From Burkholderia sp. USMB20 (GTDB lineage: Bacteria; Pseudomonadota; Gammaproteobacteria; Burkholderiales; Burkholderiaceae): a stretch of 64,000 nt of DNA. Below the pieces are notes generated by a model. The model saw nothing but the letters and a program-made list of their open reading frames with translations. It was not told where the DNA came from and did not search any database. Below are positions 1-64,000 of this stretch, piece by piece; position 1 is the stretch's first letter; each line of letters opens with the position of its first letter. The stretch spans positions 310,001-374,000 of the forward strand of contig NZ_JTAN02000003.1 in assembly GCF_000949135.2 (NCBI RefSeq), in the 5' to 3' direction. The translations under genes were made by a program, and so were the position numbers.

Positions 1-82
1 CGGCGGCTACAACTTCCAGTGGGCATGGGCGTCCGGCACGGCGGCCGGGCAGGCTGCGGCGGAGTTCTCGCGCGGCGCCTGA
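1..82 (+). CDS. NAD(P)/FAD-dependent oxidoreductase (HI0933/BaiN-like), C-terminal fragment
   Basis: Only the last 26 codons are inside the window, in the frame starting at base 2 and ending with TGA at 80-82. The tail reads GGYNFQWAWASGTAAG, which matches the C-terminal FAD-contacting segment of HI0933-type flavoproteins (family usual ending GGYN.QWA..SG..AG). The fold and likely flavin binding are inferred from this motif alone. The substrate cannot be named. It lies directly upstream of rpsU on the same strand but is separated by about 105 bp that hold a promoter-like element, so it is probably a separate transcript. Confidence 0.6.
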   Translation, partial: GGYNFQWAWASGTAAGQAAAEFSRGA

Positions 83-143
83 CACGGCTGCGCGCCCTGC
101 CGTTGACGGGACCCGGCCCTTATGTCTTTGCACGACGCTCTGC

Positions 144-149
144 TATACT
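144..149 (+). promoter_or_regulatory. -10-like box upstream of rpsU
   Basis: TATACT lies 39 bp upstream of the rpsU ATG. No good -35 hexamer is at 16-18 bp; a TTGACG at 103-108 is too far away. This is weak evidence based on one hexamer and its position. Confidence 0.3.
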
Positions 150-187
150 CGTAAGTCTTCCCTGCAAACCTTTATTCGTGTCGGATC

Positions 188-400
188 ATGACGATCATTC
201 GCGTTAAAGAAAACGAGCCGTTCGAAGTCGCCATGCGTCGCTTCAAGCGCACGATCGAGAAGAACGGTCTGCTGACCGAGCTTCGTGCGCGGGAGTTCTA
301 CGAAAAGCCGACCGCCGAGCGCAAGCGCAAGAAGGCTGCTGCGGTGAAGCGTCATTACAAGCGGATTCGCAGCCAGACGCTGCCGAAGAAGCTGTACTGA
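188..400 (+). CDS. rpsU: 30S ribosomal protein S21
   Basis: This 70-residue protein is very basic and has the complete S21 pattern: N-terminal [20 protein letters not shown], then the [13 protein letters not shown] segment and a basic tail. S21 joins the small ribosomal subunit late and helps base-pair the mRNA Shine-Dalgarno region. It heads the rpsU-dnaG-rpoD macromolecular-synthesis block, here with yqeY inserted. The ATG start matches the family N-terminus. A T-tailed hairpin about 100 bp downstream suggests that much of its transcription ends before yqeY. Confidence 0.97.
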
Positions 401-500
401 ACGATTGAGCGCCGCGCGGTTCGCTGAGCGGCGCACCGGCGACCTCCGCCCGATCGGCCTCGTTCCGGGGCCGCGAGTCGCCGATGCCGGATTCGAGCAA

Positions 501-534
501 CCCGCTTGAGACTTAGTCCCAAGCGGGTTTTTGT
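501..534 (+). terminator. Rho-independent terminator after rpsU
   Basis: CCCGCTTG (501-508) pairs with CAAGCGGG (520-527) and is followed by TTTTTGTG. This is a classical intrinsic terminator between rpsU and yqeY. Confidence 0.8.
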
Positions 535-585
535 GTTGACGCCCGTTCGCGGGCGTCGAAGTCACGTTTCCATCCCGGGTGCAAG

Positions 586-1032
586 ATGAGTTTGAAAGAG
601 CAGATCAGCGAAGACATGAAGGCCGCGATGCGCGCGAAGGAAAGCGAGCGTCTGGCGACGATTCGCCTGCTGATGGCCGCGATCAAGCAGCGCGAGGTCG
701 ATGATCGGGTGACCCTCGACGACGCGGGCATCACCGCGGTGATCGACAAGATGATCAAGCAGCGCAAGGACTCGATCAGCCAGTTCGAGGCCGCCGGCCG
801 CGACGATCTCGTCGCGAAGGAGCAGGCCGAACTGACGGTGCTGGGCGCCTACATGCCCGCGCAGCTGTCGGACGCCGAAGTGGCTGCCGAAGTCCAGGCC
901 GCGGTCGTGGCAACCGGCGCAGCCGGCCCGCAGGACATGGGCAAGGTGATGGGCGTGCTGAAGGGCAAGCTCGCCGGCCGCGCCGACATGACGGCCGTTT
1001 CCGCGCAGGTCAAGGCCGCGCTGTCGAAGTAA
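586..1032 (+). CDS. GatB/YqeY domain-containing protein
   Basis: This 148-residue single-domain YqeY protein is homologous to the C-terminal tRNA-binding tail of the amidotransferase subunit GatB. Recognisable blocks are the N-terminal LKEQISEDMKAAMRAKE helix, the central LTVLGAYMPAQLSD segment and the C-terminal QDMGKVMGVLKGKLAGRAD motif. It is cytosolic and its exact role is unproven; tRNA-related function is inferred from GatB. It sits between rpsU and dnaG, the usual place in beta- and gammaproteobacteria. The length is normal for the family. Confidence 0.93.
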   Translation: MSLKEQISEDMKAAMRAKESERLATIRLLMAAIKQREVDDRVTLDDAGITAVIDKMIKQRKDSISQFEAAGRDDLVAKEQAELTVLGAYMPAQLSDAEVAAEVQAAVVATGAAGPQDMGKVMGVLKGKLAGRADMTAVSAQVKAALSK

Positions 1033-1041
1033 AACCCGCTT

Positions 1042-1090
1042 CCCGGCGCGTCGCATGCGCGTGCGCCGGGGCGTCGTATTGTCTTTTTTC
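1042..1090 (+). terminator. Hairpin between yqeY and dnaG
   Basis: CCCGGCGC (1042-1049) pairs with GCGCCGGG (1063-1070). A run of six T follows 12 bases later, so it is a weak or partial intrinsic terminator. Confidence 0.4.
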
Positions 1091-1103
1091 GCTCGATCCC
1101 ACG

Positions 1104-2972
1104 GTGATTCCGCATTCGTTCCTGCAGGATTTGCTGAACCGCGTCGATATCGTCGACGTGGTGGGCCGGTACGTGCAGCTCAAGAAGGGCGGCGCCAACT
1201 TCATGGGGTTGTGCCCGTTCCATAACGAGAAGAGCCCGTCGTTTACCGTCAGCCCGACCAAGCAGTTCTATCACTGCTTCGGCTGCGGCGCGCACGGCAC
1301 GGCGATCGGCTTCCTGATGGAGCATGCGGGGCTCACGTTCCCGGAAGCCGTGCAGGAGCTCGCGCAGTCGGTCGGGCTGACCGTGCCGCACGAGCCGTCG
1401 ATGCGCGGCGGCGGTGGGGGCGGCGGCGACTATCCGGCGCCCGTGTCGAAATCGGTCGCGACCGCGCTGTCCGACGTGATGTCCGCCGCGTGCGACTACT
1501 ACCGCAAGCAACTGCGTGGCGCGACCGTCGCGATCCAGTACCTGAAGAACCGGGGCCTGACCGGCGAGATCGCCGCGCGCTTCGGGCTCGGCTATGCGCC
1601 GGACGGCTGGCAGAACCTCGAAACGGCGTTCCCGGACTACCGCGACGACTCGCTCGTCGAATCGGGGCTCGTGATCGTCAGCGAGAAAACCGACGCGCAG
1701 GGCGTGGCGCGACGCTACGACCGGTTCCGCGAGCGGATCATGTTCCCGATCCGCAACGTGAAGGGGCAGGTGATCGGGTTCGGCGGACGCGTGCTCGGCA
1801 GCGGCGAGCCGAAGTACCTGAATTCGCCGGAAACGCCGCTGTTCAACAAGGGCAGCGAACTGTACGGGCTGTTCGAGGCGCGCCTCGCGATCCGCGAGCG
1901 CAAGTACGTGCTGGTCGTCGAAGGCTACATGGACGTCGTCGCGCTCGCCCAGCTCGGCTTCCCGAACGCGGTCGCGACGCTCGGCACGGCATGCACGCCG
2001 ATCCACGTACAGAAGTTGCTGCGCCAGACCGACACGGTCATTTTCAGCTTCGACGGCGACTCGGCCGGCCGGCGCGCGGCGCGCCGCGCGCTCGAAGCGT
2101 GCCTGCCGCATGCGGCGGACAACCGGACGATCCGATTCCTTTTCCTGCCGGCCGAGCACGATCCGGACAGCTATGTACGCGAATTCGGTGCGGACGCGTT
2201 CTCCGAGCAGGTCGAGCGCGCGATGCCGCTGTCGCAATTTCTGTTGAACGAAGCAATTGCGGGCAAGGCGCTCGATCAGCCGGAAGGTCGCGCGAAGGCG
2301 CTGTTCGACGCGAAGCCGCTGTTGCAGGCGCTGCCGGCGAACGCGTTGCGCGCGCAGATCATGCACATGTTCGCCGACCGTCTCGATATCCCGTTCGAGG
2401 AAGTCGCGGGGTTGTCGGACGTCGATGCGCGCATCGCGGCGCCGCCGCGCCAGGCGCCCGCGCGCAGCGAGCGGCGGCGCGTGACGGACAGCGAAAAGCG
2501 CGCGTTGCGCACGCTCGTGATGCATCCGCGGATCGCGTCGCAGCTCGACGACGAACAGCTTGCGACCCTGCGCGCGCTGCCGCGGATCGGCGAGCTGTTC
2601 GCCGAAGTCGTCGAGCATGCGCGTGCGCTGGGTGACGGCGCGGAGTTCCGGCTGCTGTCCGATGTCCTGCGGACCTCCTCGAACGGCGCGACTTACGAGG
2701 AAATCTTCCGCGAAATTCTGGACTATGATGAAAACGTCCGCGATTTGCTGTTACAGAATCCGGAAGACGAGACGGTGCCCGAGCGGCAACGTGAACAGGA
2801 ACGGATCGCGGGGGAGGAACTGCAGGCCGCGGTGCTCAAGATGCGCTATGACGCCTGCTGCGACCGGCTCGATCGGCTGGCGCGGCAATCGACCTTCACA
2901 CCCGAGGAACTGGCCGAATTGACGGAATTGAACCAGCAGCGAACCGACATGAAACGTCGGCTCGGGCTGTAG
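1104..2972 (+). CDS. dnaG: DNA primase
   Basis: This protein of 622 residues synthesises RNA primers on single-stranded DNA behind the replicative helicase. The N-terminal CHC2 zinc ribbon is visible as CPFHNEKSPSF...CFGCGAHG (about residues 38-66). The catalytic core contains RIMFPIRNVKGQVIGFGGR, the TOPRIM motif VVEGYMDVVAL (about 271-281) and the acidic FSFDGD (about 312-317). The C-terminal region would bind DnaB. The start is GTG at 1104, matching the usual MIPHSFLQDLL N-terminus. A glycine run after residue 100 is a linker. It precedes rpoD by 88 bp. Confidence 0.97.
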   Translation: MIPHSFLQDLLNRVDIVDVVGRYVQLKKGGANFMGLCPFHNEKSPSFTVSPTKQFYHCFGCGAHGTAIGFLMEHAGLTFPEAVQELAQSVGLTVPHEPSMRGGGGGGGDYPAPVSKSVATALSDVMSAACDYYRKQLRGATVAIQYLKNRGLTGEIAARFGLGYAPDGWQNLETAFPDYRDDSLVESGLVIVSEKTDAQGVARRYDRFRERIMFPIRNVKGQVIGFGGRVLGSGEPKYLNSPETPLFNKGSELYGLFEARLAIRERKYVLVVEGYMDVVALAQLGFPNAVATLGTACTPIHVQKLLRQTDTVIFSFDGDSAGRRAARRALEACLPHAADNRTIRFLFLPAEHDPDSYVREFGADAFSEQVERAMPLSQFLLNEAIAGKALDQPEGRAKALFDAKPLLQALPANALRAQIMHMFADRLDIPFEEVAGLSDVDARIAAPPRQAPARSERRRVTDSEKRALRTLVMHPRIASQLDDEQLATLRALPRIGELFAEVVEHARALGDGAEFRLLSDVLRTSSNGATYEEIFREILDYDENVRDLLLQNPEDETVPERQREQERIAGEELQAAVLKMRYDACCDRLDRLARQSTFTPEELAELTELNQQRTDMKRRLGL

Positions 2973-3008
2973 GCGGCCGGGGCGCTGAGAGAGGGCGCAC
3001 CAGCGTGC

Positions 3009-3014
3009 TATAAT
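3009..3014 (+). promoter_or_regulatory. -10 box of an rpoD promoter
   Basis: A perfect TATAAT lies 46 bp upstream of the rpoD ATG, inside the dnaG-rpoD spacer. No clear TTGACA is visible at the expected distance. It would give rpoD its own promoter within the block. Confidence 0.5.
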
Positions 3015-3060
3015 ATAAGGTTTCCAGCGGTTTGTTTTCTAAGCAGAGGCGAGAATCGCG

Positions 3061-5478
<2,418 letters not shown>

Positions 5479-5498
5479 TTTCCAGCGTCTCACTTGCG

Positions 5499-5540
5499 AA
5501 CGCCGCCGGTATCCGCGTGATGCCGGTGGCGTTTGTCCTC
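5499..5540 (+). terminator. Hairpin terminator after rpoD
   Basis: AACGCCGCCGG (5499-5509) pairs with CCGGTGGCGTT (5523-5533) with one wobble pair, followed by a T-rich stretch. It ends the rpoD transcript before the tRNA gene. Confidence 0.6.
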
Positions 5541-5616
5541 TTTAGCGGCTTTGTTGTTACAATGCCGGCCCGGCTTCGTTGCCGGGGTGGCGTGTAGCAC
5601 CGGTTGCTTACCGTCT

Positions 5617-5695
5617 GGGCCCCTAGCTCATGCTTGGTTAGAGCAGCGAACTCATAATTCGTTGGTGCCGGGTTCGACTCCCGGGGGGCCCACCA
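5617..5695 (+). tRNA. tRNA with CAT anticodon, probably tRNA-Ile2 (lysidine type)
   Basis: A full cloverleaf is readable: acceptor GGGCCCC (5617-5623) with GGGGCCC (5685-5691), D stem GCTC/GAGC, anticodon stem GCGAA/TTCGT around loop CTCATAA (anticodon CAT at 5653-5655), T stem CCGGG/CCCGG around TTCGACT, discriminator A and encoded CCA. The C4-G69 and C5-G68 acceptor pairs and the G27-T43 wobble in the anticodon stem are features of tRNA-Ile2, whose C34 is changed to lysidine by TilS to read AUA. Elongator tRNA-Met also has CAT, so automatic annotation may call it Met. Confidence 0.85.
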
Positions 5696-5736
5696 GATTC
5701 GCTTCCAGGGTTATCCGGGGAAGTCTGTGCCGTTGA

Positions 5737-5766
5737 GCATAAGTTGTCCACCTGGACACGTTATGC
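5737..5766 (+). repeat. 30-bp imperfect palindrome just 3' of the tRNA
   Basis: GCATAAGTTGTCCA (5737-5750) faces TGGACACGTTATGC (5753-5766) across a CC centre. Twelve of 14 positions are complementary. It begins 41 bp after the tRNA CCA end. It could be a recombinase core site left by an excised element or an operator; the sequence does not decide. Confidence 0.5.
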
Positions 5767-6160
5767 CTTATTTCCCGATTATGACGCCTCGGATGCCGGT
5801 CATGGTCTCACGGGGCATCCGGGTTGAACGACTGCGCCGGCGACTGATCGACCGGCACGCAGCAGTTGCTCGAAGATGGCCGTCTGCGCGCGTCGACTTT
5901 CGGAGGGCGGTGGCCCGGCCGTCGTCTGCGCTCAAAAAGGCGCACGCCTATCCATAACAGAGTCGCGATATACACGAGCGACGAGAGTCCCAGTTCTGTC
6001 GACGGTGCATCCCTGCGCAGCTTCCTCAAGACAGTGCAGAACCTCGACTGCATGACTACCGCAGGCATCGCGGTCTACTACTCGATTTCCTGAGGGGATG
6101 GGAAGGTTGAGCTGTGGCGTTCGTCAATGCAGTCAACGGACATATCGATCTGTCCCATAT
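5767..6160. other. Gene-free interval between tRNA and the hydrolase gene
   Basis: No convincing gene is seen. A leftward open frame of 86 codons (5808-6068) encodes one possible membrane helix (LGLSSLVYIATLLWIGVRLF) followed by Arg-rich sequence. It lacks a ribosome-binding site and a recognisable family, so it may be a remnant or chance. Confidence 0.4.
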
Positions 6161-7150
6161 TCAGTGTCCGCGTAGCGTCGCGCGGATCGTGCCGCATGCC
6201 AATCGCAATGCAGCCTCGGTAGGCGGCGTGTCGGCGAGGCCGTCGAGTACCGTGAAATCGTGAATCGTGCCGAGGCAGCGAACCGCGCTTACGCGAACCC
6301 CGGCGAGCATCAGCTTGCGGGCGTAGGCTTCGCCGTCGTCACGTGCGACATCGTTTTCGGCTGTGACGATCAGCGCGGGAGGCAGGTCTTCGAGGTCCGT
6401 GTAACTCGCGTTTAGCGGCATTGCGATTATTTCGCCGAGGTTTTCTGACGAAAAGCGCGTCCGTGCGTGCATGCGCCCGGTGTGTGGGGTCAAGCCGGGA
6501 CCGTCGGCGTATTTCGCTGCCGAGGCGCCCGCCGGGCTTGTGGAAAGCGTCGGACACAGCATGACCTGAAGCGCGATACGGGGGCCACGGCGCGCCTTGA
6601 CGAGCAGCGCGAGGGTGGCGGCGAGATGACCGCCCGTGCCTTCGCCTGCGACGATAAGGGTGCCTGCGTCGAGATTCAATGCGCGTGCGTGCTCGTGCAG
6701 ATGGACGAGCGCGGTGAATGCCTGCTCGTTTTGGGTCTGAAAGCACGCAGCGGGTGCCGAGGTGTAATCGACGAGCACGACGGCCGCCTCGGCGTCGGTG
6801 GCAATCCTGCGCGCGAGCCGGTTGTCGCTTTGGCCACCCGCGAAGCTCACGCTGCCCGGCAGGAAGAGCACGGCGGGCAGCGGAGTGGGCGCCGCCTGCG
6901 GCGGTCGTACGATCCGTATCGTGAAGCCCGGATCCGCAGCGCCAGCTTTCAGCGCGATTTCTTCGGCGTGGATCGCATCCGTAGCATCGCCGTTTGCCCA
7001 TTCGCGCAGACGCGCTGCCGGAACCCCTGCCTCAGTGGCATGGTCGAGGAACGATTGCGTTTCCGCATCGAGGACCGGATACGAGTCTGCGGATCTGATC
7101 AGGCCCGGTGCGGCGTCTCCGGGCGGACGGGCAGACGTGAAATCATCCAT
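6161..7150 (-). CDS. Alpha/beta-hydrolase-fold protein lacking the catalytic serine (HSL-like pseudoenzyme)
   Basis: This 329-residue protein has the hormone-sensitive-lipase/esterase layout: a strand ending PAVLFLPG where the oxyanion HGGG should be, VDYTSAP (usual VDYRLAP), AGEGTGG at the nucleophile elbow (usual GDSAGG), then the Asp in TAENDVARDDGEAYA and the His in GTIHDF. The elbow serine is glycine and the HGG oxyanion motif is lost, while Asp and His remain. Ordinary esterase activity is therefore unlikely; a ligand-binding or sensing role is inference. An upstream ATG at 7222 would add 24 residues. The start at 7150 was chosen because the CTTA repeats at 7240-7269 leave too little room for a promoter before 7222. 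It lies 170 bp downstream of the STAND regulator gene on the same strand. Confidence 0.75.
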   Translation of the reverse strand: MDDFTSARPPGDAAPGLIRSADSYPVLDAETQSFLDHATEAGVPAARLREWANGDATDAIHAEEIALKAGAADPGFTIRIVRPPQAAPTPLPAVLFLPGSVSFAGGQSDNRLARRIATDAEAAVVLVDYTSAPAACFQTQNEQAFTALVHLHEHARALNLDAGTLIVAGEGTGGHLAATLALLVKARRGPRIALQVMLCPTLSTSPAGASAAKYADGPGLTPHTGRMHARTRFSSENLGEIIAMPLNASYTDLEDLPPALIVTAENDVARDDGEAYARKLMLAGVRVSAVRCLGTIHDFTVLDGLADTPPTEAALRLACGTIRATLRGH

Positions 7151-7239
7151 GGGGCAGTTTCCGATGAGTAAGGCTTGCTTGTCGATCCGGCACCGTTGGC
7201 CGTCGACAGAACAAATTTTCATCGGATTCCCGCACGAGC

Positions 7240-7269
7240 CACAGTTAAGCGTTGCTAAGAGGCGTTAAG
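7240..7269 (-). promoter_or_regulatory. Three tandem 10-bp CTTA repeats upstream of the hydrolase-fold gene
   Basis: Read on the minus strand the units are CTTAACGCCT, CTTAGCAACG and CTTAACTGTG, with no gaps. The inner 16 bases CTTAGCAACGCTTAAC (7244-7259) recur exactly at 10052-10067. Tandem direct repeats of about one helical turn are the usual target of OmpR-type winged helices such as the one in the neighbouring regulator. Confidence 0.65.
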
Positions 7270-7320
7270 CCCGTGTCCAGCAAAGCGTTCACGCACGCTT
7301 CGAGCCGATTTACCGTCGCT

Positions 7321-9894
7321 TCAGGTCTGCACACCGCGCATTGCCGCAGCCTCCTGCAAATGCACCTGTAACCACGACGGCGTGTTCCCCCGTCCAGCTT
7401 CGATCAATGCGTTTGCGCTCCCTGCGTCGCCAGCGCGCGCGAACACTTCGAGTTGCATCGGGGTTGCGCCGTCCGGCGTGACAGGTCTCCCTTCGTGAAT
7501 GGCCTCGAAGCCCTCGCCCCATTTGTCCCAATACGCGAGACCGCGCCGGCGCGTGCGCTCGCGAAGCCGTGCGGTCCATTCGCGCGCGAGCGCCACTTCA
7601 CCTTCCCATGTCGCGACGGCGATCGAGCCGATCGCGAGCCCATAACAGACGGTCAGATCGTGATCGATCGCCAGCGCCTCCGTCGCGCAGTCGCGCGCGA
7701 GCGCCATCGCCGCGTCGGTCTCGCCTTGCAGCCACAGAATGCGCATCAGAATGGAAATCGCAGCGATATGCGCGTCGACCTGCGCGTGATTCGCGTGCGT
7801 CGCGCGCACCGGGTCCTTATCGCGAGCCATCACCCCTTCGATCAGCGCCCGCGCGATATCGTGGTCCCCGAGGAAGTGATGTGACAACGCGCACATCCGC
7901 TCGCCGGTTTGCGTCGTCGCAAAATCGCCCGTCCGCGCGGCGGCAGCGCGAAACGCACGCGCATGTTCGAGGCTTTCCGCATACGCGCCCGCGAGCGTCC
8001 GATGCGCCCACACGCCCCACAGCGTGCGCAATGCGAGCCGGTCGTCGCCGAGGCGCTGCGCGGCGGCCTGTGCGGCGTCGAACGCGTTCGCCATGTCCGC
8101 CGTCGGCCCACGCGTGTGCCACAGCGCGTGACCGTACGCGGCGAGCAGCTCGATATACTGCTCCTTACCCGCCAGATCCGAGTTTTCCGCCGCGGCGATC
8201 GCGCGCTCGGCCATCCCGAGGAACTCGTGAGGGAGCGAAAGATGGAACCACAGCGGCGCCGTCGCGATGAGCAGGTCGATCGCGAGCTTCGGCTCGCCAT
8301 CCTGGCCGGCTGCCCAATCAAAAGCGGCTCGCACGTCGTCGATTCGCTGGCTGTGAATCGCGAGCCACTGACGCGGCGCCTTGCCTTCCCACGCCGCCAC
8401 GGGGTCGGCAAAGATCGCACAGCAGTACAACGCATGACGGCGGCGCGCTTCATCGAGTTCGTCCGCCTCTTCAAGTCGCATATATGCGTAATGGCGCGTC
8501 GTGTCGAGCAGTCGATAGGGATGGTCCGAATCGTCGATTACGCAGGCGATCAGCGACTTGGCGATCAGGCCAGTGACGGCGTCGAAGGCGGCGAGGTCAT
8601 CGACGTCGCCACTGGCCGCGACAGCCGCAGCAGCATCTATGCCGAAGGCAGCCCGCATGACTGAGAGGCGGCGCAGCACCTGGCGCTCCTCCGGCCGGAG
8701 CAATTCATAGCTCCAGTCGAGCGTCGCGCGCAGCGTCTGCTGGCGCGGAAGTGCCGTGCGGCGGCCCTGCGTGAGTAGCGCGAAGCGGTCGTCGAGCCGC
8801 GCTGCAATCGAATGCACGTCCATCAAGCCGACGCGCGCCGCCGCAAACTCGATCGCGAGCGGGATACCGTCGAGCCGTCGGCAAATATCGATCACGGGGC
8901 CCAGATTCGCCTCGCTCAACGCAAACCGGTCATTGGCGGCGCGTGCGCGGTCGTGAAACAGGGCGATCGCCGGGAACTGCACGGCGTCGTGGAGGCTCAC
9001 GCCTGCGTCAGTGTCGGGCGACGGCAACGCGGCGAGGCGATGGACGGATTCGCCTTCCGCGCGCAGCGGCTCGCGGCTCGTGACCAGCAAATGCACGCCG
9101 GACGCGCCTTGCAGCAGTTGCTCGGCGAGTACGGCAACGGCATCGATCAGATGCTCGCAGTTATCCAGCACCAGCAGCACCGGCGACGCCCCAAGCGCCT
9201 GGACAAGATCGGGCACCGGATCGCCGCTCGGGACGGCAACACCTAGCGCCGACGCGATCGTACTGGCCGCGCTCGCGGCCGCGGAGACCGGCGCGAAATT
9301 GACGAACACGGCGCGCATGCCGGTGCGCTGGGCGAAGCGATGCGCGACAGCGACGGCCACGGTCGTCTTGCCCATGCCTCCCGGGCCAGCGATGGTGAGC
9401 AAGCGTCGCTCGGGCAAGTGGTCAGTCAGACCTGCGATGACGTCCTCGCGGCCTATCACGCGAGCGAGCGTGACCGGCAGACTGCGTGAACCGCTTTCGG
9501 ACCCGGTGGAAGGCTGCACTGCGTGCGGATGAGGCCGTGGTGCGGCAGGGTCCGCTGCTTCGGCCCGGGTAACGGGCGCGGCGAAACGATAGCCGCGTCC
9601 GGTCTCGTTGACGATGTAACGCACACCGTCCGGTCCGTCGCCGAGCACCTTGCGCAGCGCCGACAGATGCACGCGCAGCGCGCCTTCCTCGACGACGTTG
9701 TCCACCCAGACGCTGTCGCACAGATTGCGCGTCGAGACCAGCGCGCCCGCATGCTCGACAAGTACGACGAGAATGTCGAGCGCGCGGCTGCCGATTTTCA
9801 GCGGCGTCCCGTCCTTGAGCAGGACTCGTTGCGGGAATTGCAGCGTAAAAGGGCCGAACGCGAGGCTGTAAGGAGCGGTCATCGAGAGCGTCAT
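7321..9894 (-). CDS. Winged-helix DNA-binding STAND ATPase regulator (predicted ATPase, COG3903-like)
   Basis: This 857-residue regulator begins with an OmpR/CadC-type winged helix (about residues 8-107: FGPFTLQFPQRVLLKDG ... NETGRGYRF). A short linker leads to an NB-ARC/AAA-like ATPase with Walker A AGPGGMGKTTVA (about 169-180), Walker B-like VLLVLDNCEHL and the downstream GIPLAIEFAAAR motif. The C-terminal half is alpha-helical with TPR-like character. Such proteins act as ATP-dependent switches that activate transcription on sensing a signal; the signal is unknown. Start: ATG at 9894, since upstream codons include only TTG. ATG at 9882 is also possible. It is divergent from a LysR gene; the spacer holds repeats matching those before the hydrolase-fold gene. 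Confidence 0.85.
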   Translation of the reverse strand: MTLSMTAPYSLAFGPFTLQFPQRVLLKDGTPLKIGSRALDILVVLVEHAGALVSTRNLCDSVWVDNVVEEGALRVHLSALRKVLGDGPDGVRYIVNETGRGYRFAAPVTRAEAADPAAPRPHPHAVQPSTGSESGSRSLPVTLARVIGREDVIAGLTDHLPERRLLTIAGPGGMGKTTVAVAVAHRFAQRTGMRAVFVNFAPVSAAASAASTIASALGVAVPSGDPVPDLVQALGASPVLLVLDNCEHLIDAVAVLAEQLLQGASGVHLLVTSREPLRAEGESVHRLAALPSPDTDAGVSLHDAVQFPAIALFHDRARAANDRFALSEANLGPVIDICRRLDGIPLAIEFAAARVGLMDVHSIAARLDDRFALLTQGRRTALPRQQTLRATLDWSYELLRPEERQVLRRLSVMRAAFGIDAAAAVAASGDVDDLAAFDAVTGLIAKSLIACVIDDSDHPYRLLDTTRHYAYMRLEEADELDEARRRHALYCCAIFADPVAAWEGKAPRQWLAIHSQRIDDVRAAFDWAAGQDGEPKLAIDLLIATAPLWFHLSLPHEFLGMAERAIAAAENSDLAGKEQYIELLAAYGHALWHTRGPTADMANAFDAAQAAAQRLGDDRLALRTLWGVWAHRTLAGAYAESLEHARAFRAAAARTGDFATTQTGERMCALSHHFLGDHDIARALIEGVMARDKDPVRATHANHAQVDAHIAAISILMRILWLQGETDAAMALARDCATEALAIDHDLTVCYGLAIGSIAVATWEGEVALAREWTARLRERTRRRGLAYWDKWGEGFEAIHEGRPVTPDGATPMQLEVFARAGDAGSANALIEAGRGNTPSWLQVHLQEAAAMRGVQT

Positions 9895-10051
9895 CGCGCG
9901 GGTTGAGTGTCGGCCAATACGGTGCGCTGGTCGCGCACACTGACGCAAAAACAGCCAATCATTGCGCAGAAGCGCAGTACGCGCCCTTAAAAGATCTTAA
10001 AAAAACCGCTTTGTTCCAGCCGACGAAGCTTGGCACGGATCCGGGCGCCGA

Positions 10052-10081
10052 CTTAGCAACGCTTAACAAGTCGTAACTGGC
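10052..10081 (+). promoter_or_regulatory. Three tandem 10-bp CTTA-type repeats between the STAND regulator and lysR
   Basis: The units are CTTAGCAACG, CTTAACAAGT and CGTAACTGGC, contiguous on the plus strand. Sixteen bases (10052-10067) are identical to the minus-strand block at 7244-7259. The block is about 60 bp before the lysR ATG and about 160 bp before the STAND regulator ATG, so it could control either or both. Confidence 0.65.
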
Positions 10082-10142
10082 CCGATGCGCGTCTCCCCGC
10101 CAACATTGCTCCATGCAAGCCAATCAATGATCGGAGGTCGAT

Positions 10143-11114
10143 ATGGAGCGTCTGAAAGCGCTGGAGGTATTCAAGGCAGTGGCGGACCACGGCAGTTTCA
10201 CGCGGGCGGCGGACGCCACGAATATTGGCGTACCGTCGGTGAGCCGCGCGGTGCAGGATCTTGAAACGATGCTCGGTGTGCAGCTCTTCAACCGGACCAC
10301 GCGCCGCGTCGCGTTGACCACGGCGGGCCATGCGGTACTCGAGCGCGTCACGGGCGTCCTGTCCTCCTATGAAGACCTCGCGCGTACCGGCAGCGACGAA
10401 GCCGGCGATTGCGCGGGTAACGTCCGCATCGAGGTGCCGGCAATCTTCGATACCGCCCGCCTCACTTCCGTCCTGGTCCGCTTCATGCGCGCCTGGCCGA
10501 AAGTACGGGTCGACGTACGGCGCGTCGACCACCTGGCCGACACGCTCGGCGATCTTGCAGACCTCGCAATCGTCGTCGGTCGCTCGGCGCCGTCGTCGTG
10601 CATCGCGCGAGCACTCGCGGACGTGCCTTTCGGGCTCTATGCGAGTCCTGCCTGGCTCGAACGGACCAACGATCTCGCTCACCCGCTCGATGTGCCTGCC
10701 GAGGCTTGCCTCGCGACGGGGGCACAGCATTCGGTGTGGACGGTCAGCCATGAAGCATCCGGGGAGTGTGTGTCGCTTGCCCCGCGCGCGGCGCTGCGCA
10801 CGAATTGTCCTCATGCGCTTCTCGCGGCGGCCGTCGACGGCGAGGGGGTAGCAATCCTGCCCAACCAGCTCGCACAAGCGGCGCTCAATCGCGGCGAACT
10901 CGTGTGCGTGCTCGATGCGTGGCAGGTGGCGCCACTGGAAGCCTGCCTCGTCTACCGGTCCAGACGCAATCTCCCCGCGCGGGTGCGCAGATTGACCGAT
11001 TATTTGCTCGACGCCTTCGGCGAGCAGCGCGACGAGGTTGGCGCAATGGTGGCTGTACCGAACATTACTCAGATTGCAGCGACGCAGGCGACGCTAACGC
11101 CGTGCGCAGCTTGA
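10143..11114 (+). CDS. LysR-family transcriptional regulator
   Basis: This 323-residue protein has the LysR layout: an N-terminal winged helix-turn-helix (MERLKALEVFKAVADHGSFT to about residue 60, with SVSRAVQDLETMLGVQLFNR as recognition region) and a periplasmic-binding-like effector domain from about residue 90. The LFNRTTRRVALTTAG signature is typical. The effector is unknown. A strong GGAGGTCGAT ribosome-binding site precedes the ATG. The C-terminus after about residue 300 is longer than in most LysR proteins. Divergent orientation from the STAND ATPase gene suggests shared regulation, not the classic LysR/enzyme pair. Confidence 0.9.
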   Translation: MERLKALEVFKAVADHGSFTRAADATNIGVPSVSRAVQDLETMLGVQLFNRTTRRVALTTAGHAVLERVTGVLSSYEDLARTGSDEAGDCAGNVRIEVPAIFDTARLTSVLVRFMRAWPKVRVDVRRVDHLADTLGDLADLAIVVGRSAPSSCIARALADVPFGLYASPAWLERTNDLAHPLDVPAEACLATGAQHSVWTVSHEASGECVSLAPRAALRTNCPHALLAAAVDGEGVAILPNQLAQAALNRGELVCVLDAWQVAPLEACLVYRSRRNLPARVRRLTDYLLDAFGEQRDEVGAMVAVPNITQIAATQATLTPCAA

Positions 11115-11795
11115 TGAATATCTTGCTTATACGAATGCAGGGGAAACAACGAAATGATGGTTGATTTTGCTGGATGTCTGCTGGACGTGTCGTCGCGGTA
11201 TCTCGGACTCGCGACCAAGAACCGGACGGTGGTGGCTGACGTCGACGCCGGATCAGGACACGCAACGCGTGTGAGCGATTCACGTTGGCACGGGTTGCAG
11301 TGGTTTCCCAACTCGGTGGCGAATGTCTCTACGGCAGACGCTACAGTTGAGAGCAGTGTGCTAGACGCTCCTCCAATGATGTCGGCGCGGTAAGTAGTGC
11401 GTCAGTCGAATTGGGAAGATATGCGGCAGCCAAGACCGAGAGTACAAAACCGGATGGGATCCCCGACAATAGGCGATTGCGCAGATATCGGTGATGAAGA
11501 GATCGCGTCATTCTTCACAACTGCTACGACCTAGGCATAAAGTCGTCGGCGCCCCATAGTCGAAGTCATGTTGAGTGGTGTAATAGGGCTCAGTAGCAGT
11601 TTGTAAGGTCGTAAATGACTGGTCGGCGTACGAAAAACGCAGCTCGTCGGACGTGACTTGTCGGCGGGCGCCGTTCCATACCTCAGCGAGCTCGAGGTTA
11701 TGGCGTCTGGTTGGTTCTTCGCGGAGCACCAGCCTCCCGGCGGTATGCCATGGAAATCGTGAGGTCGATGTCGAATACCCGGTGCCGGTATGCTC
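11115..11795. other. Gene-poor start of a decayed interval
   Basis: No gene can be supported. Small open frames exist (79 codons rightward at 11154-11393; 73 codons leftward at 11508-11729 with AEVWNGARRQVTSDELRFSY), but they match no family I recognise and lack clear ribosome-binding sites. The composition is visibly less GC-rich than in flanking genes. Confidence 0.4.
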
Positions 11796-12014
11796 TCAAC
11801 ATCCCAGCGGGTCGTTTTCTTCGGTCTGTGAATCCAGCCACGCTCGCGCCCCGGCGTCTCTTCTCGCTCGGTACTCTTGTACGGAAGCGAGGTCGATGTC
11901 GAACTGACCAGAAGGGTTTCTCGGCAAAACTTCCATCAGGTTCCCGTGGGCGAGCAGCATGTTGATATGAGCGCAACTCACGAAGAGATACTTTGCTGCT
12001 TCTTCAACGGTCAT
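11796..12014 (-). CDS. Small excisionase/antitoxin-like DNA-binding protein
   Basis: This 72-residue protein starts MTVEEAAKYLFVSCAHINML, the helix-turn-helix pattern of the excisionase (MerR-like) family, followed by an FDIDLASVQEYRARRDAGAR helix as in small antitoxin-like proteins. In other genomes such genes often precede a PIN-domain or similar toxin. Downstream on this strand there is no such toxin, only broken frames, so it looks like an orphan. No good Shine-Dalgarno sequence precedes the ATG, so it may be inactive. Confidence 0.5.
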   Translation of the reverse strand: MTVEEAAKYLFVSCAHINMLLAHGNLMEVLPRNPSGQFDIDLASVQEYRARRDAGARAWLDSQTEENDPLGC

Positions 12015-12137
12015 GGTGAACGCATTTACGATCGATTATTCAGTTCAGGCCGTTCGTCGCCGGTCTCAATGGCTGGCTGTTCGCGAAGTTACCACCGTCG
12101 TGACTGCCGACGACTATGCGGTGCTCATGCCATGGAT

Positions 12138-12434
12138 CTAGAAATAACCTACGGATTTCGTCGTTTGATTAAGCTCGCACCAGCGCTTCCATACATAGTC
12201 CGCATTGTCTGACCAACCGGGCTCCCCGATGAGCTGATAAATGCGGCCGGAGCGCGTCTCGCCGCGTCAACTCTCAAGGTCGAACGTAACGACCTCAGAG
12301 CTGGCGCGTCCTGTGCGGTCTCGGTTGTCTGCGCCGACAAAATGTCGAGTCCCGTCCGATGTTTCCAATATTCTCCAGCGCGATCGCGAGACCCCCGGCT
12401 CGTCAATTACGGGGGCGATTCTCCAAATAGGCAT
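12138..12434 (-). pseudogene. Unknown small protein gene broken by an in-frame TGA
   Basis: Reading leftward from the ATG at 12434, which has an AGGAG ribosome-binding site six bases upstream, the frame encodes MPIWRIAPVIDEPG ... VVTFDLES, then TGA (12267-12269). It continues in the same frame as RGETRSGRIYQLIGEPGWSD ... YVWKRWCELN to TAG at 12138-12140. The part after the stop is as protein-like as the part before, so a nonsense change (for example CGA to TGA) is the simplest explanation. The family is not recognised; the intact product would be about 98 residues. Confidence 0.6.
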
Positions 12435-12506
12435 GAGCATCTCCTGTTCGCCGCTGAGGGCCTGGCGGGAAGACGTCGTCTCCCACACTGGCGGCACGTC
12501 ATTCAT

Positions 12507-12729
12507 GGTATTCGAATTCGCGTCGCGTTAAAGTTAAAAACTGGATTATTTTATTGGTAATTTTTCGGACGGGATATGCTTTATATTTAACTGATTGGTC
12601 GATTTATGATTTTTTGAGGAAAATGTGATTGCAGGTGGTGACATAATGTGTGGGCCGCTTATTCTTTATCTCGAGGACGAGTTATGCTTAACGGCACAGC
12701 GGTGCAACCGACCTCGATTGGACGCGAAA
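12507..12729. other. A+T-rich spacer
   Basis: Bases 12530-12660 are strikingly A+T-rich compared with the rest of the window. No gene is seen. It could be a promoter region or a scar of transferred DNA. A T-tailed terminator follows with no gene before it. Confidence 0.4.
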
Positions 12730-12755
12730 AGCCGGCCCGGTGGGCCGGCTTTTTC
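12730..12755 (+). terminator. Orphan Rho-independent terminator
   Basis: A GC stem, GCCGGCCC (12731-12738) with GGGCCGGC (12742-12749), is followed by five T. No intact rightward gene precedes it, so it probably belongs to a lost gene. Confidence 0.6.
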
Positions 12756-12928
12756 GTTTCTGGGCTTCAACGCGTCGGATCCGGGCAATCCATGGCTCCG
12801 GACTACCCGAACGGGTAGGGACCGTTCGTGTTCCCCATCCCTAAACTGCCTTCCCGAAGATTTCGCGGCGAGCGATCGCTTGTCTGCGTATTCGACGACA
12901 GACCGGTGCGCATCGAAGCCGACCATCG

Positions 12929-13142
12929 GCATACGCAGGCGAGCTCGACGCACTCGCTACCACCTATAATCCGAGCAAGCGCGCCTTCTTGTACGGCACG
13001 GTCGCTCACGTGGACAACAGCAAGAACGGCAACTTCCCTGTGTTTGCGACGGCGCGCGATTCCAGCTTCCAGCTCGCCGACCCGTCCGAACATGGGCGAA
13101 GGGCAAACCGGCGCGTACGTCGGGATGATGCACGTCTTCTAA
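12929..13142 (+). pseudogene. C-terminal remnant of a Burkholderia-type outer-membrane porin
   Basis: From 12929 the frame reads AYAGELDALATTYNPSKRAF, then LYGTVAHVDNSKNG, the last strands of a general trimeric porin. Near 13090 the frame shifts by one base. The new frame ends QTGAYVGMMHVF and TAA at 13140-13142, the canonical porin C-terminus with terminal Phe needed for BamA recognition. The N-terminal three quarters are absent. The gene is therefore truncated and frameshifted. Confidence 0.7.
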
Positions 13143-13302
13143 AGCAACAGGCCGTTTCGCGGAGCGTTTTCCGCACAGCCGGCCACTGCGGGCACAGCGC
13201 AGTGGCTGGACGACTCGCCGGTGTTCGCGCGGGCGAGCCTCGCCACAGGCATCGAGTGACAAGCGATGCTGGCGCCGTCCTCAAAAGAAGGTTGAGATCA
13301 TC

Positions 13303-15753
13303 ATGACCAGATCAAGCGAATCATCATCGCCCGGGTTCATCGGCGTCGTAACGCTCCTGTTTATCGCGCTTACATCGCTCTTTCTGCTGATAGGCGGCGC
13401 GTACCTGCTCTCGCTCGGTGGCTCGGCGTATTACGTCGTGACCGGCGTCGTGCTGCTGGCAGTCACGTGGCTGCTGTATCGCCGCAGTCCCACTGCGCTC
13501 GTGCTCTACGCGCTCGTGCTCGTGGGCACTGCCATCTGGTCGCTGTGGGAGTCGGGTCCCGACTTCTGGGCGCTCGCGCCGCGCTCGGGGGTGCTCGTCG
13601 TGTTCGGCGTGTGGTTGCTGCTGCTCGTGAGCTGGCGTCTCGAAGTGCCGCGCAAGCTCGGCGTGCAGTCGCTCGTCGGCGCGCTCGTGATCTGGGCGGG
13701 CGTGCTCGTGTACGCCTGCTTCAACGATCCGCAGACGGTCAATGGCACGATGGCTTCGTCTGTCGGTTCGCCCGCCGCGAACGCCAACGGCATCGACGCC
13801 TCGGACTGGCCCGCGTACGGCCGCACTCAGGAAGGCACGCGCTACGCGCCGCTGCAGCAGATCACGCGGGACAACGTGAAGAACCTGCAGGTGGCCTGGA
13901 CGTTCCGCACGAACGACATGAAAGGCCCGAACGATCCGGGTGAAATCACCGACGAAGTCACGCCTATCAAGATCGGCAATCTGCTCTACCTGTGCTCGCC
14001 GCACCAGAAGCTCTTCGCGCTCGACGCACAGAGCGGCGCGCTCAAGTGGACCTTCGATCCGAAGCTCAAGACCGATCCGTCGTTCCAGCACGTGACTTGC
14101 CGCGGCGTGTCGTATGTCGATCTGACGGCGAGCGCCGATGTATCGGCAACGGCTGCTCCCGCTAGCGACGCTGCTGCTTCGGCGCCGCAGGCCGCCGCAC
14201 CGGCAAGCGACGCAGCCGTATCGGCCACGGGGGCGTGCTCGCGCCGTATCTACCTGCCGGTCAACGACGGCCACCTGTACGCGCTCGACGCACTGACAGG
14301 CGAGCGCTGCGCGGGCTTCGGCAGCAATGGCGACCTCGATCTCCAGCATGCCATGCCGGTCACCACGCCGGGTATGTACGAGCCCACTTCGCCGCCGGTC
14401 GTCACCAGCAAGGTGATCGTCGTAGCGGGCGCGGTGGAAGACAACTTCTCGAACCGGGAACCGTCGGGCGTGATCCGTGGTTACGACGTGCGCACGGGCC
14501 AGCTCGTGTGGGCGTTCGATCCGGGCGCGAGTGATCCGAACCATATCCCCGGCCCGGACGAGCACTACACCTGGAACTCGCCGAACTCATGGGCACCCGC
14601 CGCCTACGACGCGAAGCTCGATATCGTCTATCTGCCGATGGGCGTGCGTACGCCGGACATTTGGGGCGGCGACCGTACGCCGGAGATGGAGCGATATGCA
14701 AGCGGCCTGCTCGCGCTGCACGCGTCGACGGGCAAGCTGGCCTGGTTCTACCAGACCGCTCACCATGATCTGTGGGACATGGACATGCCGTCGCAGCCGA
14801 CGCTCGCCGACATCACGACCAAGGACGGCAAGACCGTGCCGGTCGTGTACGGGCCGGCCAAGACCGGCAACCTGTTCGTGCTCGACCGCCGCACCGGCGA
14901 AACCGTCGTGCCGGCTCCGGAACTGCCGGTGCCGCAAGGCGCCGCGCCTGGCGACCGTACCTCGCCGACGCAGCCGTTCTCCGAACTCACGTTCCGTCCG
15001 AAAAACCTGCTCACGGACAAGGACATGTGGGGCGCGACGATGTACGACCAGTTGGTCTGCCGCGTGATGTTCCACAAGCTGCGGTATGAAGGCACCTTCA
15101 CGCCGCCGTCGCTGCAAGGCACGCTGGTGTTCCCGGGCAACCTGGGCATGTTCGAGTGGGGCGGCATTGCGCTCGACACCGATCGTCAGATCGCCATCGC
15201 CAACCCGATTGCGCTGCCGTTCGTGTCGCGTCTGATCCCACGCGGTCCGGGCAACCCGATCGAACCGGCATCGGGTGCCAAGGGGAGCGGTACGGAATCG
15301 GGTATCCAGCCGCAGTACGGCGTGCCGTTTGGCGTGACGCTGAACCCGTTCCTCTCGCCGCTTGGCCTGCCCTGCAAGCAACCGGCATGGGGCTACATCG
15401 CCGGTATCGATCTGAAGACCAACGAGATCGTCTGGAAGAAGCGTATCGGCACGGTGCGTGACAGCTCGCCGATCCCGCTGCCGTTCAAGATGGGGATGCC
15501 GATGCTGGGCGGCCCGATGATCACGGCCGGTGGTGTGGCGTTCATCGGCGCAACGGCGGACAACTACATCCGCGCGTTCGACGTGAACGACGGCAAGCAA
15601 CTCTGGGAAGCCCGCCTGCCGGCAGGCGGCCAGGCCACGCCGATGAGCTACTCGATCAACGGCAAGCAGTACGTCGTGATCGCCGCAGGCGGCCACGGCT
15701 CCTTCGGCACGAAGCTCGGCGATTACGTGATCGCTTACGCGCTGCCGAACTAA
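13303..15753 (+). CDS. gcd: Membrane-bound PQQ-dependent glucose dehydrogenase
   Basis: This 816-residue quinoprotein oxidises aldoses to lactones (glucose to gluconolactone) on the periplasmic face and passes electrons to ubiquinone. Five hydrophobic helices fill residues 10-150. An eight-bladed propeller begins with DWPAYGRTQEGTRYAPLQQI (about 166). Typical PQQ-domain pieces are TPIKIGNLLYLCSPH, HDLWDMDMPSQPTL and GGPMITAGGVAFIGATADNY. An Ala/Ser-rich insertion (about 277-306) interrupts a blade. The start at 13303 follows AAGGTTGAG. The length is normal for Gcd. It needs PQQ, whose genes are not in the window. Two terminators follow. Confidence 0.95.
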   Translation: MTRSSESSSPGFIGVVTLLFIALTSLFLLIGGAYLLSLGGSAYYVVTGVVLLAVTWLLYRRSPTALVLYALVLVGTAIWSLWESGPDFWALAPRSGVLVVFGVWLLLLVSWRLEVPRKLGVQSLVGALVIWAGVLVYACFNDPQTVNGTMASSVGSPAANANGIDASDWPAYGRTQEGTRYAPLQQITRDNVKNLQVAWTFRTNDMKGPNDPGEITDEVTPIKIGNLLYLCSPHQKLFALDAQSGALKWTFDPKLKTDPSFQHVTCRGVSYVDLTASADVSATAAPASDAAASAPQAAAPASDAAVSATGACSRRIYLPVNDGHLYALDALTGERCAGFGSNGDLDLQHAMPVTTPGMYEPTSPPVVTSKVIVVAGAVEDNFSNREPSGVIRGYDVRTGQLVWAFDPGASDPNHIPGPDEHYTWNSPNSWAPAAYDAKLDIVYLPMGVRTPDIWGGDRTPEMERYASGLLALHASTGKLAWFYQTAHHDLWDMDMPSQPTLADITTKDGKTVPVVYGPAKTGNLFVLDRRTGETVVPAPELPVPQGAAPGDRTSPTQPFSELTFRPKNLLTDKDMWGATMYDQLVCRVMFHKLRYEGTFTPPSLQGTLVFPGNLGMFEWGGIALDTDRQIAIANPIALPFVSRLIPRGPGNPIEPASGAKGSGTESGIQPQYGVPFGVTLNPFLSPLGLPCKQPAWGYIAGIDLKTNEIVWKKRIGTVRDSSPIPLPFKMGMPMLGGPMITAGGVAFIGATADNYIRAFDVNDGKQLWEARLPAGGQATPMSYSINGKQYVVIAAGGHGSFGTKLGDYVIAYALPN

Positions 15754-15824
15754 CACGCGTTGCTGTTCGCACCGAGCGCCGGACAGAGGTATCGAGCCTC
15801 GCGGCGTACGGTGCGATCCCCGAA

Positions 15825-15852
15825 ACGGCATGCGTGGCATGCCGTTTTTTTG
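15825..15852 (+). terminator. Rho-independent terminator after gcd
   Basis: ACGGCATGC (15825-15833) pairs with GCATGCCGT (15837-15845) across GTG, followed by seven T. Confidence 0.85.
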
Positions 15853-15893
15853 CCTGCTTTCTGGCGACTCGTTTGCCTTCGGCAAAATCTCGA

Positions 15894-15926
15894 AACCCGC
15901 GACGCCGCAAGGCCTCGCGGGTTTTT
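15894..15926 (+). terminator. Second terminator in the gcd-phospholipase spacer
   Basis: ACCCGCGA (15895-15902) pairs with TCGCGGGT (15915-15922) and the hairpin is followed by a T run. The rest of the 417-bp spacer holds nothing else recognisable. Confidence 0.75.
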
Positions 15927-16170
15927 CTTTTGCGCGCCGCCTGAACGTGGCGAACGTGTCGAACGTGTTCACGTCCGCGTCGCATGTCGTATCGCCGCCA
16001 CCGGGAAACACGGAGCGCGTGCCGTCCCGATGTCAATCGAAGTATGCTGTGGCGCGACCGGCGCGCGCGCTCGGGATTCGTCCAGCGTGCGGACCGGGGA
16101 TCCGCGCCGCGCCCCGTCCGGCAGCCAGAACAAACACAAACAGACTTCGCCCGACCGTGGGGTGGCCATC

Positions 16171-17721
16171 ATGATCATGTTGCGTTCGTGGAGTGCGATT
16201 CTTGCGTTGCTGATGCTTGCCGCGTGCGCCAGCCTGCCGCCGCAGGCTGATCGTGCGCCGACGCATGCGTTCTCCGATACCGAAAACACGCGCCTCGGCG
16301 CGGCGTTCCGCCAGCAGGCCGCCACCCATCCTGGGCAGGATGCGTTTCATCTGCTGCGCGACCCGGTCGATGCGCTCGATGCGCGCGTGCTGCTCGCCGA
16401 TCGCGCGGACCGCTCGCTGGACCTTCAGTACTACATCTGGCACGACGACCTGACCGGACACGAGCTCGCGGATGCGATCATCCGCGCGGCCGATCGCGGG
16501 GTCCGCGTGCGCGCGCTGCTCGACGATCTCGGGACGAACGCGGACGACCGCAAGCTGCTCGAGATCAGCTCGCATCCGAACATCGAGATCCGGCTCTTCA
16601 ATCCGGTCGCCACGCGCCACTTCAAGAAGATCGGCACGGTGCTCGAGTTCTCGCGGGTCAACCGGCGCATGCACAACAAGGCGATGATCGCGGACAACCA
16701 GGCGGCGATCGTCGGCGGCCGCAATATCGGCGACGAGTACTTCGGCGCGTCGTCGATGCTGGAGTTCGGCGATCTCGACGTGGTCGTGCACGGCCCGGTC
16801 GTGAACGACATCTCGACCGAATTCGATACGTTCTGGAATTCGCCGTATGCATATCCGGTCGATGCGCTGGTCGGGCACGACGCGGCGCCCGGCGGCCTCG
16901 ATCGGGAGCGCGCACGGCTGCGCGATTACCTGCGCGCGATGGAGGACAATCCGTACGTGCTCGAGGCGCGGCAAAGGCTCGACCAGATCGTGCACGGGCA
17001 GGGGACCGAGCTGTCGTGGGGGCGCGCGACGGTCCTGTACGACGATCCGGCGAAGATCGCACGCTCGCCGAAGGACAGCGACGGGCACCTGATGCCGCAA
17101 CTGCGCGCACTCGCGCTGCGGCCCGAGCAGGAGCTGCTGATCGTGTCGCCGTACTTCGTGCCGGGCAAGGACATGGTCGAACGGCTGCGTGCGCTCACGG
17201 CGCGCGGCGTCCGAGTGACGATCCTGACCAACTCGCTCGCATCGACCGACGTCGCGGCCGTGCATGCCGGCTACCGGCGCTATCGGCGCGATCTCGTCGA
17301 GGCCGGCGTGCGGCTTTACGAGCGGCGCCCGTCCGGCGACAAGAGCATCTCGAAGCGGGTCATCATCGGCTCGTCGCGTGCGTCGCTGCATGCCAAGACG
17401 TATGTGTTCGATCGCAAGAGCATCTTCATCGGGTCGATGAATCTCGACCCGCGCTCGCTGAACCTCAATACCGAGATCGGCGTTTACTGCGAGAGCCCGG
17501 CGATTGCATCCGAAGTCGCGACGGACCTGGAGCCGCGGCTCGATCGAATCGCGTGGCGAGTCGAAGCGAGGACCGATCCGGGCGGGAAGTGGCGCCTCAA
17601 GTGGATTCAGACCGACGCGGACGGGAAGGTGACCGAACTCGATCACGAACCGGAAGTGTCGGCGGCGCGGCGCATGGAAGTGTGGTTTCTCGGCTTGTTT
17701 CCGATCGAATCGCAGCTGTGA
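16171..17721 (+). CDS. Phospholipase D family lipoprotein (cardiolipin synthase-like)
   Basis: This 516-residue protein has a lipoprotein signal (hydrophobic helix then LLMLAACA lipobox). Two HKD motifs are intact: HNKAMIADNQAAIVGGRN and HAKTYVFDRKSIFIGSMN, the pair that forms one phosphatidyltransferase/phospholipase site. The DLQYYIWHDDLTG and RALLDDLGTN segments are typical of the family. It probably acts on phospholipid headgroups at the periplasmic membrane face; the precise substrate is not evident. The frame is open far upstream, but the ATG at 16171 gives the signal peptide and is preferred. Confidence 0.85.
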   Translation: MIMLRSWSAILALLMLAACASLPPQADRAPTHAFSDTENTRLGAAFRQQAATHPGQDAFHLLRDPVDALDARVLLADRADRSLDLQYYIWHDDLTGHELADAIIRAADRGVRVRALLDDLGTNADDRKLLEISSHPNIEIRLFNPVATRHFKKIGTVLEFSRVNRRMHNKAMIADNQAAIVGGRNIGDEYFGASSMLEFGDLDVVVHGPVVNDISTEFDTFWNSPYAYPVDALVGHDAAPGGLDRERARLRDYLRAMEDNPYVLEARQRLDQIVHGQGTELSWGRATVLYDDPAKIARSPKDSDGHLMPQLRALALRPEQELLIVSPYFVPGKDMVERLRALTARGVRVTILTNSLASTDVAAVHAGYRRYRRDLVEAGVRLYERRPSGDKSISKRVIIGSSRASLHAKTYVFDRKSIFIGSMNLDPRSLNLNTEIGVYCESPAIASEVATDLEPRLDRIAWRVEARTDPGGKWRLKWIQTDADGKVTELDHEPEVSAARRMEVWFLGLFPIESQL

Positions 17722-17804
17722 TTTCGCCTGCGCGCGACAGCCGCGGGCGACGTGTGCCGACGGTCGTCGTCGATCGGGACGCGCCGCGTGCACTGTCGCC
17801 GACA

Positions 17805-17842
17805 CGGTTCCGGGCGCGCGAAATGACCCGCACCCGGAACCG
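17805..17842. terminator. Convergent-gene hairpin
   Basis: CGGTTCCGGG (17805-17814) pairs perfectly with CCCGGAACCG (17833-17842). It lies between the convergent ends of the phospholipase and protease genes. There is no T run, so it is probably a bidirectional transcript-end hairpin. Confidence 0.5.
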
Positions 17843-17859
17843 CACCGCTCATCGCACGA

Positions 17860-19695
17860 TCAGCGCGCGAAATCCGCCGTGCTCTGGATGAACGCGTTCA
17901 GCTTCGATATGTTCACGCTGCCGAAGCCCGTCGTCGCATCCCAGCCGGCCTTCGCCTTGTAGCCGTACGTGCCGCTGCCGTTGTTGCCGGACGTCACGTC
18001 GTGCAGCAGCGCCGCATTGCTCGGGAAGTACTTGTAGATGCTCGACGCCGGGAAGCCGAGCGCGTTGTTGTTCGCCGATTGCAGCCGCGCCCAGATGCCG
18101 GTGAAGATCGGCGCGGCGAGGCTCGTGCCGCCTTCGTTGTTCAGGTAGCCCGAGCCCCACAGCGTGTCGGACGTCTGGCCGTTCACCACGAGGATCGCGC
18201 CGGTGCGCAGGTCGGCGTCGAAGCCGACGTCCGGCAGCGCGCGCTTGGTCGACCCGGTGAGGCTCGACGATTGCCACGCCGGCGCGGCTTCGTACTTGCT
18301 GTAGCCGCCGCCCGTCGACCACACGGTGCCCGGCTGCCAGCTCGGATCGTTCCAGACGATTTCGCTGTTGTACGCATTGGTCGACGTGTTGGTGAACAGC
18401 GTCGTGCCGCCCACCGCGATTACGTACGGCGACGTCGCGGGCTCGCTCACGGTGTAGGTCGAGCGCGACGGCGTGCCGCTCGCGCATTCGTACGCACCGT
18501 GGTCGCCGGCCGACACGGAGAAGGTCTGCCCCTGCGCGACGGCCTGCTTGAAGATCGTGTCGTCGGTCGCTTGCGAGCCGGTGCTGTACGAGGACGATTC
18601 GCACACGCCGAGCGACACGTTGATGACTTTCGCGACGTTGTCGCTCACCGCCTTGTTGTACGCGGCGGTGATTGCCGTGAGCGTCATCGACGGAGCCACG
18701 TAGAACACGACCTGCTTCACGCTGCCGCCGGCGGCGCCGACGATCGACTGGCTGTCGAGGTTCCATTCGACGGTGCCGGATGTATCGGTGTACGAACTGC
18801 CTGACGGACCCGTCGGCACGACGCTGCTGCTGATCGTGCCGAGGCCGTTGTTCGCGGCGAACGTGTTGAGATCGCTGACGGTCTGCGACAGGTCGCCTTC
18901 GGCGATGATGCCGACCGTGGTCTGCGAGGCCGTCGGCGTGCCGTCGCCGCCGTAGAGCGACGAGAATTCCGTCGGGTTGTGCGGCACCGCGGATGCGCCG
19001 GCGGGGATCGTCAGGTTGCTGGTGTTGCCTTGCGGCTTGCTGCCCGCGCCGGTGTGCATGAGCTCGACGTTCTGCAGGCCCAGCACCGCGCCGACGATGC
19101 CGCCGATCGCGTTCGGCACCTGCGCGGCATCGGTGTTCGCGTAGACGCTGCGGCCGTTGCGCGTGAAGCGCTTGAGCGTCGTGCGGAACGCCGACTTGAT
19201 CGTTGCCGCGGTGCCGGAGGCGGACACGAGCAGGCGGTTCGGCGCAACCACGATGTTGACGAAGCCGGCCTGGCGCAGGTGCGCGACGACGGAGGCGACC
19301 TGCTGGTCGGTCGGCGCGTACTGCGCGGCGAACTGCGCCGGCGTGAGGAACTGCTTGTAGTGCGGCGAGCCGGGCGTGTGCAGGTCGTGCAGGTACTGGT
19401 CGAGTTGCGCTTCGTTGCGCAGGTTCAGCCCGAGCACGATGTCGACCGATTCGCCGGGCGCCATCTCGGTGGCTGCCGCGGCAGCGGCGGCGGTGCTGGC
19501 CGCCGGCGCGCCGGCGGTACTGCTGCTTTCACCTTGCTGGACGAGGGGCAGGAAGCCCTTGGTGCGCGTTTCCGTCCAGCCGGCGGCCGGTGCGGCATGG
19601 ACGCTCGCCATGCCGAACGAAGCGGCTGCCGCGGCGGCGAAGGCGAGCTTGACGATGCGGATGTGCTTTTGTTTCTTGTCTGCAACCTGATTCAT
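17860..19695 (-). CDS. S53 family peptidase (sedolisin/pseudomonapepsin type), paralogue 1
   Basis: This 611-residue secreted acid protease precursor has a signal peptide (to about residue 35), an activation prodomain (about 75-210, with YKQFLTPAQFAAQYAPT and VAPNRLLVSASG) and a catalytic domain. The sedolisin Glu-Asp-Ser triad is visible as E310 and D314 in VEWNLDSQS and S525 in EGGTSLAAP. The oxyanion aspartate is D398 in SVSAGD. The C-terminal TSGNNGSGTYGYKAKAGWD segment matches the family calcium site. It should be exported and self-processed at low pH. A GGAGGGG ribosome-binding site precedes the ATG. A paralogue lies at 52618-54357. Confidence 0.93.
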   Translation of the reverse strand: MNQVADKKQKHIRIVKLAFAAAAAASFGMASVHAAPAAGWTETRTKGFLPLVQQGESSSTAGAPAASTAAAAAAATEMAPGESVDIVLGLNLRNEAQLDQYLHDLHTPGSPHYKQFLTPAQFAAQYAPTDQQVASVVAHLRQAGFVNIVVAPNRLLVSASGTAATIKSAFRTTLKRFTRNGRSVYANTDAAQVPNAIGGIVGAVLGLQNVELMHTGAGSKPQGNTSNLTIPAGASAVPHNPTEFSSLYGGDGTPTASQTTVGIIAEGDLSQTVSDLNTFAANNGLGTISSSVVPTGPSGSSYTDTSGTVEWNLDSQSIVGAAGGSVKQVVFYVAPSMTLTAITAAYNKAVSDNVAKVINVSLGVCESSSYSTGSQATDDTIFKQAVAQGQTFSVSAGDHGAYECASGTPSRSTYTVSEPATSPYVIAVGGTTLFTNTSTNAYNSEIVWNDPSWQPGTVWSTGGGYSKYEAAPAWQSSSLTGSTKRALPDVGFDADLRTGAILVVNGQTSDTLWGSGYLNNEGGTSLAAPIFTGIWARLQSANNNALGFPASSIYKYFPSNAALLHDVTSGNNGSGTYGYKAKAGWDATTGFGSVNISKLNAFIQSTADFAR

Positions 19696-20440
19696 GTTGA
19701 ATTACCCCTCCGGTTGAACATCGAACGGCACGAACAACGACGGTCGACAGCGGCGCGGATCGTGCGCCGCCGATATCCGCCGCGCTCGCGCGGATGGCGC
19801 GGACGCGACGGGGCCTTTCGCCCGGTCCGCAAGGGTGGTGATCCTCCGGGGGCGAAATGCTGGAATGCTCGGCAATGGAGGCGCTGCGCCGCGAAGCAGG
19901 GCGGCCGCGCCAGCGGGTTTGATGCAGGCGGGATGACTAGAGCAACAGTTTCGGTGTCCTGCTCATTCGGTTCGATCCTTCGGCCCGCTGCCGGACGGCA
20001 GCTGCCCAATCAATTGCATCGGGATGTTGCATGCGCCAACGGAAGAAGAGGCGGTCGGCGGCGAGAACTTCGGTGCGGCGCGAGCGCAATGCGTCGAGCG
20101 GAATCGATTGCGTGGTGGACAATTCGTCAGATTGCTTGAATCGGACGGTATCAAGAACGAAAGTTCGGTGTCAAACTTTTTCTGATTATATGAAACAAAA
20201 TTAAATCGAATAAGCTGAAATGATTTTGAAAAATTGCGGGGTATTTTGTAATTTTCAAAGACACTTTCGGATGTAATGATGGATCGGCGCGCCGGATAAT
20301 TGACGATTCCATTCGTAATGAGCGAATGGTTGTGGAGGAAACATTCGAGCCGCAGACGCCGGCTGAGCCGGTCATGCGTCGCGCAGCGCGCTCGCCGGCA
20401 GATGCGTAACGCAATCCGGTCTGCCATCCGCACGGAAACT
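19696..20440. other. 745-bp spacer upstream of protease 1
   Basis: No gene is supported. The segment 20150-20330 is strongly A+T-rich and lies between the protease promoter side and the abrupt end of the truncated kinase gene. On the minus strand a TTGACA (20169-20174) is present in it, but no good -10 follows. Confidence 0.4.
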
Positions 20441-21061
20441 TCAACGGCGCTCCCGTCGCCGAAGCTCGAGCTTCGGCGTGTCGTGCCGCTCGACGGCCTG
20501 CAGGTCGTCGACGAGCCGGAACAGGCCGTCGATACAGTGCAGCAGGCGTTCGTCCGGCGCGTCGCCGCTTGCCGACGCGAGTGTCTTGATCTCGTCGAGC
20601 CGCGCTTCGAGTTCCGCAAGCGGCGCGCGCACGATGCGGTCCGCATCGGCGGGCGAGGTCGTTTCGAAGGCAGTTGCGTGCTTGAGGCGAACGGTCATGG
20701 CATTGAAGTCCTCGATGAATTGCGACATGGCGCTCGGGCAACCGTCGCGGTAAGCCGCGCGCACCGAAAGATCGTCGGCGACGATCCGGCCGGCAGCGTG
20801 CGCGGCCGAGTCGAGCGCTTCGAGCGTTCGGCGAATCAGCCGGCACAGGTCGACGGCCGCCGCCAGCAGCCCGGCCAGCAGCAGCGCCGCGAGCACCGGG
20901 TACGTGAATGCGTCGTGGTGCAGCGCGTCGCGTGATGGTCTGGCCGGATGGCGCAACGTGTCGCTGATCGACACGCCGGCGCCGGCCGCCAGCACGGCGA
21001 CGATCGCGAGCAGCACGATCGCCTGCCCGATTTGCCGGCTCGGCGTCGCCGCCCGGTTCAC
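20441..21061 (-). CDS. Truncated sensor histidine kinase-like membrane protein
   Basis: This 206-residue protein starts with GTG overlapping the response-regulator stop (GTGA). It has two membrane helices (about 13-33 and 53-72) around a short loop, then a HAMP-like segment (to about 130). The following helix pair resembles a HisKA dimerisation domain, but the H-E-x-R-T-P motif reads RIVRAPL, so the phospho-accepting His is missing. There is no ATPase domain at all; family members usually run to about 450 residues. The frame ends in an RRRERR tail next to A+T-rich DNA. It cannot be a normal kinase; it may be a relic or a phosphatase-less partner of the regulator. Confidence 0.7.
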   Translation of the reverse strand: MNRAATPSRQIGQAIVLLAIVAVLAAGAGVSISDTLRHPARPSRDALHHDAFTYPVLAALLLAGLLAAAVDLCRLIRRTLEALDSAAHAAGRIVADDLSVRAAYRDGCPSAMSQFIEDFNAMTVRLKHATAFETTSPADADRIVRAPLAELEARLDEIKTLASASGDAPDERLLHCIDGLFRLVDDLQAVERHDTPKLELRRRERR

Positions 21062-21747
21062 TGTATGCCCCGCAACCGGTAACCGACCCCGCGCATCACT
21101 TCGGGCATGCCGCGCGCGCCGGCCTGTTCGAGCTTCTTGCGCAGCCGGCTGATGTGGCTGTCGATCGTGCGTTCCATCGCGCTCACGTCGGCCATGCAGG
21201 CATCGAGCAGTTCGCCGCGCGTGAACACGCGGCTCGGCGCGCGTGCCATGTGCGCAAGCAGCCGGAACTCGGTGAGCGTGAGCGACACCGGTACCTCGAC
21301 CGATTCCGTGCGCACGCAAACGACATAGCTGTCGGTGTCGATCTCCAGGTCGCCGACCCGCAGCACGTGCACGGCCGACGGCGTGCGCGCGCGACGCAGG
21401 ATCGCGCGCAGGCGCGCGACCACCTCGGCCGGGTCGAACGGCTTCACGATGTAGTCGTTAGCGCCGGCGCCCAGCGCCTGCCGTCTGTCGATGTCGCGGT
21501 CGAACGCGGTGACGACGACGACGGGTGTCGTACAGCGCCGTCGCAGCTCGGTCAGCACGTCCCAGCCGTTGCGGCCCGGCAGCTTGACGTCGAGCAGGAT
21601 CAGGTCGGGCACCAGGTGCGGCTGCACGTCGAGCACGGCCTGCCCGTTGCCGACGCGGTAGGTGCGATAACCGTCGTGCGTCAGGTAGGCGTCGAGGATG
21701 TCCGAGATGTCGGGTTCGTCCTCTGCAATCAGGATCAGCGCGCTCAT
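21058..21747 (-). CDS. OmpR-family response regulator
   Basis: This 229-residue protein has a receiver domain (acidic D10/E11, phosphoacceptor D53 in LILLDVKLPG, T80, K102 in YIVKPFD) and a C-terminal winged helix (LTLTEFRLLAHMARAPSRVF ... SRLRKKLEQ ... GVGYRLRG). It resembles BaeR-type regulators of RND efflux. The start codon overlaps the stop of the outer-membrane channel gene (ATGA), so it is translated with the pump. Because the adjacent kinase is defective, phosphorylation would need another kinase or acetyl phosphate. Confidence 0.93.
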   Translation of the reverse strand: MSALILIAEDEPDISDILDAYLTHDGYRTYRVGNGQAVLDVQPHLVPDLILLDVKLPGRNGWDVLTELRRRCTTPVVVVTAFDRDIDRRQALGAGANDYIVKPFDPAEVVARLRAILRRARTPSAVHVLRVGDLEIDTDSYVVCVRTESVEVPVSLTLTEFRLLAHMARAPSRVFTRGELLDACMADVSAMERTIDSHISRLRKKLEQAGARGMPEVMRGVGYRLRGIQ

Positions 21748-23189
21748 CGTTGCTGCGCCACGTTGGTCGACGGCGCGACGTCGGTATCCGTCAGCCCGCC
21801 GCCGAGCGCCTTGTAGAGCGCGACGGCATTGGACAGTTCGCCGCGGCGCAGGTCGAGCAAGGCCTGCCGCGCCGCGTACAGCTGGCGCTGCGAATCGAGC
21901 AGCTCCAGTCGCCCCTCGACGCCCGCGCGGTAGCGCAGGTTCGACAGGTCGGTGCGGCGCTCGGCCGATGCGACCACGCGCGTCTGCGCTTCGATCTGCC
22001 GGCCGAAGGTCTCGCGTCCGGCGATGCCGTCGGCGACTTCGCGGAACGCGGTCTGGATCGAGCGCTCGTATTCGGCGACGGCGCTGGCCTTGCGCACTTC
22101 CGCGAGACGCAGTTCCGAGCGCAGCCGGCCGCCCTGAAAAATCGGGACGGTGACCTGCGGCGCAAAGCTCCAGACGTTCTGACCGCCGGCGAACAGGCTG
22201 CCCATCGCCGGGCTCAGGAAGCCGATCGACGACGTCAGCGACAGCCGCGGAAAGAACGCGGCGCGCGCCGCGCCGATGTCGGCATTGGCCGCGACGAGGT
22301 TCTGCTCGGCCTGCTGGATGTCCGGCCGGCGGAACAACAGCTCCGACGGCAGGCCGGCCGGCAGTTGCGTCATGACCGGCTGCTGCTCGAGCGGCAGCGG
22401 GTCCGGCAGGTCCTTCGGCGGCTCGCTGCCGAGCAGCAGGCGCAGCGCATTGCGCGCCTGCTCCACGGCACGCGTGCGCGCTTCGAGGTCGGCGGTCGCG
22501 CTCGCGACCTGGCCTTCGGCCTGCGCGATGTCGACGCCGCTCGCCTGGTGCGCTTCCTTCAGGCGGCGCGCGAGATCGAGCGACTGCTGCCAGTCGCCGA
22601 GGGTGCGCTCGGCGAGTGCGCGCTGCTCCTGCGCGAGGCGCTCCGCGAAGTACGCATCCGCCACGGCGCCGACGAGCGCGATCTGCACCGCGCGGCGGCC
22701 GTGATCAGTCGCGAGGTAGCGCGCGAACGCCGCGTCCGACAGCGACTTGACGCGGCCGAACAGGTCGATCTCGAACGCGCTGATGCCGACGTCGACGCCG
22801 TACCGGTTCTGCGTCGATTCGAGCAGCGGCGGATTCGACTGCGGGTCGGCCGCGGTGCGCTGGCGCGTGAAGCTGGCGCCAGCGTCGATCGACGGCAGGC
22901 GCGCCGAGCGCTGGATGCCGTACTGCGCTTCGGCGGCCTCGACGTTCAGCGCGGCCAGCCGCAGGTCGCGGTTGTTGCGCAGCGCGACCTCGATCAGGCG
23001 CTGCAGGCGCCGATCGCCGAACATCGTGCGCCAGCCGAGATCGGCCGCGTTCGCGTGCAGGTCGGCGGCAGCGGCGGCCGTGTAGGCGGTCGGCGCCGGC
23101 ATCGCGGGTTTAACGAGCGCCGGCGTCAGCGAGCAGGCTGACAGCGCGAGGGCGGCGCACGCCGCAGCGGAAAGAATAAGCAATCGCAT
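21744..23189 (-). CDS. RND efflux outer-membrane channel lipoprotein (OprM/NodT family)
   Basis: This 481-residue protein has a lipoprotein signal (ALALSACSL, Cys at about 19) and two repeats of the TolC-like outer-membrane efflux fold. Typical blocks are DLGWRTMFGDRRLQRLIEVALRNNRD near the N-terminus, FEIDLFGRVKSLSDAA, FRRPDIQQAEQNL in the middle and the final RLELLDSQRQLYAARQAL repeat. It forms the trimeric duct through the outer membrane for the pump encoded just upstream, whose stop is 4 bp away. Confidence 0.95.
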   Translation of the reverse strand: MRLLILSAAACAALALSACSLTPALVKPAMPAPTAYTAAAAADLHANAADLGWRTMFGDRRLQRLIEVALRNNRDLRLAALNVEAAEAQYGIQRSARLPSIDAGASFTRQRTAADPQSNPPLLESTQNRYGVDVGISAFEIDLFGRVKSLSDAAFARYLATDHGRRAVQIALVGAVADAYFAERLAQEQRALAERTLGDWQQSLDLARRLKEAHQASGVDIAQAEGQVASATADLEARTRAVEQARNALRLLLGSEPPKDLPDPLPLEQQPVMTQLPAGLPSELLFRRPDIQQAEQNLVAANADIGAARAAFFPRLSLTSSIGFLSPAMGSLFAGGQNVWSFAPQVTVPIFQGGRLRSELRLAEVRKASAVAEYERSIQTAFREVADGIAGRETFGRQIEAQTRVVASAERRTDLSNLRYRAGVEGRLELLDSQRQLYAARQALLDLRRGELSNAVALYKALGGGLTDTDVAPSTNVAQQR

Positions 23190-23193
23190 GGCA

Positions 23194-26100
23194 TCAACCT
23201 TGTTGTTCGATATGCAGCGGATCGGGCTTGCGGCGCGCGGCGCGCCATGCTCCGATGCGTTCCTGGATGCTCATCACGAACACGAAGAACACCGGGACGA
23301 AGAAAATCGCCAGCACCGTGGCGGTCACCATGCCGCCGAACACGCCGGTGCCGATCGCGTGCTGCGTTTCGGCGCTCGCGCCGGTCGCGATCATCAGCGG
23401 CACCACGCCGAGGCCGAACGCGAGCGACGTCATCAGGATCGGGCGCAGGCGCAGCTTCGACGCCTCGACGGCCGCCTCGATCAATCCCTTGCCTTCCTCG
23501 CGCAGCTGCTTCGCGAATTCGACGATCAGGATCGCGTTCTTCGCGGACAGGCCGATCACCGTGATCATCCCGACCTTGAAGAACACGTCGTTCGGCAAGC
23601 CGCGCAGCAGCACCGCGCCGATCGCGCCGAGCAGGCCGAGCGGCACCACCAGCATCACCGACAGCGGGATCGACCAGCTTTCGTACAGCGCGGCGAGCAC
23701 CAGGAACACGACGATCATCGACAGCACCATCAGCATCGGCGCCTGCGACGCCGACTCGCGTTCCTGCAGCGACTGGCCGGTCCACTCGACCGCGAAGCCC
23801 GGCGGCAGTTGCGCCGCGAGACGTTCCATCTCGGCCATGGCTGCGCCGCTCGACTGGCCCGGGGCGGCAGCGCCCGAGATCCGCGCGGACGGGTAGCCCT
23901 TGAAGCGCACCATCTGCAGCGGCGTCTCGGTCCACACGGGGCGAACCACTTCGGACAGCGGCACCATGCCGCCGGCCGCGTTGCGCACGTACAGCTTCAT
24001 CACGTTGTCGAGCTGCATGCGCGCCGGCGCATCGGCCTGGATGATCACCTGCTGCATGCGTCCCGCGTTCGGGAAGTCGTTCACGTAGGTCGAGCCCATC
24101 GCGGTCGACAGCGTGTCGCTGAGCGTCGTGAACGACACGCCGAGCGCCTCCGCTTTCGCGCGGTCGATCTCGAGCCGCACGCTCGTGCCGGCCGGCAGAC
24201 TGTCCGGGTACACGCCGGTCACGATCCTGCTTTGCGCGGCAAGTTCGAGCAGCTTGACTTCCGCCGCCTTGAGCGCCGCGGCGCCCTGATTGGCACGGTC
24301 TTCCAGGCGCATCGAGAAGCCCGAGCTGTTGCCGAGTTCGTCGATCGCCGGCGGCAGCAGGCTCATCACCGTGCCTTCGGTCACACCGGCCATCGCTTGC
24401 TGCGCGAGCAAACCTTCCTCCACGGTCGACGAGCTGCCGCGGTTCTTCCAGTCCTTCATCACGGACCAGTTGATCGCCGCGTTCGGGCCTTGCCCCGAGA
24501 AGCCGTAGCCGATCACGGAAATGCTCGACTGGATTGCCGGACGCGCAGCAAGATGCTTCTCCAGCGTCTTGACCACGTCATGCGTACGCTCGGCGGTAGC
24601 GTCTGCGGGCAGCAGAAAGCTGGTGATGAAGTAGCCCTGGTCCTCGTCCGGCAGGAACGACGACGGCAGGCTGCGGAAGCCGAGCACCAGTGCGCCCGAG
24701 ATTGCGACGAACACCAGCATCACGCGGCCCGTGCGGCCGACCAGGCGGCCGACGCGCGTCTCGTACCAATTGGTCAGGTGTTCGAAGCGTCGGTTGAACC
24801 AACCGAAGAAGCCGCGCTTGTCGTGGTGACCCGGTTCGAGCGGCTTGAGCATCGTCGCGCACAGGGCAGGCGTGAGCGTCAGCGCGAGCAGCGCGGAGAA
24901 CAGGATCGACACGGCCATCGACAGCGTGAACTGCTTGTAGATCACGCCGACCGAACCGCTCGCCATCGCCATTGGCAGGAACACGGCGGTCAGCACCAGC
25001 GTGATGCCGATGATCGCGCCGGTGATTTCCTTCATCGCCTTCGACGTCGCGTCCTTCGGCGACAGCCCTTCTTCGGCCATCAGGCGCTCGACGTTCTCGA
25101 CGACGACGATTGCATCGTCGACGATGATGCCGATCGCGAGCACCATGCCGAACATCGTCAGCACGTTGATCGAGAAGCCCGTCAGCAGCATGACCGCGAA
25201 CGTGCCGAGCATCGCGACCGGCGCGACGATGGCCGGGATCAGCGTATAGCGCACGTTCTGCAGGAACAGGTACATCACGAGGAACACGAGCACCATCGCC
25301 TCGAGCAGTGTCGCCAGCACCTTCTCGATCGAGATCTTCACGAACGGCGACGTGTCGAGCGGGATCGAGTAGCTCATGCCGGACGGCATCGACTTGCTCA
25401 GTTCGGCCATGCGCGCACGGATCGCCTCGGCGGTCTTCACGGCATTGGCGCCCGGTGCGAGCTGTATGCCGGCGAGGGTGGCCGGCCGGTTGTTCTCGCG
25501 GCTCACGAACAGGTAGTTTTGCGAGCCGAGCTCGACGCGCGCGACGTCGCCGAGCACGACCTTCGAGCCGTCCGCGTTCGCGCGCAGCACGACCTTCGCG
25601 AACGCTTCCGGCGTCGTGAGCTGGCCCTGCGCGGTGAGCGGCACGGTCACGCGCTGGCCCGGCAGCGCGGGCAGCGCGCCGAGGCTGCCCGGCGCGATTT
25701 GCACGTTCTGCTGGCCGATCGCGCTCGTCAGGTCGCTCATCGACAGGCCGAAGTTGATCAGCTTCTGCGGATCGACCCAGACGCGCATCGCGCGTTCGGA
25801 GCCGAACTGCAGCACGCGCCCGACGCCGTCGACTCGCCGCAGCTCCTCGGAAACGCTGCGCGTCATGTAGTCGGCGAGCGCACCTTCGTCGAAGCGGCCG
25901 TTGTCGGAGCGCAGGCCGATCAGCATCAGGAAACCGGACGACGCGGATTCGACGATCAGCCCGTTCTGGCGCACGGCCGCGGGCAGGCGCGGTTCGATCG
26001 ACTTGATCTTGTTCTGCACGTCGACCTGCGCCAGTTCCGGATCGGTGCCGGGCTTGAACGTCACGGTGATCTGCGCGGCGCCGGACGTATCGGCCGACGA

Positions 26101-26337
26101 TTCGAAGTACAGCAGGTTCTTGACGCCGGACAGCTCGCGCTCGATGAGGCTCAGCACGCCGTCGTTCATCGTCTGCGGCGTGGCGCCCGGGTAGCTCGCG
26201 GTGATCGTGACGGACGGCGGCGCGACCGATGGGTAGCGCGCGACCGGCAGCTGGGGGATCGCGATCAGCCCCATCAGGATGATGAAGAGGGCGATCACCC
26301 ACGCAAAGACCGGGCGGCGGATAAAGAATTCAGCCAT
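23194..26337 (-). CDS. RND multidrug efflux pump, inner-membrane transporter (HAE1 family)
   Basis: This 1047-residue proton-driven exporter has the AcrB/MexB layout: MAEFFIRRPVFAWVIALFI first helix, large periplasmic loops after helices 1 and 7, and 12 helices. The proton-relay aspartate pair is visible in GIIVDDAIVVVENV (about residue 405), with the partner lysine expected in LSAKNAILIVEFAKQ. A GGAGGAG ribosome-binding site precedes the ATG, 20 bp after the adaptor stop. Full length and no lesions suggest a working pump. It belongs to the drug-exporting HAE1 branch; the substrates cannot be read from the sequence. Confidence 0.96.
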   Translation of the reverse strand: MAEFFIRRPVFAWVIALFIILMGLIAIPQLPVARYPSVAPPSVTITASYPGATPQTMNDGVLSLIERELSGVKNLLYFESSADTSGAAQITVTFKPGTDPELAQVDVQNKIKSIEPRLPAAVRQNGLIVESASSGFLMLIGLRSDNGRFDEGALADYMTRSVSEELRRVDGVGRVLQFGSERAMRVWVDPQKLINFGLSMSDLTSAIGQQNVQIAPGSLGALPALPGQRVTVPLTAQGQLTTPEAFAKVVLRANADGSKVVLGDVARVELGSQNYLFVSRENNRPATLAGIQLAPGANAVKTAEAIRARMAELSKSMPSGMSYSIPLDTSPFVKISIEKVLATLLEAMVLVFLVMYLFLQNVRYTLIPAIVAPVAMLGTFAVMLLTGFSINVLTMFGMVLAIGIIVDDAIVVVENVERLMAEEGLSPKDATSKAMKEITGAIIGITLVLTAVFLPMAMASGSVGVIYKQFTLSMAVSILFSALLALTLTPALCATMLKPLEPGHHDKRGFFGWFNRRFEHLTNWYETRVGRLVGRTGRVMLVFVAISGALVLGFRSLPSSFLPDEDQGYFITSFLLPADATAERTHDVVKTLEKHLAARPAIQSSISVIGYGFSGQGPNAAINWSVMKDWKNRGSSSTVEEGLLAQQAMAGVTEGTVMSLLPPAIDELGNSSGFSMRLEDRANQGAAALKAAEVKLLELAAQSRIVTGVYPDSLPAGTSVRLEIDRAKAEALGVSFTTLSDTLSTAMGSTYVNDFPNAGRMQQVIIQADAPARMQLDNVMKLYVRNAAGGMVPLSEVVRPVWTETPLQMVRFKGYPSARISGAAAPGQSSGAAMAEMERLAAQLPPGFAVEWTGQSLQERESASQAPMLMVLSMIVVFLVLAALYESWSIPLSVMLVVPLGLLGAIGAVLLRGLPNDVFFKVGMITVIGLSAKNAILIVEFAKQLREEGKGLIEAAVEASKLRLRPILMTSLAFGLGVVPLMIATGASAETQHAIGTGVFGGMVTATVLAIFFVPVFFVFVMSIQERIGAWRAARRKPDPLHIEQQG

Positions 26338-26357
26338 GACTGGTGACTCCTCCCGAC

Positions 26358-27518
26358 TCAGTGCGCGGACGCGGTGGCGGCCGCGTCAGGCGACTTCCAG
26401 TCGGTCGCGGCGACAGGCGCGCCGTCGACCAGGCGCTCCATCCCTTCGACGACGATCTTCTGGCCGGCCTGCAGGCCCGACTTGATGCGGTAGCTGCGGT
26501 TCGTCAGTTCGCCGACTTCGACGGCCTTCAGATGCGCGGCGCCCTTCGCGTCGAGCACCCACACCTGCGGCTTGCCGCCAGCGCGCACGACGGCCTGCTG
26601 CGGCACTATCACCGCGCTGGCGTAGTGCGCGCGCGGAATGCGGGCGCGCACGTACATGCCCGGCAGCAGCTGGCGCTGCGGGTTGTCGACCAGCACGCGC
26701 AGCAGCACGTCGCCGGTGCCCGGATCGACGTTGACGCCGGAGAACAGCATGCGGCCCCGCGCGTCGTAGCGCGTGTCGTCGTCGCGCAGCACGTCGACCG
26801 GCAGGCCGTTGCTGTCCGCCGCCCGCGGCTGTGCCGCGAGCGCGCCGCGCAGCGCGTCGAGCGACGCGGCCGGCTGGCGCACGTCCACGTAGACCTGGTC
26901 GATCTGCTGGATGCGCGCCATCGGCTGGCTGTCGCCGCTCGACACCAGCGCGCCTTCGGTCACGAGCGCCTGGTCGATGCGGCCGGCGATCGGCGCTTCC
27001 ACGGTCGCGAATTTCAGGTCGAGCTGGCGGCGCGCGAGCGTCGCGCGGGCCTGCGCGACGTCGGCGGCGGCCTGGTCGCGTTGCGACACGGCGTCGTCGT
27101 ACATCTGGCGGCTGATCGCGTCGGCCTCGACGAGCGGCTTGAAGCGCGCCGTCTGCACCTTCGCGCGCTCCAGCGCGGCCTGCGCACGTTGCAGCGACGC
27201 GGCGGCCGTGTCCATGTCGGCCTTGAACGGCGCGGGATTGATCTGGAACAGCGACTGGCCGGCGCGCACTTCGGTGCCTTGCTCGAACAGCCGGCGTTGC
27301 ACGATGCCGCTGACCTGCGGCCGGATTTCGGCGACCCGCACGGCCGCGACGCGGCCCGGCAGATCCTCGGTCACGTCGAGGCGTGCGGCGGCCAGCGTCA
27401 TCGCCGCGACCGGGGTGGCCGGCGCGGCTGCCTGCTGCTCTGCGGGTCCGCAACCCGCCAGCAGGGCCAGCGTCAGTGCACCGGCGGCACCGTAGCGGCA
27501 TCGTTGTTGATTCTTCAT
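26358..27518 (-). CDS. RND efflux periplasmic adaptor (HlyD/MexA family)
   Basis: This 386-residue lipoprotein (signal ending TLALLAGCGP) links pump and channel. Visible features are the lipoyl half-motif GRVAAVRVAEIRPQVSGIVQ (about 55-74), a coiled-coil hairpin (about 100-170) and the beta-barrel/membrane-proximal regions (VEAPIAGRID, QQAVVRAGGKPQVWV). It is the first gene of the leftward five-gene operon. A TGGAG ribosome-binding site precedes the ATG, and a perfect hairpin lies 17 bp further upstream. Confidence 0.95.
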   Translation of the reverse strand: MKNQQRCRYGAAGALTLALLAGCGPAEQQAAAPATPVAAMTLAAARLDVTEDLPGRVAAVRVAEIRPQVSGIVQRRLFEQGTEVRAGQSLFQINPAPFKADMDTAAASLQRAQAALERAKVQTARFKPLVEADAISRQMYDDAVSQRDQAAADVAQARATLARRQLDLKFATVEAPIAGRIDQALVTEGALVSSGDSQPMARIQQIDQVYVDVRQPAASLDALRGALAAQPRAADSNGLPVDVLRDDDTRYDARGRMLFSGVNVDPGTGDVLLRVLVDNPQRQLLPGMYVRARIPRAHYASAVIVPQQAVVRAGGKPQVWVLDAKGAAHLKAVEVGELTNRSYRIKSGLQAGQKIVVEGMERLVDGAPVAATDWKSPDAAATASAH

Positions 27519-27534
27519 AGCGACTCCAGGAAGC

Positions 27535-27554
27535 GCAGGCAGCCCACTGCCTGC
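27535..27554. promoter_or_regulatory. Perfect 8-bp inverted repeat in the RND operon leader
   Basis: GCAGGCAG (27535-27542) and CTGCCTGC (27547-27554) are separated by CCCA. It sits 16 bp upstream of the adaptor start codon, where it could be an operator or an RNA hairpin close to the ribosome-binding site. Confidence 0.4.
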
Positions 27555-27967
27555 TTTGGCGGGCTGGAGTGTGCGGCGCCTGGTTGGCGTCTTTTATGCG
27601 GGAAGATGGAGATTCGATGGAGACGGCGAAAGAACCGGCAAGGCGGGGGAATGGGGTAGGCGGTGCGAGGTGGGCTTCGTCAGACGAATCGATGCGGTTG
27701 AACGAGCTGTCGCGTCCGGTTCGTCGTTCGACACCGTGCGAGGCGGCCCGTCCATGCGATATCGGAGCGGGTTGTCAGCCCGTTATGCGCGGGGCGGTGC
27801 GGCGAGCGGCGAGCGGGATGCCGGCGCGACGCCGGCCGCGCCGGCGAACGCAGCGAAGTGCGTTCGGCGCGCGAAGAAAACCGCCGCGCGTCGAGCGCGG
27901 CTATCCGTCGTTCGATGGCGCGCGCACGGCGCGACCGGCGGTGGTCGCGCCAGCGGCATCCGTACGA
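27555..27967. other. Spacer upstream of the RND operon with a transcript-end hairpin
   Basis: No gene is seen. GGCGCGACC (27928-27936) pairs perfectly with GGTCGCGCC (27943-27951) just past the stop of the leftward channel gene and probably ends its transcript. No TetR or LysR repressor gene accompanies the efflux operon on this side. Confidence 0.45.
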
Positions 27968-30460
27968 TCAGTCCGGCTTGCGCGCCGGCGCAACGGGCGG
28001 CGGCGGTTCGGCGTCCGGCGTGCTGGCGGCGTGGTCGCCGTTCTCATCGTTCTCGGGCGCGACGGGACGCAAACCTTCGTCATACGCGACGAGGCTGCGC
28101 TGCGGATTCGCGATCCGGATTCCGCGTTCGCGGAACAGCACCGCGATGCGCCGATTGAATTCGCGCTGCACGCCCCAGCGCGCCGAGTCCTTGCACTGGA
28201 TCTGTCCTGCCAGCGCGATCGCCGCGCCGTCGACCTGGTCGATGCCCCAGTAGCTGAAGTCCGACAGGATGCCGTCCTTGTAATCCGGATCGTCGCGCAA
28301 CGCGGCACCGATCTCCTTCAGTGTCGCGATCGCGCGATCGATGTCCTGACCGTAGGCGATGCTGACCTTGACGGCCGCGTTGCCGAGCCCGCGATTCGTA
28401 TTGTTGACGGTCGTCACCGAGCTGAACGGGACCGTGTACAGCGATCCGTCGCCCGCGCGCAGCCGCACGGTGCGGATCGACAGATATTCGACCGTGCCGG
28501 ATACGCCGGCGAGCGTGACCCAGTCGCCCACCTGCATCGCGTTCTCCATCAGCAGGAAGATCCCGGTGATGAAGTCCTGCACGAGCTTCTGCGAGCCGAA
28601 GCCGAGCGCGACGCCGAAGATGCTGGCGCCGGCGAGCAGCGGACCGATGTTCACGCCGATTTCGCTGAGGCCGGTCAGCACGACGACGAGCGCGATCATG
28701 ATGAACAGCAGCGAACGCAGCATCGGCAGCAGCGTGCGCAAGCGCGCCGCGCGCACGAGGTTGCCTTCGCGTGTCCACTGCTGCAGGCGGCGCTCGATCG
28801 CGATGTTCGCGGCTTCCCAGACGATCAGCGCGACGACGGCTGCAATCGCGATCGTGATCAGCGCCGACGCGAGCCGATGGCCGATCGTGCCGGTCGCGAA
28901 CGCGTGGAAGATCGGCACGCCCCAGGTCTGCAGCAGCAGCACGACGGTCACGACGGCGATCGCCGCCGACACGACCTGGCGCACCAGCGGGTAGTAGCGG
29001 TACGCGTGCAGGTGGACGAGCGTGCGGTCGTCGTCGCGGCGCTGGAACACCCGCGCGAGCGCGCCGAACACGACGATCGACACGATCCGCATGCCGATCA
29101 TCACGGCGATCGAGCGGCCGCCGAGCGCGATCAGCACGCGGTAGCCGTTGTGGACGTCGAGCGCCCACACGAACCACAACGCCATCACGACGAACACGGA
29201 TACGGGCGCCCACGCGTCGGCGAGCGCGTTGCCGACCATCGCGAAGGCCGGCCGGTCTTCGCCGGCCGCGCGGATGCGCGCGGCGACCGGCTGGCGGCAC
29301 CGGAGGATCAGCGCCGAGATCATCAAGTGGCCGACGAGCGCGACCGCCTTCAGCAGCGCGACGTGACCGGCGTCGCTGAGGCCGAAGCTCGCGGCGATCT
29401 CGACCGCGGCCGTGCTGGCGCCGACGACCATCACGATCCGCGCGATCGAGCGCTGCGCGAACGCGGCCCATGCGTCGCTGATGTGCAGCAGCCGCAGCTG
29501 CCGCGCGTCGGGCTGGAAGAACAGCCGGCTGACGATCGTCACGAGGCGGCAGATCACGTAGATGTCGATCAGCGATTCGAGTGCCGTTTGGGTCGGCGTG
29601 CCGGCACCGTCGAGGACCGACATCGTCAGGCTCGCGATGCCGACGAATACCAGCAGCGGTATCACCCGCAGTGCGAGGCTGACCAGAGCGCGCGGCATGC
29701 GGCGCAGCAGCGTGGTGTGGCGCCGCGCATGGCCGCGACCTTGCGACGACGTATCGGGCGTGCCGGTGCCGTCGGCGCGGGCAGCGGTGGCGGCCGGTTC
29801 TGGCGTCGAAGTGCGGTCGCCGGGACCGGGCGGTTTGGGTTCAGGCGAATCGGCGTCGGCGCCGGCATCGGCATCTGCATCGGCCCGGCGCGACGATCCG
29901 GTGCGGCGCGCGCTCAGCGCGGCCAGCGCGCGCCGCAGCAGCCGCTTCGCGAACCATTCGACGGCGAGCGCGGGCACGAGCACGGCGAGGATGATCAAGA
30001 TCGCGCGCGTGAGATCGGTACGTTGGTCGGCGCGTACGAGCCGCTCGTGCCACCAGTTGCCGACCGAGCCGACGTCGAGCAGCGAGCGCAGCGATTCGTT
30101 CAGCGCGCCGCCGATTTCACCGGCCCAGTGCGATCCCTGCCGCACGAGCATCGACGCGAGCCCGTTCGTCGTGAGTGCGGCCGGAGCGGTGCCAGCCGAT
30201 GCTGCGCTGGCCGGCGCCGCGGCGCTCGCCGCAAGCGCGGGCGTGCTCAGCACGCCGACGGCCGCGATCGCGCGCAACGTCGTTTCGACCTGCTGGCGCT
30301 CGCGCGGGTTTTGCAGGACGGAGAGGGCCTGCTGCGCCTGCTGCGGCGTCAGCGCGGGCACGGCGCCGGAGGCGGCCGAGGCGGCGGCCGGGGCAGGGGC
30401 GGCCGCGTGGGCGGCCGATACGACGGCGGCGAGCAGCCAGCCGAGCAGGAAATATCGCAT
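27968..30460 (-). CDS. Large mechanosensitive ion channel protein (MscS family, YbiO-like)
   Basis: The protein has 830 residues from the ATG at 30460, which gives a clean signal peptide (MRYFLLGWLLAAVVSAAHAA); the frame is open further upstream. A long periplasmic region leads to about ten membrane helices. The MscS pore and upper-vestibule signature is visible as GASIFGVALGFGSQKLVQDF, followed by MQVGDWVTLAGVSGTVEYLS and VPFSSVTTVNNTNRGLG. The C-terminus is Pro/Ala/Glu-rich. Such channels open under membrane tension and release solutes during osmotic downshock. The linker near residues 230-275 is of low complexity. Confidence 0.9.
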   Translation of the reverse strand: MRYFLLGWLLAAVVSAAHAAAPAPAAASAASGAVPALTPQQAQQALSVLQNPRERQQVETTLRAIAAVGVLSTPALAASAAAPASAASAGTAPAALTTNGLASMLVRQGSHWAGEIGGALNESLRSLLDVGSVGNWWHERLVRADQRTDLTRAILIILAVLVPALAVEWFAKRLLRRALAALSARRTGSSRRADADADAGADADSPEPKPPGPGDRTSTPEPAATAARADGTGTPDTSSQGRGHARRHTTLLRRMPRALVSLALRVIPLLVFVGIASLTMSVLDGAGTPTQTALESLIDIYVICRLVTIVSRLFFQPDARQLRLLHISDAWAAFAQRSIARIVMVVGASTAAVEIAASFGLSDAGHVALLKAVALVGHLMISALILRCRQPVAARIRAAGEDRPAFAMVGNALADAWAPVSVFVVMALWFVWALDVHNGYRVLIALGGRSIAVMIGMRIVSIVVFGALARVFQRRDDDRTLVHLHAYRYYPLVRQVVSAAIAVVTVVLLLQTWGVPIFHAFATGTIGHRLASALITIAIAAVVALIVWEAANIAIERRLQQWTREGNLVRAARLRTLLPMLRSLLFIMIALVVVLTGLSEIGVNIGPLLAGASIFGVALGFGSQKLVQDFITGIFLLMENAMQVGDWVTLAGVSGTVEYLSIRTVRLRAGDGSLYTVPFSSVTTVNNTNRGLGNAAVKVSIAYGQDIDRAIATLKEIGAALRDDPDYKDGILSDFSYWGIDQVDGAAIALAGQIQCKDSARWGVQREFNRRIAVLFRERGIRIANPQRSLVAYDEGLRPVAPENDENGDHAASTPDAEPPPPVAPARKPD

Positions 30461-30812
30461 GGGTAGGCGTGCGGGCGCGCATCGGAACGCGGCCCGCCGG
30501 TCTGGACGATGGACGGAAGCTAACATGATTGCCAGCGGAACCGGATAGTTCCGTCGACGAATATTCGAATCGGGCATGCGGCAGGCGGTGCGGGCGTTTG
30601 CGCGCTGCCGTGCGGTTCCTTTCGCGTGGCGGTGTCTCGCGCCGGCCGTTCACGATCCGTGATGCGGGCAGGTCGTCGGGTGTTGGCATGCGGTCCCGCC
30701 GCAAGCGAAAGCGCAGGATCGGGAACGAAACGTGCTCGCCGGTGATTCGATGGGTGGCCAACCGTGGCTTCGACTATGGGCTATGGGTGAAGAATTCCGG
30801 ATTCCTGATGAA
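30461..30812. other. Spacer between LLM oxidoreductase and MscS-type genes
   Basis: Both flanking genes run leftward. No coding region, hairpin with a T tract or clear promoter is visible in these 352 bp. Confidence 0.4.
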
Positions 30813-31772
30813 TCAACCCTGATCGTCGTGAAAGACCGGCAATACATGCTCGGCGATTTCCTCGATGACCTCGCGCACGGGCCGGTCCGAGCCGGGATTC
30901 AGCGTGACGTGGTGCGTGCCGGCTGCCCGCATGTCCCGCAGGATGTCGATGAGCGCATTCCGACCGGTCGCATAGCCGAGCGGCAGCGCGGTGGGCGGTG
31001 CATCGCGATTCGCATCGAGATCGAGCCGCATCGATACGCCGAACGCGCGAAAGCCCGGCGGTGCAAGCCGGTCGACGGCCGCGCGCCACATCGAATAACG
31101 AGCGCGCTGCGTGTCCGGGTCGCGATGATAGGTCATCCAGCCGATCGCGTTCCGTGCGATCCAGTCGACGCTCTGTCCGCCGGAGCCGACGGCAAGCATC
31201 GGCACCGCGTCGTCGCCGCGCGGCAGCAGCGTGAACTCGGGCGCGTCGGGTGGCGTCTCGTCGGGCAGCACACGGGACGGCACGCCGAGCGCGGCCGCGA
31301 CGATGTCCCAATGCCGGCGATACCGGTCGCGCCGCGTTTGCGCGTCGACGCCGAACGCCGCATATTCGGGCGGCCGGTCGCCGGAGCCGAGGCCGAGGAT
31401 GAAGCGCCCGCCGGACAGCGTCGCGACCGACAGCGCGCCTTTCGCGATATGCAGCGGATGACGCAGCGGCAGCACGATCGCGCCGCTGGCAAGCACGATC
31501 CGGCGCGTGCGCGACGCGAGCGCGCCGAGCAGCACCCACGGATCGAGATGCCCGACCGGGTCGGGATAATCGGCGCTGTTGAGCGGCACGTCGCGAACCC
31601 ACAGTGCGCGAAAGCCGAGCGAATCGGCCAGCGCCGCGAGTTCGAGCTGCTCGTTGAAATCCGCGACGGTATGGCCGCTGCGCAGCAGCGGCAGCGTCAG
31701 GCCGATCGACAGCCGCTCGGCCGAGAAGACGCGCCGCGCGACGTCGGCGCGGCCGGAGGCGGGCAGGGTCAT
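30813..31772 (-). CDS. LLM-class flavin-dependent oxidoreductase
   Basis: This protein of about 319 residues has the bacterial luciferase-like TIM barrel. Typical segments are LALADSLGFRALWVRDVP near the N-terminus, LPLRHPLHIAKGALSVATLSGGRFILGLGSG (about 105-135, split here as the family core) and VGSGGQSVDWIARNAIGWMTY. Such enzymes use reduced FMN or F420 with oxygen; Burkholderia normally uses FMN. The substrate is unknown. AAGGA six bases upstream supports the ATG at 31772; an ATG six bases earlier is also possible. It appears to be monocistronic. Confidence 0.85.
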   Translation of the reverse strand: MTLPASGRADVARRVFSAERLSIGLTLPLLRSGHTVADFNEQLELAALADSLGFRALWVRDVPLNSADYPDPVGHLDPWVLLGALASRTRRIVLASGAIVLPLRHPLHIAKGALSVATLSGGRFILGLGSGDRPPEYAAFGVDAQTRRDRYRRHWDIVAAALGVPSRVLPDETPPDAPEFTLLPRGDDAVPMLAVGSGGQSVDWIARNAIGWMTYHRDPDTQRARYSMWRAAVDRLAPPGFRAFGVSMRLDLDANRDAPPTALPLGYATGRNALIDILRDMRAAGTHHVTLNPGSDRPVREVIEEIAEHVLPVFHDDQG

Positions 31773-32780
31773 GTCCATTCCTTGGAGACGGGGCGAAGCC
31801 GGTGGGCGCGCCGCACCGTGTCCGAATGCTAACGTGTTTGCGCGCCGCTTGCGGCGGCGGTATCGGTGGCATCGGCGGTCCAGGCATGATGGGCACCTTC
31901 GGTCATCCGGCAATCAATCGGCATGAACGTACGTCAGCGCGTGGTGGCCGGTCTTGCGGCGAGCAGCGTGCTGTCCGTGGTTGCAGGCGGTGCTCACAGG
32001 TTCGACGAGCGCGTTCGACCATGCATGCGCGGCCAGGGTCGCGCGACTGTAAGCGGATCGTCGGCATCGAACCGACGCAAACGCGCCGCCGGCGCACGCG
32101 TCACATGCGTGCAACACCGGCGTCGCGTCCGGTGCGATCGATCGCGCGGGCCGTTTCCCCCTCGTTTCACTTTCGAAACGTTCACGCTTGTCTGTCGCCG
32201 TGCGATTTGCATCGGGGTCGTTTCACCGCCCGCGCGGCCTTGCACGGCGAAGCATGGTGCGCTCCTTGCATGTCTGTATGCGCCGTGAGCGCGATCGCCG
32301 GGCGCAGCAGGGGCCCGGCCGTCGCTTCAGTAGGTCGGACGCATCGAAGACGGGGACAAGAGAATGAGAACAGACCGAATCGCAACGTGCCATGTTGCAA
32401 ACATGAATCGCCGACCTGCCCGTGATTTCGCGTCGCCGTTGATTACGGCGACATGAGCGCGCGGCTTTTCGCTTCATCCGGACCCATCCGGTTCATTCCG
32501 AACGACGACGTGCAGGTATGACGCACGAGGCCGACCCGTGCCGGTCGGCCGTCGGGGATGAACCGCCGGTGCGCGCGGATGGGCGACCATGACTTCCGGA
32601 TCGTCATGCCGACGCGCGATACGCAGGCGCGCCGCACGCGAAGCATGCGTGCGTGTGCCGTGCGCCGTGCCGCGCGGCGATCCTCGCAAACATCAGGGCA
32701 ATTTCAGGAATTCGAAGGTGTAGTCCCGGGGAAGGTCTGCCGGCGGCGCTGCGGCGGATCCGACGACATTGTGCTGTCAG
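31773..32780. other. One-kilobase gene-free region
   Basis: No gene can be supported. A signal-peptide-like start (MNVRQRVVAGLAASSVLSVV at 31923) runs into Arg-rich sequence typical of a wrong frame. On the minus strand a 27-codon frame ending DYTFEFLKLP and TGA (around 32700) looks like a protein tail without a body. The region may hold degraded genes plus the small RNA candidate that follows. Confidence 0.4.
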
Positions 32781-32850
32781 TTGATCCACTACCCCGATGG
32801 ATCAATTGTTGATGCGCCCATCGCCATGTGGTCGATGGGCGTCTTTTTTT
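32781..32850 (+). ncRNA. Candidate small RNA 3' end: two hairpins and a T tract
   Basis: The first hairpin is TTGATCCA (32781-32788) with TGGATCAA (32798-32805) around a C-rich loop CTACCCCGA. The second is GCGCCCATCG (32814-32823) with CGATGGGCGT (32833-32842, one wobble), directly followed by seven T. This is a complete intrinsic terminator with no intact rightward gene before it. A short transcript initiating upstream is inferred; no convincing promoter was found. Alternatively it is the leader or insulator of the sirtuin gene 112 bp downstream. Confidence 0.4.
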
Positions 32851-32961
32851 GCGGCGCCGGTATCGCGCGCGGACCGCCGGCCGGATCGCGCGGCGTTCTG
32901 TATCATGTGCTGGCGCGCCGGCCGCTCGGCCGGCCACCGCGCCCGATCACGCGCCGCCAAC

Positions 32962-33858
32962 ATGAACGACATCACCTTGCCCGACCCCTCATCCGCCGGC
33001 ATCGAACCGGCCGCGCTCGATGCGCTGCACGCGTTCGTCGAGCGCCATCCGCGGCTGCTCGTGCTGACCGGTGCGGGCATCAGCACGGATTCCGGCATTC
33101 CGGGCTATCGCGACCGCAACGGTCAATGGATGCGCTCGCCGCCGATCCAGCTCCACGAATTCCTCGGTTCCGACGCTGCGCGCCGCCGCTACTGGGCGCG
33201 CAGCATGATCGGCTGGCCCGTGGTGGGCCGTGCGCAGCCGAACCGCTCGCATGTCGCGCTCGCGCGGCTCGGCGGCACCGGCCGGATCGAGCGCCTCGTC
33301 ACGCAGAACGTCGACGGGCTGCACCAGCGCGCGGGCAGCGGCGACGTGATCGAACTGCATGGCGGCATCAACGGCGTCACGTGCCTCGACTGCGGCGCGC
33401 ATCACGCGCGCGCGACGATCCAGGCCGTGCTCGAAACGGACAACCCCGAGTTGCTCGGCGCGCAGGCGGAGCCTGCCGCCGACGGTGACGCGCATCTCGA
33501 ATGGACCGCGCTCGACACGTTCCGCATCCCGGCCTGCCCGGCCTGCGGCGGCCTGCTGAAGCCGGCGGTCGTGTTCTTCGGCGAGAACGTGCCGCGCGAG
33601 CGCGTCGCGCTGGCGTCGCAGGCGCTCGATGCGGCCGATGCGCTGCTCGTCGTCGGCTCGTCGCTGATGGTGTATTCCGGCTACCGGTTCTGCGTGTGGG
33701 CCCAGGCGCAGAACAAGTCCGTCGCCGCGCTGAACCTCGGCCATACGCGCGCCGATCCGATGCTGACGCTGAAGGTCGAGGCGCGTTGCGCGCCCGCGCT
33801 CGACGCGCTGAACGCGCGGCTGGGCGTCGCCGGCAGCGCGCCGGAGCACGCATCGTGA
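32962..33858 (+). CDS. NAD-dependent protein deacetylase (SIR2 family)
   Basis: This 298-residue sirtuin removes acyl groups from lysines using NAD. Motifs: LTGAGISTDSGIPGYR (about 35-50), TQNVDGLHQRAG (114-125), catalytic His133 in ELHGGI, zinc cysteines C141, C144, C192 and C195, and VVGSSLMVYSG. The insert between the two Cys pairs is longer than in E. coli CobB. The ATG at 32962 matches the family start, although the frame is open earlier. The next gene overlaps its stop (GTGA), so the two are translationally coupled. Confidence 0.93.
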   Translation: MNDITLPDPSSAGIEPAALDALHAFVERHPRLLVLTGAGISTDSGIPGYRDRNGQWMRSPPIQLHEFLGSDAARRRYWARSMIGWPVVGRAQPNRSHVALARLGGTGRIERLVTQNVDGLHQRAGSGDVIELHGGINGVTCLDCGAHHARATIQAVLETDNPELLGAQAEPAADGDAHLEWTALDTFRIPACPACGGLLKPAVVFFGENVPRERVALASQALDAADALLVVGSSLMVYSGYRFCVWAQAQNKSVAALNLGHTRADPMLTLKVEARCAPALDALNARLGVAGSAPEHAS

Positions 33859-34496
33859 CCGGGCCGACGTCTTCGTCCGATCCGTCCGCGCGGCTGTCGG
33901 CGCCGGCGGCCGAACGCAATCGCGGGCCGATCCTCGACGTGTTGCGCCGCGTGCTGCCGGCTACCGGCGACGTGCTCGAGATCGCGAGCGGCACCGGGCA
34001 GCATGCGGTCCATTTCGCGCAGGCGCTGCCGGGGCTGCGCTGGCAGCCGAGCGATCCCGACGCGCACGCGCGCCGCTCGATCGCCGCGTGGGTCGCGCAT
34101 GCCGGCCTCGCGAACCTGGCCGAGCCGCTGGCATTCGACGTGCGCGACGCATCGTGGCCGGCTGCGGCACTCGACGCGATCGTCTGCATCAACATGATCC
34201 ACATCTCGCCGTGGGCCTGCACCGACGCGCTGTTCGCCGGCGCGTCGCGCGTGCTGCGTCCGGGCGGCGTGCTGTTCCTGTACGGCCCGTATCGCCGCGC
34301 AGGCCGGCACACGGCGCCATCCAACGAGGCGTTCGACCAGCAGTTGCGCAGCCGCGATCCGTCGTGGGGCGTGCGCGATCTCGAGGCGGTCGTCGCGCTC
34401 GGCCTCGACTGCGGGCTCGACTGCATCGAGGTCGTCGACATGCCGGCGAACAACCTGAGCGTCGTGTTCCGGCGCCAGCCGCACGCGGAGCAATGA
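33855..34496 (+). CDS. DUF938 class I SAM-dependent methyltransferase
   Basis: This 213-residue protein starts with GTG overlapping the sirtuin stop by four bases. It has the Rossmann SAM motif VLEIASGTGQHAVHFA (about 38-53), then the acidic PSDPD after strand 2, INMIHISPWACTD (motif IV region) and VLRPGGVLFLYGPYRRAG. This order and ending (NNLSVVFRR) are characteristic of DUF938. Its substrate is unknown. Confidence 0.88.
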   Translation: MTGPTSSSDPSARLSAPAAERNRGPILDVLRRVLPATGDVLEIASGTGQHAVHFAQALPGLRWQPSDPDAHARRSIAAWVAHAGLANLAEPLAFDVRDASWPAAALDAIVCINMIHISPWACTDALFAGASRVLRPGGVLFLYGPYRRAGRHTAPSNEAFDQQLRSRDPSWGVRDLEAVVALGLDCGLDCIEVVDMPANNLSVVFRRQPHAEQ

Positions 34497-34593
34497 CACG
34501 CAAGCGCGCATCGCGGCCGGGTTTCCACTATCCTTTCGCCTGTGCGCGCGGCCCGGCTCGGGTCGCGCCCCGTTTTTTCCGGAGAATTGACTA

Positions 34594-36006
34594 ATGGGCA
34601 AACAAGCAATCGGTGTGATCGGGCTGGCGGTGATGGGCCGCAATCTCGCACTCAATATCGAGAGCCGCGGTTACGCGGTGTCGGTGTACAACCGCAGCCG
34701 CGAGAAAACCGACGAACTGATCGCCGAATTCCCCGGCCGCAATCTGGTGCCGACCTACACGCTCGAGGAGTTCGTCGCGTCGCTCGAGACGCCGCGCCGG
34801 ATCCTGATGATGGTGAAGGCCGGCGAAGCGACCGATGCGACGATCGCATCGCTCAAGCCGCTGCTCGAGAAGGGCGACGTGCTGATCGACGGCGGCAATA
34901 CGCACTTCACGGACACGATCCGCCGCAACCAGGAGCTCGCGCAATCGGGCCTGCATTTCATCGGCACCGGCGTGTCGGGCGGCGAAGAGGGCGCGCTGCG
35001 CGGCCCGTCGATCATGCCCGGCGGCCAGCGCGACGCGTACGACCTGGTCGAGCCGATCCTCAAGCAGATCGCCGCGAAGGCGCCGTCGGACGGCGAGCCG
35101 TGCGTCGCGTACATGGGGCCGGACGGCGCGGGCCACTACGTGAAGATGGTCCACAACGGCATCGAATACGGCGACATGCAGCTGATCGCCGAGAGCTATG
35201 CGGTGCTGAAGGACGTCGCGGGCCTGACCAACGACGAACTCGGCGCGGTCTACACCGAGTGGAACCAGGGCGAACTCGACAGCTACCTGATCGAGATCAC
35301 GTCGAAGATCTTCGGCAAGAAGGACGAAGAGACCGGCAAGCACCTCGTCGACGTGATCCTCGATCGCGCCGCGCAGAAGGGCACCGGCAAGTGGACCAGC
35401 CAGAACGCGCTGGACCTGGGCGTGCCGCTGCCGCTGATCACCGAGTCGGTGTTCGCGCGCGTGCTGTCGTCGCTGAAGACCGAGCGCGTCGCGGCCAGCA
35501 AGATCCTGTCGGGCCCGGCCGCCGCGCCGTTCGACGGCGATCGTGCCGCGTTCGTCGAAGCCGTGCGCCGCGCGCTGTACCTGAGCAAGGTGATCTCGTA
35601 CGCGCAGGGCTTCGCGCAACTGCGCACGGCATCCGAAGAGTACGGCTGGAACCTCGATCTCGGGACGATCGCGAAGATCTTCCGCGCGGGCTGCATCATC
35701 CGCGCGCGTTTCCTGCAGAAGATCACGGACGCGTACGCGAAGGATCCGGCGCTCGCGAACCTGCTGCTCGACCCGTACTTCAAGGACATCGCCGCGAATT
35801 ACCAGGCGTCGCTGCGCGACGTGGTGGTGGCCGCGGTGAAGGCAGGCGTGCCGGTGCCGGCGTTCGCGTCGGCGGTCGCGTATTTCGACAGCTACCGTTC
35901 CGAGCGGCTGCCGGCGAACCTTGTGCAGGCGCAGCGCGACTTCTTCGGCGCCCACACGTTCGAGCGTACCGACAAGCCGGGCAGCTTCCACGCGAACTGG
36001 TCGTAA
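34594..36006 (+). CDS. gnd: 6-phosphogluconate dehydrogenase, decarboxylating
   Basis: This 470-residue enzyme of the oxidative pentose phosphate pathway converts 6-phosphogluconate plus NADP to ribulose 5-phosphate and CO2. The NADP-binding [20 protein letters not shown] and the NRS that favours NADP are at the N-terminus. The substrate motif [19 protein letters not shown] (about 128-146) and the catalytic Lys in [16 protein letters not shown] (about 183-198) are intact. The C-terminal [20 protein letters not shown] is typical. Length is the family standard. CCGGAGAA precedes the ATG. With gcd in the same window it could serve gluconate catabolism, but no linkage is shown. Confidence 0.97.
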
Positions 36007-36206
36007 CCGGCAGGCGAGGACGGTATTGTTGCGAAATTCTATTCTTTGAGTAGGGTTTTTCGTTCCCGGATCCCGCAATTGTTGGTTCCGAGGAAACAGT
36101 GTTTTCGCTCTTTCATGGTTTTCCCTAGGTGATCTCGGGGCTAAACTTTGTTCCATCGCTGCAGACATGGTGTGTGCGGCGGAGCAAAAAAATCCCGGAG
36201 GTAATC

Positions 36207-36551
36207 ATGAAATCGCTGATCGCAACGTTCGCTGCAGCTGCCGTCCTCGCCGTTCCCGCCGTCTCGTTCGCCCAACAGAACGCCCCCGTCACCCGTGCGC
36301 AGGTGAAGGCCGAACTGGCCCAGCTGCAACAGGCCGGCTACAAGCTGGGCAGCGACCGTACCGACTACCCGGCAAGCATCCAGGCAGCTGAAGCCCGCGT
36401 GAACCCGCAACAGAACGTCGCCGCTGCCGATACGAGCGGCTACGGTGCGCAACCGGCCGCCCAGCAAGAATCGGGCGCTCCGGCTGCTGCCAAGACCGGC
36501 TGGCAGGTCAAGCGCGTGTCGGACGGTGCACCGGTCTACAAGGGTCGTTGA
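36207..36551 (+). CDS. DUF4148 domain-containing periplasmic protein
   Basis: This 114-residue secreted protein has a signal peptide (MKSLIATFAAAAVLAVPAVS, cleavage near AFAQ). The short DUF4148 signature TRAQVKAELAQLQQAGYKLG ... YPASIQAAEARV follows, then an Ala/Gln/Pro-rich tail. The family is abundant in Burkholderia, often in several copies, with unknown function. A strong GGAGGT ribosome-binding site precedes the ATG and a perfect terminator follows, so it is a single-gene unit. Confidence 0.9.
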   Translation: MKSLIATFAAAAVLAVPAVSFAQQNAPVTRAQVKAELAQLQQAGYKLGSDRTDYPASIQAAEARVNPQQNVAAADTSGYGAQPAAQQESGAPAAAKTGWQVKRVSDGAPVYKGR

Positions 36552-36608
36552 TCGTCATCGATCGCCGGCCGCATGGGCGGCCTGATCTGACCCCCGCGCA
36601 GTACACGC

Positions 36609-36648
36609 AGCCCGTCGTTCCGAATCACGGAACGACGGGCTGTTTTTC
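36609..36648 (+). terminator. Terminator after the DUF4148 gene
   Basis: AGCCCGTCGTTCC (36609-36621) pairs perfectly with GGAACGACGGGCT (36629-36641) and is followed by GTTTTTC. It may also serve the convergent gene. Confidence 0.85.
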
Positions 36649-36667
36649 ATTGGCGGCGCCCGCCGCG

Positions 36668-36988
36668 TCAGTGCAGCGGCCGCGGGCCGCGGCCGATGTC
36701 CCGGAACAGCGCGTCGCCCGGTTCCAGCGCCTGCAGCCATGCTTCGTCGTAGCCGCTCAGCGTGTCGAGCGCGTCGCGCAGCCGCTCGATTGCGAGTACC
36801 GGCAGCTCGACGCTGTGCCGGGTAGCGCCGCTCAGGTGCGCGACGCTCGCCAGCTGGACGAGGGCGTCCGCGGCTTCGGCGACGTCCGTCGCGAACAACA
36901 GGTGCCGGTTGAGCAGTTCGACGAGGCCGCTGGAACCGGCGAAATCCTCGGCGTTGAGCTGCACGGACAGAAACGTCGCATTGTTCAT
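36668..36988 (-). CDS. Small conserved-looking protein of unknown function
   Basis: This 106-residue protein (MNNATFLSVQLNAEDFAGSS ...) is preceded by a GGAGAAAACC ribosome-binding site. It is predicted cytosolic, with no signal peptide or membrane helix, and has helix-forming Leu/Ala-rich stretches (LVELLNRHLLFATDVAEAAD; LPVLAIERLRDALDTLSGYD). I recognise no family. Convergence with the DUF4148 gene across a shared terminator and normal codon use support it as real. Confidence 0.65.
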   Translation of the reverse strand: MNNATFLSVQLNAEDFAGSSGLVELLNRHLLFATDVAEAADALVQLASVAHLSGATRHSVELPVLAIERLRDALDTLSGYDEAWLQALEPGDALFRDIGRGPRPLH

Positions 36989-37415
36989 GGTTTTCTCCTC
37001 GTTATCGCTGGAACGTGCGGTGCTCCTCCGAGTATAGGAGGCGGCCGGCAGCGGGGCGGCGCTCATGGGTGCGATACGGCTGCCCGCCGCGGGACGGCCG
37101 GCCGGAAGTCCGCGGGATGACCCGCGCGGCGCGGCCTGCCGCCCGCCGGCACCCGTTCGTGGCGCCGCAAGATTGTTGCCGGCCGGGGCGTCTGCCGCGG
37201 TCCTGACCGCGACAAATGGTATCTTTGCCGATCGGGACGACACAAAGATGGCGCGAAGAAGGGGCCGGTGAGCCTTTTCGCGTCGACGTCCCGCGGTGGA
37301 AACTGACGGCCGCGAGAGCGGTCGGATACTGGTTGGTCCGGCCGTTCGGCCGGACATCGTGCGTCGCACGCCGGAGGGCGGTGGGCGGCGCAACGACGCA
37401 AATCCGGGAGGACCC
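36989..37415. other. Divergent spacer between the small unknown gene and the LysM/LytM lipoprotein
   Basis: No gene is supported in these 427 bp. The promoters of both flanking genes should lie here. No clear -35/-10 pair stands out. Confidence 0.4.
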
Positions 37416-38150
37416 TTGAGAAAAACGATTCCGATCCACGATGCGCTCACGCGCTGGTTGCCGCAGGCGGCGTTCGTCGCCGCGGCCGCCGCGCTGACGG
37501 GCTGTACGATGACGCCGTGGACCGACAGCTGGCAGCCGGTGCGGCAGTCGACGCCGGCGTCGGTTGCCACGCCGGGCGTGATCGCCGGCTATTACCGCGT
37601 GAATCCAGGCGACACGCTCGCCGGCATCGCCGCCGCCTACGGGCAGCGCGTGCAGGACCTGGCCGGCTGGAACCACATGTCGCCGAATGACGCCGTGTAT
37701 CCCGGCCAGGTGCTGCGCGTCGCGCCGCCGCCTGCGGCGACGTCGCTCGGGCAGCCGTCCGCGGCGGCCGCGCAGCCGGGCTCGCTGGCATGGCCGGCCA
37801 CGGGCATCGTCGCGACGCCGTTCTCGGCCGGCAAGACGCGCGGCATCGTGATCGCCGCGTCGGGGCCCGACCGTTCGGTGCGGGCCGCGGCCAACGGGCG
37901 GGTGGTGTACGCCGGCTCCGGCGTCAAGGCGTATGGCCCGCTCGTGATCCTGAAGCACGACAACGGGCTCATTACGGCCTACGGGCACAATGGCAGGCTG
38001 CTCGTCAACGAAGGCGACGCGGTGCGCGCGGGCCAGCCGGTCGCCGAGATGGGCACCGACGCGAGCGGCCGCGCGACTTTCGAGTTCGAAGTCCGGCAGA
38101 ACGGCAAGGTCGTCGACCCGATGAACTTCCTGCCGCGCAACGGCGGCTGA
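37416..38150 (+). CDS. NlpD-like LysM/LytM lipoprotein with degenerate peptidase domain
   Basis: This 244-residue protein starts with TTG at 37416, supported by GGGAGGAC five bases upstream. The N-terminus has a helix ending ALTGC, a lipobox. A LysM peptidoglycan-binding repeat follows (YYRVNPGDTLAGIAAAYGQ ... VYPGQVLRV, about 50-95), then an M23/LytM domain (about 125-240). The zinc ligands of active M23 peptidases are lost: the H-x-G-x-D segment reads TRGIVIAAS and the HxH reads ATFEFEV. Like NlpD and EnvC it probably activates amidases for cell separation rather than cutting wall itself. Confidence 0.85.
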   Translation: MRKTIPIHDALTRWLPQAAFVAAAAALTGCTMTPWTDSWQPVRQSTPASVATPGVIAGYYRVNPGDTLAGIAAAYGQRVQDLAGWNHMSPNDAVYPGQVLRVAPPPAATSLGQPSAAAAQPGSLAWPATGIVATPFSAGKTRGIVIAASGPDRSVRAAANGRVVYAGSGVKAYGPLVILKHDNGLITAYGHNGRLLVNEGDAVRAGQPVAEMGTDASGRATFEFEVRQNGKVVDPMNFLPRNGG

Positions 38151-38198
38151 CGCGCCGCTTCACGACGTGTGCGCCGTGCGGCGCACACGCTCCCGCCT

Positions 38199-38837
38199 TC
38201 ACCCTTCCTCGAGCGCCGCGGCGTCGGACTGCCTCGCATGATTGCCGAGCCAGCGGATGCCCAGCGCGAGCCCTGCCGCGCCGAGCGCGATCATCGAGCA
38301 CTGGATCGCGACCGGCAGGTAGCCGTGCGGCCGCGGATCGACGAACGGATAGGGATACCAGTTCTCCAGCGCGCCGCGCACGAGCGTATAGCCGAGATAG
38401 ATCACCGGAAAGCCGAGCCACGCAACCGCGCTGCGCCACGGGATCGGCGAGCGCGGCTCCACGTACAGCCAGTCGCACAGCACCACGAGCGGTACGATCC
38501 GGTGCAGGACCCAGTTGTTGAGGGCCGGCGTGACGTGGCGCAGCGCATCGAGCCGCGCGAGCAGCAGTTCGTAGACGATCGCGGTGATCAGCACGTAGAG
38601 CACGGCGGCGCCGCGCATCGATTCGTAGCGGGCCGAGCCGGGACGCGTGATGCGCGACAGCCCCGCGACCAGCATGGCCGCTGCATACAGGCTGCTCAGT
38701 TGGGTGAAGTAGCTGAGGTAGTTGCCGAGATGGAAGGCCGGCATGCCCCAGTTGCCGGCGACGCTGTGCAGCGTGGTGGACACCGCGAGCAACGCGGCGA
38801 TCAGCCGGTAGGCCGCAACGAAGATCGCTTTGCTCAT
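38199..38837 (-). CDS. Pr6Pr family membrane protein
   Basis: This 212-residue integral membrane protein has about six helices, with the pattern FTQLSSLYAAAML, VLYVLITAIVYELLL, LNNWVLHRIVPLVVLCDWLY and LGYTLVRGALENWYPYPFVD typical of Pr6Pr proteins (related to FAR-17a/AIG1-like). The start is ATG at 38837; the frame stays open upstream but without protein-like sequence. The function of the family is unknown. Confidence 0.85.
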   Translation of the reverse strand: MSKAIFVAAYRLIAALLAVSTTLHSVAGNWGMPAFHLGNYLSYFTQLSSLYAAAMLVAGLSRITRPGSARYESMRGAAVLYVLITAIVYELLLARLDALRHVTPALNNWVLHRIVPLVVLCDWLYVEPRSPIPWRSAVAWLGFPVIYLGYTLVRGALENWYPYPFVDPRPHGYLPVAIQCSMIALGAAGLALGIRWLGNHARQSDAAALEEG

Positions 38838-39067
38838 GATGCCCGCGCAACGTCGCACCAAAGCTTCATCGTGCCACAGCCGCGCACGGGCGCGATGCGG
38901 ATTTTCCATATGGCGGCACCGTGGAACGGGCCGCGCGGATTCGTCGGATATTTGATCCGGTCGCACAACGCCGGCCACGCGCGAGGCTACAATCGGGGCA
39001 GCCGCCGGGCCCCGGCCAGCCCGGCACGGGCCTCCCCGCATACCACACGAGAAACACGAGACAACGC

Positions 39068-39604
39068 ATGAAAAACATCCTCGCGAAACAGACGCGCTAC
39101 AGCGCGCCCGCAATTTTCTTCCACTGGGTCATCTTCCTGCTGGTGGCACTCGCCTACCTGGCCATCGAGATTCGCGGACCGAAAGGCAGCGACAGCCGCG
39201 TGTTCTGGATGAACGTGCACTTGCTGGCAGGCACGTTCGTGCTCGTGCTGTCCGTGCTGCGCGTGCTGTGGCGGATGGTCAGCCGCGTGCCGGAGCCGAT
39301 TCCGCAGGCGACGCTGCTCAAGTGGCTGTCGATGCTCGCCCATGTCGCGCTGTATGTCTTCATCATCGCGCAGCCGCTGCTCGGCATCATGCTCGTCAAC
39401 ATGGGCGGCAAGCCCGTGTCGCTCGACTGGATCGGCGTGTCGTTCACGCTGTTCGGCCCAGACAAGGCGCTGCGGCCGACGATCAAGGAAGCGCACGAAC
39501 TGATCGGCAACGCGTTCTACTTCGTGATCGGCCTGCATGCGCTGGCCGCGCTTTACCACCACTTCATCCGGCGCGACGACGTGCTGCGACGCATGGCGCC
39601 GTGA
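39068..39604 (+). CDS. Cytochrome b561
   Basis: This 178-residue four-helix membrane protein carries the heme-ligand histidines of bacterial b561: H19 in FFHW, H51 in MNVHLLAG, H143 in KEAHELIG and H157 in GLHALAAL. It transfers electrons from the quinone pool, and members of the family can act as superoxide:quinone oxidoreductase. It is a single-gene unit, and a long perfect hairpin follows. Confidence 0.93.
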   Translation: MKNILAKQTRYSAPAIFFHWVIFLLVALAYLAIEIRGPKGSDSRVFWMNVHLLAGTFVLVLSVLRVLWRMVSRVPEPIPQATLLKWLSMLAHVALYVFIIAQPLLGIMLVNMGGKPVSLDWIGVSFTLFGPDKALRPTIKEAHELIGNAFYFVIGLHALAALYHHFIRRDDVLRRMAP

Positions 39605-39632
39605 TCGCCGCGCGCTGAAGCCGCGCAGCATC

Positions 39633-39670
39633 CGGGGGCGCATGGTTGTTGACGCAACCATGCGCCCCCG
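39633..39670. terminator. Perfect 16-bp hairpin after cytochrome b561
   Basis: CGGGGGCGCATGGTTG (39633-39648) and CAACCATGCGCCCCCG (39655-39670) are exact complements around a 6-base loop. No T tract follows. It is probably a transcript end. Confidence 0.6.
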
Positions 39671-39760
39671 ATCCGTTTACCCCGATGCGCGGCTGGCCAT
39701 CGCGGCGAACATTCTGTAACATCTCGGCTGTTTTTACGTTCCGCTTACGCATCGCCGCGC

Positions 39761-40129
39761 ATGCTGCACCGACATCGTCACCTGACCGCCTGGCTCGGCG
39801 TGTTCGCGATCTGGCTCGCGATCGCGGCGCCGCTGGTGTCGCAGTGGCGCATCGCGCAGGCGACGACTCCCGACGCAATCGTCTGTAGTGCAGAGCATGG
39901 TGCGCACCGTGCGCCCGATGCAGGCCACGCGCACGATTACGCGCGGCATCTCGATGCGTGTGGCTACTGCGGCTTCTTCGCGCACAGTCCAGCGATCGGC
40001 GGCGCGGCCGCCGTATCGTTCGCCTTCGTCCCCGCTCATGCCGTTTCCGCCGCCGCGCCGCATGCCGTCGCGGCGCGCGCCGACCGCTACCCGCGCGCAT
40101 ATCCACGCGCACCGCCCGAGCGCGCCTGA
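39761..40129 (+). CDS. DUF2946 family protein (copper-receptor-associated)
   Basis: This 122-residue protein has an N-terminal membrane helix (LGVFAIWLAIAAPLVSQW), then a His/Cys-containing region (CSAEHGAHRAPDAGHAHDY ... LDACGYCGFFAHSP) and a hydrophobic segment, the DUF2946 pattern. Genes of this family usually precede TonB-dependent copper receptors, as here with an 83-bp gap. A metal-binding accessory role is inferred from the His-rich and CxxC residues. Confidence 0.85.
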   Translation: MLHRHRHLTAWLGVFAIWLAIAAPLVSQWRIAQATTPDAIVCSAEHGAHRAPDAGHAHDYARHLDACGYCGFFAHSPAIGGAAAVSFAFVPAHAVSAAAPHAVAARADRYPRAYPRAPPERA

Positions 40130-40212
40130 CGCGCTGTCTTCCGATTCTTTCATCGCCGATATCCGTGCGGTCCGTCGAGGCCGCGTGGAGGGCGTCACTC
40201 GGGCTTTCGATC

Positions 40213-42345
40213 ATGACCATTCTTTCCTTGCGCGCGCCGAGGGCGTCGCGCCATTCCCGTGTGCGGCGCGTGCCGCGCATGCTGAAACTCACCGTTCCCG
40301 CGCTCGCCGTCGGCGCGATGACCGCGGCGGCGGCCGCGACCGAATCCGCACGTGCGTCCGGGGCGCCGACGGACGACGCGGCCACGCTGCTGCCGCCCGT
40401 CGAAGTCGTTGCGTCGCCGCTGACGACGCCGCTCGTCGTCGTCACGGATCCGAAGACGCCGCGCCAGCCGCTGCCGGCGAGCGACGGCGCGGACTACCTG
40501 AAGACGATTCCCGGCTTCACGTCGATCCGCAGCGGCGGGACGAACGGCGACCCCGTGCTGCGCGGGATGTTCGGTTCGCGGCTGAACATTCTCGCGAACG
40601 GGATGCCGACGCTCGGCGCCTGCCCGAACCGGATGGACGCGCCGACCTCGTATATCGCGCCGGAAAGCTATGACAAGGTCACGGTCGTGAAGGGCCCGCA
40701 GACCGTGCTGTACGGCCCCGGCGCCTCGGCCGGCACCGTGCTGTTCGAACGCGTGACGCCGCGTTTCGAGCGTCCCGGCATGCGGTTCGACGGCAGCGTG
40801 GTCGGCGGCTCGTTCGGCCGCAACGACCAGAACGTCGACGTGACGGCCGGCACGCCGGACGTCTACGGCCGCGTGACCGCGAATCACGCGCATGCGCAGG
40901 ACTACGACGACGGCAACGGCAATACCGTGCCGTCGCAATGGGACAAGTGGAACGCCGACGCGGCGCTCGGCTGGACACCCGACGATCACACGCGCGTCGA
41001 GCTGACGGCGGGCACCGGCGACGGCTATGCGCGCTACGCCGGGCGCGGGATGGACGGCGCGCATTTCCGCCGCGAGACGTTCGGCCTGTCGTTCGACAAG
41101 CGGCATCTCGGCGACGTGCTCGACCGGATCGAGGCGCGCGTGTACTACAACGAAGCCGACCACGTGATGGACAACTATACGTTGCGGCAGCCCGACCCGA
41201 CCAGCAGCATGCCGATGCGAATGGCATCCGAGGTGCGGCGCCGCACGCTCGGCGCGCGGGCGGCGGCGACCTTCCGTTTCGGTGACGACTTCAAGCTCGT
41301 GACCGGCGTCGACGCGCAGTCGAACCGGCTCGACGCGCGCTCGGCGATGGGGCGGCAGAACTACGGCGACCAGCCGTGGGACGCGCAGGCAACGATGTGG
41401 AACGCCGGTGCGTTCGGCGAGCTGACGTGGTATGCGAGCGATGCGTCGCGCGTGATCGGCGGTGCGCGGGTCGACTACGCGAGCGCGCGCGACAAGCGTG
41501 CGACGACGAGCGGGATGATGGCGAGCAAGCCGAATCCGACTTTCGACGACGATCGCGCGCGCGTGCTGCCGAGCGGATTCGTGCGTTACGAGCGCGATCT
41601 CGCGTCGCTGCCGGTCACATGGTATGCGGGGATCGGCCATGCGCAACGCTATCCCGACTACTGGGAGCTGTTCTCCGCGAAGCGCGGGCCCGCCGGCTCG
41701 ATCAACGCGTTCTCGGCAGTGCAGCCGGAGAAGACCACGCAGCTCGACATCGGCGCGCAGTACAAGAGCGACCGGTTCGATGCATGGGTGTCGGCCTACG
41801 CGGGATATGTACAGGACTACATCCTGTTCAACTACGCGGCCGGGATGATGGGCCCGACCACGCAGGCAAGCAACGTCAACGCGCAGATCATGGGCGGCGA
41901 AGCCGGCGTGTCGTGGCGGCCGGTCGCGCCGCTGCGCGTCGAGACGTCGCTCGCGTATGCGTGGGGGCGCAACACGACGAGCGGCGATCCGCTGCCGCAG
42001 ATGCCGCCGCTCGAGGCGCGCTTCGGGCTCGAGTACACGCGCGGCGCATGGTCGGCCGGCGGGCTGTGGCGGGTCGTTGCGCCGCAGCATCGCTATGCGG
42101 TGAACGAGGGCAATGTGGTCGGCAAGGACTTCGGCCCGAGCGCCGGCTTCGGCGTCCTGTCGCTGCATGCGCAGTACAACGTCAGCAAGAAGGTGCAGAT
42201 CTCGATCGGCGTCGACAACGTGCTGGACAAGGCCTACACCGAGCACCTGAACCTCGCCGGCAACGCGGGCTTCGGCTATCCGGCGAACGCGCCGGTAATG
42301 GAGCCGGGGCGCACGGCATGGGTGCGCGTGAGCGCGAAACTGTGA
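40213..42345 (+). CDS. TonB-dependent copper receptor (OprC/NosA-like)
   Basis: This 710-residue outer-membrane receptor has a signal peptide (cleavage near residues 45-55), then a plug domain with DYLKTIPGFTSIRSGGTNGD, RGMFGSRLNILANG, GACPNRMDAPTSYIAPESYD and VVKGPQTVLYGPGASAGTV. This plug pattern is diagnostic for the TonB copper receptor family (TIGR01778-like). A 22-strand barrel follows and ends AWVRVSAKL. Met-rich and His-containing stretches could bind copper. The ATG at 40213 is the likely start, though the frame is open upstream. Import energy comes from TonB-ExbBD encoded elsewhere. Confidence 0.93.
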   Translation: MTILSLRAPRASRHSRVRRVPRMLKLTVPALAVGAMTAAAAATESARASGAPTDDAATLLPPVEVVASPLTTPLVVVTDPKTPRQPLPASDGADYLKTIPGFTSIRSGGTNGDPVLRGMFGSRLNILANGMPTLGACPNRMDAPTSYIAPESYDKVTVVKGPQTVLYGPGASAGTVLFERVTPRFERPGMRFDGSVVGGSFGRNDQNVDVTAGTPDVYGRVTANHAHAQDYDDGNGNTVPSQWDKWNADAALGWTPDDHTRVELTAGTGDGYARYAGRGMDGAHFRRETFGLSFDKRHLGDVLDRIEARVYYNEADHVMDNYTLRQPDPTSSMPMRMASEVRRRTLGARAAATFRFGDDFKLVTGVDAQSNRLDARSAMGRQNYGDQPWDAQATMWNAGAFGELTWYASDASRVIGGARVDYASARDKRATTSGMMASKPNPTFDDDRARVLPSGFVRYERDLASLPVTWYAGIGHAQRYPDYWELFSAKRGPAGSINAFSAVQPEKTTQLDIGAQYKSDRFDAWVSAYAGYVQDYILFNYAAGMMGPTTQASNVNAQIMGGEAGVSWRPVAPLRVETSLAYAWGRNTTSGDPLPQMPPLEARFGLEYTRGAWSAGGLWRVVAPQHRYAVNEGNVVGKDFGPSAGFGVLSLHAQYNVSKKVQISIGVDNVLDKAYTEHLNLAGNAGFGYPANAPVMEPGRTAWVRVSAKL

Positions 42346-42392
42346 CGTGCGGCGCGCGTGTGCGATGCAGCATGCGTGCGCGTGGTTGCAAC

Positions 42393-42412
42393 CCCCGCCC
42401 GAACGGGCGGGG
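42393..42412. terminator. Hairpin after the copper receptor gene
   Basis: CCCCGCCCG (42393-42401) and CGGGCGGGG (42404-42412) form an almost loop-less GC stem 48 bp after the receptor stop. There is no T tract. Confidence 0.5.
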
Positions 42413-42505
42413 CGCGTCAACCGATTAGAGAACCGTATCTAGTCAGGGCGCAAACGTTCGCGACTCGTGATTCACTCCCGCATTCGATGCACACGGTACC
42501 CGTGA

Positions 42506-43672
<1,167 letters not shown>

Positions 43673-43675
43673 TCG

Positions 43676-44710
43676 ATGACGACACGCGAAGGACGCGCGC
43701 CGCTCGCGCGGCGCGTTGTGGTCTACGGCGCGGTGGGGCTGGCGGCGATCGCCGGCGTCGCGATCTGGACCGGTACGGCATCGCATCGCGGCGCCGACGC
43801 GCCGCATGCGTCGGCGGATGCCGCAGCCCTCGGCGGCGTGAACGCCGCGCCGTCGCAGCCCGCATTGCCGGCGAGCGCTGGCCTGCCGCCGCCGCTCGCC
43901 GATTCCAGTGCGCCGCGGCTGCCGCTCGACACCGGCGGCCACCTTGCGAAGTCGCGCGCGGTGCGCGATTTCTTCGATTATTGCCTGACCGCGCGGAGCG
44001 ACTTGAGCGCGCCCGCGCTCGATGCGCTCGTCGTGCGCGAGATCGCCGCCCAGCTCGACGGCACGGTCGCGCAACCCGAGGCGCTCGACGTCTGGCATCG
44101 ATACCGCACGTATCTCGACGCGCTCGCGAAGCTGCCGGAGGCGGGTGCGGTCGACAAGTCCGATCTCGGCGCGCTGCAGCTCGCGCTCGACCAGCGCGCG
44201 TCGATCGCGTATCGGACGCTCGGCGACTGGAGCCAGCCGTTCTTCGGCACCGAGCAGTGGCGGCAGCGCTACGATCTCGCGCGGCTGAAGATTACGCAGG
44301 ACCCTGCGCTGACGGAGGCGCAAAAGGCGGAGCGGCTCGCGGCGCTCGCGCAGCAGATGCCGGCCGACGAACGCGTGGCACGGCAGACGGCCGACCGGCA
44401 GCAGGCCGCGATCGACCAGATCGCGCAGTTACGGAAGAGTGGGGCGACGCCCGATGCGATGCGCGCGCAACTGACGCAGACACTCGGCCCGGAAGCCGCC
44501 GCGCGCGTCGCGCAGATGCAGCAGGAGGACGCGTCGTGGCAGAGCCGCTACGCCGACTATGCGGCGCAGCGTGCGCAGATCGGCGCGGCCGGATTGTCGC
44601 CGCAGGATCGCGACGCGCAGATCGCCGCGCTGCGTCAGCGCATGTTCACGAAGCCCGGCGAAGCGCTGCGCGCGGCGTCGCTCGACCGCGGCGCGGCTGC
44701 CGCGCAGTAA
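43676..44710 (+). CDS. lifO: Lipase-specific foldase (lipase chaperone)
   Basis: This 344-residue membrane-anchored chaperone has a short cytoplasmic N-terminus, one membrane helix (VVVYGAVGLAAIAGVAIW, about 15-32), an Ala/Pro-rich linker and a helical folding domain. The family signature RxxFDYCLTA occurs as VRDFFDYCLTAR (about residues 97-108). The GTEQWRQRYDLARLKI and LSPQDRDAQIAALRQ segments are typical of the later helices. It converts the secreted lipase to its active fold. It is transcribed with lipA. Confidence 0.95.
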   Translation: MTTREGRAPLARRVVVYGAVGLAAIAGVAIWTGTASHRGADAPHASADAAALGGVNAAPSQPALPASAGLPPPLADSSAPRLPLDTGGHLAKSRAVRDFFDYCLTARSDLSAPALDALVVREIAAQLDGTVAQPEALDVWHRYRTYLDALAKLPEAGAVDKSDLGALQLALDQRASIAYRTLGDWSQPFFGTEQWRQRYDLARLKITQDPALTEAQKAERLAALAQQMPADERVARQTADRQQAAIDQIAQLRKSGATPDAMRAQLTQTLGPEAAARVAQMQQEDASWQSRYADYAAQRAQIGAAGLSPQDRDAQIAALRQRMFTKPGEALRAASLDRGAAAAQ

Positions 44711-44731
44711 TGCGCGCAATCGCGCACGCGC

Positions 44732-46258
44732 TCATGCCGCGCGCGTGAAGCGCCGCGGCAGATGCCGTTCGATGGTGGCCGCGAGCGTGTCGAACGCGGG
44801 GCCGATGCGTTCGTGCGCGACGCACGCGTAGCCGAGCAGCAGCCCGCGCCGCGCAGTGTCCAGGCTGCTGTAGTAGCTGGTCAGCGGGCGCACGATCACG
44901 CCCGCGTCGAATGCGCTTTGCGTGACTGCGCGATCGTCGCACGTGTCGGGCAGGCCGAGCACCAGATGGAGTCCCGCCTCGTCGCCCATCACGGGCAACG
45001 CGTCGCCGAAGCGCGCATGGATCGCATCGATCAGCAACTGCCGGCGCTCGCCGTACAGCGTGCGCATCCGCCTGACGTGCGAAGTCAGGTGCCCGTCCAT
45101 GATGAACTCCGCGAGCACGGCCTGCTGCATCAGCTGGCCCTCGCGATACAGCTCCGACAGCCCGGTGCGGAACGTGTCGACCAGATGCTCCGGCACGACC
45201 ATGTAGCCCATCCGCAGGCCCGGGAACAGCATCTTGCCGAGGCTGCCGACGTAGATCACGCGGCCGCCGTCGTCGAGCCCCTGCAGCGACGCGAGCGGCC
45301 GGCTGCCGTAGCGGAATTCGCTGTCGTAGTCGTCCTCGATGATCCAGCAGCGGTGCTGGCGTGCGTACTCGAGCAGCATCCGGCGGCGCGCGAGGCTCAT
45401 CACCATCCCGAGCGGATACTGATGCGACGGCGTGACGAGCACGAGCCGCGGCGGATGCTGCATGTCGCCCGCGCTCGGATCGAGGCCTTCCTGGTCGACC
45501 GGCACCGGCGTGAGCGCGAGGCCGGTCGCCTGCAGCACGCTGCGCACGCCCCAGTAGCACGGTTCCTCGACCCACGCGCGATCGCCGATGTCGGACAGCA
45601 GCCGCACCGCGAGGTCGATCGACTGGTGGATGCCGGTCGTGATGATCACCTGGTCCGGCGTGCATTTGACCGAGCGCGCGACGCGCAGGTAGTCGGCGAG
45701 CGCGCGGCGCAGCGGCCGGTAGCCGCCGCCCGGCGCATAGGTCAGCAATTCGGGATTCGCTTCCTTCCACAGGCGCGCCTGCAGGCGGCTCCAGGTGCGG
45801 CTCGGGAATTCCGACACGTCCGGCACGCCCGGCATGAACGCGCCCCACTGGCGCCGCGACACGCCCGCGTGCTCGATCAGCTGCCGGCCGCGCATCGACA
45901 GGCCGCCTTGTGCGTCCTGCTGCAGCGCCGCATCGGCATCGGACGGCTGCGGTGCGGCGGCGCCCGGCACGCGGATCGCGGCCGCGTCCGGCCGCGTGTC
46001 GGCCACGTAGGTGCCGCTGCCGGTCGTCGTCAGCACGTAGCCTTCGGCCGTCAGCTGGTCGTACACGTGCAGCACGGTATTGCGCGCGATCGACAGGTCT
46101 GCCGCGAGCGTGCGCGAACTCGGCAGCTTTGTGCCTGGCCCTAATTCTCCGGTGAGAATGGCCTGCTGCATCAGTTGCAGCAGTTGCCGGTACATCGGCT
46201 CGGACGAGCCGCGGTCGAGACGGGCCGAGAGCCAGTCGCCCAGGATCACGGTATCCAA
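44732..46258 (-). CDS. MocR/GabR-family PLP-dependent transcriptional regulator
   Basis: This 508-residue protein has an N-terminal GntR winged helix (LPSSRTLAADLSIARNTVLH, about 48-67), a linker and a fold-type I aminotransferase-like domain. The latter shows GTYVADTRPD, SEFPSRTWSRLQ, YAPGGGYRPLRRALADYL and IIEDDYDSEFRY. The PLP lysine is in VGSLGKMLFPGLRMGY. Such regulators sense amino acids or related amines through PLP. The start is TTG at 46258 with AGGA upstream; GTG at 46249 is an alternative. It is divergent from a polyamine-type ABC importer and probably regulates it. Confidence 0.9.
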   Translation of the reverse strand: MDTVILGDWLSARLDRGSSEPMYRQLLQLMQQAILTGELGPGTKLPSSRTLAADLSIARNTVLHVYDQLTAEGYVLTTTGSGTYVADTRPDAAAIRVPGAAAPQPSDADAALQQDAQGGLSMRGRQLIEHAGVSRRQWGAFMPGVPDVSEFPSRTWSRLQARLWKEANPELLTYAPGGGYRPLRRALADYLRVARSVKCTPDQVIITTGIHQSIDLAVRLLSDIGDRAWVEEPCYWGVRSVLQATGLALTPVPVDQEGLDPSAGDMQHPPRLVLVTPSHQYPLGMVMSLARRRMLLEYARQHRCWIIEDDYDSEFRYGSRPLASLQGLDDGGRVIYVGSLGKMLFPGLRMGYMVVPEHLVDTFRTGLSELYREGQLMQQAVLAEFIMDGHLTSHVRRMRTLYGERRQLLIDAIHARFGDALPVMGDEAGLHLVLGLPDTCDDRAVTQSAFDAGVIVRPLTSYYSSLDTARRGLLLGYACVAHERIGPAFDTLAATIERHLPRRFTRAA

Positions 46259-46261
46259 AGT

Positions 46262-46303
46262 GGTCCTACTAGGAATATTGAAATGGTTCCCTAGTATAGA
46301 ACC
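46262..46303. promoter_or_regulatory. Operator-like inverted repeats in the MocR/ABC spacer
   Basis: GGTCCTACTAGGAA (46262-46275) and GGTTCCCTAGTATAGAACC (46285-46303) carry related half-sites in opposite orientation: the reverse of the second reads GGTTCTATACTAGGGAACC. The second contains a minus-strand TATACT -10 for the regulator. A TATAGT -10 for the importer lies at 46314-46319. This arrangement fits autorepression plus control of the importer. Confidence 0.6.
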
Positions 46304-46366
46304 GTGCGCGCCGTATAGTGGCTCGCATCTCAAAAACGTTTGTCGCGCAGCAAGGGGACAGCCACA

Positions 46367-47461
46367 ATGAAGTCCGATGATGTGATCGTCAGCTTTCGCG
46401 GCGTGCGGAAGACCTACGACGGCGAGACGCTGGTCGTCAAATCGCTCGACCTCGATATCCACCGAGGGGAATTCCTGACGCTGCTCGGGCCGTCCGGCTC
46501 GGGCAAGACCACCTGCCTGATGATGCTGGCGGGCTTCGAGTTCCCGACGGGCGGCGAGATCCGCCTCGACGGCGAGCTGCTGAATACCGTGCCGCCGCAC
46601 AAGCGCAATATCGGCATGGTGTTCCAGAACTACGCGCTGTTTCCGCACCTGACGGTCGAGCAGAACGTCGCGTATCCGCTGACGGTGCGCAAGCTCGCGG
46701 CCGCCGAGCGCGCGGAGCGCGTCGCGCATGCGCTGAAGATGGTGCAGATGGAGCGTTTCGCGAAGCGCTATCCGGCGCAGCTGTCGGGCGGCCAGCAGCA
46801 GCGCATCGCGCTCGCGCGTGCCCTCGTGTTCGAGCCGAAGCTCGTGCTGATGGACGAGCCGCTCGGCGCGCTCGACAAGCAGTTGCGCGAACACATGCAG
46901 TACGAACTGAAGGCGCTGCACGAGAAGCTCGGCGTGACCTTCGTGTACGTGACGCACGACCAGGGCGAGGCGCTGACGATGTCCGATCGCGTCGCCGTGT
47001 TCGACAAGGGCATCGTGCAGCAGCTCGATACCGTCGACCGCCTGTACGAATCGCCGTGCAACGAATTCGTCGCGAACTTCATCGGCGACAGCAACCGGCT
47101 GCGCGGCACCATCGCGCGCGTCGACGGCGAATTCTGCGAATTCCGGCTGGACGACGGCACGCAGCTCGTCGGGCGCCGCATCGGCGACGCGGCCGAAGGC
47201 GCGCCGGCCGTCGCGTGCATCCGCCCCGAACGCATGAGCCTCGCGAATGGGCACATGAACGGCAGCACCGCCAACCGCGTCACCGGCGAGGCGCGCAGCC
47301 TCATCTATTTCGGCGATCACGTGCGCATGCGCTGCGCGCTGCCGGGCCAGGACGAATGCTTCGTGAAGGTGCCGCTCGGCACGGGCGCGCTCGACGCGTT
47401 CTCGCCCGGCGCGCCGGTATCGCTCGCATTCGCGCCCGAGCACCTGCGCGTGTTCGCCTGA
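46367..47461 (+). CDS. ABC transporter ATP-binding protein (polyamine type, PotA-like)
   Basis: This 364-residue ATPase has Walker A LGPSGSGKTT (about 40-49), the Q-loop VFQNYALFPH, signature LSGGQQQR, Walker B LVLMDEPLG, the H-loop THDQ and a C-terminal TOBE domain (ACIRPERMSL ... FAPEHLRVF). It energises import through the two permeases encoded downstream. The ATG at 46367 follows AAGGGGACA; an upstream in-frame start at 46340 lacks such a site. It is first in the four-gene operon. Confidence 0.93.
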   Translation: MKSDDVIVSFRGVRKTYDGETLVVKSLDLDIHRGEFLTLLGPSGSGKTTCLMMLAGFEFPTGGEIRLDGELLNTVPPHKRNIGMVFQNYALFPHLTVEQNVAYPLTVRKLAAAERAERVAHALKMVQMERFAKRYPAQLSGGQQQRIALARALVFEPKLVLMDEPLGALDKQLREHMQYELKALHEKLGVTFVYVTHDQGEALTMSDRVAVFDKGIVQQLDTVDRLYESPCNEFVANFIGDSNRLRGTIARVDGEFCEFRLDDGTQLVGRRIGDAAEGAPAVACIRPERMSLANGHMNGSTANRVTGEARSLIYFGDHVRMRCALPGQDECFVKVPLGTGALDAFSPGAPVSLAFAPEHLRVFA

Positions 47462-47539
47462 CACTGGGTTTTCCCGCTTTATCGCTGCACGTCGTCAACA
47501 ACAACTGCCCACTTCCACCACGAGAGGAGAGGAACCATC

Positions 47540-48586
47540 ATGAACGGAGCAAGCACTACCGCGCGTCGCACCGCGCTCGCACTGGCGCTCGCCGTCGTCG
47601 GCGCATCGGCCACGGCGGCCGAACTCACGGTCGTCAACTTCGGCGGCGCGAACGGCGACGCACAGAAGGCCGCATTCAACCAGCCGTTCGAGAAGGCGAC
47701 CGGCAACAAGGTCACGGCCGTCGAGTACAACGGCGAGCAGGCGAAAGTGAAGGCGATGGTCGAGGCGAAGCACGTCAACTGGGACGTGGTCGAAGTCGAG
47801 TCGGGCGACCTGAACCGCGGCTGCGACGAAGGGCTGTACGAGAAGCTCGACTGGTCGAAGATCGCGAAGAAGTCCGACCTGATTCCGGAATCGCCGCAGG
47901 TGTGCGGCGTCGGTTTCTTCGTGTGGTCGACCGCGCTCTCGTACAACGCCGACAAGCTGAAGACCGCGCCGACCGGCTGGGCCGATTTCTGGAACGTGAA
48001 GAAATTCCCCGGCAAGCGCGGGATGCGCAAGGGCGCGCGCTACAACCTCGAGTTCGCGCTGATGGCCGACGGCGTTTCGACGAAGGACGTATACAAGGTG
48101 CTCGGCACGAAGGCCGGCCAGGATCGCGCGTTCAAGAAGCTCGACGAACTGAAGCCGTACATCCAGTGGTGGGAAGCGGGCGCGCAGCCGCCGCAGTTCC
48201 TCGTGGCCGGCGACGTCGTGATGTCGACCGCGTACAACGGCCGCATCGACGCCGCGCAGAAGGAAGGCAAGAACCTGAAGGTCGTGTGGAACGGCAGCAT
48301 CTACGACCTCGACTACTGGGCGATTCCGAAGGGCTCCCCGAACAAGGCGCTGGCCGAACAGTACATCGCGTACACGCTGACGCCGAAGCCGCAGCAAGAG
48401 TATGCGCATCACATCGCGTACGGCCCCGCGAACGTCGCGGCGATCAAGTCGCTCGACGCGAAGACGCTCGCGAACCTGCCGAATTCGCCGGCCAACGGCA
48501 AGAACGCGGTGCTGGAGGACATCGGCTTCTGGACCGACCACAGCGACGAGCTCGAGCAGCGCTTCGCCGCGTGGGCGACGAAGTAA
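47540..48586 (+). CDS. ABC transporter periplasmic substrate-binding protein (PotD/PotF-like)
   Basis: This 348-residue protein has a signal peptide (to about residue 27, ASATAAE), then the cluster D binding fold: LTVVNFGGANGDAQKAAFNQ, VEYNGEQAKVKAM, WDVVEVESGDLNRGCDEGLY and GVGFFVWSTALSYNAD. It should deliver a small cationic or amino-acid-like ligand. Polyamine or GABA-type substrates are inferred from family likeness and the MocR neighbour. A hairpin after its stop may raise its mRNA level over the permease part. Confidence 0.9.
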   Translation: MNGASTTARRTALALALAVVGASATAAELTVVNFGGANGDAQKAAFNQPFEKATGNKVTAVEYNGEQAKVKAMVEAKHVNWDVVEVESGDLNRGCDEGLYEKLDWSKIAKKSDLIPESPQVCGVGFFVWSTALSYNADKLKTAPTGWADFWNVKKFPGKRGMRKGARYNLEFALMADGVSTKDVYKVLGTKAGQDRAFKKLDELKPYIQWWEAGAQPPQFLVAGDVVMSTAYNGRIDAAQKEGKNLKVVWNGSIYDLDYWAIPKGSPNKALAEQYIAYTLTPKPQQEYAHHIAYGPANVAAIKSLDAKTLANLPNSPANGKNAVLEDIGFWTDHSDELEQRFAAWATK

Positions 48587-48613
48587 CCGCTACTCAGGTG
48601 TCCTGATGCAACC

Positions 48614-48646
48614 TGCCGCGCGGCGCGTCGAACGCGTCGCGCGGCA
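48614..48646 (+). terminator. Strong intercistronic hairpin (attenuator or mRNA stabiliser)
   Basis: TGCCGCGCG (48614-48622) pairs with CGCGCGGCA (48638-48646), and inside it CGCGT (48624-48628) pairs with ACGCG (48632-48636). This gives an almost unbroken 15-pair stem with a CGA loop. There is no T tract. It lies between the binding-protein and first permease genes. Confidence 0.5.
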
Positions 48647-48679
48647 TTCCGCCGGATCGAGCCCGGCCGGAGAGAACCG

Positions 48680-49954
48680 TTGAACACGATGACGATCGCT
48701 CCTTCCTCGCCGTCGACAGCCGCGCTCAAGCGCGAGCTGAAGGCCGCCGAGGCCCGCAAGCGCACGATGGCGTTGCTGCTGATCGCGCCGCTCGCGATCT
48801 TCCTGCTGCTCATCTTCGTCGTGCCGATCGGCACGCTGCTCACGCGCGCGGTGCAGAACCCGGAGATCGCGACCGCGCTGCCGAACACGGTGGCCGCGCT
48901 GTCGGGCTGGGACCGCAAGACACCGCCGGCCGATGCCGCGTATGCCGCACTCGCGGCCGACATGACGAAGGTCGCCGACAGCGAGGCGATGGGCGCGCTC
49001 GCGCGGCGCCTGAACACCGAGATTCCCGGCTACCGCTCGCTCGTCGCGAAGACGGCGCGCGCGATGCCGCTGAAGGGCGAGGAGGGGGCGGGCACCGCGG
49101 CGCTGACACCCGCGCAGACCCGCGCGAAGCTGATCGACCTCGATTCGCGCTGGGGCGAACCCGCGTACTGGCAGGCGATCGCGAAGAACGGCAGCCAGGT
49201 GTCGCCGTTCTACCTGCTCGCCGCGCTCGACCACAAGCAGGACGGCTTCGGCCAGATCGTGCGGGCCGATCCCGACCAGTCGATCTATCTGGCGATCTTC
49301 GGCCGCACGTTCGTGATCGGCGTCGCGGTCACGCTGTTCGCGCTGCTGCTCGGATATCCGCTCGCGTACTGGATCTCGACGCTGTCCGAGCGCCGCGCGA
49401 ACCTCGTGATGATCCTCGTGCTGATTCCATTCTGGACCTCGGTGCTGGTGCGCGTCGCCGCATGGATCGTGCTGCTGCAGAGCGAGGGGCTGATCAACAC
49501 CGCGCTGATCGGCGCCGGGCTGATCTCGCATCCGCTGACGCTGCTGTTCAATCGCGTCGGCGTGTACATCTCGATGACGCACATCCTGCTGCCGTTCATG
49601 ATCCTGCCGCTGTACAGCGTGATGAAGTCGATCCCGCCGACCTACCAGCGCGCGGCCGTGTCGCTCGGCAGCCATCCGTTCGCCGCGTTCTGGCGCGTGT
49701 ACGTGCCGCAGACCTATCCGGGCGTCGGCGCGGGCGCGCTGCTCGTGTTCATCCTCGCGATCGGCTACTACATCACGCCCGCGCTGCTCGGCGGGCCGAA
49801 CGACCAGATGGTCAGCTACTACGTCGCGTACTTCACGAACGTGACGATCAACTGGGGCATGGCGTGCGCGCTCGGCGGGCTGCTGCTCGCGGCGACGCTG
49901 GTGCTGTATGCGGTGTACGGGCGCTTCACGCGCACCAACGTGAGCCTCGGCTGA
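48680..49954 (+). CDS. ABC transporter permease (PotB-like)
   Basis: This 424-residue protein has a first helix (LLLIAPLAIFLLLIFVVPIG) and a long periplasmic loop (about residues 60-195), larger than in E. coli PotB. About five further helices follow, including the EAA-loop region YSVMKSIPPTYQRAAVSLGSHPFAAFWRVYVPQTYPGVGAG (about 310-350) that contacts the ATPase. TTG at 48680 with GGAGAG upstream is chosen; an ATG nine bases later is possible. It pairs with the next permease. Confidence 0.9.
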   Translation: MNTMTIAPSSPSTAALKRELKAAEARKRTMALLLIAPLAIFLLLIFVVPIGTLLTRAVQNPEIATALPNTVAALSGWDRKTPPADAAYAALAADMTKVADSEAMGALARRLNTEIPGYRSLVAKTARAMPLKGEEGAGTAALTPAQTRAKLIDLDSRWGEPAYWQAIAKNGSQVSPFYLLAALDHKQDGFGQIVRADPDQSIYLAIFGRTFVIGVAVTLFALLLGYPLAYWISTLSERRANLVMILVLIPFWTSVLVRVAAWIVLLQSEGLINTALIGAGLISHPLTLLFNRVGVYISMTHILLPFMILPLYSVMKSIPPTYQRAAVSLGSHPFAAFWRVYVPQTYPGVGAGALLVFILAIGYYITPALLGGPNDQMVSYYVAYFTNVTINWGMACALGGLLLAATLVLYAVYGRFTRTNVSLG

Positions 49955-49991
49955 GCGCCGGGGACAGGAAAACGGGAAGGGGAAGCCGACC

Positions 49992-50828
49992 ATGAAACTC
50001 GCCAGGCCGCTGTTCGCGCCGCACATGTCGTTCGCCGAGCGCGCGTGGTACGTCGCGTTGCGCGTGCTCGTCGTGCTGACGCTGCTGTACCTGATCCTGC
50101 CGGTGCTCGCGATCGTGCCGCTGTCGTTTTCGTCGAGCACGTTCCTCGTCTATCCGATTCCGGGCTTCTCGACGCGCTGGTACGAGAACCTGATCGCATC
50201 GGACGAGTGGCGGATGGCCGCGAAGAACAGCTTCATCGTCGCGCCGTCGGCGACCGTCGTCGCGACCGTGCTCGGCACGCTCGCCGCGATCGGCCTCACG
50301 AAGGCGGACTTCCGCGGCAAGGGGCTGCTGATGGCCGTGCTGCTGTCGCCGATGATCGTGCCGGTCGTCGTGGTCGGCGTTGGCATGTACCTGTTCTTCG
50401 CGCCGCTCGGGCTCGCGAACACCTACACCGGCCTGATCGCCGCGCACGCGGCGCTCGGCGTGCCGTTCGTCGTGACGACCGTGGCCGCGACGCTGCAGGG
50501 CTTCAACCAGAACCTGGTGCGCGCGAGCCTGTCGCTCGGCGCGAACCCCGTCACGACGTTCTTCCGCGTGACGCTGCCGGTGATCGCGCCGGGCGTGATG
50601 TCGGGCGCGCTGTTCGCGTTCGCGACGTCGTTCGACGAAGTCGTCGTCACGCTGTTCCTCGCGGGCGCGGACCAGACGACGCTGCCGCGCCAGATGTTCA
50701 CCGGCATTCGCGAGAACATCAGCCCGACGATCGCCGCGCTCGCGACGATCCTGATCATCTTCTCGACGAGCCTGCTGCTCGCGCTCGAATGGCTGCGCGG
50801 CCGCAACGCGCGGCGCGCGGTGTCGTAA
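49992..50828 (+). CDS. ABC transporter permease (PotC-like)
   Basis: This 278-residue protein has six membrane helices and a typical EAA motif (VRASLSLGANPVTTFFRVTLPVIAPGV, about 170-196). The N-terminal LYLILPVLAIVPLSFSSSTF and FSTRWYENLI pieces match PotC proteins. The start follows GGAAGGGGAAG. It is the last gene of the importer operon. Confidence 0.93.
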   Translation: MKLARPLFAPHMSFAERAWYVALRVLVVLTLLYLILPVLAIVPLSFSSSTFLVYPIPGFSTRWYENLIASDEWRMAAKNSFIVAPSATVVATVLGTLAAIGLTKADFRGKGLLMAVLLSPMIVPVVVVGVGMYLFFAPLGLANTYTGLIAAHAALGVPFVVTTVAATLQGFNQNLVRASLSLGANPVTTFFRVTLPVIAPGVMSGALFAFATSFDEVVVTLFLAGADQTTLPRQMFTGIRENISPTIAALATILIIFSTSLLLALEWLRGRNARRAVS

Positions 50829-51089
50829 CGGCGGCCGGATGCGTGACGTTGAGCCGGCTGCCGGGCCGGCGATCGTTGCGTTCTCAACGAAGCCGCGCGC
50901 CTGACCCGGCGCGGCGAAGCTTTCGTTTCGCTGACTGACGAAGCGGTTGCCTGCACGTTCGATGCGGCTCTGCAACAATACGGCTCGTGGTGCCGCGCGT
51001 TCCGTTGCCGTCGCACGCACGGAGCGCCCGTTGCCGCGCCGCTCAATCCGCGACGCCGCGCGTCGCTCGTCAGTCAGCCGAGCCTCATC

Positions 51090-52535
51090 TTGTCCGAATT
51101 CGCATCCCCCGCCGGCACCCGGGAGCCGGCCGTCAACTGGCGCGCGATGTCCGCCGTGCTGCTGGCCGTCGCGCTCGCGACGCTCGACACCGCGATCGCG
51201 AACACCGCGCTGCCCGCGATCGCCGCCGACCTGCACGCGTCGCCGGCCGCGTCGGTGTGGATCATCAACGCGTACCAGCTCGCGATGGTCGCGACGCTGC
51301 TGCCGTTCGCGTCGCTCGGCGACATCGTCGGCCACAAGCGCGTGTATGTCGGCGGCCTCGCGGTGTTCACGCTCGCGTCGCTCGGCTGCTCGCTCGCGGC
51401 GACGCTGCCGCAGCTGACGGCGGCGCGGATCGTGCAGGGCTTCGGCGCGAGCGCGATCATGAGCGTGAACGTCGCGCTGATCCGCAACCTGTTTCCCGCG
51501 CACCGGCTCGGGCGCGGCGTCGGCTTCAACGCGCTGGTCGTCGGTGTGTCGTTCGCGGTGGGGCCGACGATCGCGTCGCTGATCCTGTCGGTGGCCGCAT
51601 GGCCGTGGCTGTTCGCGGTGAACGTGCCGCTCGGCGTGCTCGCGCTTGCCGTGGCGATTCCGTCGCTGCCGCAGACGGCGCGGGGCAAGCACGCGTTCGA
51701 TCCGCTCGCCGCGCTGTTCAACGTGATCACGTTCGCGTCGCTGATCTTCGCGCTCGGAGAGTTCGCGCAGCGCGGGCCGCTGTCCGTCGTGTTCGCGGCC
51801 GCCGCGGTCGCGCTCGCGTTCGGCTGGCTGCTGATCCGCCGCCAGGCCGGGCACCCGGCGCCGATGCTGCCGGTCGACCTGTTTCGCCGGCCCGTGTTCA
51901 CGCTGTCCGCGCTGACGGCCGTGTGCGCGTTTGCCGCGCAGGGGCTCGCGTTCGTGTCGCTGCCGTTCTACTTCGAAACCGTCCTGCATCGCGACGCGGT
52001 CGAGACCGGGTTCCTGATGACGCCGTGGTCGGCGATCGTCGCGCTCGCCGCGCCGATCGCGGGCCGCTTGTCCGACCGTTATCCGCCCGGATTGCTCGGT
52101 GCGATCGGGCTCGCGCTGCTGAGCGCGGGGATGGTGTCGCTCGCCGCGTTGCCGGCAGCGCCGAGCGTCGTCGACATCGGCTGGCGGATGATGCTGTGCG
52201 GCGCGGGCTTCGGCTTCTTCCAGTCGCCGAACCTGAAGGCGCTGATGTCGAGCGCGCCGCCCGAGCGCAGCGGCGGTGCGAGCGGGATCATCGCGACCGC
52301 GCGGCTGATCGGGCAGGCGACCGGCGCGGCGCTCGTCGCGCTGTCGTTCGGGATCGCGGGGCGTCACGGGCCGACGCTCGCGCTGATGCTCGGGGCGGGT
52401 TTTGCCGGGGCGGCGAGCGTGGCGAGCGGGCTGCGGCTCTTCGCGCCATCGCACCGGGCCGGCGCGCCGGTCGCGTCGGTCGCGACGGCAGCGACGACAG
52501 CGACGACAGCGACGAACGAGCAGGCGACGGAGTAG
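51090..52535 (+). CDS. MFS transporter, DHA2-type (14-helix drug exporter family)
   Basis: This 481-residue transporter has about 14 membrane helices. Typical motifs are LDTAIANTALPAIAADL in helix 1, motif A as LGDIVGHKRVYVGG, RIVQGFGASAIMSVN (motif B) and GVSFAVGPTIASLIL (motif C, antiporter). It probably exports a drug or metabolite with proton exchange. The start is TTG at 51090 without a good Shine-Dalgarno site. The same frame is open for about 230 bp upstream but has no start codon; an internal ATG at 51147 is the other option. The tail is Ala/Thr-rich (ATTATTATNEQ). Confidence 0.87.
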   Translation: MSEFASPAGTREPAVNWRAMSAVLLAVALATLDTAIANTALPAIAADLHASPAASVWIINAYQLAMVATLLPFASLGDIVGHKRVYVGGLAVFTLASLGCSLAATLPQLTAARIVQGFGASAIMSVNVALIRNLFPAHRLGRGVGFNALVVGVSFAVGPTIASLILSVAAWPWLFAVNVPLGVLALAVAIPSLPQTARGKHAFDPLAALFNVITFASLIFALGEFAQRGPLSVVFAAAAVALAFGWLLIRRQAGHPAPMLPVDLFRRPVFTLSALTAVCAFAAQGLAFVSLPFYFETVLHRDAVETGFLMTPWSAIVALAAPIAGRLSDRYPPGLLGAIGLALLSAGMVSLAALPAAPSVVDIGWRMMLCGAGFGFFQSPNLKALMSSAPPERSGGASGIIATARLIGQATGAALVALSFGIAGRHGPTLALMLGAGFAGAASVASGLRLFAPSHRAGAPVASVATAATTATTATNEQATE

Positions 52536-52569
52536 GGCTCCGCGCCCGCCCGCTGCCCGAATCTTTCCC

Positions 52570-52605
52570 GGCCGGTGCGCGGCGAACGACCGCCGCGCGC
52601 CGGCC
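52570..52605. terminator. Convergent-gene hairpin
   Basis: GGCCGGTGCGCGGC (52570-52583) pairs with GCCGCGCGCCGGCC (52592-52605) with one G-T wobble. It lies between the ends of the MFS and protease genes and probably acts in both directions. Confidence 0.55.
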
Positions 52606-52617
52606 TTCGCGTCAGGC

Positions 52618-54357
52618 TCAGAAGCCGCCCGTCTGGATCAGCTTGTTGAGGTTCGCGATGTTCAGGCTGCCGAAGCCGGTCGTCAGATCCCAGCCGGTGC
52701 CTGCTCTGTAGCCATACCCCTGATAGCCGTTGTTCCCTGACACGACGTCATAGCGCACGAGCGACGGATTCGACGGGATGTCCGCATAGAACTTCGCGGC
52801 CGGGAAACCGAGGCCCGTGCCGTTCGCCGCGAGCAGACGCGCCCAGAAGCCGGTGAAGATCGGCGCGGCGAGGCTCGTGCCGCCGATCTGCTGCAGCTGG
52901 CCGTAGTTGTAGATGTACGCGCCCGTGCTTTGCGCGGCATCGAACGATACGTCGGGCAACTGACGATTGCTGCCCGATTGCCACGCCGGCGCCGGCAGCA
53001 CCGTGCTGACGCCGCCGCCCGTCGCCCACAGCTTGCCGTTGCCGTCGAGGCCTTCGTTCCACACCGTTTCGTTCGAGAACGCACCCGCCGACGTGGTGTA
53101 CAGCGTCGTGCCGCCGATCGCGAGCACGTGCGGCGACGCGGCCGGCCACGACACCGTGTAGTTCGCGCCGTCCGGATAGCCGCGGTTGTTGCACTCGTAC
53201 ACGCCTTCGTCGCCCGACGACACCGAGAACGTCTGACCCTGCGCGGCAGCCGTCGTGAAGATCTGCTCTTCGGCGTCGATCGTGCCGTCCGCGTTCGCGT
53301 CGGTCTCGCACCAGCCGAGCGACACGTTGATCACCTTCGCGGTGTTGTCCGACACCGCGCGGTTGAACGCCTGCGTGAGCCCCGTGTTGCCGGCGGCGTT
53401 CAGGTCCGCCATGTAGAACACGAGCTTGCCGACCTGGCCGCCGGCCGAGCCGACGATCGACTGGCTGTCGAGATCCCATTCGCCCTGGCCGTCCTGGTCG
53501 TCGCTGTAGCTGCCGGTCGTGCCGGTGCCGTTGGTCTTCACGGTCTGGGTTGCGACCGTGCCGTAGCCGTTGCTCGACGTGAACTGCTTCAGGTCCTGCA
53601 GCGTCTGCGAAACGCCGCCGATCGTGATGATGCCGACGCTCACGCCTGCCGCGGTCGGCACGCCGGTCGCGTTGTAGAGGCCCGGGAATTCCTTCGGATA
53701 GTGGCCGGTGGCCGTGCCGGCCGCGAGCGCCTGCGGCTTCGCGACGTTGCCGATGCGCAGCATCGGCCGTGCGCGCGCGACGTTCTGCAACCCGAGCACC
53801 GAGCCGACGACGTCTCCGAGCGCGCGCGGCACCTGCGCGGTCGACGCGTTCGCGAAGCCCGAGCGGCCCGCGTACTCGAAGTGCACGAGCGACGTGTTGA
53901 ACGCGGTCTTCACCGTGCCGGCCGTGCCGCGCGCGGACACCAGCAGCCGGTTCGGCGCGACCTCGATATTCACGAAGCCGCTCTTGCGCAGATAGTCGAC
54001 GACCGATTTCACTTGCGCGTCGGTGGGCGCGTAGCTGGCGAGGAACTGTTCGTGCGTCAGGTACTGGCGGTAATGCGCGTTGCCGGGCCGGTTCACGTCG
54101 TGCGCGAGCTGCTTGAGCTGCGCGGCGTTGCGCAGCTTCAGGCTGACGACGATGTCGGCCGTTTCGCCGGCCGCGAGTTCGAGCGACGGTGCGGCGCTGC
54201 GCGCCATCAATTGCGGGCCGGTCAGAAAGGCCTTCGTGTGGGTGTCGACCCAGTCCGTCGTCGCATGCGCCGCGCCGGCGGCGAGCACGAGCGGCCACGC
54301 GAATGCGAGGCGGCGCGGCGACGGAAGGGGAAGGGCAAACCAGGCGTTCCTTTTCAT
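52618..54357 (-). CDS. S53 family peptidase (sedolisin/pseudomonapepsin type), paralogue 2
   Basis: This 579-residue secreted acid protease precursor has a signal peptide (to about residue 32) and a prodomain (about 55-195). The catalytic triad is E293 and D297 in GEWDLDSQS and S495 in GGTSLAAP, with oxyanion D383 in SVSSGD. The C-terminal VVSGNNGYQGYGYRAGTGWD matches the family calcium site. It resembles the protease at 17860-19695 throughout but has a 12-residue DANADGTIDAEE loop (about 353-364), a canonical EF-hand pattern the other lacks. AAAGGAC precedes the ATG. Confidence 0.93.
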   Translation of the reverse strand: MKRNAWFALPLPSPRRLAFAWPLVLAAGAAHATTDWVDTHTKAFLTGPQLMARSAAPSLELAAGETADIVVSLKLRNAAQLKQLAHDVNRPGNAHYRQYLTHEQFLASYAPTDAQVKSVVDYLRKSGFVNIEVAPNRLLVSARGTAGTVKTAFNTSLVHFEYAGRSGFANASTAQVPRALGDVVGSVLGLQNVARARPMLRIGNVAKPQALAAGTATGHYPKEFPGLYNATGVPTAAGVSVGIITIGGVSQTLQDLKQFTSSNGYGTVATQTVKTNGTGTTGSYSDDQDGQGEWDLDSQSIVGSAGGQVGKLVFYMADLNAAGNTGLTQAFNRAVSDNTAKVINVSLGWCETDANADGTIDAEEQIFTTAAAQGQTFSVSSGDEGVYECNNRGYPDGANYTVSWPAASPHVLAIGGTTLYTTSAGAFSNETVWNEGLDGNGKLWATGGGVSTVLPAPAWQSGSNRQLPDVSFDAAQSTGAYIYNYGQLQQIGGTSLAAPIFTGFWARLLAANGTGLGFPAAKFYADIPSNPSLVRYDVVSGNNGYQGYGYRAGTGWDLTTGFGSLNIANLNKLIQTGGF

Positions 54358-55043
54358 CGGGAGTCCTTTTTAGGAGAGACGACGTTGCTGGAAGCCCCGG
54401 CCCTTGTGGGGCCGCGAGCGGTGACGAGCGTAGGGCGTCGGCGCCGTTCAGGTAGCTGCCAGTTTCCATAGCTGTCAGTTCTGACATCGGCGTGCTCGCG
54501 TGCCGGCGATGCGTCGTTCATGCATGCGGCAGCGGCCCGCGGCAAAGGGAACCGGTTCGCCACGCGACCGCGCATCGGTCGCTGGCGTTTGCGCGCACGA
54601 CTCGTTCATTGCGGCAGCGGAATGCGCGCGATTGCAGAGCGAAGGACCGTGTGTGGGCGGGCGCTTTCGATCGCGCGTGAACGCATTGCGCGTTGCAATA
54701 TGTGGTCAGGCGTTGCCGCGCGGCCGGCGCGACGACGTACGAATGCGCGAATGCACAAAAACGGAACCCGTCGATCGCGCGTGTTTCCCGAACTGTGGAA
54801 CGACGTAGTGGCGAGTCTTGCAGCGTGCTTTCGGTTGGAGCGTCCGGCGAGCAGATTAGAAGAAACGCTCGAATCGGACGGTGGCGCCTCGACGCGCGCG
54901 TGATGTTCTTCGCAAGCCGATTCGCCGCCATTCCGTCCGTTCCGGCGAACGTCCCCGCTGCAGGATCGCCTGATGCTTCCTGCGAAATCGCTCCTTGACG
55001 TGCGTCGATCCGGGGATATTCTTGAATCCATAACTATCGGGTT
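54358..55043. other. 686-bp divergent spacer
   Basis: It separates the leftward protease and the rightward ArsR gene. Several short open frames overlap on both strands but none has a ribosome-binding site or recognisable product. Both promoters should be here. A TATC.ATAACTATCGGGTTATG stretch directly before the ArsR start contains a short inverted ATAAC/GTTAT pair that could be its operator. Confidence 0.4.
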
Positions 55044-55382
55044 ATGAATCAAGCCATGCAAAACGTCCCCGACATGCTGTTCAGGACGCTCGCCGATCCG
55101 ACCCGCCGCGCGCTCTTCGAGCGGCTGTGCGAGGAGGGCGAACTGACGGTCGCCGCGCTGACGGCGCACGCAGGCGTGACGCAGCCGGCGGTATCGAAGC
55201 ATCTGGGGGTACTGAAGCAGGCCGGGCTCGTGAGCGACCGCCACGAAGGCCGGCAGACGCATTACAGCGCGCAGCCGCAAGCGCTGACACCGTTGATCGA
55301 CTGGACCAGCCAGATGGCAGGCTTCTGGCAGAACCGGTTCGACGCGCTCGAAGATCTGCTCAAGAGGATGGATCAGTCATGA
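55044..55382 (+). CDS. ArsR-family transcriptional regulator
   Basis: This 112-residue winged helix protein has the pattern MLFRTLADPTRRALFERLCE, LTVAALTAHAGVTQPAVSKH (recognition helix) and LGVLKQAGLVSDRHEGRQTH. No Cys metal-binding motif is present, so it is not a classical metal sensor. It belongs to the group that travels with SRPBCC genes. It is coupled to the next gene by an ATGA overlap. An ATG at 55056 is an alternative start. Confidence 0.92.
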   Translation: MNQAMQNVPDMLFRTLADPTRRALFERLCEEGELTVAALTAHAGVTQPAVSKHLGVLKQAGLVSDRHEGRQTHYSAQPQALTPLIDWTSQMAGFWQNRFDALEDLLKRMDQS

Positions 55383-55810
55383 ACCAGGCCACCACTGACA
55401 CACGCACCGTCGTCGTCGAACGGGAACTGTCGCATCCGCCGGAGAAGGTCTGGCGTGCGCTCACGCAACCGCATCTGATCGAGGCATGGCTGATGCAGAG
55501 CGATTTCGAGCCCGTCGCGGGCCGCGCGTTCAGCTTCCGCGCGGACTGGGGTTCGGTCGACTGCACGTTGCTGACGATCGAGCCGCAGCGCGTGCTGTCC
55601 TACACGTGGGCCGCGTACGGCCTGGAAAGCGTCGTCACGTGGACGCTCACGCCGACGCCGGTCGGCACGCTGTTGCGGATGGAGCAGGCCGGTTTCCGCG
55701 CGGATCAGGAGCAGGCGTACCGCGGTGCGCAGCACGGCTGGACGCAGTTCTTCGCGTCGCTCGAGCAGGTGCTCGCGCGCCCCGATGACGACGAGGAGGG
55801 CCGTGCATGA
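55379..55810 (+). CDS. SRPBCC (AHSA1-like) domain protein
   Basis: This 143-residue protein has the hydrophobic-ligand-binding START/Bet v1-like fold: VERELSHPPEKVWRALTQPH, LIEAWLMQSDFEPVAGRAFS and a final amphipathic helix (QHGWTQFFASLEQVL). The overlap with the ArsR gene stop and the overlap with the next gene start make a coupled operon. The bound ligand is unknown. Confidence 0.9.
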   Translation: MNQATTDTRTVVVERELSHPPEKVWRALTQPHLIEAWLMQSDFEPVAGRAFSFRADWGSVDCTLLTIEPQRVLSYTWAAYGLESVVTWTLTPTPVGTLLRMEQAGFRADQEQAYRGAQHGWTQFFASLEQVLARPDDDEEGRA

Positions 55811-56241
55811 GCGCCTCCGACCTGGAACCGTCGGCTCGCATCGACGCGCTGATCGCAGGCATCGCCGACTGGCGCGGCAAGACGTTCGCCGAACTGCGCG
55901 AGACGATCGTCGCCGCCGACGAAGGCATCGTCGAGGAATGGAAATGGATGGGCAGCCCGGTGTGGTCGTGCGACGGGATGATCGCGGTCGCGAACGCGCA
56001 CAAGGGCAAGGTGAAGCTCACGTTCATGCATGGCGCGCAGCTGCCCGATCCCGACCGGCTGTTCAATGCGGGCCTTGAAGGCAATGCGCGGCGTGCGATC
56101 GATTTCCTCGAAGGCGACAAGCTCGACAAACGGGCGCTGAAGCGTCTCGTTCGCGCGGCGATCGACTACAACCGCGCGCACCTGAAGAAGAACGCGCGGC
56201 CGGCCGCAGGCGGCAGGACGCGCGCCGACAAGGCCGCATGA
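55807..56241 (+). CDS. DUF1801 domain-containing protein
   Basis: This 144-residue protein overlaps the previous stop by four bases (ATGA). It has the DUF1801 pattern: IDALIAGIADWRGKTFAELR, then EEWKWMGSPVWSCDGMIAV, KGKVKLTFMHGAQLPDPDRL and the final RAIDFLEGDKLDKRALKRLV. The C-terminal tail is basic. Proteins of this type resemble the frataxin-like YdhG fold. Function is unknown; association with ArsR and SRPBCC genes is common. Confidence 0.9.
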   Translation: MSASDLEPSARIDALIAGIADWRGKTFAELRETIVAADEGIVEEWKWMGSPVWSCDGMIAVANAHKGKVKLTFMHGAQLPDPDRLFNAGLEGNARRAIDFLEGDKLDKRALKRLVRAAIDYNRAHLKKNARPAAGGRTRADKAA

Positions 56242-56274
56242 CGCACCGGCGCGCCGGCACACCGCCGCGCAGGC

Positions 56275-56303
56275 AAAAAAAGCCCGACACGAGGTCGGGC
56301 TTC
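56275..56303 (-). terminator. Terminator of acnA, usable from both sides
   Basis: On the minus strand GAAGCCCGAC pairs with GTCGGGCTT and is followed by seven T (the A run at 56274-56280). It lies 55 bp after the acnA stop. Confidence 0.85.
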
Positions 56304-56357
56304 CAAATCGGCCGCAACCGCCGCGAGGCGGCTGCGGCACCTGCAAAAGCCGCGCGC

Positions 56358-59075
56358 TTACGCTGCGAGCAGCGAGCGCAGCACGAACGGCAGGATACCG
56401 CCGTGCTTGTAGTAGTCGACTTCGATCGGCGTATCGATGCGCAGCAGCACCGGCACGCGGGTCGTTTCGCCGTTCTTGCGGTGAATCACGAGCGTGACGT
56501 CCTGCTGCGGCTTGAAGTCGTCGCCGAGGCCTTCGATGTCGTAGGTCTCTTCGCCGGTGATGCCGAGCGACTGGATGCTGTCCGCGCCCTTGAACTGCAG
56601 CGGCAGCACGCCCATGCCGACCAGGTTCGAGCGGTGGATCCGCTCGAAGCTGCGTGCGATCACGGCCTTCACGCCGAGCAGCTGCGTGCCCTTCGCGGCC
56701 CAGTCGCGCGACGAGCCCGTGCCGTACTCTTCGCCCGCGAACACGACGGTCGGCGTGTCGGCGTCGACGTACTTCATCGCCGCATCGTAGATCGACAGCT
56801 GTTCGCCGCTCGGCTGGTGAATCGTCAGGCCGCCTTCGACGCGCGTGCCGTCCGCCTTCGCCGGGATCATCAGGTTCTTGATCCGGACGTTCGCGAACGT
56901 GCCGCGCATCATCACGTCGTGGTTGCCGCGGCGCGAACCGTAGCTGTTGAAGTCGGCCTTCTGCACGCCGTTCTCCTTCAGCCACTTGCCTGCCGGCGAG
57001 TCTTCCTTGATCGAGCCTGCCGGGCTGATGTGGTCGGTCGTGACCGAGTCACCGAAGATGCCCAGCGCGCGCGCGCCCTTGACCGTCGGGATCGAATCGG
57101 CCGGCTCCATCGAGAAGTCGTTGCCGAAGAACGGCGGCTCCGCGATGTAGGTCGACTTCGGCCAGTCGTAGACCTGGCCCGTCTCGCCCTCGATCTTGCT
57201 CCAGAGGTCGCCCTTCTTGGTCAGCTTCGAGTAGTTGTCCTCGAACTTCTTCGGGTCGAGCGCGAACTTGAGCAGCGCGTGGATTTCCTCGCTCGTCGGC
57301 CAGATGTCGCCGAGGTAGATGTCGTAGCCGTCCTTGCCCTTGCCGACCGGCTCGGTCATCAGGTCGCGCGTGATGTTGCCGGCGATCGCGTAGGCGACGA
57401 CCAGCGGCGGCGACGCGAGGAAGTTCGCGCGGATGTTCGGGTGGATGCGCGCCTCGAAGTTACGGTTGCCCGACAGCACGGCTGCCGCGACGATGTCGTT
57501 CTTCGTGATCGCTTCGTTCAGTTCCGGCGTCAGGTCGCCCGCGTTGCCGATACAGGTCGTGCAGCCGTAGGCGGCGACTTCGAAGCCGAGCTTCGCGAGG
57601 TAGGGCAGCAGGCCCGTCTTCGTCAGGTATTCGGTGACGATGCGCGATCCCGGCGCGAGCGAGGTCTTGATGTGCGGCGCGACGGTCAGGCCGGCTTCGA
57701 CGGCCTTCTTCGCGAGCAGGCCGGCAGCCAGCAGCACGCTCGGGTTCGACGTGTTCGTGCACGACGTGATCGCGGCGATCAGCACGTCGCCGTTCTTCAC
57801 GTCGACGCCGTTGCTCGTCGTGTACTGCGCGTTCAGGTCGTCCGCCTTCTTCGCGAAGCCGTTTTCCGCGACCGGCTTCGAGAACAGCTCGGTGAACGTC
57901 GACTTGACGTTGCCGATCTCGATGCGGTCCTGCGGGCGCTTCGGGCCGGCCAGCGACGGGGCGACGGTTGCAAGATCCAGCGTGACCGTCTTCGTGTAGT
58001 CGATGTCGCCGGCCTTCGGAATGCCGAACAGCTTCTGCGCCTTGAAGTAGTTCTCGAACGCGGCGATTTCCGCCTTCGTGCGGCCCGTGCCTTCGAAGTA
58101 TTCGATGGTCTTTTCGTCGACCGGGAAGAAGCCCATCGTCGCGCCGTATTCCGGCGCCATGTTGCCGATCGTCGCGCGGTCCGGCAGCGACAGCGACTTC
58201 GTGCCTTCGCCGAAGAACTCGACGAACTTGCCGACGACCTTTTCCTTGCGCAGCATTTCGGTGATCGTCAGCACCAGGTCGGTGGCCGTCACGCCTTCGC
58301 GCAGCTTGCCCTTCAGCTCGACGCCGACGACGTCCGGCGTCAGGAAGTACACCGGCTGGCCGAGCATGCCGGCTTCAGCCTCGATGCCGCCCACGCCCCA
58401 GCCGACCACGCCGATGCCGTTGATCATCGTCGTGTGGCTGTCCGTGCCGACGAGGGTATCCGGGTAGTACACGGTGTCGCCGCCGTCCGTCTTCTTGTGG
58501 ACGCCGCGCGCGAGATATTCGAGGTTCACCTGGTGGACGATGCCGACGCCCGGCGGCACGACCTTGAACGTGTCGAACGCCTGCATGCCCCACTTCATGA
58601 ACTGGTAGCGCTCGTTGTTGCGCTGGAATTCCAGCTTCATGTTCAGGTCGAGCGCGTCCTTCTGGCGGAAGTAGTCGATCTGGACCGAGTGGTCGACGAC
58701 GAGATCGACCGGGACCAGCGGCTCGATCTTCTTCGGATTCTTGCCCGAACGCTCCGCGACGCCGCGCATGGCCGCGATGTCGGCGAGCAGCGGCACGCCC
58801 GTGAAGTCCTGCAGCACGACGCGCGACACCACGAACGGAATCTCGTCGACGCGCTTCGCGGTCGGCTGCCAGTTCGCGAGCTGCTCGATGTGTTCTTCGG
58901 TGATCTTCTTGCCGTCGTAGTTGCGCAGCACGGACTCGAGCACGATACGGATCGACACCGGGAGGCGCTCGATCTTCGTCTTCAGTTCCTTGCCGAGCTG
59001 CGGCAGCGAGTAGAACTTGCCTTTGCCGGAACCGCTGTCGAATTCCTTGAGGGTCTTGTGGAGATTGTGGGCCAT
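56358..59075 (-). CDS. acnA: Aconitate hydratase AcnA
   Basis: This 905-residue enzyme interconverts citrate and isocitrate through cis-aconitate in the TCA cycle. The [4Fe-4S] cysteines are in [16 protein letters not shown] (about 435-450) and [13 protein letters not shown] (about 500-512). Other family blocks are [16 protein letters not shown] and [20 protein letters not shown]. The C-terminal swivel domain shows [19 protein letters not shown]. The ATG at 59075 has AGGAAAA upstream and gives the usual [12 protein letters not shown] start. Next to prpD it may also hydrate 2-methylaconitate, though AcnA/AcnM identity cannot be settled by eye. Confidence 0.95.
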
Positions 59076-59127
59076 GGTGATTTTCCTGGGTTTAAGGCTA
59101 GGAAACAAAGAGTCCTGTAGATGACGG

Positions 59128-60579
59128 CTATATCACATACAAGTCGACGTACTCATCGACCGGCATCGCTTCGAGCTTTGCCTGGTCCAGCGACACGTCG
59201 AGAATCGCTTGTTGCTGCTTTGCCGGGAAACGGCGGGCGAGGTTGGTCCGGAACTTCTCGACCAGGAGCGGGATGCCGTCCGCACGGCGTCGCTGATGGC
59301 CGATCGGGTATTCGACCGCTACTTCGGCAAGCGTGGACCCGTCCGCGAATTCGATCGTCAGCGCATTCGCGATCGACCGCTTGGCCGGGTCATGGTAATC
59401 CTTCGTGAACTGCGGATCCTCGACGCACACGGTTTTCGCGCGCAGCGCGTCGATGCGCGGATCGGCGGCGACCGCGTCTTCGTAATCGGCCGCGGTCAGC
59501 CGGCCGAACAGCAGCGGCACGGCGACCATGTACTGGATGCAATGGTCGCGGTCGGCCGGATTGGCGAGCGGGCCCTGCTTGTCGATGATGCGGATCGCGG
59601 CCGCGTGCGTGCGGATCGTGATCCGGCTGATATCGTCGGTCGTGCGGCCCGCCGCGGCGAGCTGCGCGTGCAGCTGCAGCGCGGCCTCGGCGGCCGTCTG
59701 CGCATGGAATTCGGCGGGGAACGCGATCTTGAACAGCACGTTCTCCATCACGTACGTGCCGTACGGGCGCTGGAAACGGAACGGCTTGCCGTCGAACAGC
59801 ACGTCGTAGAAGCCCCAGGTTTTCGCGGTGAGCGCCGACGGGTAGCCCATTTCACCCGTTTTCGCGATCAGCGCGAGGCGCACCGCGCGGGACGTCGCGT
59901 CGCCGGCCGCCCACGACTTGCGCGAACCGGTGTTCGGCGCGTGGCGGTAGGTGCGCAGCGCGTGGCCGTCGACGAATGCGTTGGATACCGCGTTGATCAG
60001 CTCGTCGCGCGTGAGCCCGAGCAGGCGGCCGACGACGGCCGTCGACGCCACTTTCACGAGCAGCACGTGGTCGAGCCCGACCGCGTTGAATGAATTCTCG
60101 AGTGCGAGGCAGCCCTGGATCTCGTGGGCCTGGATCATCGCGACGAGCACGTCGCGCATCGCAAGCGGCTTCCTGCCGGCCGCGACGGCCGTGCGGGACA
60201 GCCAGTCGGCCGTCGCCAGGATCCCGCCGAGGTTGTCGGACGGATGACCCCATTCGGCGGCGAGCCAGGTGTCGTTGAAGTCCAGCCAGCGGATCATCGC
60301 GCCGAGGTCGAAAGCGGCCTGGACGGGATCGAGCTGGAAGGACGTGCCGGGCACCTTCGCGCCGTTCGGCACGATCGTGCCGGGCACGACGGGGCCGAGC
60401 AGCTTGGTGCAGGCCGGGTAGGACAGCGCCTCGAGTCCGCATCCGAGCGTGTCGATCAGGCAATGACGCGCCGTCTCCAGCGCGAGCGCGCTGTCGATGC
60501 CGGTGTTCAGCACGTAGTCGACGATATCGACGAGTACCGTATCCGGAGCGGGGCGGACGTTGGAGACCGAGGCGGACAT
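59128..60579 (-). CDS. prpD: MmgE/PrpD family 2-methylcitrate dehydratase
   Basis: This 483-residue enzyme dehydrates 2-methylcitrate to 2-methylaconitate in propionate breakdown. The sequence has the full PrpD pattern: [60 protein letters not shown] and [20 protein letters not shown]. The [20 protein letters not shown] segment follows. The length is exactly that of PrpD. It lies 52 bp upstream of acnA on the same strand. prpB and prpC are not in the window. Confidence 0.93.
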
Positions 60580-60601
60580 CGAGGAGCTCGGGAGAGCGCG
60601 C

Positions 60602-61111
60602 TTAGTTCGTTGCCGGCTTCAGCTCGTTCGATTGCGTCGGAGCCGGCGTGCCTTGCGCCATTTCCGGCGTCACGCATTCGTCGGCGAGACGCTCGCCGCC
60701 GTTCGCGTCGCTGAACAGCATCGCCTTGCTCGGGATCACGACGAGCTTGAAGCCCGCGGCCGGATCGTAGAACGTGTCGGCGCCCGTCGTCGTGGCCTGA
60801 CGCGGCAGCTTGTAGTTCTTCTTCGCCCAGTGAACCGTGACGACCTGGTCACGCTTCATGTCGCCGGCGAGGTCGAACGACAGGCCGTCCTTGCACGACC
60901 ACTTGGCCGCGCCGTCCGGTACCGGATCGACCTTGGCCGCGGCACGCGCCTGCGCCTTCTTGCTGCGCGGAACGATGCGCTTGGCCGGCGCCGGGCGCTT
61001 GGCCGTCTTCTTCGCAGTCGTCGCCGTATCCTGGGCGAACGCGCTCGGAGCCGACACCAGCATCGTGGCGGACAAGGCGCCGATGGCGGTAGCGATCAGG
61101 AGTTTCTTCAT
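60602..61111 (-). CDS. Secreted protein with a MliC-like domain
   Basis: This 169-residue protein has a signal peptide ([20 protein letters not shown], ending AFAQ), a basic Lys/Ala/Pro linker and a C-terminal domain beginning [20 protein letters not shown]. The domain pattern (Cys near the start, [17 protein letters not shown] in the middle, a final LADEC) resembles MliC/PliC lysozyme inhibitors, with Cys-Cys spacing right for the fold disulfide. The match is by pattern only. It is placed oddly inside a central-metabolism cluster. Confidence 0.7.
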
Positions 61112-61334
61112 GGAGTCAGAACCTTTCGATAATCAGTTGACAAGGGCCGGCAGCTGACACCGCCGGCCGGTTTGAAACTGCACGCGCCCCGGAAGCGCGC
61201 AGCGGCCGCTATTTTCACCTATTTGGCCGCGCACATATCAGGTTTTCGGGCTCCGTTACGTTTTTTGTCGTTTCGCCAACCCGTCTCGGGTTCGCGCCCC
61301 GGTGATTCGATGAAATTCGTGTGCCGGCGCGCGC

Positions 61335-62339
61335 TCACCGCGCGTCTCCGGCGGCCGGGCCGAACAGCGGCGCGGCCTCGGCCGGCACCGGCTGGCCGGT
61401 CGCCCGCGCGCGGCGCAGCACCGACCAGTAATAGCGGTAGCTCGCGCGATCGTGCAGTGTATCGCCGTGGCGCGTCGGGCCCCAGTCGGCGGCCTGCGCC
61501 GCCAGCAGGATCTCGGCGGCCAGCGCGACTTCATCGGTGCGCGGCGCGAACGCGTCGACGATCGGGCGGATCTGCGCGGGATGGATGCTCCACATCCGCG
61601 TGAACGCGAACTCGTCGCGCGCGCGGCGCGCGTCGCCGGCGACGACGGTCATGTCGCGCACTTCCGTCGTCACGTTGTGCGACGGCGTCTTGCCGTGCGC
61701 GTGGCAGGCGGCGGCGATTTCCAGCTTCGCGCGGCGCACGAGCGGATGGTCGAACTGGCCGGGCGAGCGCATCGCCGCATCGGGAATCGCGCCGTGATGC
61801 GCGGACACGAAGTCCATCAGCCCGAAGCTCAGCGTGCCGACCAGCGGCAGCGCGGCGAGCGCGGCCGCCTGGGCGAGCGCGCCGTGCGTCTCGACCAGCA
61901 CGTCCACCGGAATCGGCTGCGCGAGGCCGAGCTCGCGGCGCGTGCCTTCGATGAACGCGACCATCTCGGCCGCGTCGGCGGCGCTGGCGATTTTCGGCAG
62001 CGTGACGTAGGCCGGCGCGCGCGCGGCGCGCAGCACGATGCGCACGTCGTCGCGCCAGTGGGGATGGGAAAAGTCGTGGATGCGGACGCCGACCCGCCCG
62101 AAGCGGTTCTCGGCGCCGCCGAGGCATTCGGCGACGAGCTGCGCGTGCGCGGCTTCCTGGCCGACGGCCGCGCCGTCCTCGCAGTCGAGCGTGATGTCGA
62201 ACACGGGGCCGAGTTCGGCCTGGAGCGCGAGCGACTTGCGCATCAGCTTCTCGCTGCCCGCGTAGTGATCGCAGCAGGGCAGGATCGCGGGCGGGGACGC
62301 CCCGTCGTACAGCACTTGTGCAGGAGTGAGCGCGGACAT
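61335..62339 (-). CDS. HpcH/HpaI aldolase/citrate lyase family protein (CitE-like)
   Basis: This 334-residue TIM-barrel enzyme has FDITLDCEDGAAVGQEAAH (metal-binding acidic motif), VRIHDFSHPHWRDDV, the catalytic-region YVTLPKIASAADAAEMV and VDVLVETHGALAQAAAL, and the C-terminal FAFTRMWSIHPAQIRPIVDAF. These are CitE/malyl-CoA-lyase-like features, so the likely reaction is C-C cleavage or formation of a CoA ester or hydroxy acid. The substrate is unknown. The ATG at 62339 (MSALTPAQVLYDG) follows AGAAGAG; an upstream in-frame start is weaker. It lies between mdh and prpD. Confidence 0.88.
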   Translation of the reverse strand: MSALTPAQVLYDGASPPAILPCCDHYAGSEKLMRKSLALQAELGPVFDITLDCEDGAAVGQEAAHAQLVAECLGGAENRFGRVGVRIHDFSHPHWRDDVRIVLRAARAPAYVTLPKIASAADAAEMVAFIEGTRRELGLAQPIPVDVLVETHGALAQAAALAALPLVGTLSFGLMDFVSAHHGAIPDAAMRSPGQFDHPLVRRAKLEIAAACHAHGKTPSHNVTTEVRDMTVVAGDARRARDEFAFTRMWSIHPAQIRPIVDAFAPRTDEVALAAEILLAAQAADWGPTRHGDTLHDRASYRYYWSVLRRARATGQPVPAEAAPLFGPAAGDAR

Positions 62340-62443
62340 CTCTTCTACGTCAAGGAAGCGGGCAACGTGGAGAAAATCGGATTCGGGCACGTTCTGGGCC
62401 GCGCGCTGGGCGCCTGGGCGGCAAAACGTGCCCGGATCGGATC

Positions 62444-62475
62444 GGGCGGCGGGGCCGGCTGCAGCCCCGCCGCCC
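62444..62475. terminator. GC hairpin after mdh
   Basis: GGGCGGCGGGGC (62444-62455) pairs perfectly with GCCCCGCCGCCC (62464-62475), 46 bp past the mdh stop. It lacks a T tract, so read-through into the lyase gene is possible. Confidence 0.5.
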
Positions 62476-62520
62476 GTGCCGTGGCCGGCCCGCCCGGAGG
62501 CGCCCGGCCGTGCAGCCTGC

Positions 62521-63507
62521 TTAGTTCTTCAGCAGGTGGGCGACGCCGTCGCGCTCTTCGAGCAGCTCGGCCAGCGTGCCGTCCATCTTCTCGCGCGAGA
62601 ACGCGTCGATTTCGAGGCCTTCGACACGCTTGTACTCGCCGTTTTCGCACGTGACGGGCACGCCGTAGATGATGTCTTCGGGGATGCCGTACGAGCCGTC
62701 CGACGGGATGCCCATCGTGACCCACTTGCCGTTCGTGCCGAGGACCCAGTCACGCACGTGGTCGATCGCCGCGTTGGCTGCCGACGCCGCCGACGACAGG
62801 CCGCGCGCTTCGATGATCGCCGCGCCGCGCTTGCCGACGGTCGGGATGAACGTGTCGCGGTTCCACACGTCGTCGTTGATCAGCTTCAGCAGCGACTCGC
62901 CTTCGACGGTCGCGAAGCGGAAGTCGGGGTACATCGTCGGCGAGTGGTTGCCCCACACGGCGAGCTTCTCGATCGACGCGACCGGCTTGCCCGACTTGGC
63001 GGCGAGCTGCGACAGCGCGCGGTTGTGGTCGAGGCGCAGCATCGCCGTGAAGTTCTTCTTCGGCAGATCCGGTGCCGACTTCATCGCGATGTATGCGTTG
63101 GTGTTCGCCGGGTTGCCGACGACCAGCACCTTCACGTCGCGGCTCGCGACTTCGTTCAGCGCAGCGCCCTGGACCGTGAAGATCTCGGCGTTCGCCGACA
63201 GCAGGTCCTTGCGCTCCATGCCCTTCGAGCGCGGACGTGCACCGACCAGCAGCGCGACGTCTGCATCCTTGAATGCAACCTTCGGATCGTCGGTGATCAC
63301 GACGCCCGCGAGCAGCGGGAACGCGCAATCGTCGAGTTCCATCACGACGCCTTTGACGGCGGCTTGGGCTTGCGGGAGGTCGAGCAGTTGCAGGATGACC
63401 GGCTGGTCCTTGCCGAGCAGGTCGCCGTTCGCGATGCGGAACAGCAGGGAGTAAGCGATTTGACCTGCGGCGCCGGTGACGGCAACGCGCTTTGCGGGCT
63501 TAGCCAT
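62521..63507 (-). CDS. mdh: Malate dehydrogenase
   Basis: This 328-residue NAD-dependent enzyme oxidises malate to oxaloacetate. It shows the NAD motif [20 protein letters not shown] (about 10-29), the substrate loop [15 protein letters not shown] with its two Arg, [11 protein letters not shown], the catalytic His in [14 protein letters not shown] (about 190) and [17 protein letters not shown]. This is the two-domain MDH type of about 328 residues usual in Burkholderia. It is divergent from a GntR gene and first in the leftward cluster. Confidence 0.97.
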
Positions 63508-63731
63508 TGAAAATCTCCAGGACGGGTGAAGCGGTGGACGCTAGGCAAAACGCCATTCTATGCGCGTTACGCGTAGCGTTGCATTGAAGCAGGGCGGAGG
63601 ATTCGCGAAAGGCAGACGCGGTGAACCTGGAGACGGCCGTGGCACGTAGCCGGGGACGCATTTTGCACCCGCGAACCCTTGCTCGCCCCGGAGTGTAGGA
63701 GCCGATGGACCCAAAGTCAAACGGTATCATA

Positions 63732-63747
63732 TGTCTTATATAAGACA
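63732..63747. promoter_or_regulatory. Perfect 16-bp palindrome between mdh and the GntR gene
   Basis: TGTCTTAT faces ATAAGACA with no spacer. It sits 58 bp before the GntR ATG and 225 bp before mdh. Perfect short palindromes with a TAT-ATA centre are the usual target form of GntR dimers, so autoregulation is likely. Confidence 0.65.
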
Positions 63748-63804
63748 GATGTTTTGCGGAATTTGAGTGGACGGAAAAGCGCGGTTTGTGATGAAATGCG
63801 CGCC

Positions 63805-64000
63805 ATGACATCGAACCAGGCGAACAACGCGAATCCGACCGGCGCAGGCGGCCCAGGGCAGCCGGGCGCGGGCGATTCCGTGCCGGCGCCTGCGCCTGCC
63901 GCTTCGCCGTCGCCGACATTCAGTCCGTTATACCAGCAGATCAAGTCATTGATCACGCAAAGTCTCGAATCCGGTGAATGGAAGCCGGGCGAGATCATCC
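63805..64000 (+). CDS. GntR-family transcriptional regulator, N-terminal part
   Basis: The first 65 codons are present and the gene runs off the window. After a flexible Ala/Pro/Gly-rich leader of about 38 residues comes the start of a GntR winged helix: FSPLYQQIKSLITQSLESGE followed by WKPGEII. The effector domain is not visible, so the subfamily cannot be given. It is divergent from mdh. In related genomes genes of this type stand beside sdh and gltA; that is background knowledge, not seen here. Confidence 0.85.
   Translation, partial: MTSNQANNANPTGAGGPGQPGAGDSVPAPAPAASPSPTFSPLYQQIKSLITQSLESGEWKPGEII

Follow-up and report, generated by a model that had tools for sequence, protein, structure and literature searches.

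The window analysed here, 64,000 nucleotides of a Burkholderia sp. USMB20 contig, contains a module in which a STAND regulator gene lies between a hydrolase-like gene and a lysR gene, with an array of short direct repeats on either side of it. The features are as follows.

6075..11283, no strand: shared module of box A, pseudo-hydrolase, STAND, box B and lysR
6161..7150, minus strand: Abhydrolase_3 (HSL-type) pseudo-hydrolase, 329 aa, Ser nucleophile replaced by Gly, without a hydrophobic N-terminus
7215..7220, minus strand: -10-like hexamer GAAAAT; the last unit of array A starts 29 nt before it
7240..7269, minus strand: array A, three 10-bp direct repeats CTTAACGCCT CTTAGCAACG CTTAACTGTG, predicted promoter box of the pseudo-hydrolase gene
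7321..9894, minus strand: STAND regulator, with an OmpR-type winged helix (about residues 9-112), linker, NTPase and helical-repeat part
9986..10005, plus strand: a further conserved element, CTTAAAAGAT CTTAAAAAAA, between STAND and lysR, its columns conserved across 5 loci that include two close relatives
10052..10081, plus strand: array B, three 10-bp direct repeats CTTAGCAACG CTTAACAAGT CGTAACTGGC, predicted promoter box of lysR
10102..10107, plus strand: -10-like hexamer AACATT; the last unit of array B starts 30 nt before it
10143..11114, plus strand: LysR-type regulator gene, 323 aa

The module shows 94% identity to loci that other Burkholderia carry on their third replicon, and in the window a tRNA-Met adjoins it. 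The genes that an earlier note on this DNA had assigned around the arrays hold, with matches to Trans_reg_C/STAND, Abhydrolase_3 and LysR. In the STAND protein, the Pfam match to Trans_reg_C (1.8e-13, residues 28-103) places a DNA-binding domain in the same chain as the NTPase, and this winged helix is related by sequence to those of KdpE, PhoB and OmpR. The NTPase was matched by nSTAND_NTPase5 (2.2e-06) and NACHT (3e-04), both below their gathering scores, and by AAA_22 (5.5e-06), just above its own. Residues G170, G175-K176-T177, D244, T272-S273-E275 and G343 are invariant, and the structure model (mean pLDDT 82) comprises the NTPase and a long helical part, the organization of a P-loop NTPase of the NB-ARC/NACHT kind with a helical-repeat C-terminus. 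Pfam detected neither a BTAD (E≤0.001) nor a receiver domain in this protein. PADLOC returned one weak match, mad8 (7e-07), covering part of the STAND ATPase. Matches to wHTH-STAND proteins were present in 60 of 61 relatives searched, many of them covering the winged helix only; strong matches were found in 45 of 398 family genomes (1e-120) and 55 of 119 Pseudomonas genomes (1e-115).

The earlier note had reported a 16-bp exact match on opposite strands, embedded at both places in three contiguous 10-bp units. A search of the window reproduced this observation: CTTAGCAACGCTTAAC occurs exactly twice, at 7244-7259 (minus strand) and 10052-10067 (plus strand), with no third match in the window even at up to three mismatches, and the units run from 7269 to 7240 (minus) and from 10052 to 10081 (plus). 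As evidence on its own, the inverted 16-mer was rejected as weak, the window being full of such pairs (24, overlapping ones counted apart, against a mean of 9.9 and a maximum of 15 in 30 Markov simulations); two matches of CTTAGCAACGCTTAAC were also reached in 1 of 100 shuffles. The triple unit, unlike the 16-mer alone, carries weight, because the perfect three-unit array (18/18 unit letters), found twice in the window, never appeared in 20 simulations. With a two-unit pattern, the window was matched twice when the spacing was 10 bp, whereas spacings of 9 or 11 bp returned nothing.

In Burkholderiaceae loci whose STAND regulator is 52-72% identical, both the hydrolase gene and lysR are still preceded by the box. 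That the units would be conserved where the coding flanks drift, the test put forward in the earlier note, was borne out: mean column identity of the hydrolase-side box was 0.91 vs 0.51 in the flanks over 7 non-redundant loci (the window, L161, L002, L163, L164, L165 and L166), and an unanchored alignment of the STAND-lysR gap recovered the same box block (5 loci). Duplicates were dropped (L162 = L002, P. fungorum; L160 = L001/L081), and the near-identical L159, L160 and L174 were left out of both the profile and the 7-locus alignment. The last unit of array A reads TTAAC in 7/7 non-redundant loci, and the first keeps TAAC in 7/7 aligned loci, being degenerate otherwise. The Burkholderia-type pattern gave exactly two matches each in three genomes of 7.6-8.0 Mb (G021, G073 and G237), all in the module. 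By number this rather loose pattern showed no enrichment (15 matches in 9 genomes vs 14 for the reversed control), and place alone favours the box, with 10 of the 15 matches inside the module. In G268 this pattern had two matches, neither in the module, and in G351 none; the lysR-side boxes of both genomes are degenerate. Around the window, 8 of 11 rows (the nine rows of the tree, six of them with the box, plus the near copies L163 and L165) carry the box at exactly 10 bp, and no box was found by pattern in the other three (L068_4132, L062 and L175).

A two-unit form of the box, ATTAACAACG TTTAACTCGT, adjoins related STAND regulators (36-41% identical) in Pseudomonas. Across 36 non-redundant loci (STAND 34-42%; 48 before near copies were removed), box identity was 0.97 vs 0.43-0.45 in the flanks, a difference partly selected, as sites were chosen by box score. 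In a search of DNA only, TTARCAANNNTTAACTS was matched 78 times across the 119 Pseudomonas genomes (52 of them had a match) vs 10 times for the reversed pattern, and 73 of the 78 read TTAACAACG[TA]TTAACTC, though three positions were free. A STAND match (E≤1e-115) was present in 49 of the 52 box-bearing genomes vs 55 of 119 overall (Fisher p 6e-23, with relatives not independent). The boxes fall 42-3944 bp upstream of a STAND gene in 65 of 78 cases; the remaining 13 lie away from a STAND match, 3 in genomes without one at the cut-off and the rest distant or on other contigs. At 16 of 63 Pseudomonas STAND matches the box was absent. In 14 whole genomes reached through the loci there were 23 pattern matches, one to three each, and none for the control. 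The box sits at exactly 10 bp in 13/13 rows of the Pseudomonas STAND clade, and over the Pseudomonas and window clades together a 9-bp spacing was matched just once and an 11-bp spacing never. On a tree of 99 of the 225 proteins, the box label required 8 changes vs 16.1 when shuffled (600-bp search window), related sites not being independent events. The possibility of random scatter, which the earlier note had named as fatal, is thus answered in Pseudomonas, where matches track STAND, and in Burkholderia by place only. In Burkholderiaceae the box consists of three direct repeats, in Pseudomonas and others of two, with the core TTARC at exactly 10 bp.

The genes behind the box encode small AraC proteins, flavodoxin/FMN reductase, OprD, Abhydrolase_1 (esterase), Oxidored_FMN and Abhydrolase_3 proteins; because these differ in Pseudomonas, the box goes with the STAND gene and not with LysR. 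Ownership by LysR had to be considered, as LysR proteins often bind before their own and neighbouring genes, lysR neighbours one array and has been inherited together with most copies of the module, and TTAA every 10 bp, as in the window units, also satisfies T-N11-A because TTAA is its own complement. However, TTAA has asymmetric flanks, with a C on both sides, which is the pattern of direct repeats, the box persists in L164 and L003 without a lysR match in the stretch read, and Pseudomonas boxes precede AraC, flavodoxin, OprD and esterase genes rather than lysR. In addition, LysR homologues (41-43% identical) in G062, G064, G084 and G088 lack the box in 4/4 cases, with no STAND match at 1e-120. 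A LysR site was rejected as quite improbable, since the box stays with STAND in spite of the T-N11-A pattern. A third regulator, such as the small AraC protein, or a general factor could also own the box, the STAND genes merely belonging to its regulon; in L003 and several Pseudomonas loci the box is followed by a small AraC gene, and in L175 such a gene adjoins STAND. This too is improbable, given that the boxes of the Burkholderiaceae module precede lysR and hydrolase with no araC, and that the matches are few per genome in the 14 genomes and track STAND genes in the 119 Pseudomonas genomes.

Of 62 non-redundant sites (123 before near copies were removed), 56 have a -10-like hexamer (xAxxxT) at offset 28-31, vs 13% on average and 29% at most for other four-offset windows. 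The hexamer begins about 18-21 nt past the end of the 10-bp last unit, and this fixed distance centres the last two units near -41.5. A sigma-70 consensus scan of 7100-10200 returned no promoter, which is expected without a good -35 and proves nothing. The box is under stronger constraint than its flanks, its position links it to one wHTH-STAND gene group, and it keeps a fixed phase with a -10-like hexamer. A functionless similarity, due to chance or inheritance, for which the 16-mer alone in a GC-rich window would leave room, is very improbable and is contradicted by the counts on conservation against drifting flanks, the 10-bp register and the fixed -10 distance.

The arrays are best read, with a probability of roughly 0.8, as the operator bound by the STAND protein whose gene they flank. 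The triple-repeat tag is most likely this switch's own landing site, because it recurs beside STAND relatives from Burkholderia to Pseudomonas while the neighbours change. The earlier note had proposed that an OmpR-type winged helix binds the repeats; the 10-bp direct repeats and the STAND winged helix are both present, tandem repeats about one turn apart at the predicted target being the OmpR/PhoB arrangement, and the binding itself is most likely. In Pseudomonas loci either of two paralogues may bind, because a second, convergent STAND gene, with no box upstream, has a nearly identical recognition helix. The N-terminal winged helices would bind side by side, one per repeat unit, and the ATPase and helical-repeat part may keep them inactive until signal and ATP permit oligomerisation. 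The oligomer would then sit beside the -35 region and recruit RNA polymerase to promoters whose -35 is poor. The window genes presumably switched on in this way are lysR and the pseudo-hydrolase gene.

Control of the STAND gene, LysR partner and hydrolase through a shared box, as the earlier note suggested, is supported in part: hydrolase and lysR share the box, but control of the STAND gene itself is no more than possible, array B pointing away from it about 160 bp from its start and having a -10-like element that belongs to lysR. The one layout pointing to STAND autoregulation comes from Pseudomonas, where the box is followed by araC and then STAND. In the window, the degenerate second element nearer the STAND gene possibly hints at the same; it may serve the STAND promoter as a weaker repeat or as a LysR (T-N11-A) site.

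Response regulators such as PhoB, OmpR and KdpE bind direct repeats in tandem, with a period close to one helical turn, in a class II position; the winged helix here is related, whereas no receiver was found and sensing falls to a STAND ATPase with helical repeats. MalT and other STAND activators use a STAND ATPase to activate promoters via several sites, the DNA-binding domain of MalT being a C-terminal LuxR-type HTH, unlike the N-terminal OmpR-type winged helix of the window protein. According to one study, which also names MalT as a STAND protein, AfsR and the large SARPs of Streptomyces combine an OmpR-type winged helix, a NOD/STAND ATPase and a TPR part, and the AfsR dimer binds direct repeats side by side at a promoter with a poor -35, with NOD and TPR inhibiting and ATP enhancing activation (PMC10936776). 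The same study describes an afs box of 11-bp repeats centred at -29.5, and SARP sites ending 8 bp from the -10 (PMC10936776). The window protein resembles AfsR, as described there, in its winged helix on a STAND ATPase with helical repeats, its direct repeats and the poor -35, but it has no Pfam match to the BTA domain of AfsR, and its 10-bp repeats centred near -41.5 differ from the SARP spacing (11 bp, -29.5 in AfsR). The regulator is of a known, MalT/AfsR-like kind, and the variant with the present box was not reported in the literature searched, where no paper with the box sequences and no described binding site for a wHTH-STAND protein without BTAD was found; among the matches listed there was nothing on the wHTH-STAND family outside Streptomyces SARPs. 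Such regulators without BTAD are common, little studied and NLR-like. A box readable from DNA alone gives target genes, orientation and promoter type together, and its promoters offer an easy bench system for gene switching by NLR-like ATPases.

The pseudo-hydrolase belongs by sequence and fold to its family (Abhydrolase_3, Pfam 2.9e-43; alpha/beta model, pLDDT 75), and the solved structural relatives found were esterases and hydrolases. An alternative ATG at 7222 would fall before the inferred transcription start. The earlier description of the hydrolase as dead is confirmed by the missing serine: the protein reads GEGTGG where active relatives have GDSVGG, keeping the Asp and His of the triad, and differs in this from the HSL-family esterases that share its family. 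The GxSxG serine is absent (Gly) in 11/11 copies accompanying the window-type STAND clade, and kept in 17/17 fetched homologues without a STAND match within the stretch (about 4 kb) and in 3/3 homologues of Pseudomonas-type STAND loci; these counts refer to fetched homologues, with 22 further, weaker matches left out. A hydrophobic N-terminus was absent in 9/9 serine-less proteins checked (of 11); the check also covered 16 of 20 serine-bearing proteins and left out L174, G073, L116, L118, L217 and L219. The sequences indicate a conserved pseudoenzyme, probably an intracellular binding partner or ligand sensor rather than an esterase. The plant receptor GID1 is likewise an HSL-fold pseudoenzyme without a full catalytic triad; here Ser is Gly, Asp and His are kept, and a receptor role is putative. 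Tentatively, an exported HSL-type esterase may have become a cytoplasmic serine-less pseudoenzyme that serves an NLR-like STAND activator as ligand receptor (or decoy/anti-activator), while the activator in turn would drive the pseudoenzyme's gene via the shared box, the 5-kb mobile module then being a doubtful but conceivable bacterial parallel of the gibberellin receptor GID1 feeding an NLR-type switch. The conserved serine-less hydrolase beside the STAND switch suggests which component may be the sensor.

The module is compact, and three contiguous 10-bp units lie in each of two promoters, as the earlier note had proposed:

7150-6161, minus strand: hydrolase-fold gene of the compact module
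9894-7321, minus strand: STAND regulator gene of the compact module
10143-11114, plus strand: lysR of the compact module, divergent from the STAND gene
7269-7240, minus strand: three contiguous 10-bp units in the promoter of the hydrolase-fold gene
10052-10081, plus strand: three contiguous 10-bp units in the promoter of lysR

The arrays themselves are borne out by the perfect triple unit, found twice in the window and never in 20 simulations, whereas the exact 16-bp match that the note also cited is weak evidence, since the window holds 24 inverted 16-mer pairs (mean of 9.9 and maximum of 15 in simulations). A second conserved element, CTTAAAAGATCTTAAA, likewise a 10-bp repeat, is located at 9986-10005 in the STAND-lysR gap and may serve as a site for regulating the STAND gene.

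Copies of the module were compared in relatives (G for genomes, L for loci fetched from them) whose STAND proteins are 94-95% (G021, G073 and a B. cenocepacia record), 70-71% (G019, G237 and P. fungorum, the same as G423), 63% (G397), 52% (G268 and G351) and 47% (L003, a Rhizobiales isolate) identical to that of the window. Each of the nine Burkholderiaceae relatives inspected has a hydrolase-side box, usually CTTAGCAAAG CTTAACTGAC or a near variant; beyond close relatives, hardly more than TAAC of its first unit is retained. The lysR-side box is retained both in the close relatives and in G019, P. fungorum and G237, and takes a weaker form (ATTAATACCA/ATTAATAGCA TTTAACTCGA) in G268 and G351, where several kb separate lysR and STAND. 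The repeats are conserved while their flanks drift: on the hydrolase side (seven loci), mean column identity is 0.91 in the box versus 0.51 outside it, and on the lysR side (five loci, two of them close) it is 0.89 versus 0.53-0.61. An alignment not anchored on the box recovered the same conserved block. In L161 (G019), the STAND gene contains an in-frame TGA, yet both boxes are retained.

A 5.2-kb block (6075/6144-11283) shares 94% identity with third-replicon loci in relatives, the replicon on which G021 and G073 carry the module. In the window it adjoins tRNA-Met (5617-5695), behind rpoD. Both of these genes are common to G001, G012, G036, G021 and G073 up to ~5700-5750, beyond which the sequences diverge. 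Because the block lies on the third replicon in relatives and beside tRNA-Met here, we infer that boxes and genes moved together. Positions 5617-11283 read as tRNA-Met followed by an apparently imported 5.2-kb module.

Scanning the fetched loci with a profile of 11 Burkholderiaceae arrays detected ATTAACAACG TTTAACTCGT in many Pseudomonas loci, in the gap that separates the STAND gene from its divergent neighbour; the STAND proteins of these loci are just 36-41% identical to that of the window. Scores of at least 12 were reached in 70 of 235 STAND upstream regions (redundant set) versus 4.75% of 1768 random stretches from the same loci, a control that probably includes some true second boxes. 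Across 36 non-redundant loci, mean column identity was 0.97 in the box, partly owing to score-based site choice, and 0.43-0.45 in the flanks. A box at exactly 10 bp occurs within 7 kb in 13/13 rows of the tree's Pseudomonas STAND clade and in 8/11 rows around the window (6/9 of the tree's own rows); a 9-bp spacing matched once overall and an 11-bp spacing never. Locus L069 of Paraburkholderia carries three variant boxes (e.g., TTTAGCAACG TTTTACTC) at 3132 (+), 2841 (-) and 907 (-), one of which precedes an OsmC-like gene.

A purely DNA-based search with TTARCAANNNTTAACTS returned 78 matches, spread over 52 of 119 Pseudomonas genomes (reversed control, 10), and the nominally free positions of the pattern are not free, reading CG then T or A in 73 matches. 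A separate protein search with a cut-off of E<=1e-115 detected STAND in 55 of these 119 genomes; box and STAND match occur together in 49 (Fisher p 6e-23). Rather than being scattered at random, 65 of the 78 boxes are found upstream of a STAND gene at distances of 42-3944 bp; 24 of these point away from it at <400 bp and 41 towards it from >=560 bp. Of the other 13, three are in genomes where the protein search gave no STAND match at its cut-off, and the rest are distant or on other contigs. For Burkholderiaceae, this holds by place only: the looser TTARCRNNNNKTAACTS matched 15 times in nine genomes, a count made uninformative by the reversed control (14), and its location is informative because 10 of the 15 fall in the module. 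G021, G073 and G237 have exactly two matches each, all in the module, followed by P. fungorum (2/3), G019 (1/1), G397 (1/2) and G268 (0/2); the single match in G001 is unrelated, and G351 has no TTARCRNNNNKTAACTS match anywhere.

The constant partner of the box across lineages is the STAND gene. Behind the box lie LysR and Abhydrolase_3 genes in Burkholderiaceae and, in Pseudomonas, a small AraC then STAND, flavodoxin/FMN reductase (followed in L009 by an Abhydrolase_1 gene), Abhydrolase_1 esterase or OprD porin. Other loci place there an Abhydrolase_3 with serine (L053), Oxidored_FMN (L167) or AraC then the serine-less hydrolase (L003), and weaker boxes precede SDR (L176), MFS (L068) and AraC (L175) genes. 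LysR homologues have the box in 7/7 cases in genomes with STAND, two of them weak, whereas those (41-43% identical) from four STAND-negative genomes (no match at 1e-120) lack it in 4/4 cases. The STAND N-terminus is an OmpR-type winged helix, with KdpE as closest PDB entry and matches to CadC, PhoB and OmpR entries, and we infer that it would physically bind the box. L009 and other Pseudomonas loci encode a second STAND gene (near 10240, -), oriented tail to tail with the one linked to the box; the upstream region of this convergent gene lacks a box. Its recognition helix, mostly LRVHIAALRRAL against LRVHMAALRKAL in the box-linked protein, is nearly identical, so that either paralogue could be the binder in Pseudomonas. 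At 1501 in L181 and 1500 in L195 (G434 and G433), a box remote from the STAND-side one precedes an OprD-type porin gene, and the regulon would therefore not always be local.

An xAxxxT hexamer begins 28-31 nt past the start of the last unit at 56 of 62 non-redundant sites, versus a mean of 13% and a maximum of 29% in other four-offset windows. If this hexamer spans -12 to -7, the centre of the last two units would fall near -41.5, a class II position, whereas the afs box of AfsR is described as centred at -29.5 with 11-bp repeats (PMC10936776). Predicted transcription starts in the window fall near 7208 (-) and 10114 (+); given the former, translation of the hydrolase is expected to start at 7150 and not at the ATG at 7222. 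By analogy with MalT and AfsR, the STAND part may open through ATP and the proteins may bind side by side. In one Pseudomonas layout, the order box, araC, STAND suggests STAND autoregulation for those loci.

The nucleophile Ser is replaced by Gly in 11/11 hydrolase copies detected alongside STAND genes of the window's clade (window, G021, G073, B. cenocepacia, G019, P. fungorum, G237, G397, G268, G351 and L003), with Asp and His retained where read. Ser is kept in 17/17 fetched homologues without a STAND match in their stretch and in 3/3 from Pseudomonas-type STAND loci; the hydrolase search gave 43 matches, 22 of which lie outside the module and are excluded from the Ser check. A hydrophobic N-terminus is absent from the 9/9 serine-less proteins examined (maximum 14-residue hydropathy <=1.06) and present in 16/16 Ser-bearing ones (>=1.77, the maximum of L214 being located ahead of its likely start). 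With both features lost, an exported esterase seems to have turned into a regulator-associated cytoplasmic pseudoenzyme, and might hypothetically serve as sensor or partner of the STAND protein. In G073 (L112/L119), the match to the pseudo-hydrolase is split over two reading frames near residue 190, and the gene therefore looks broken there.
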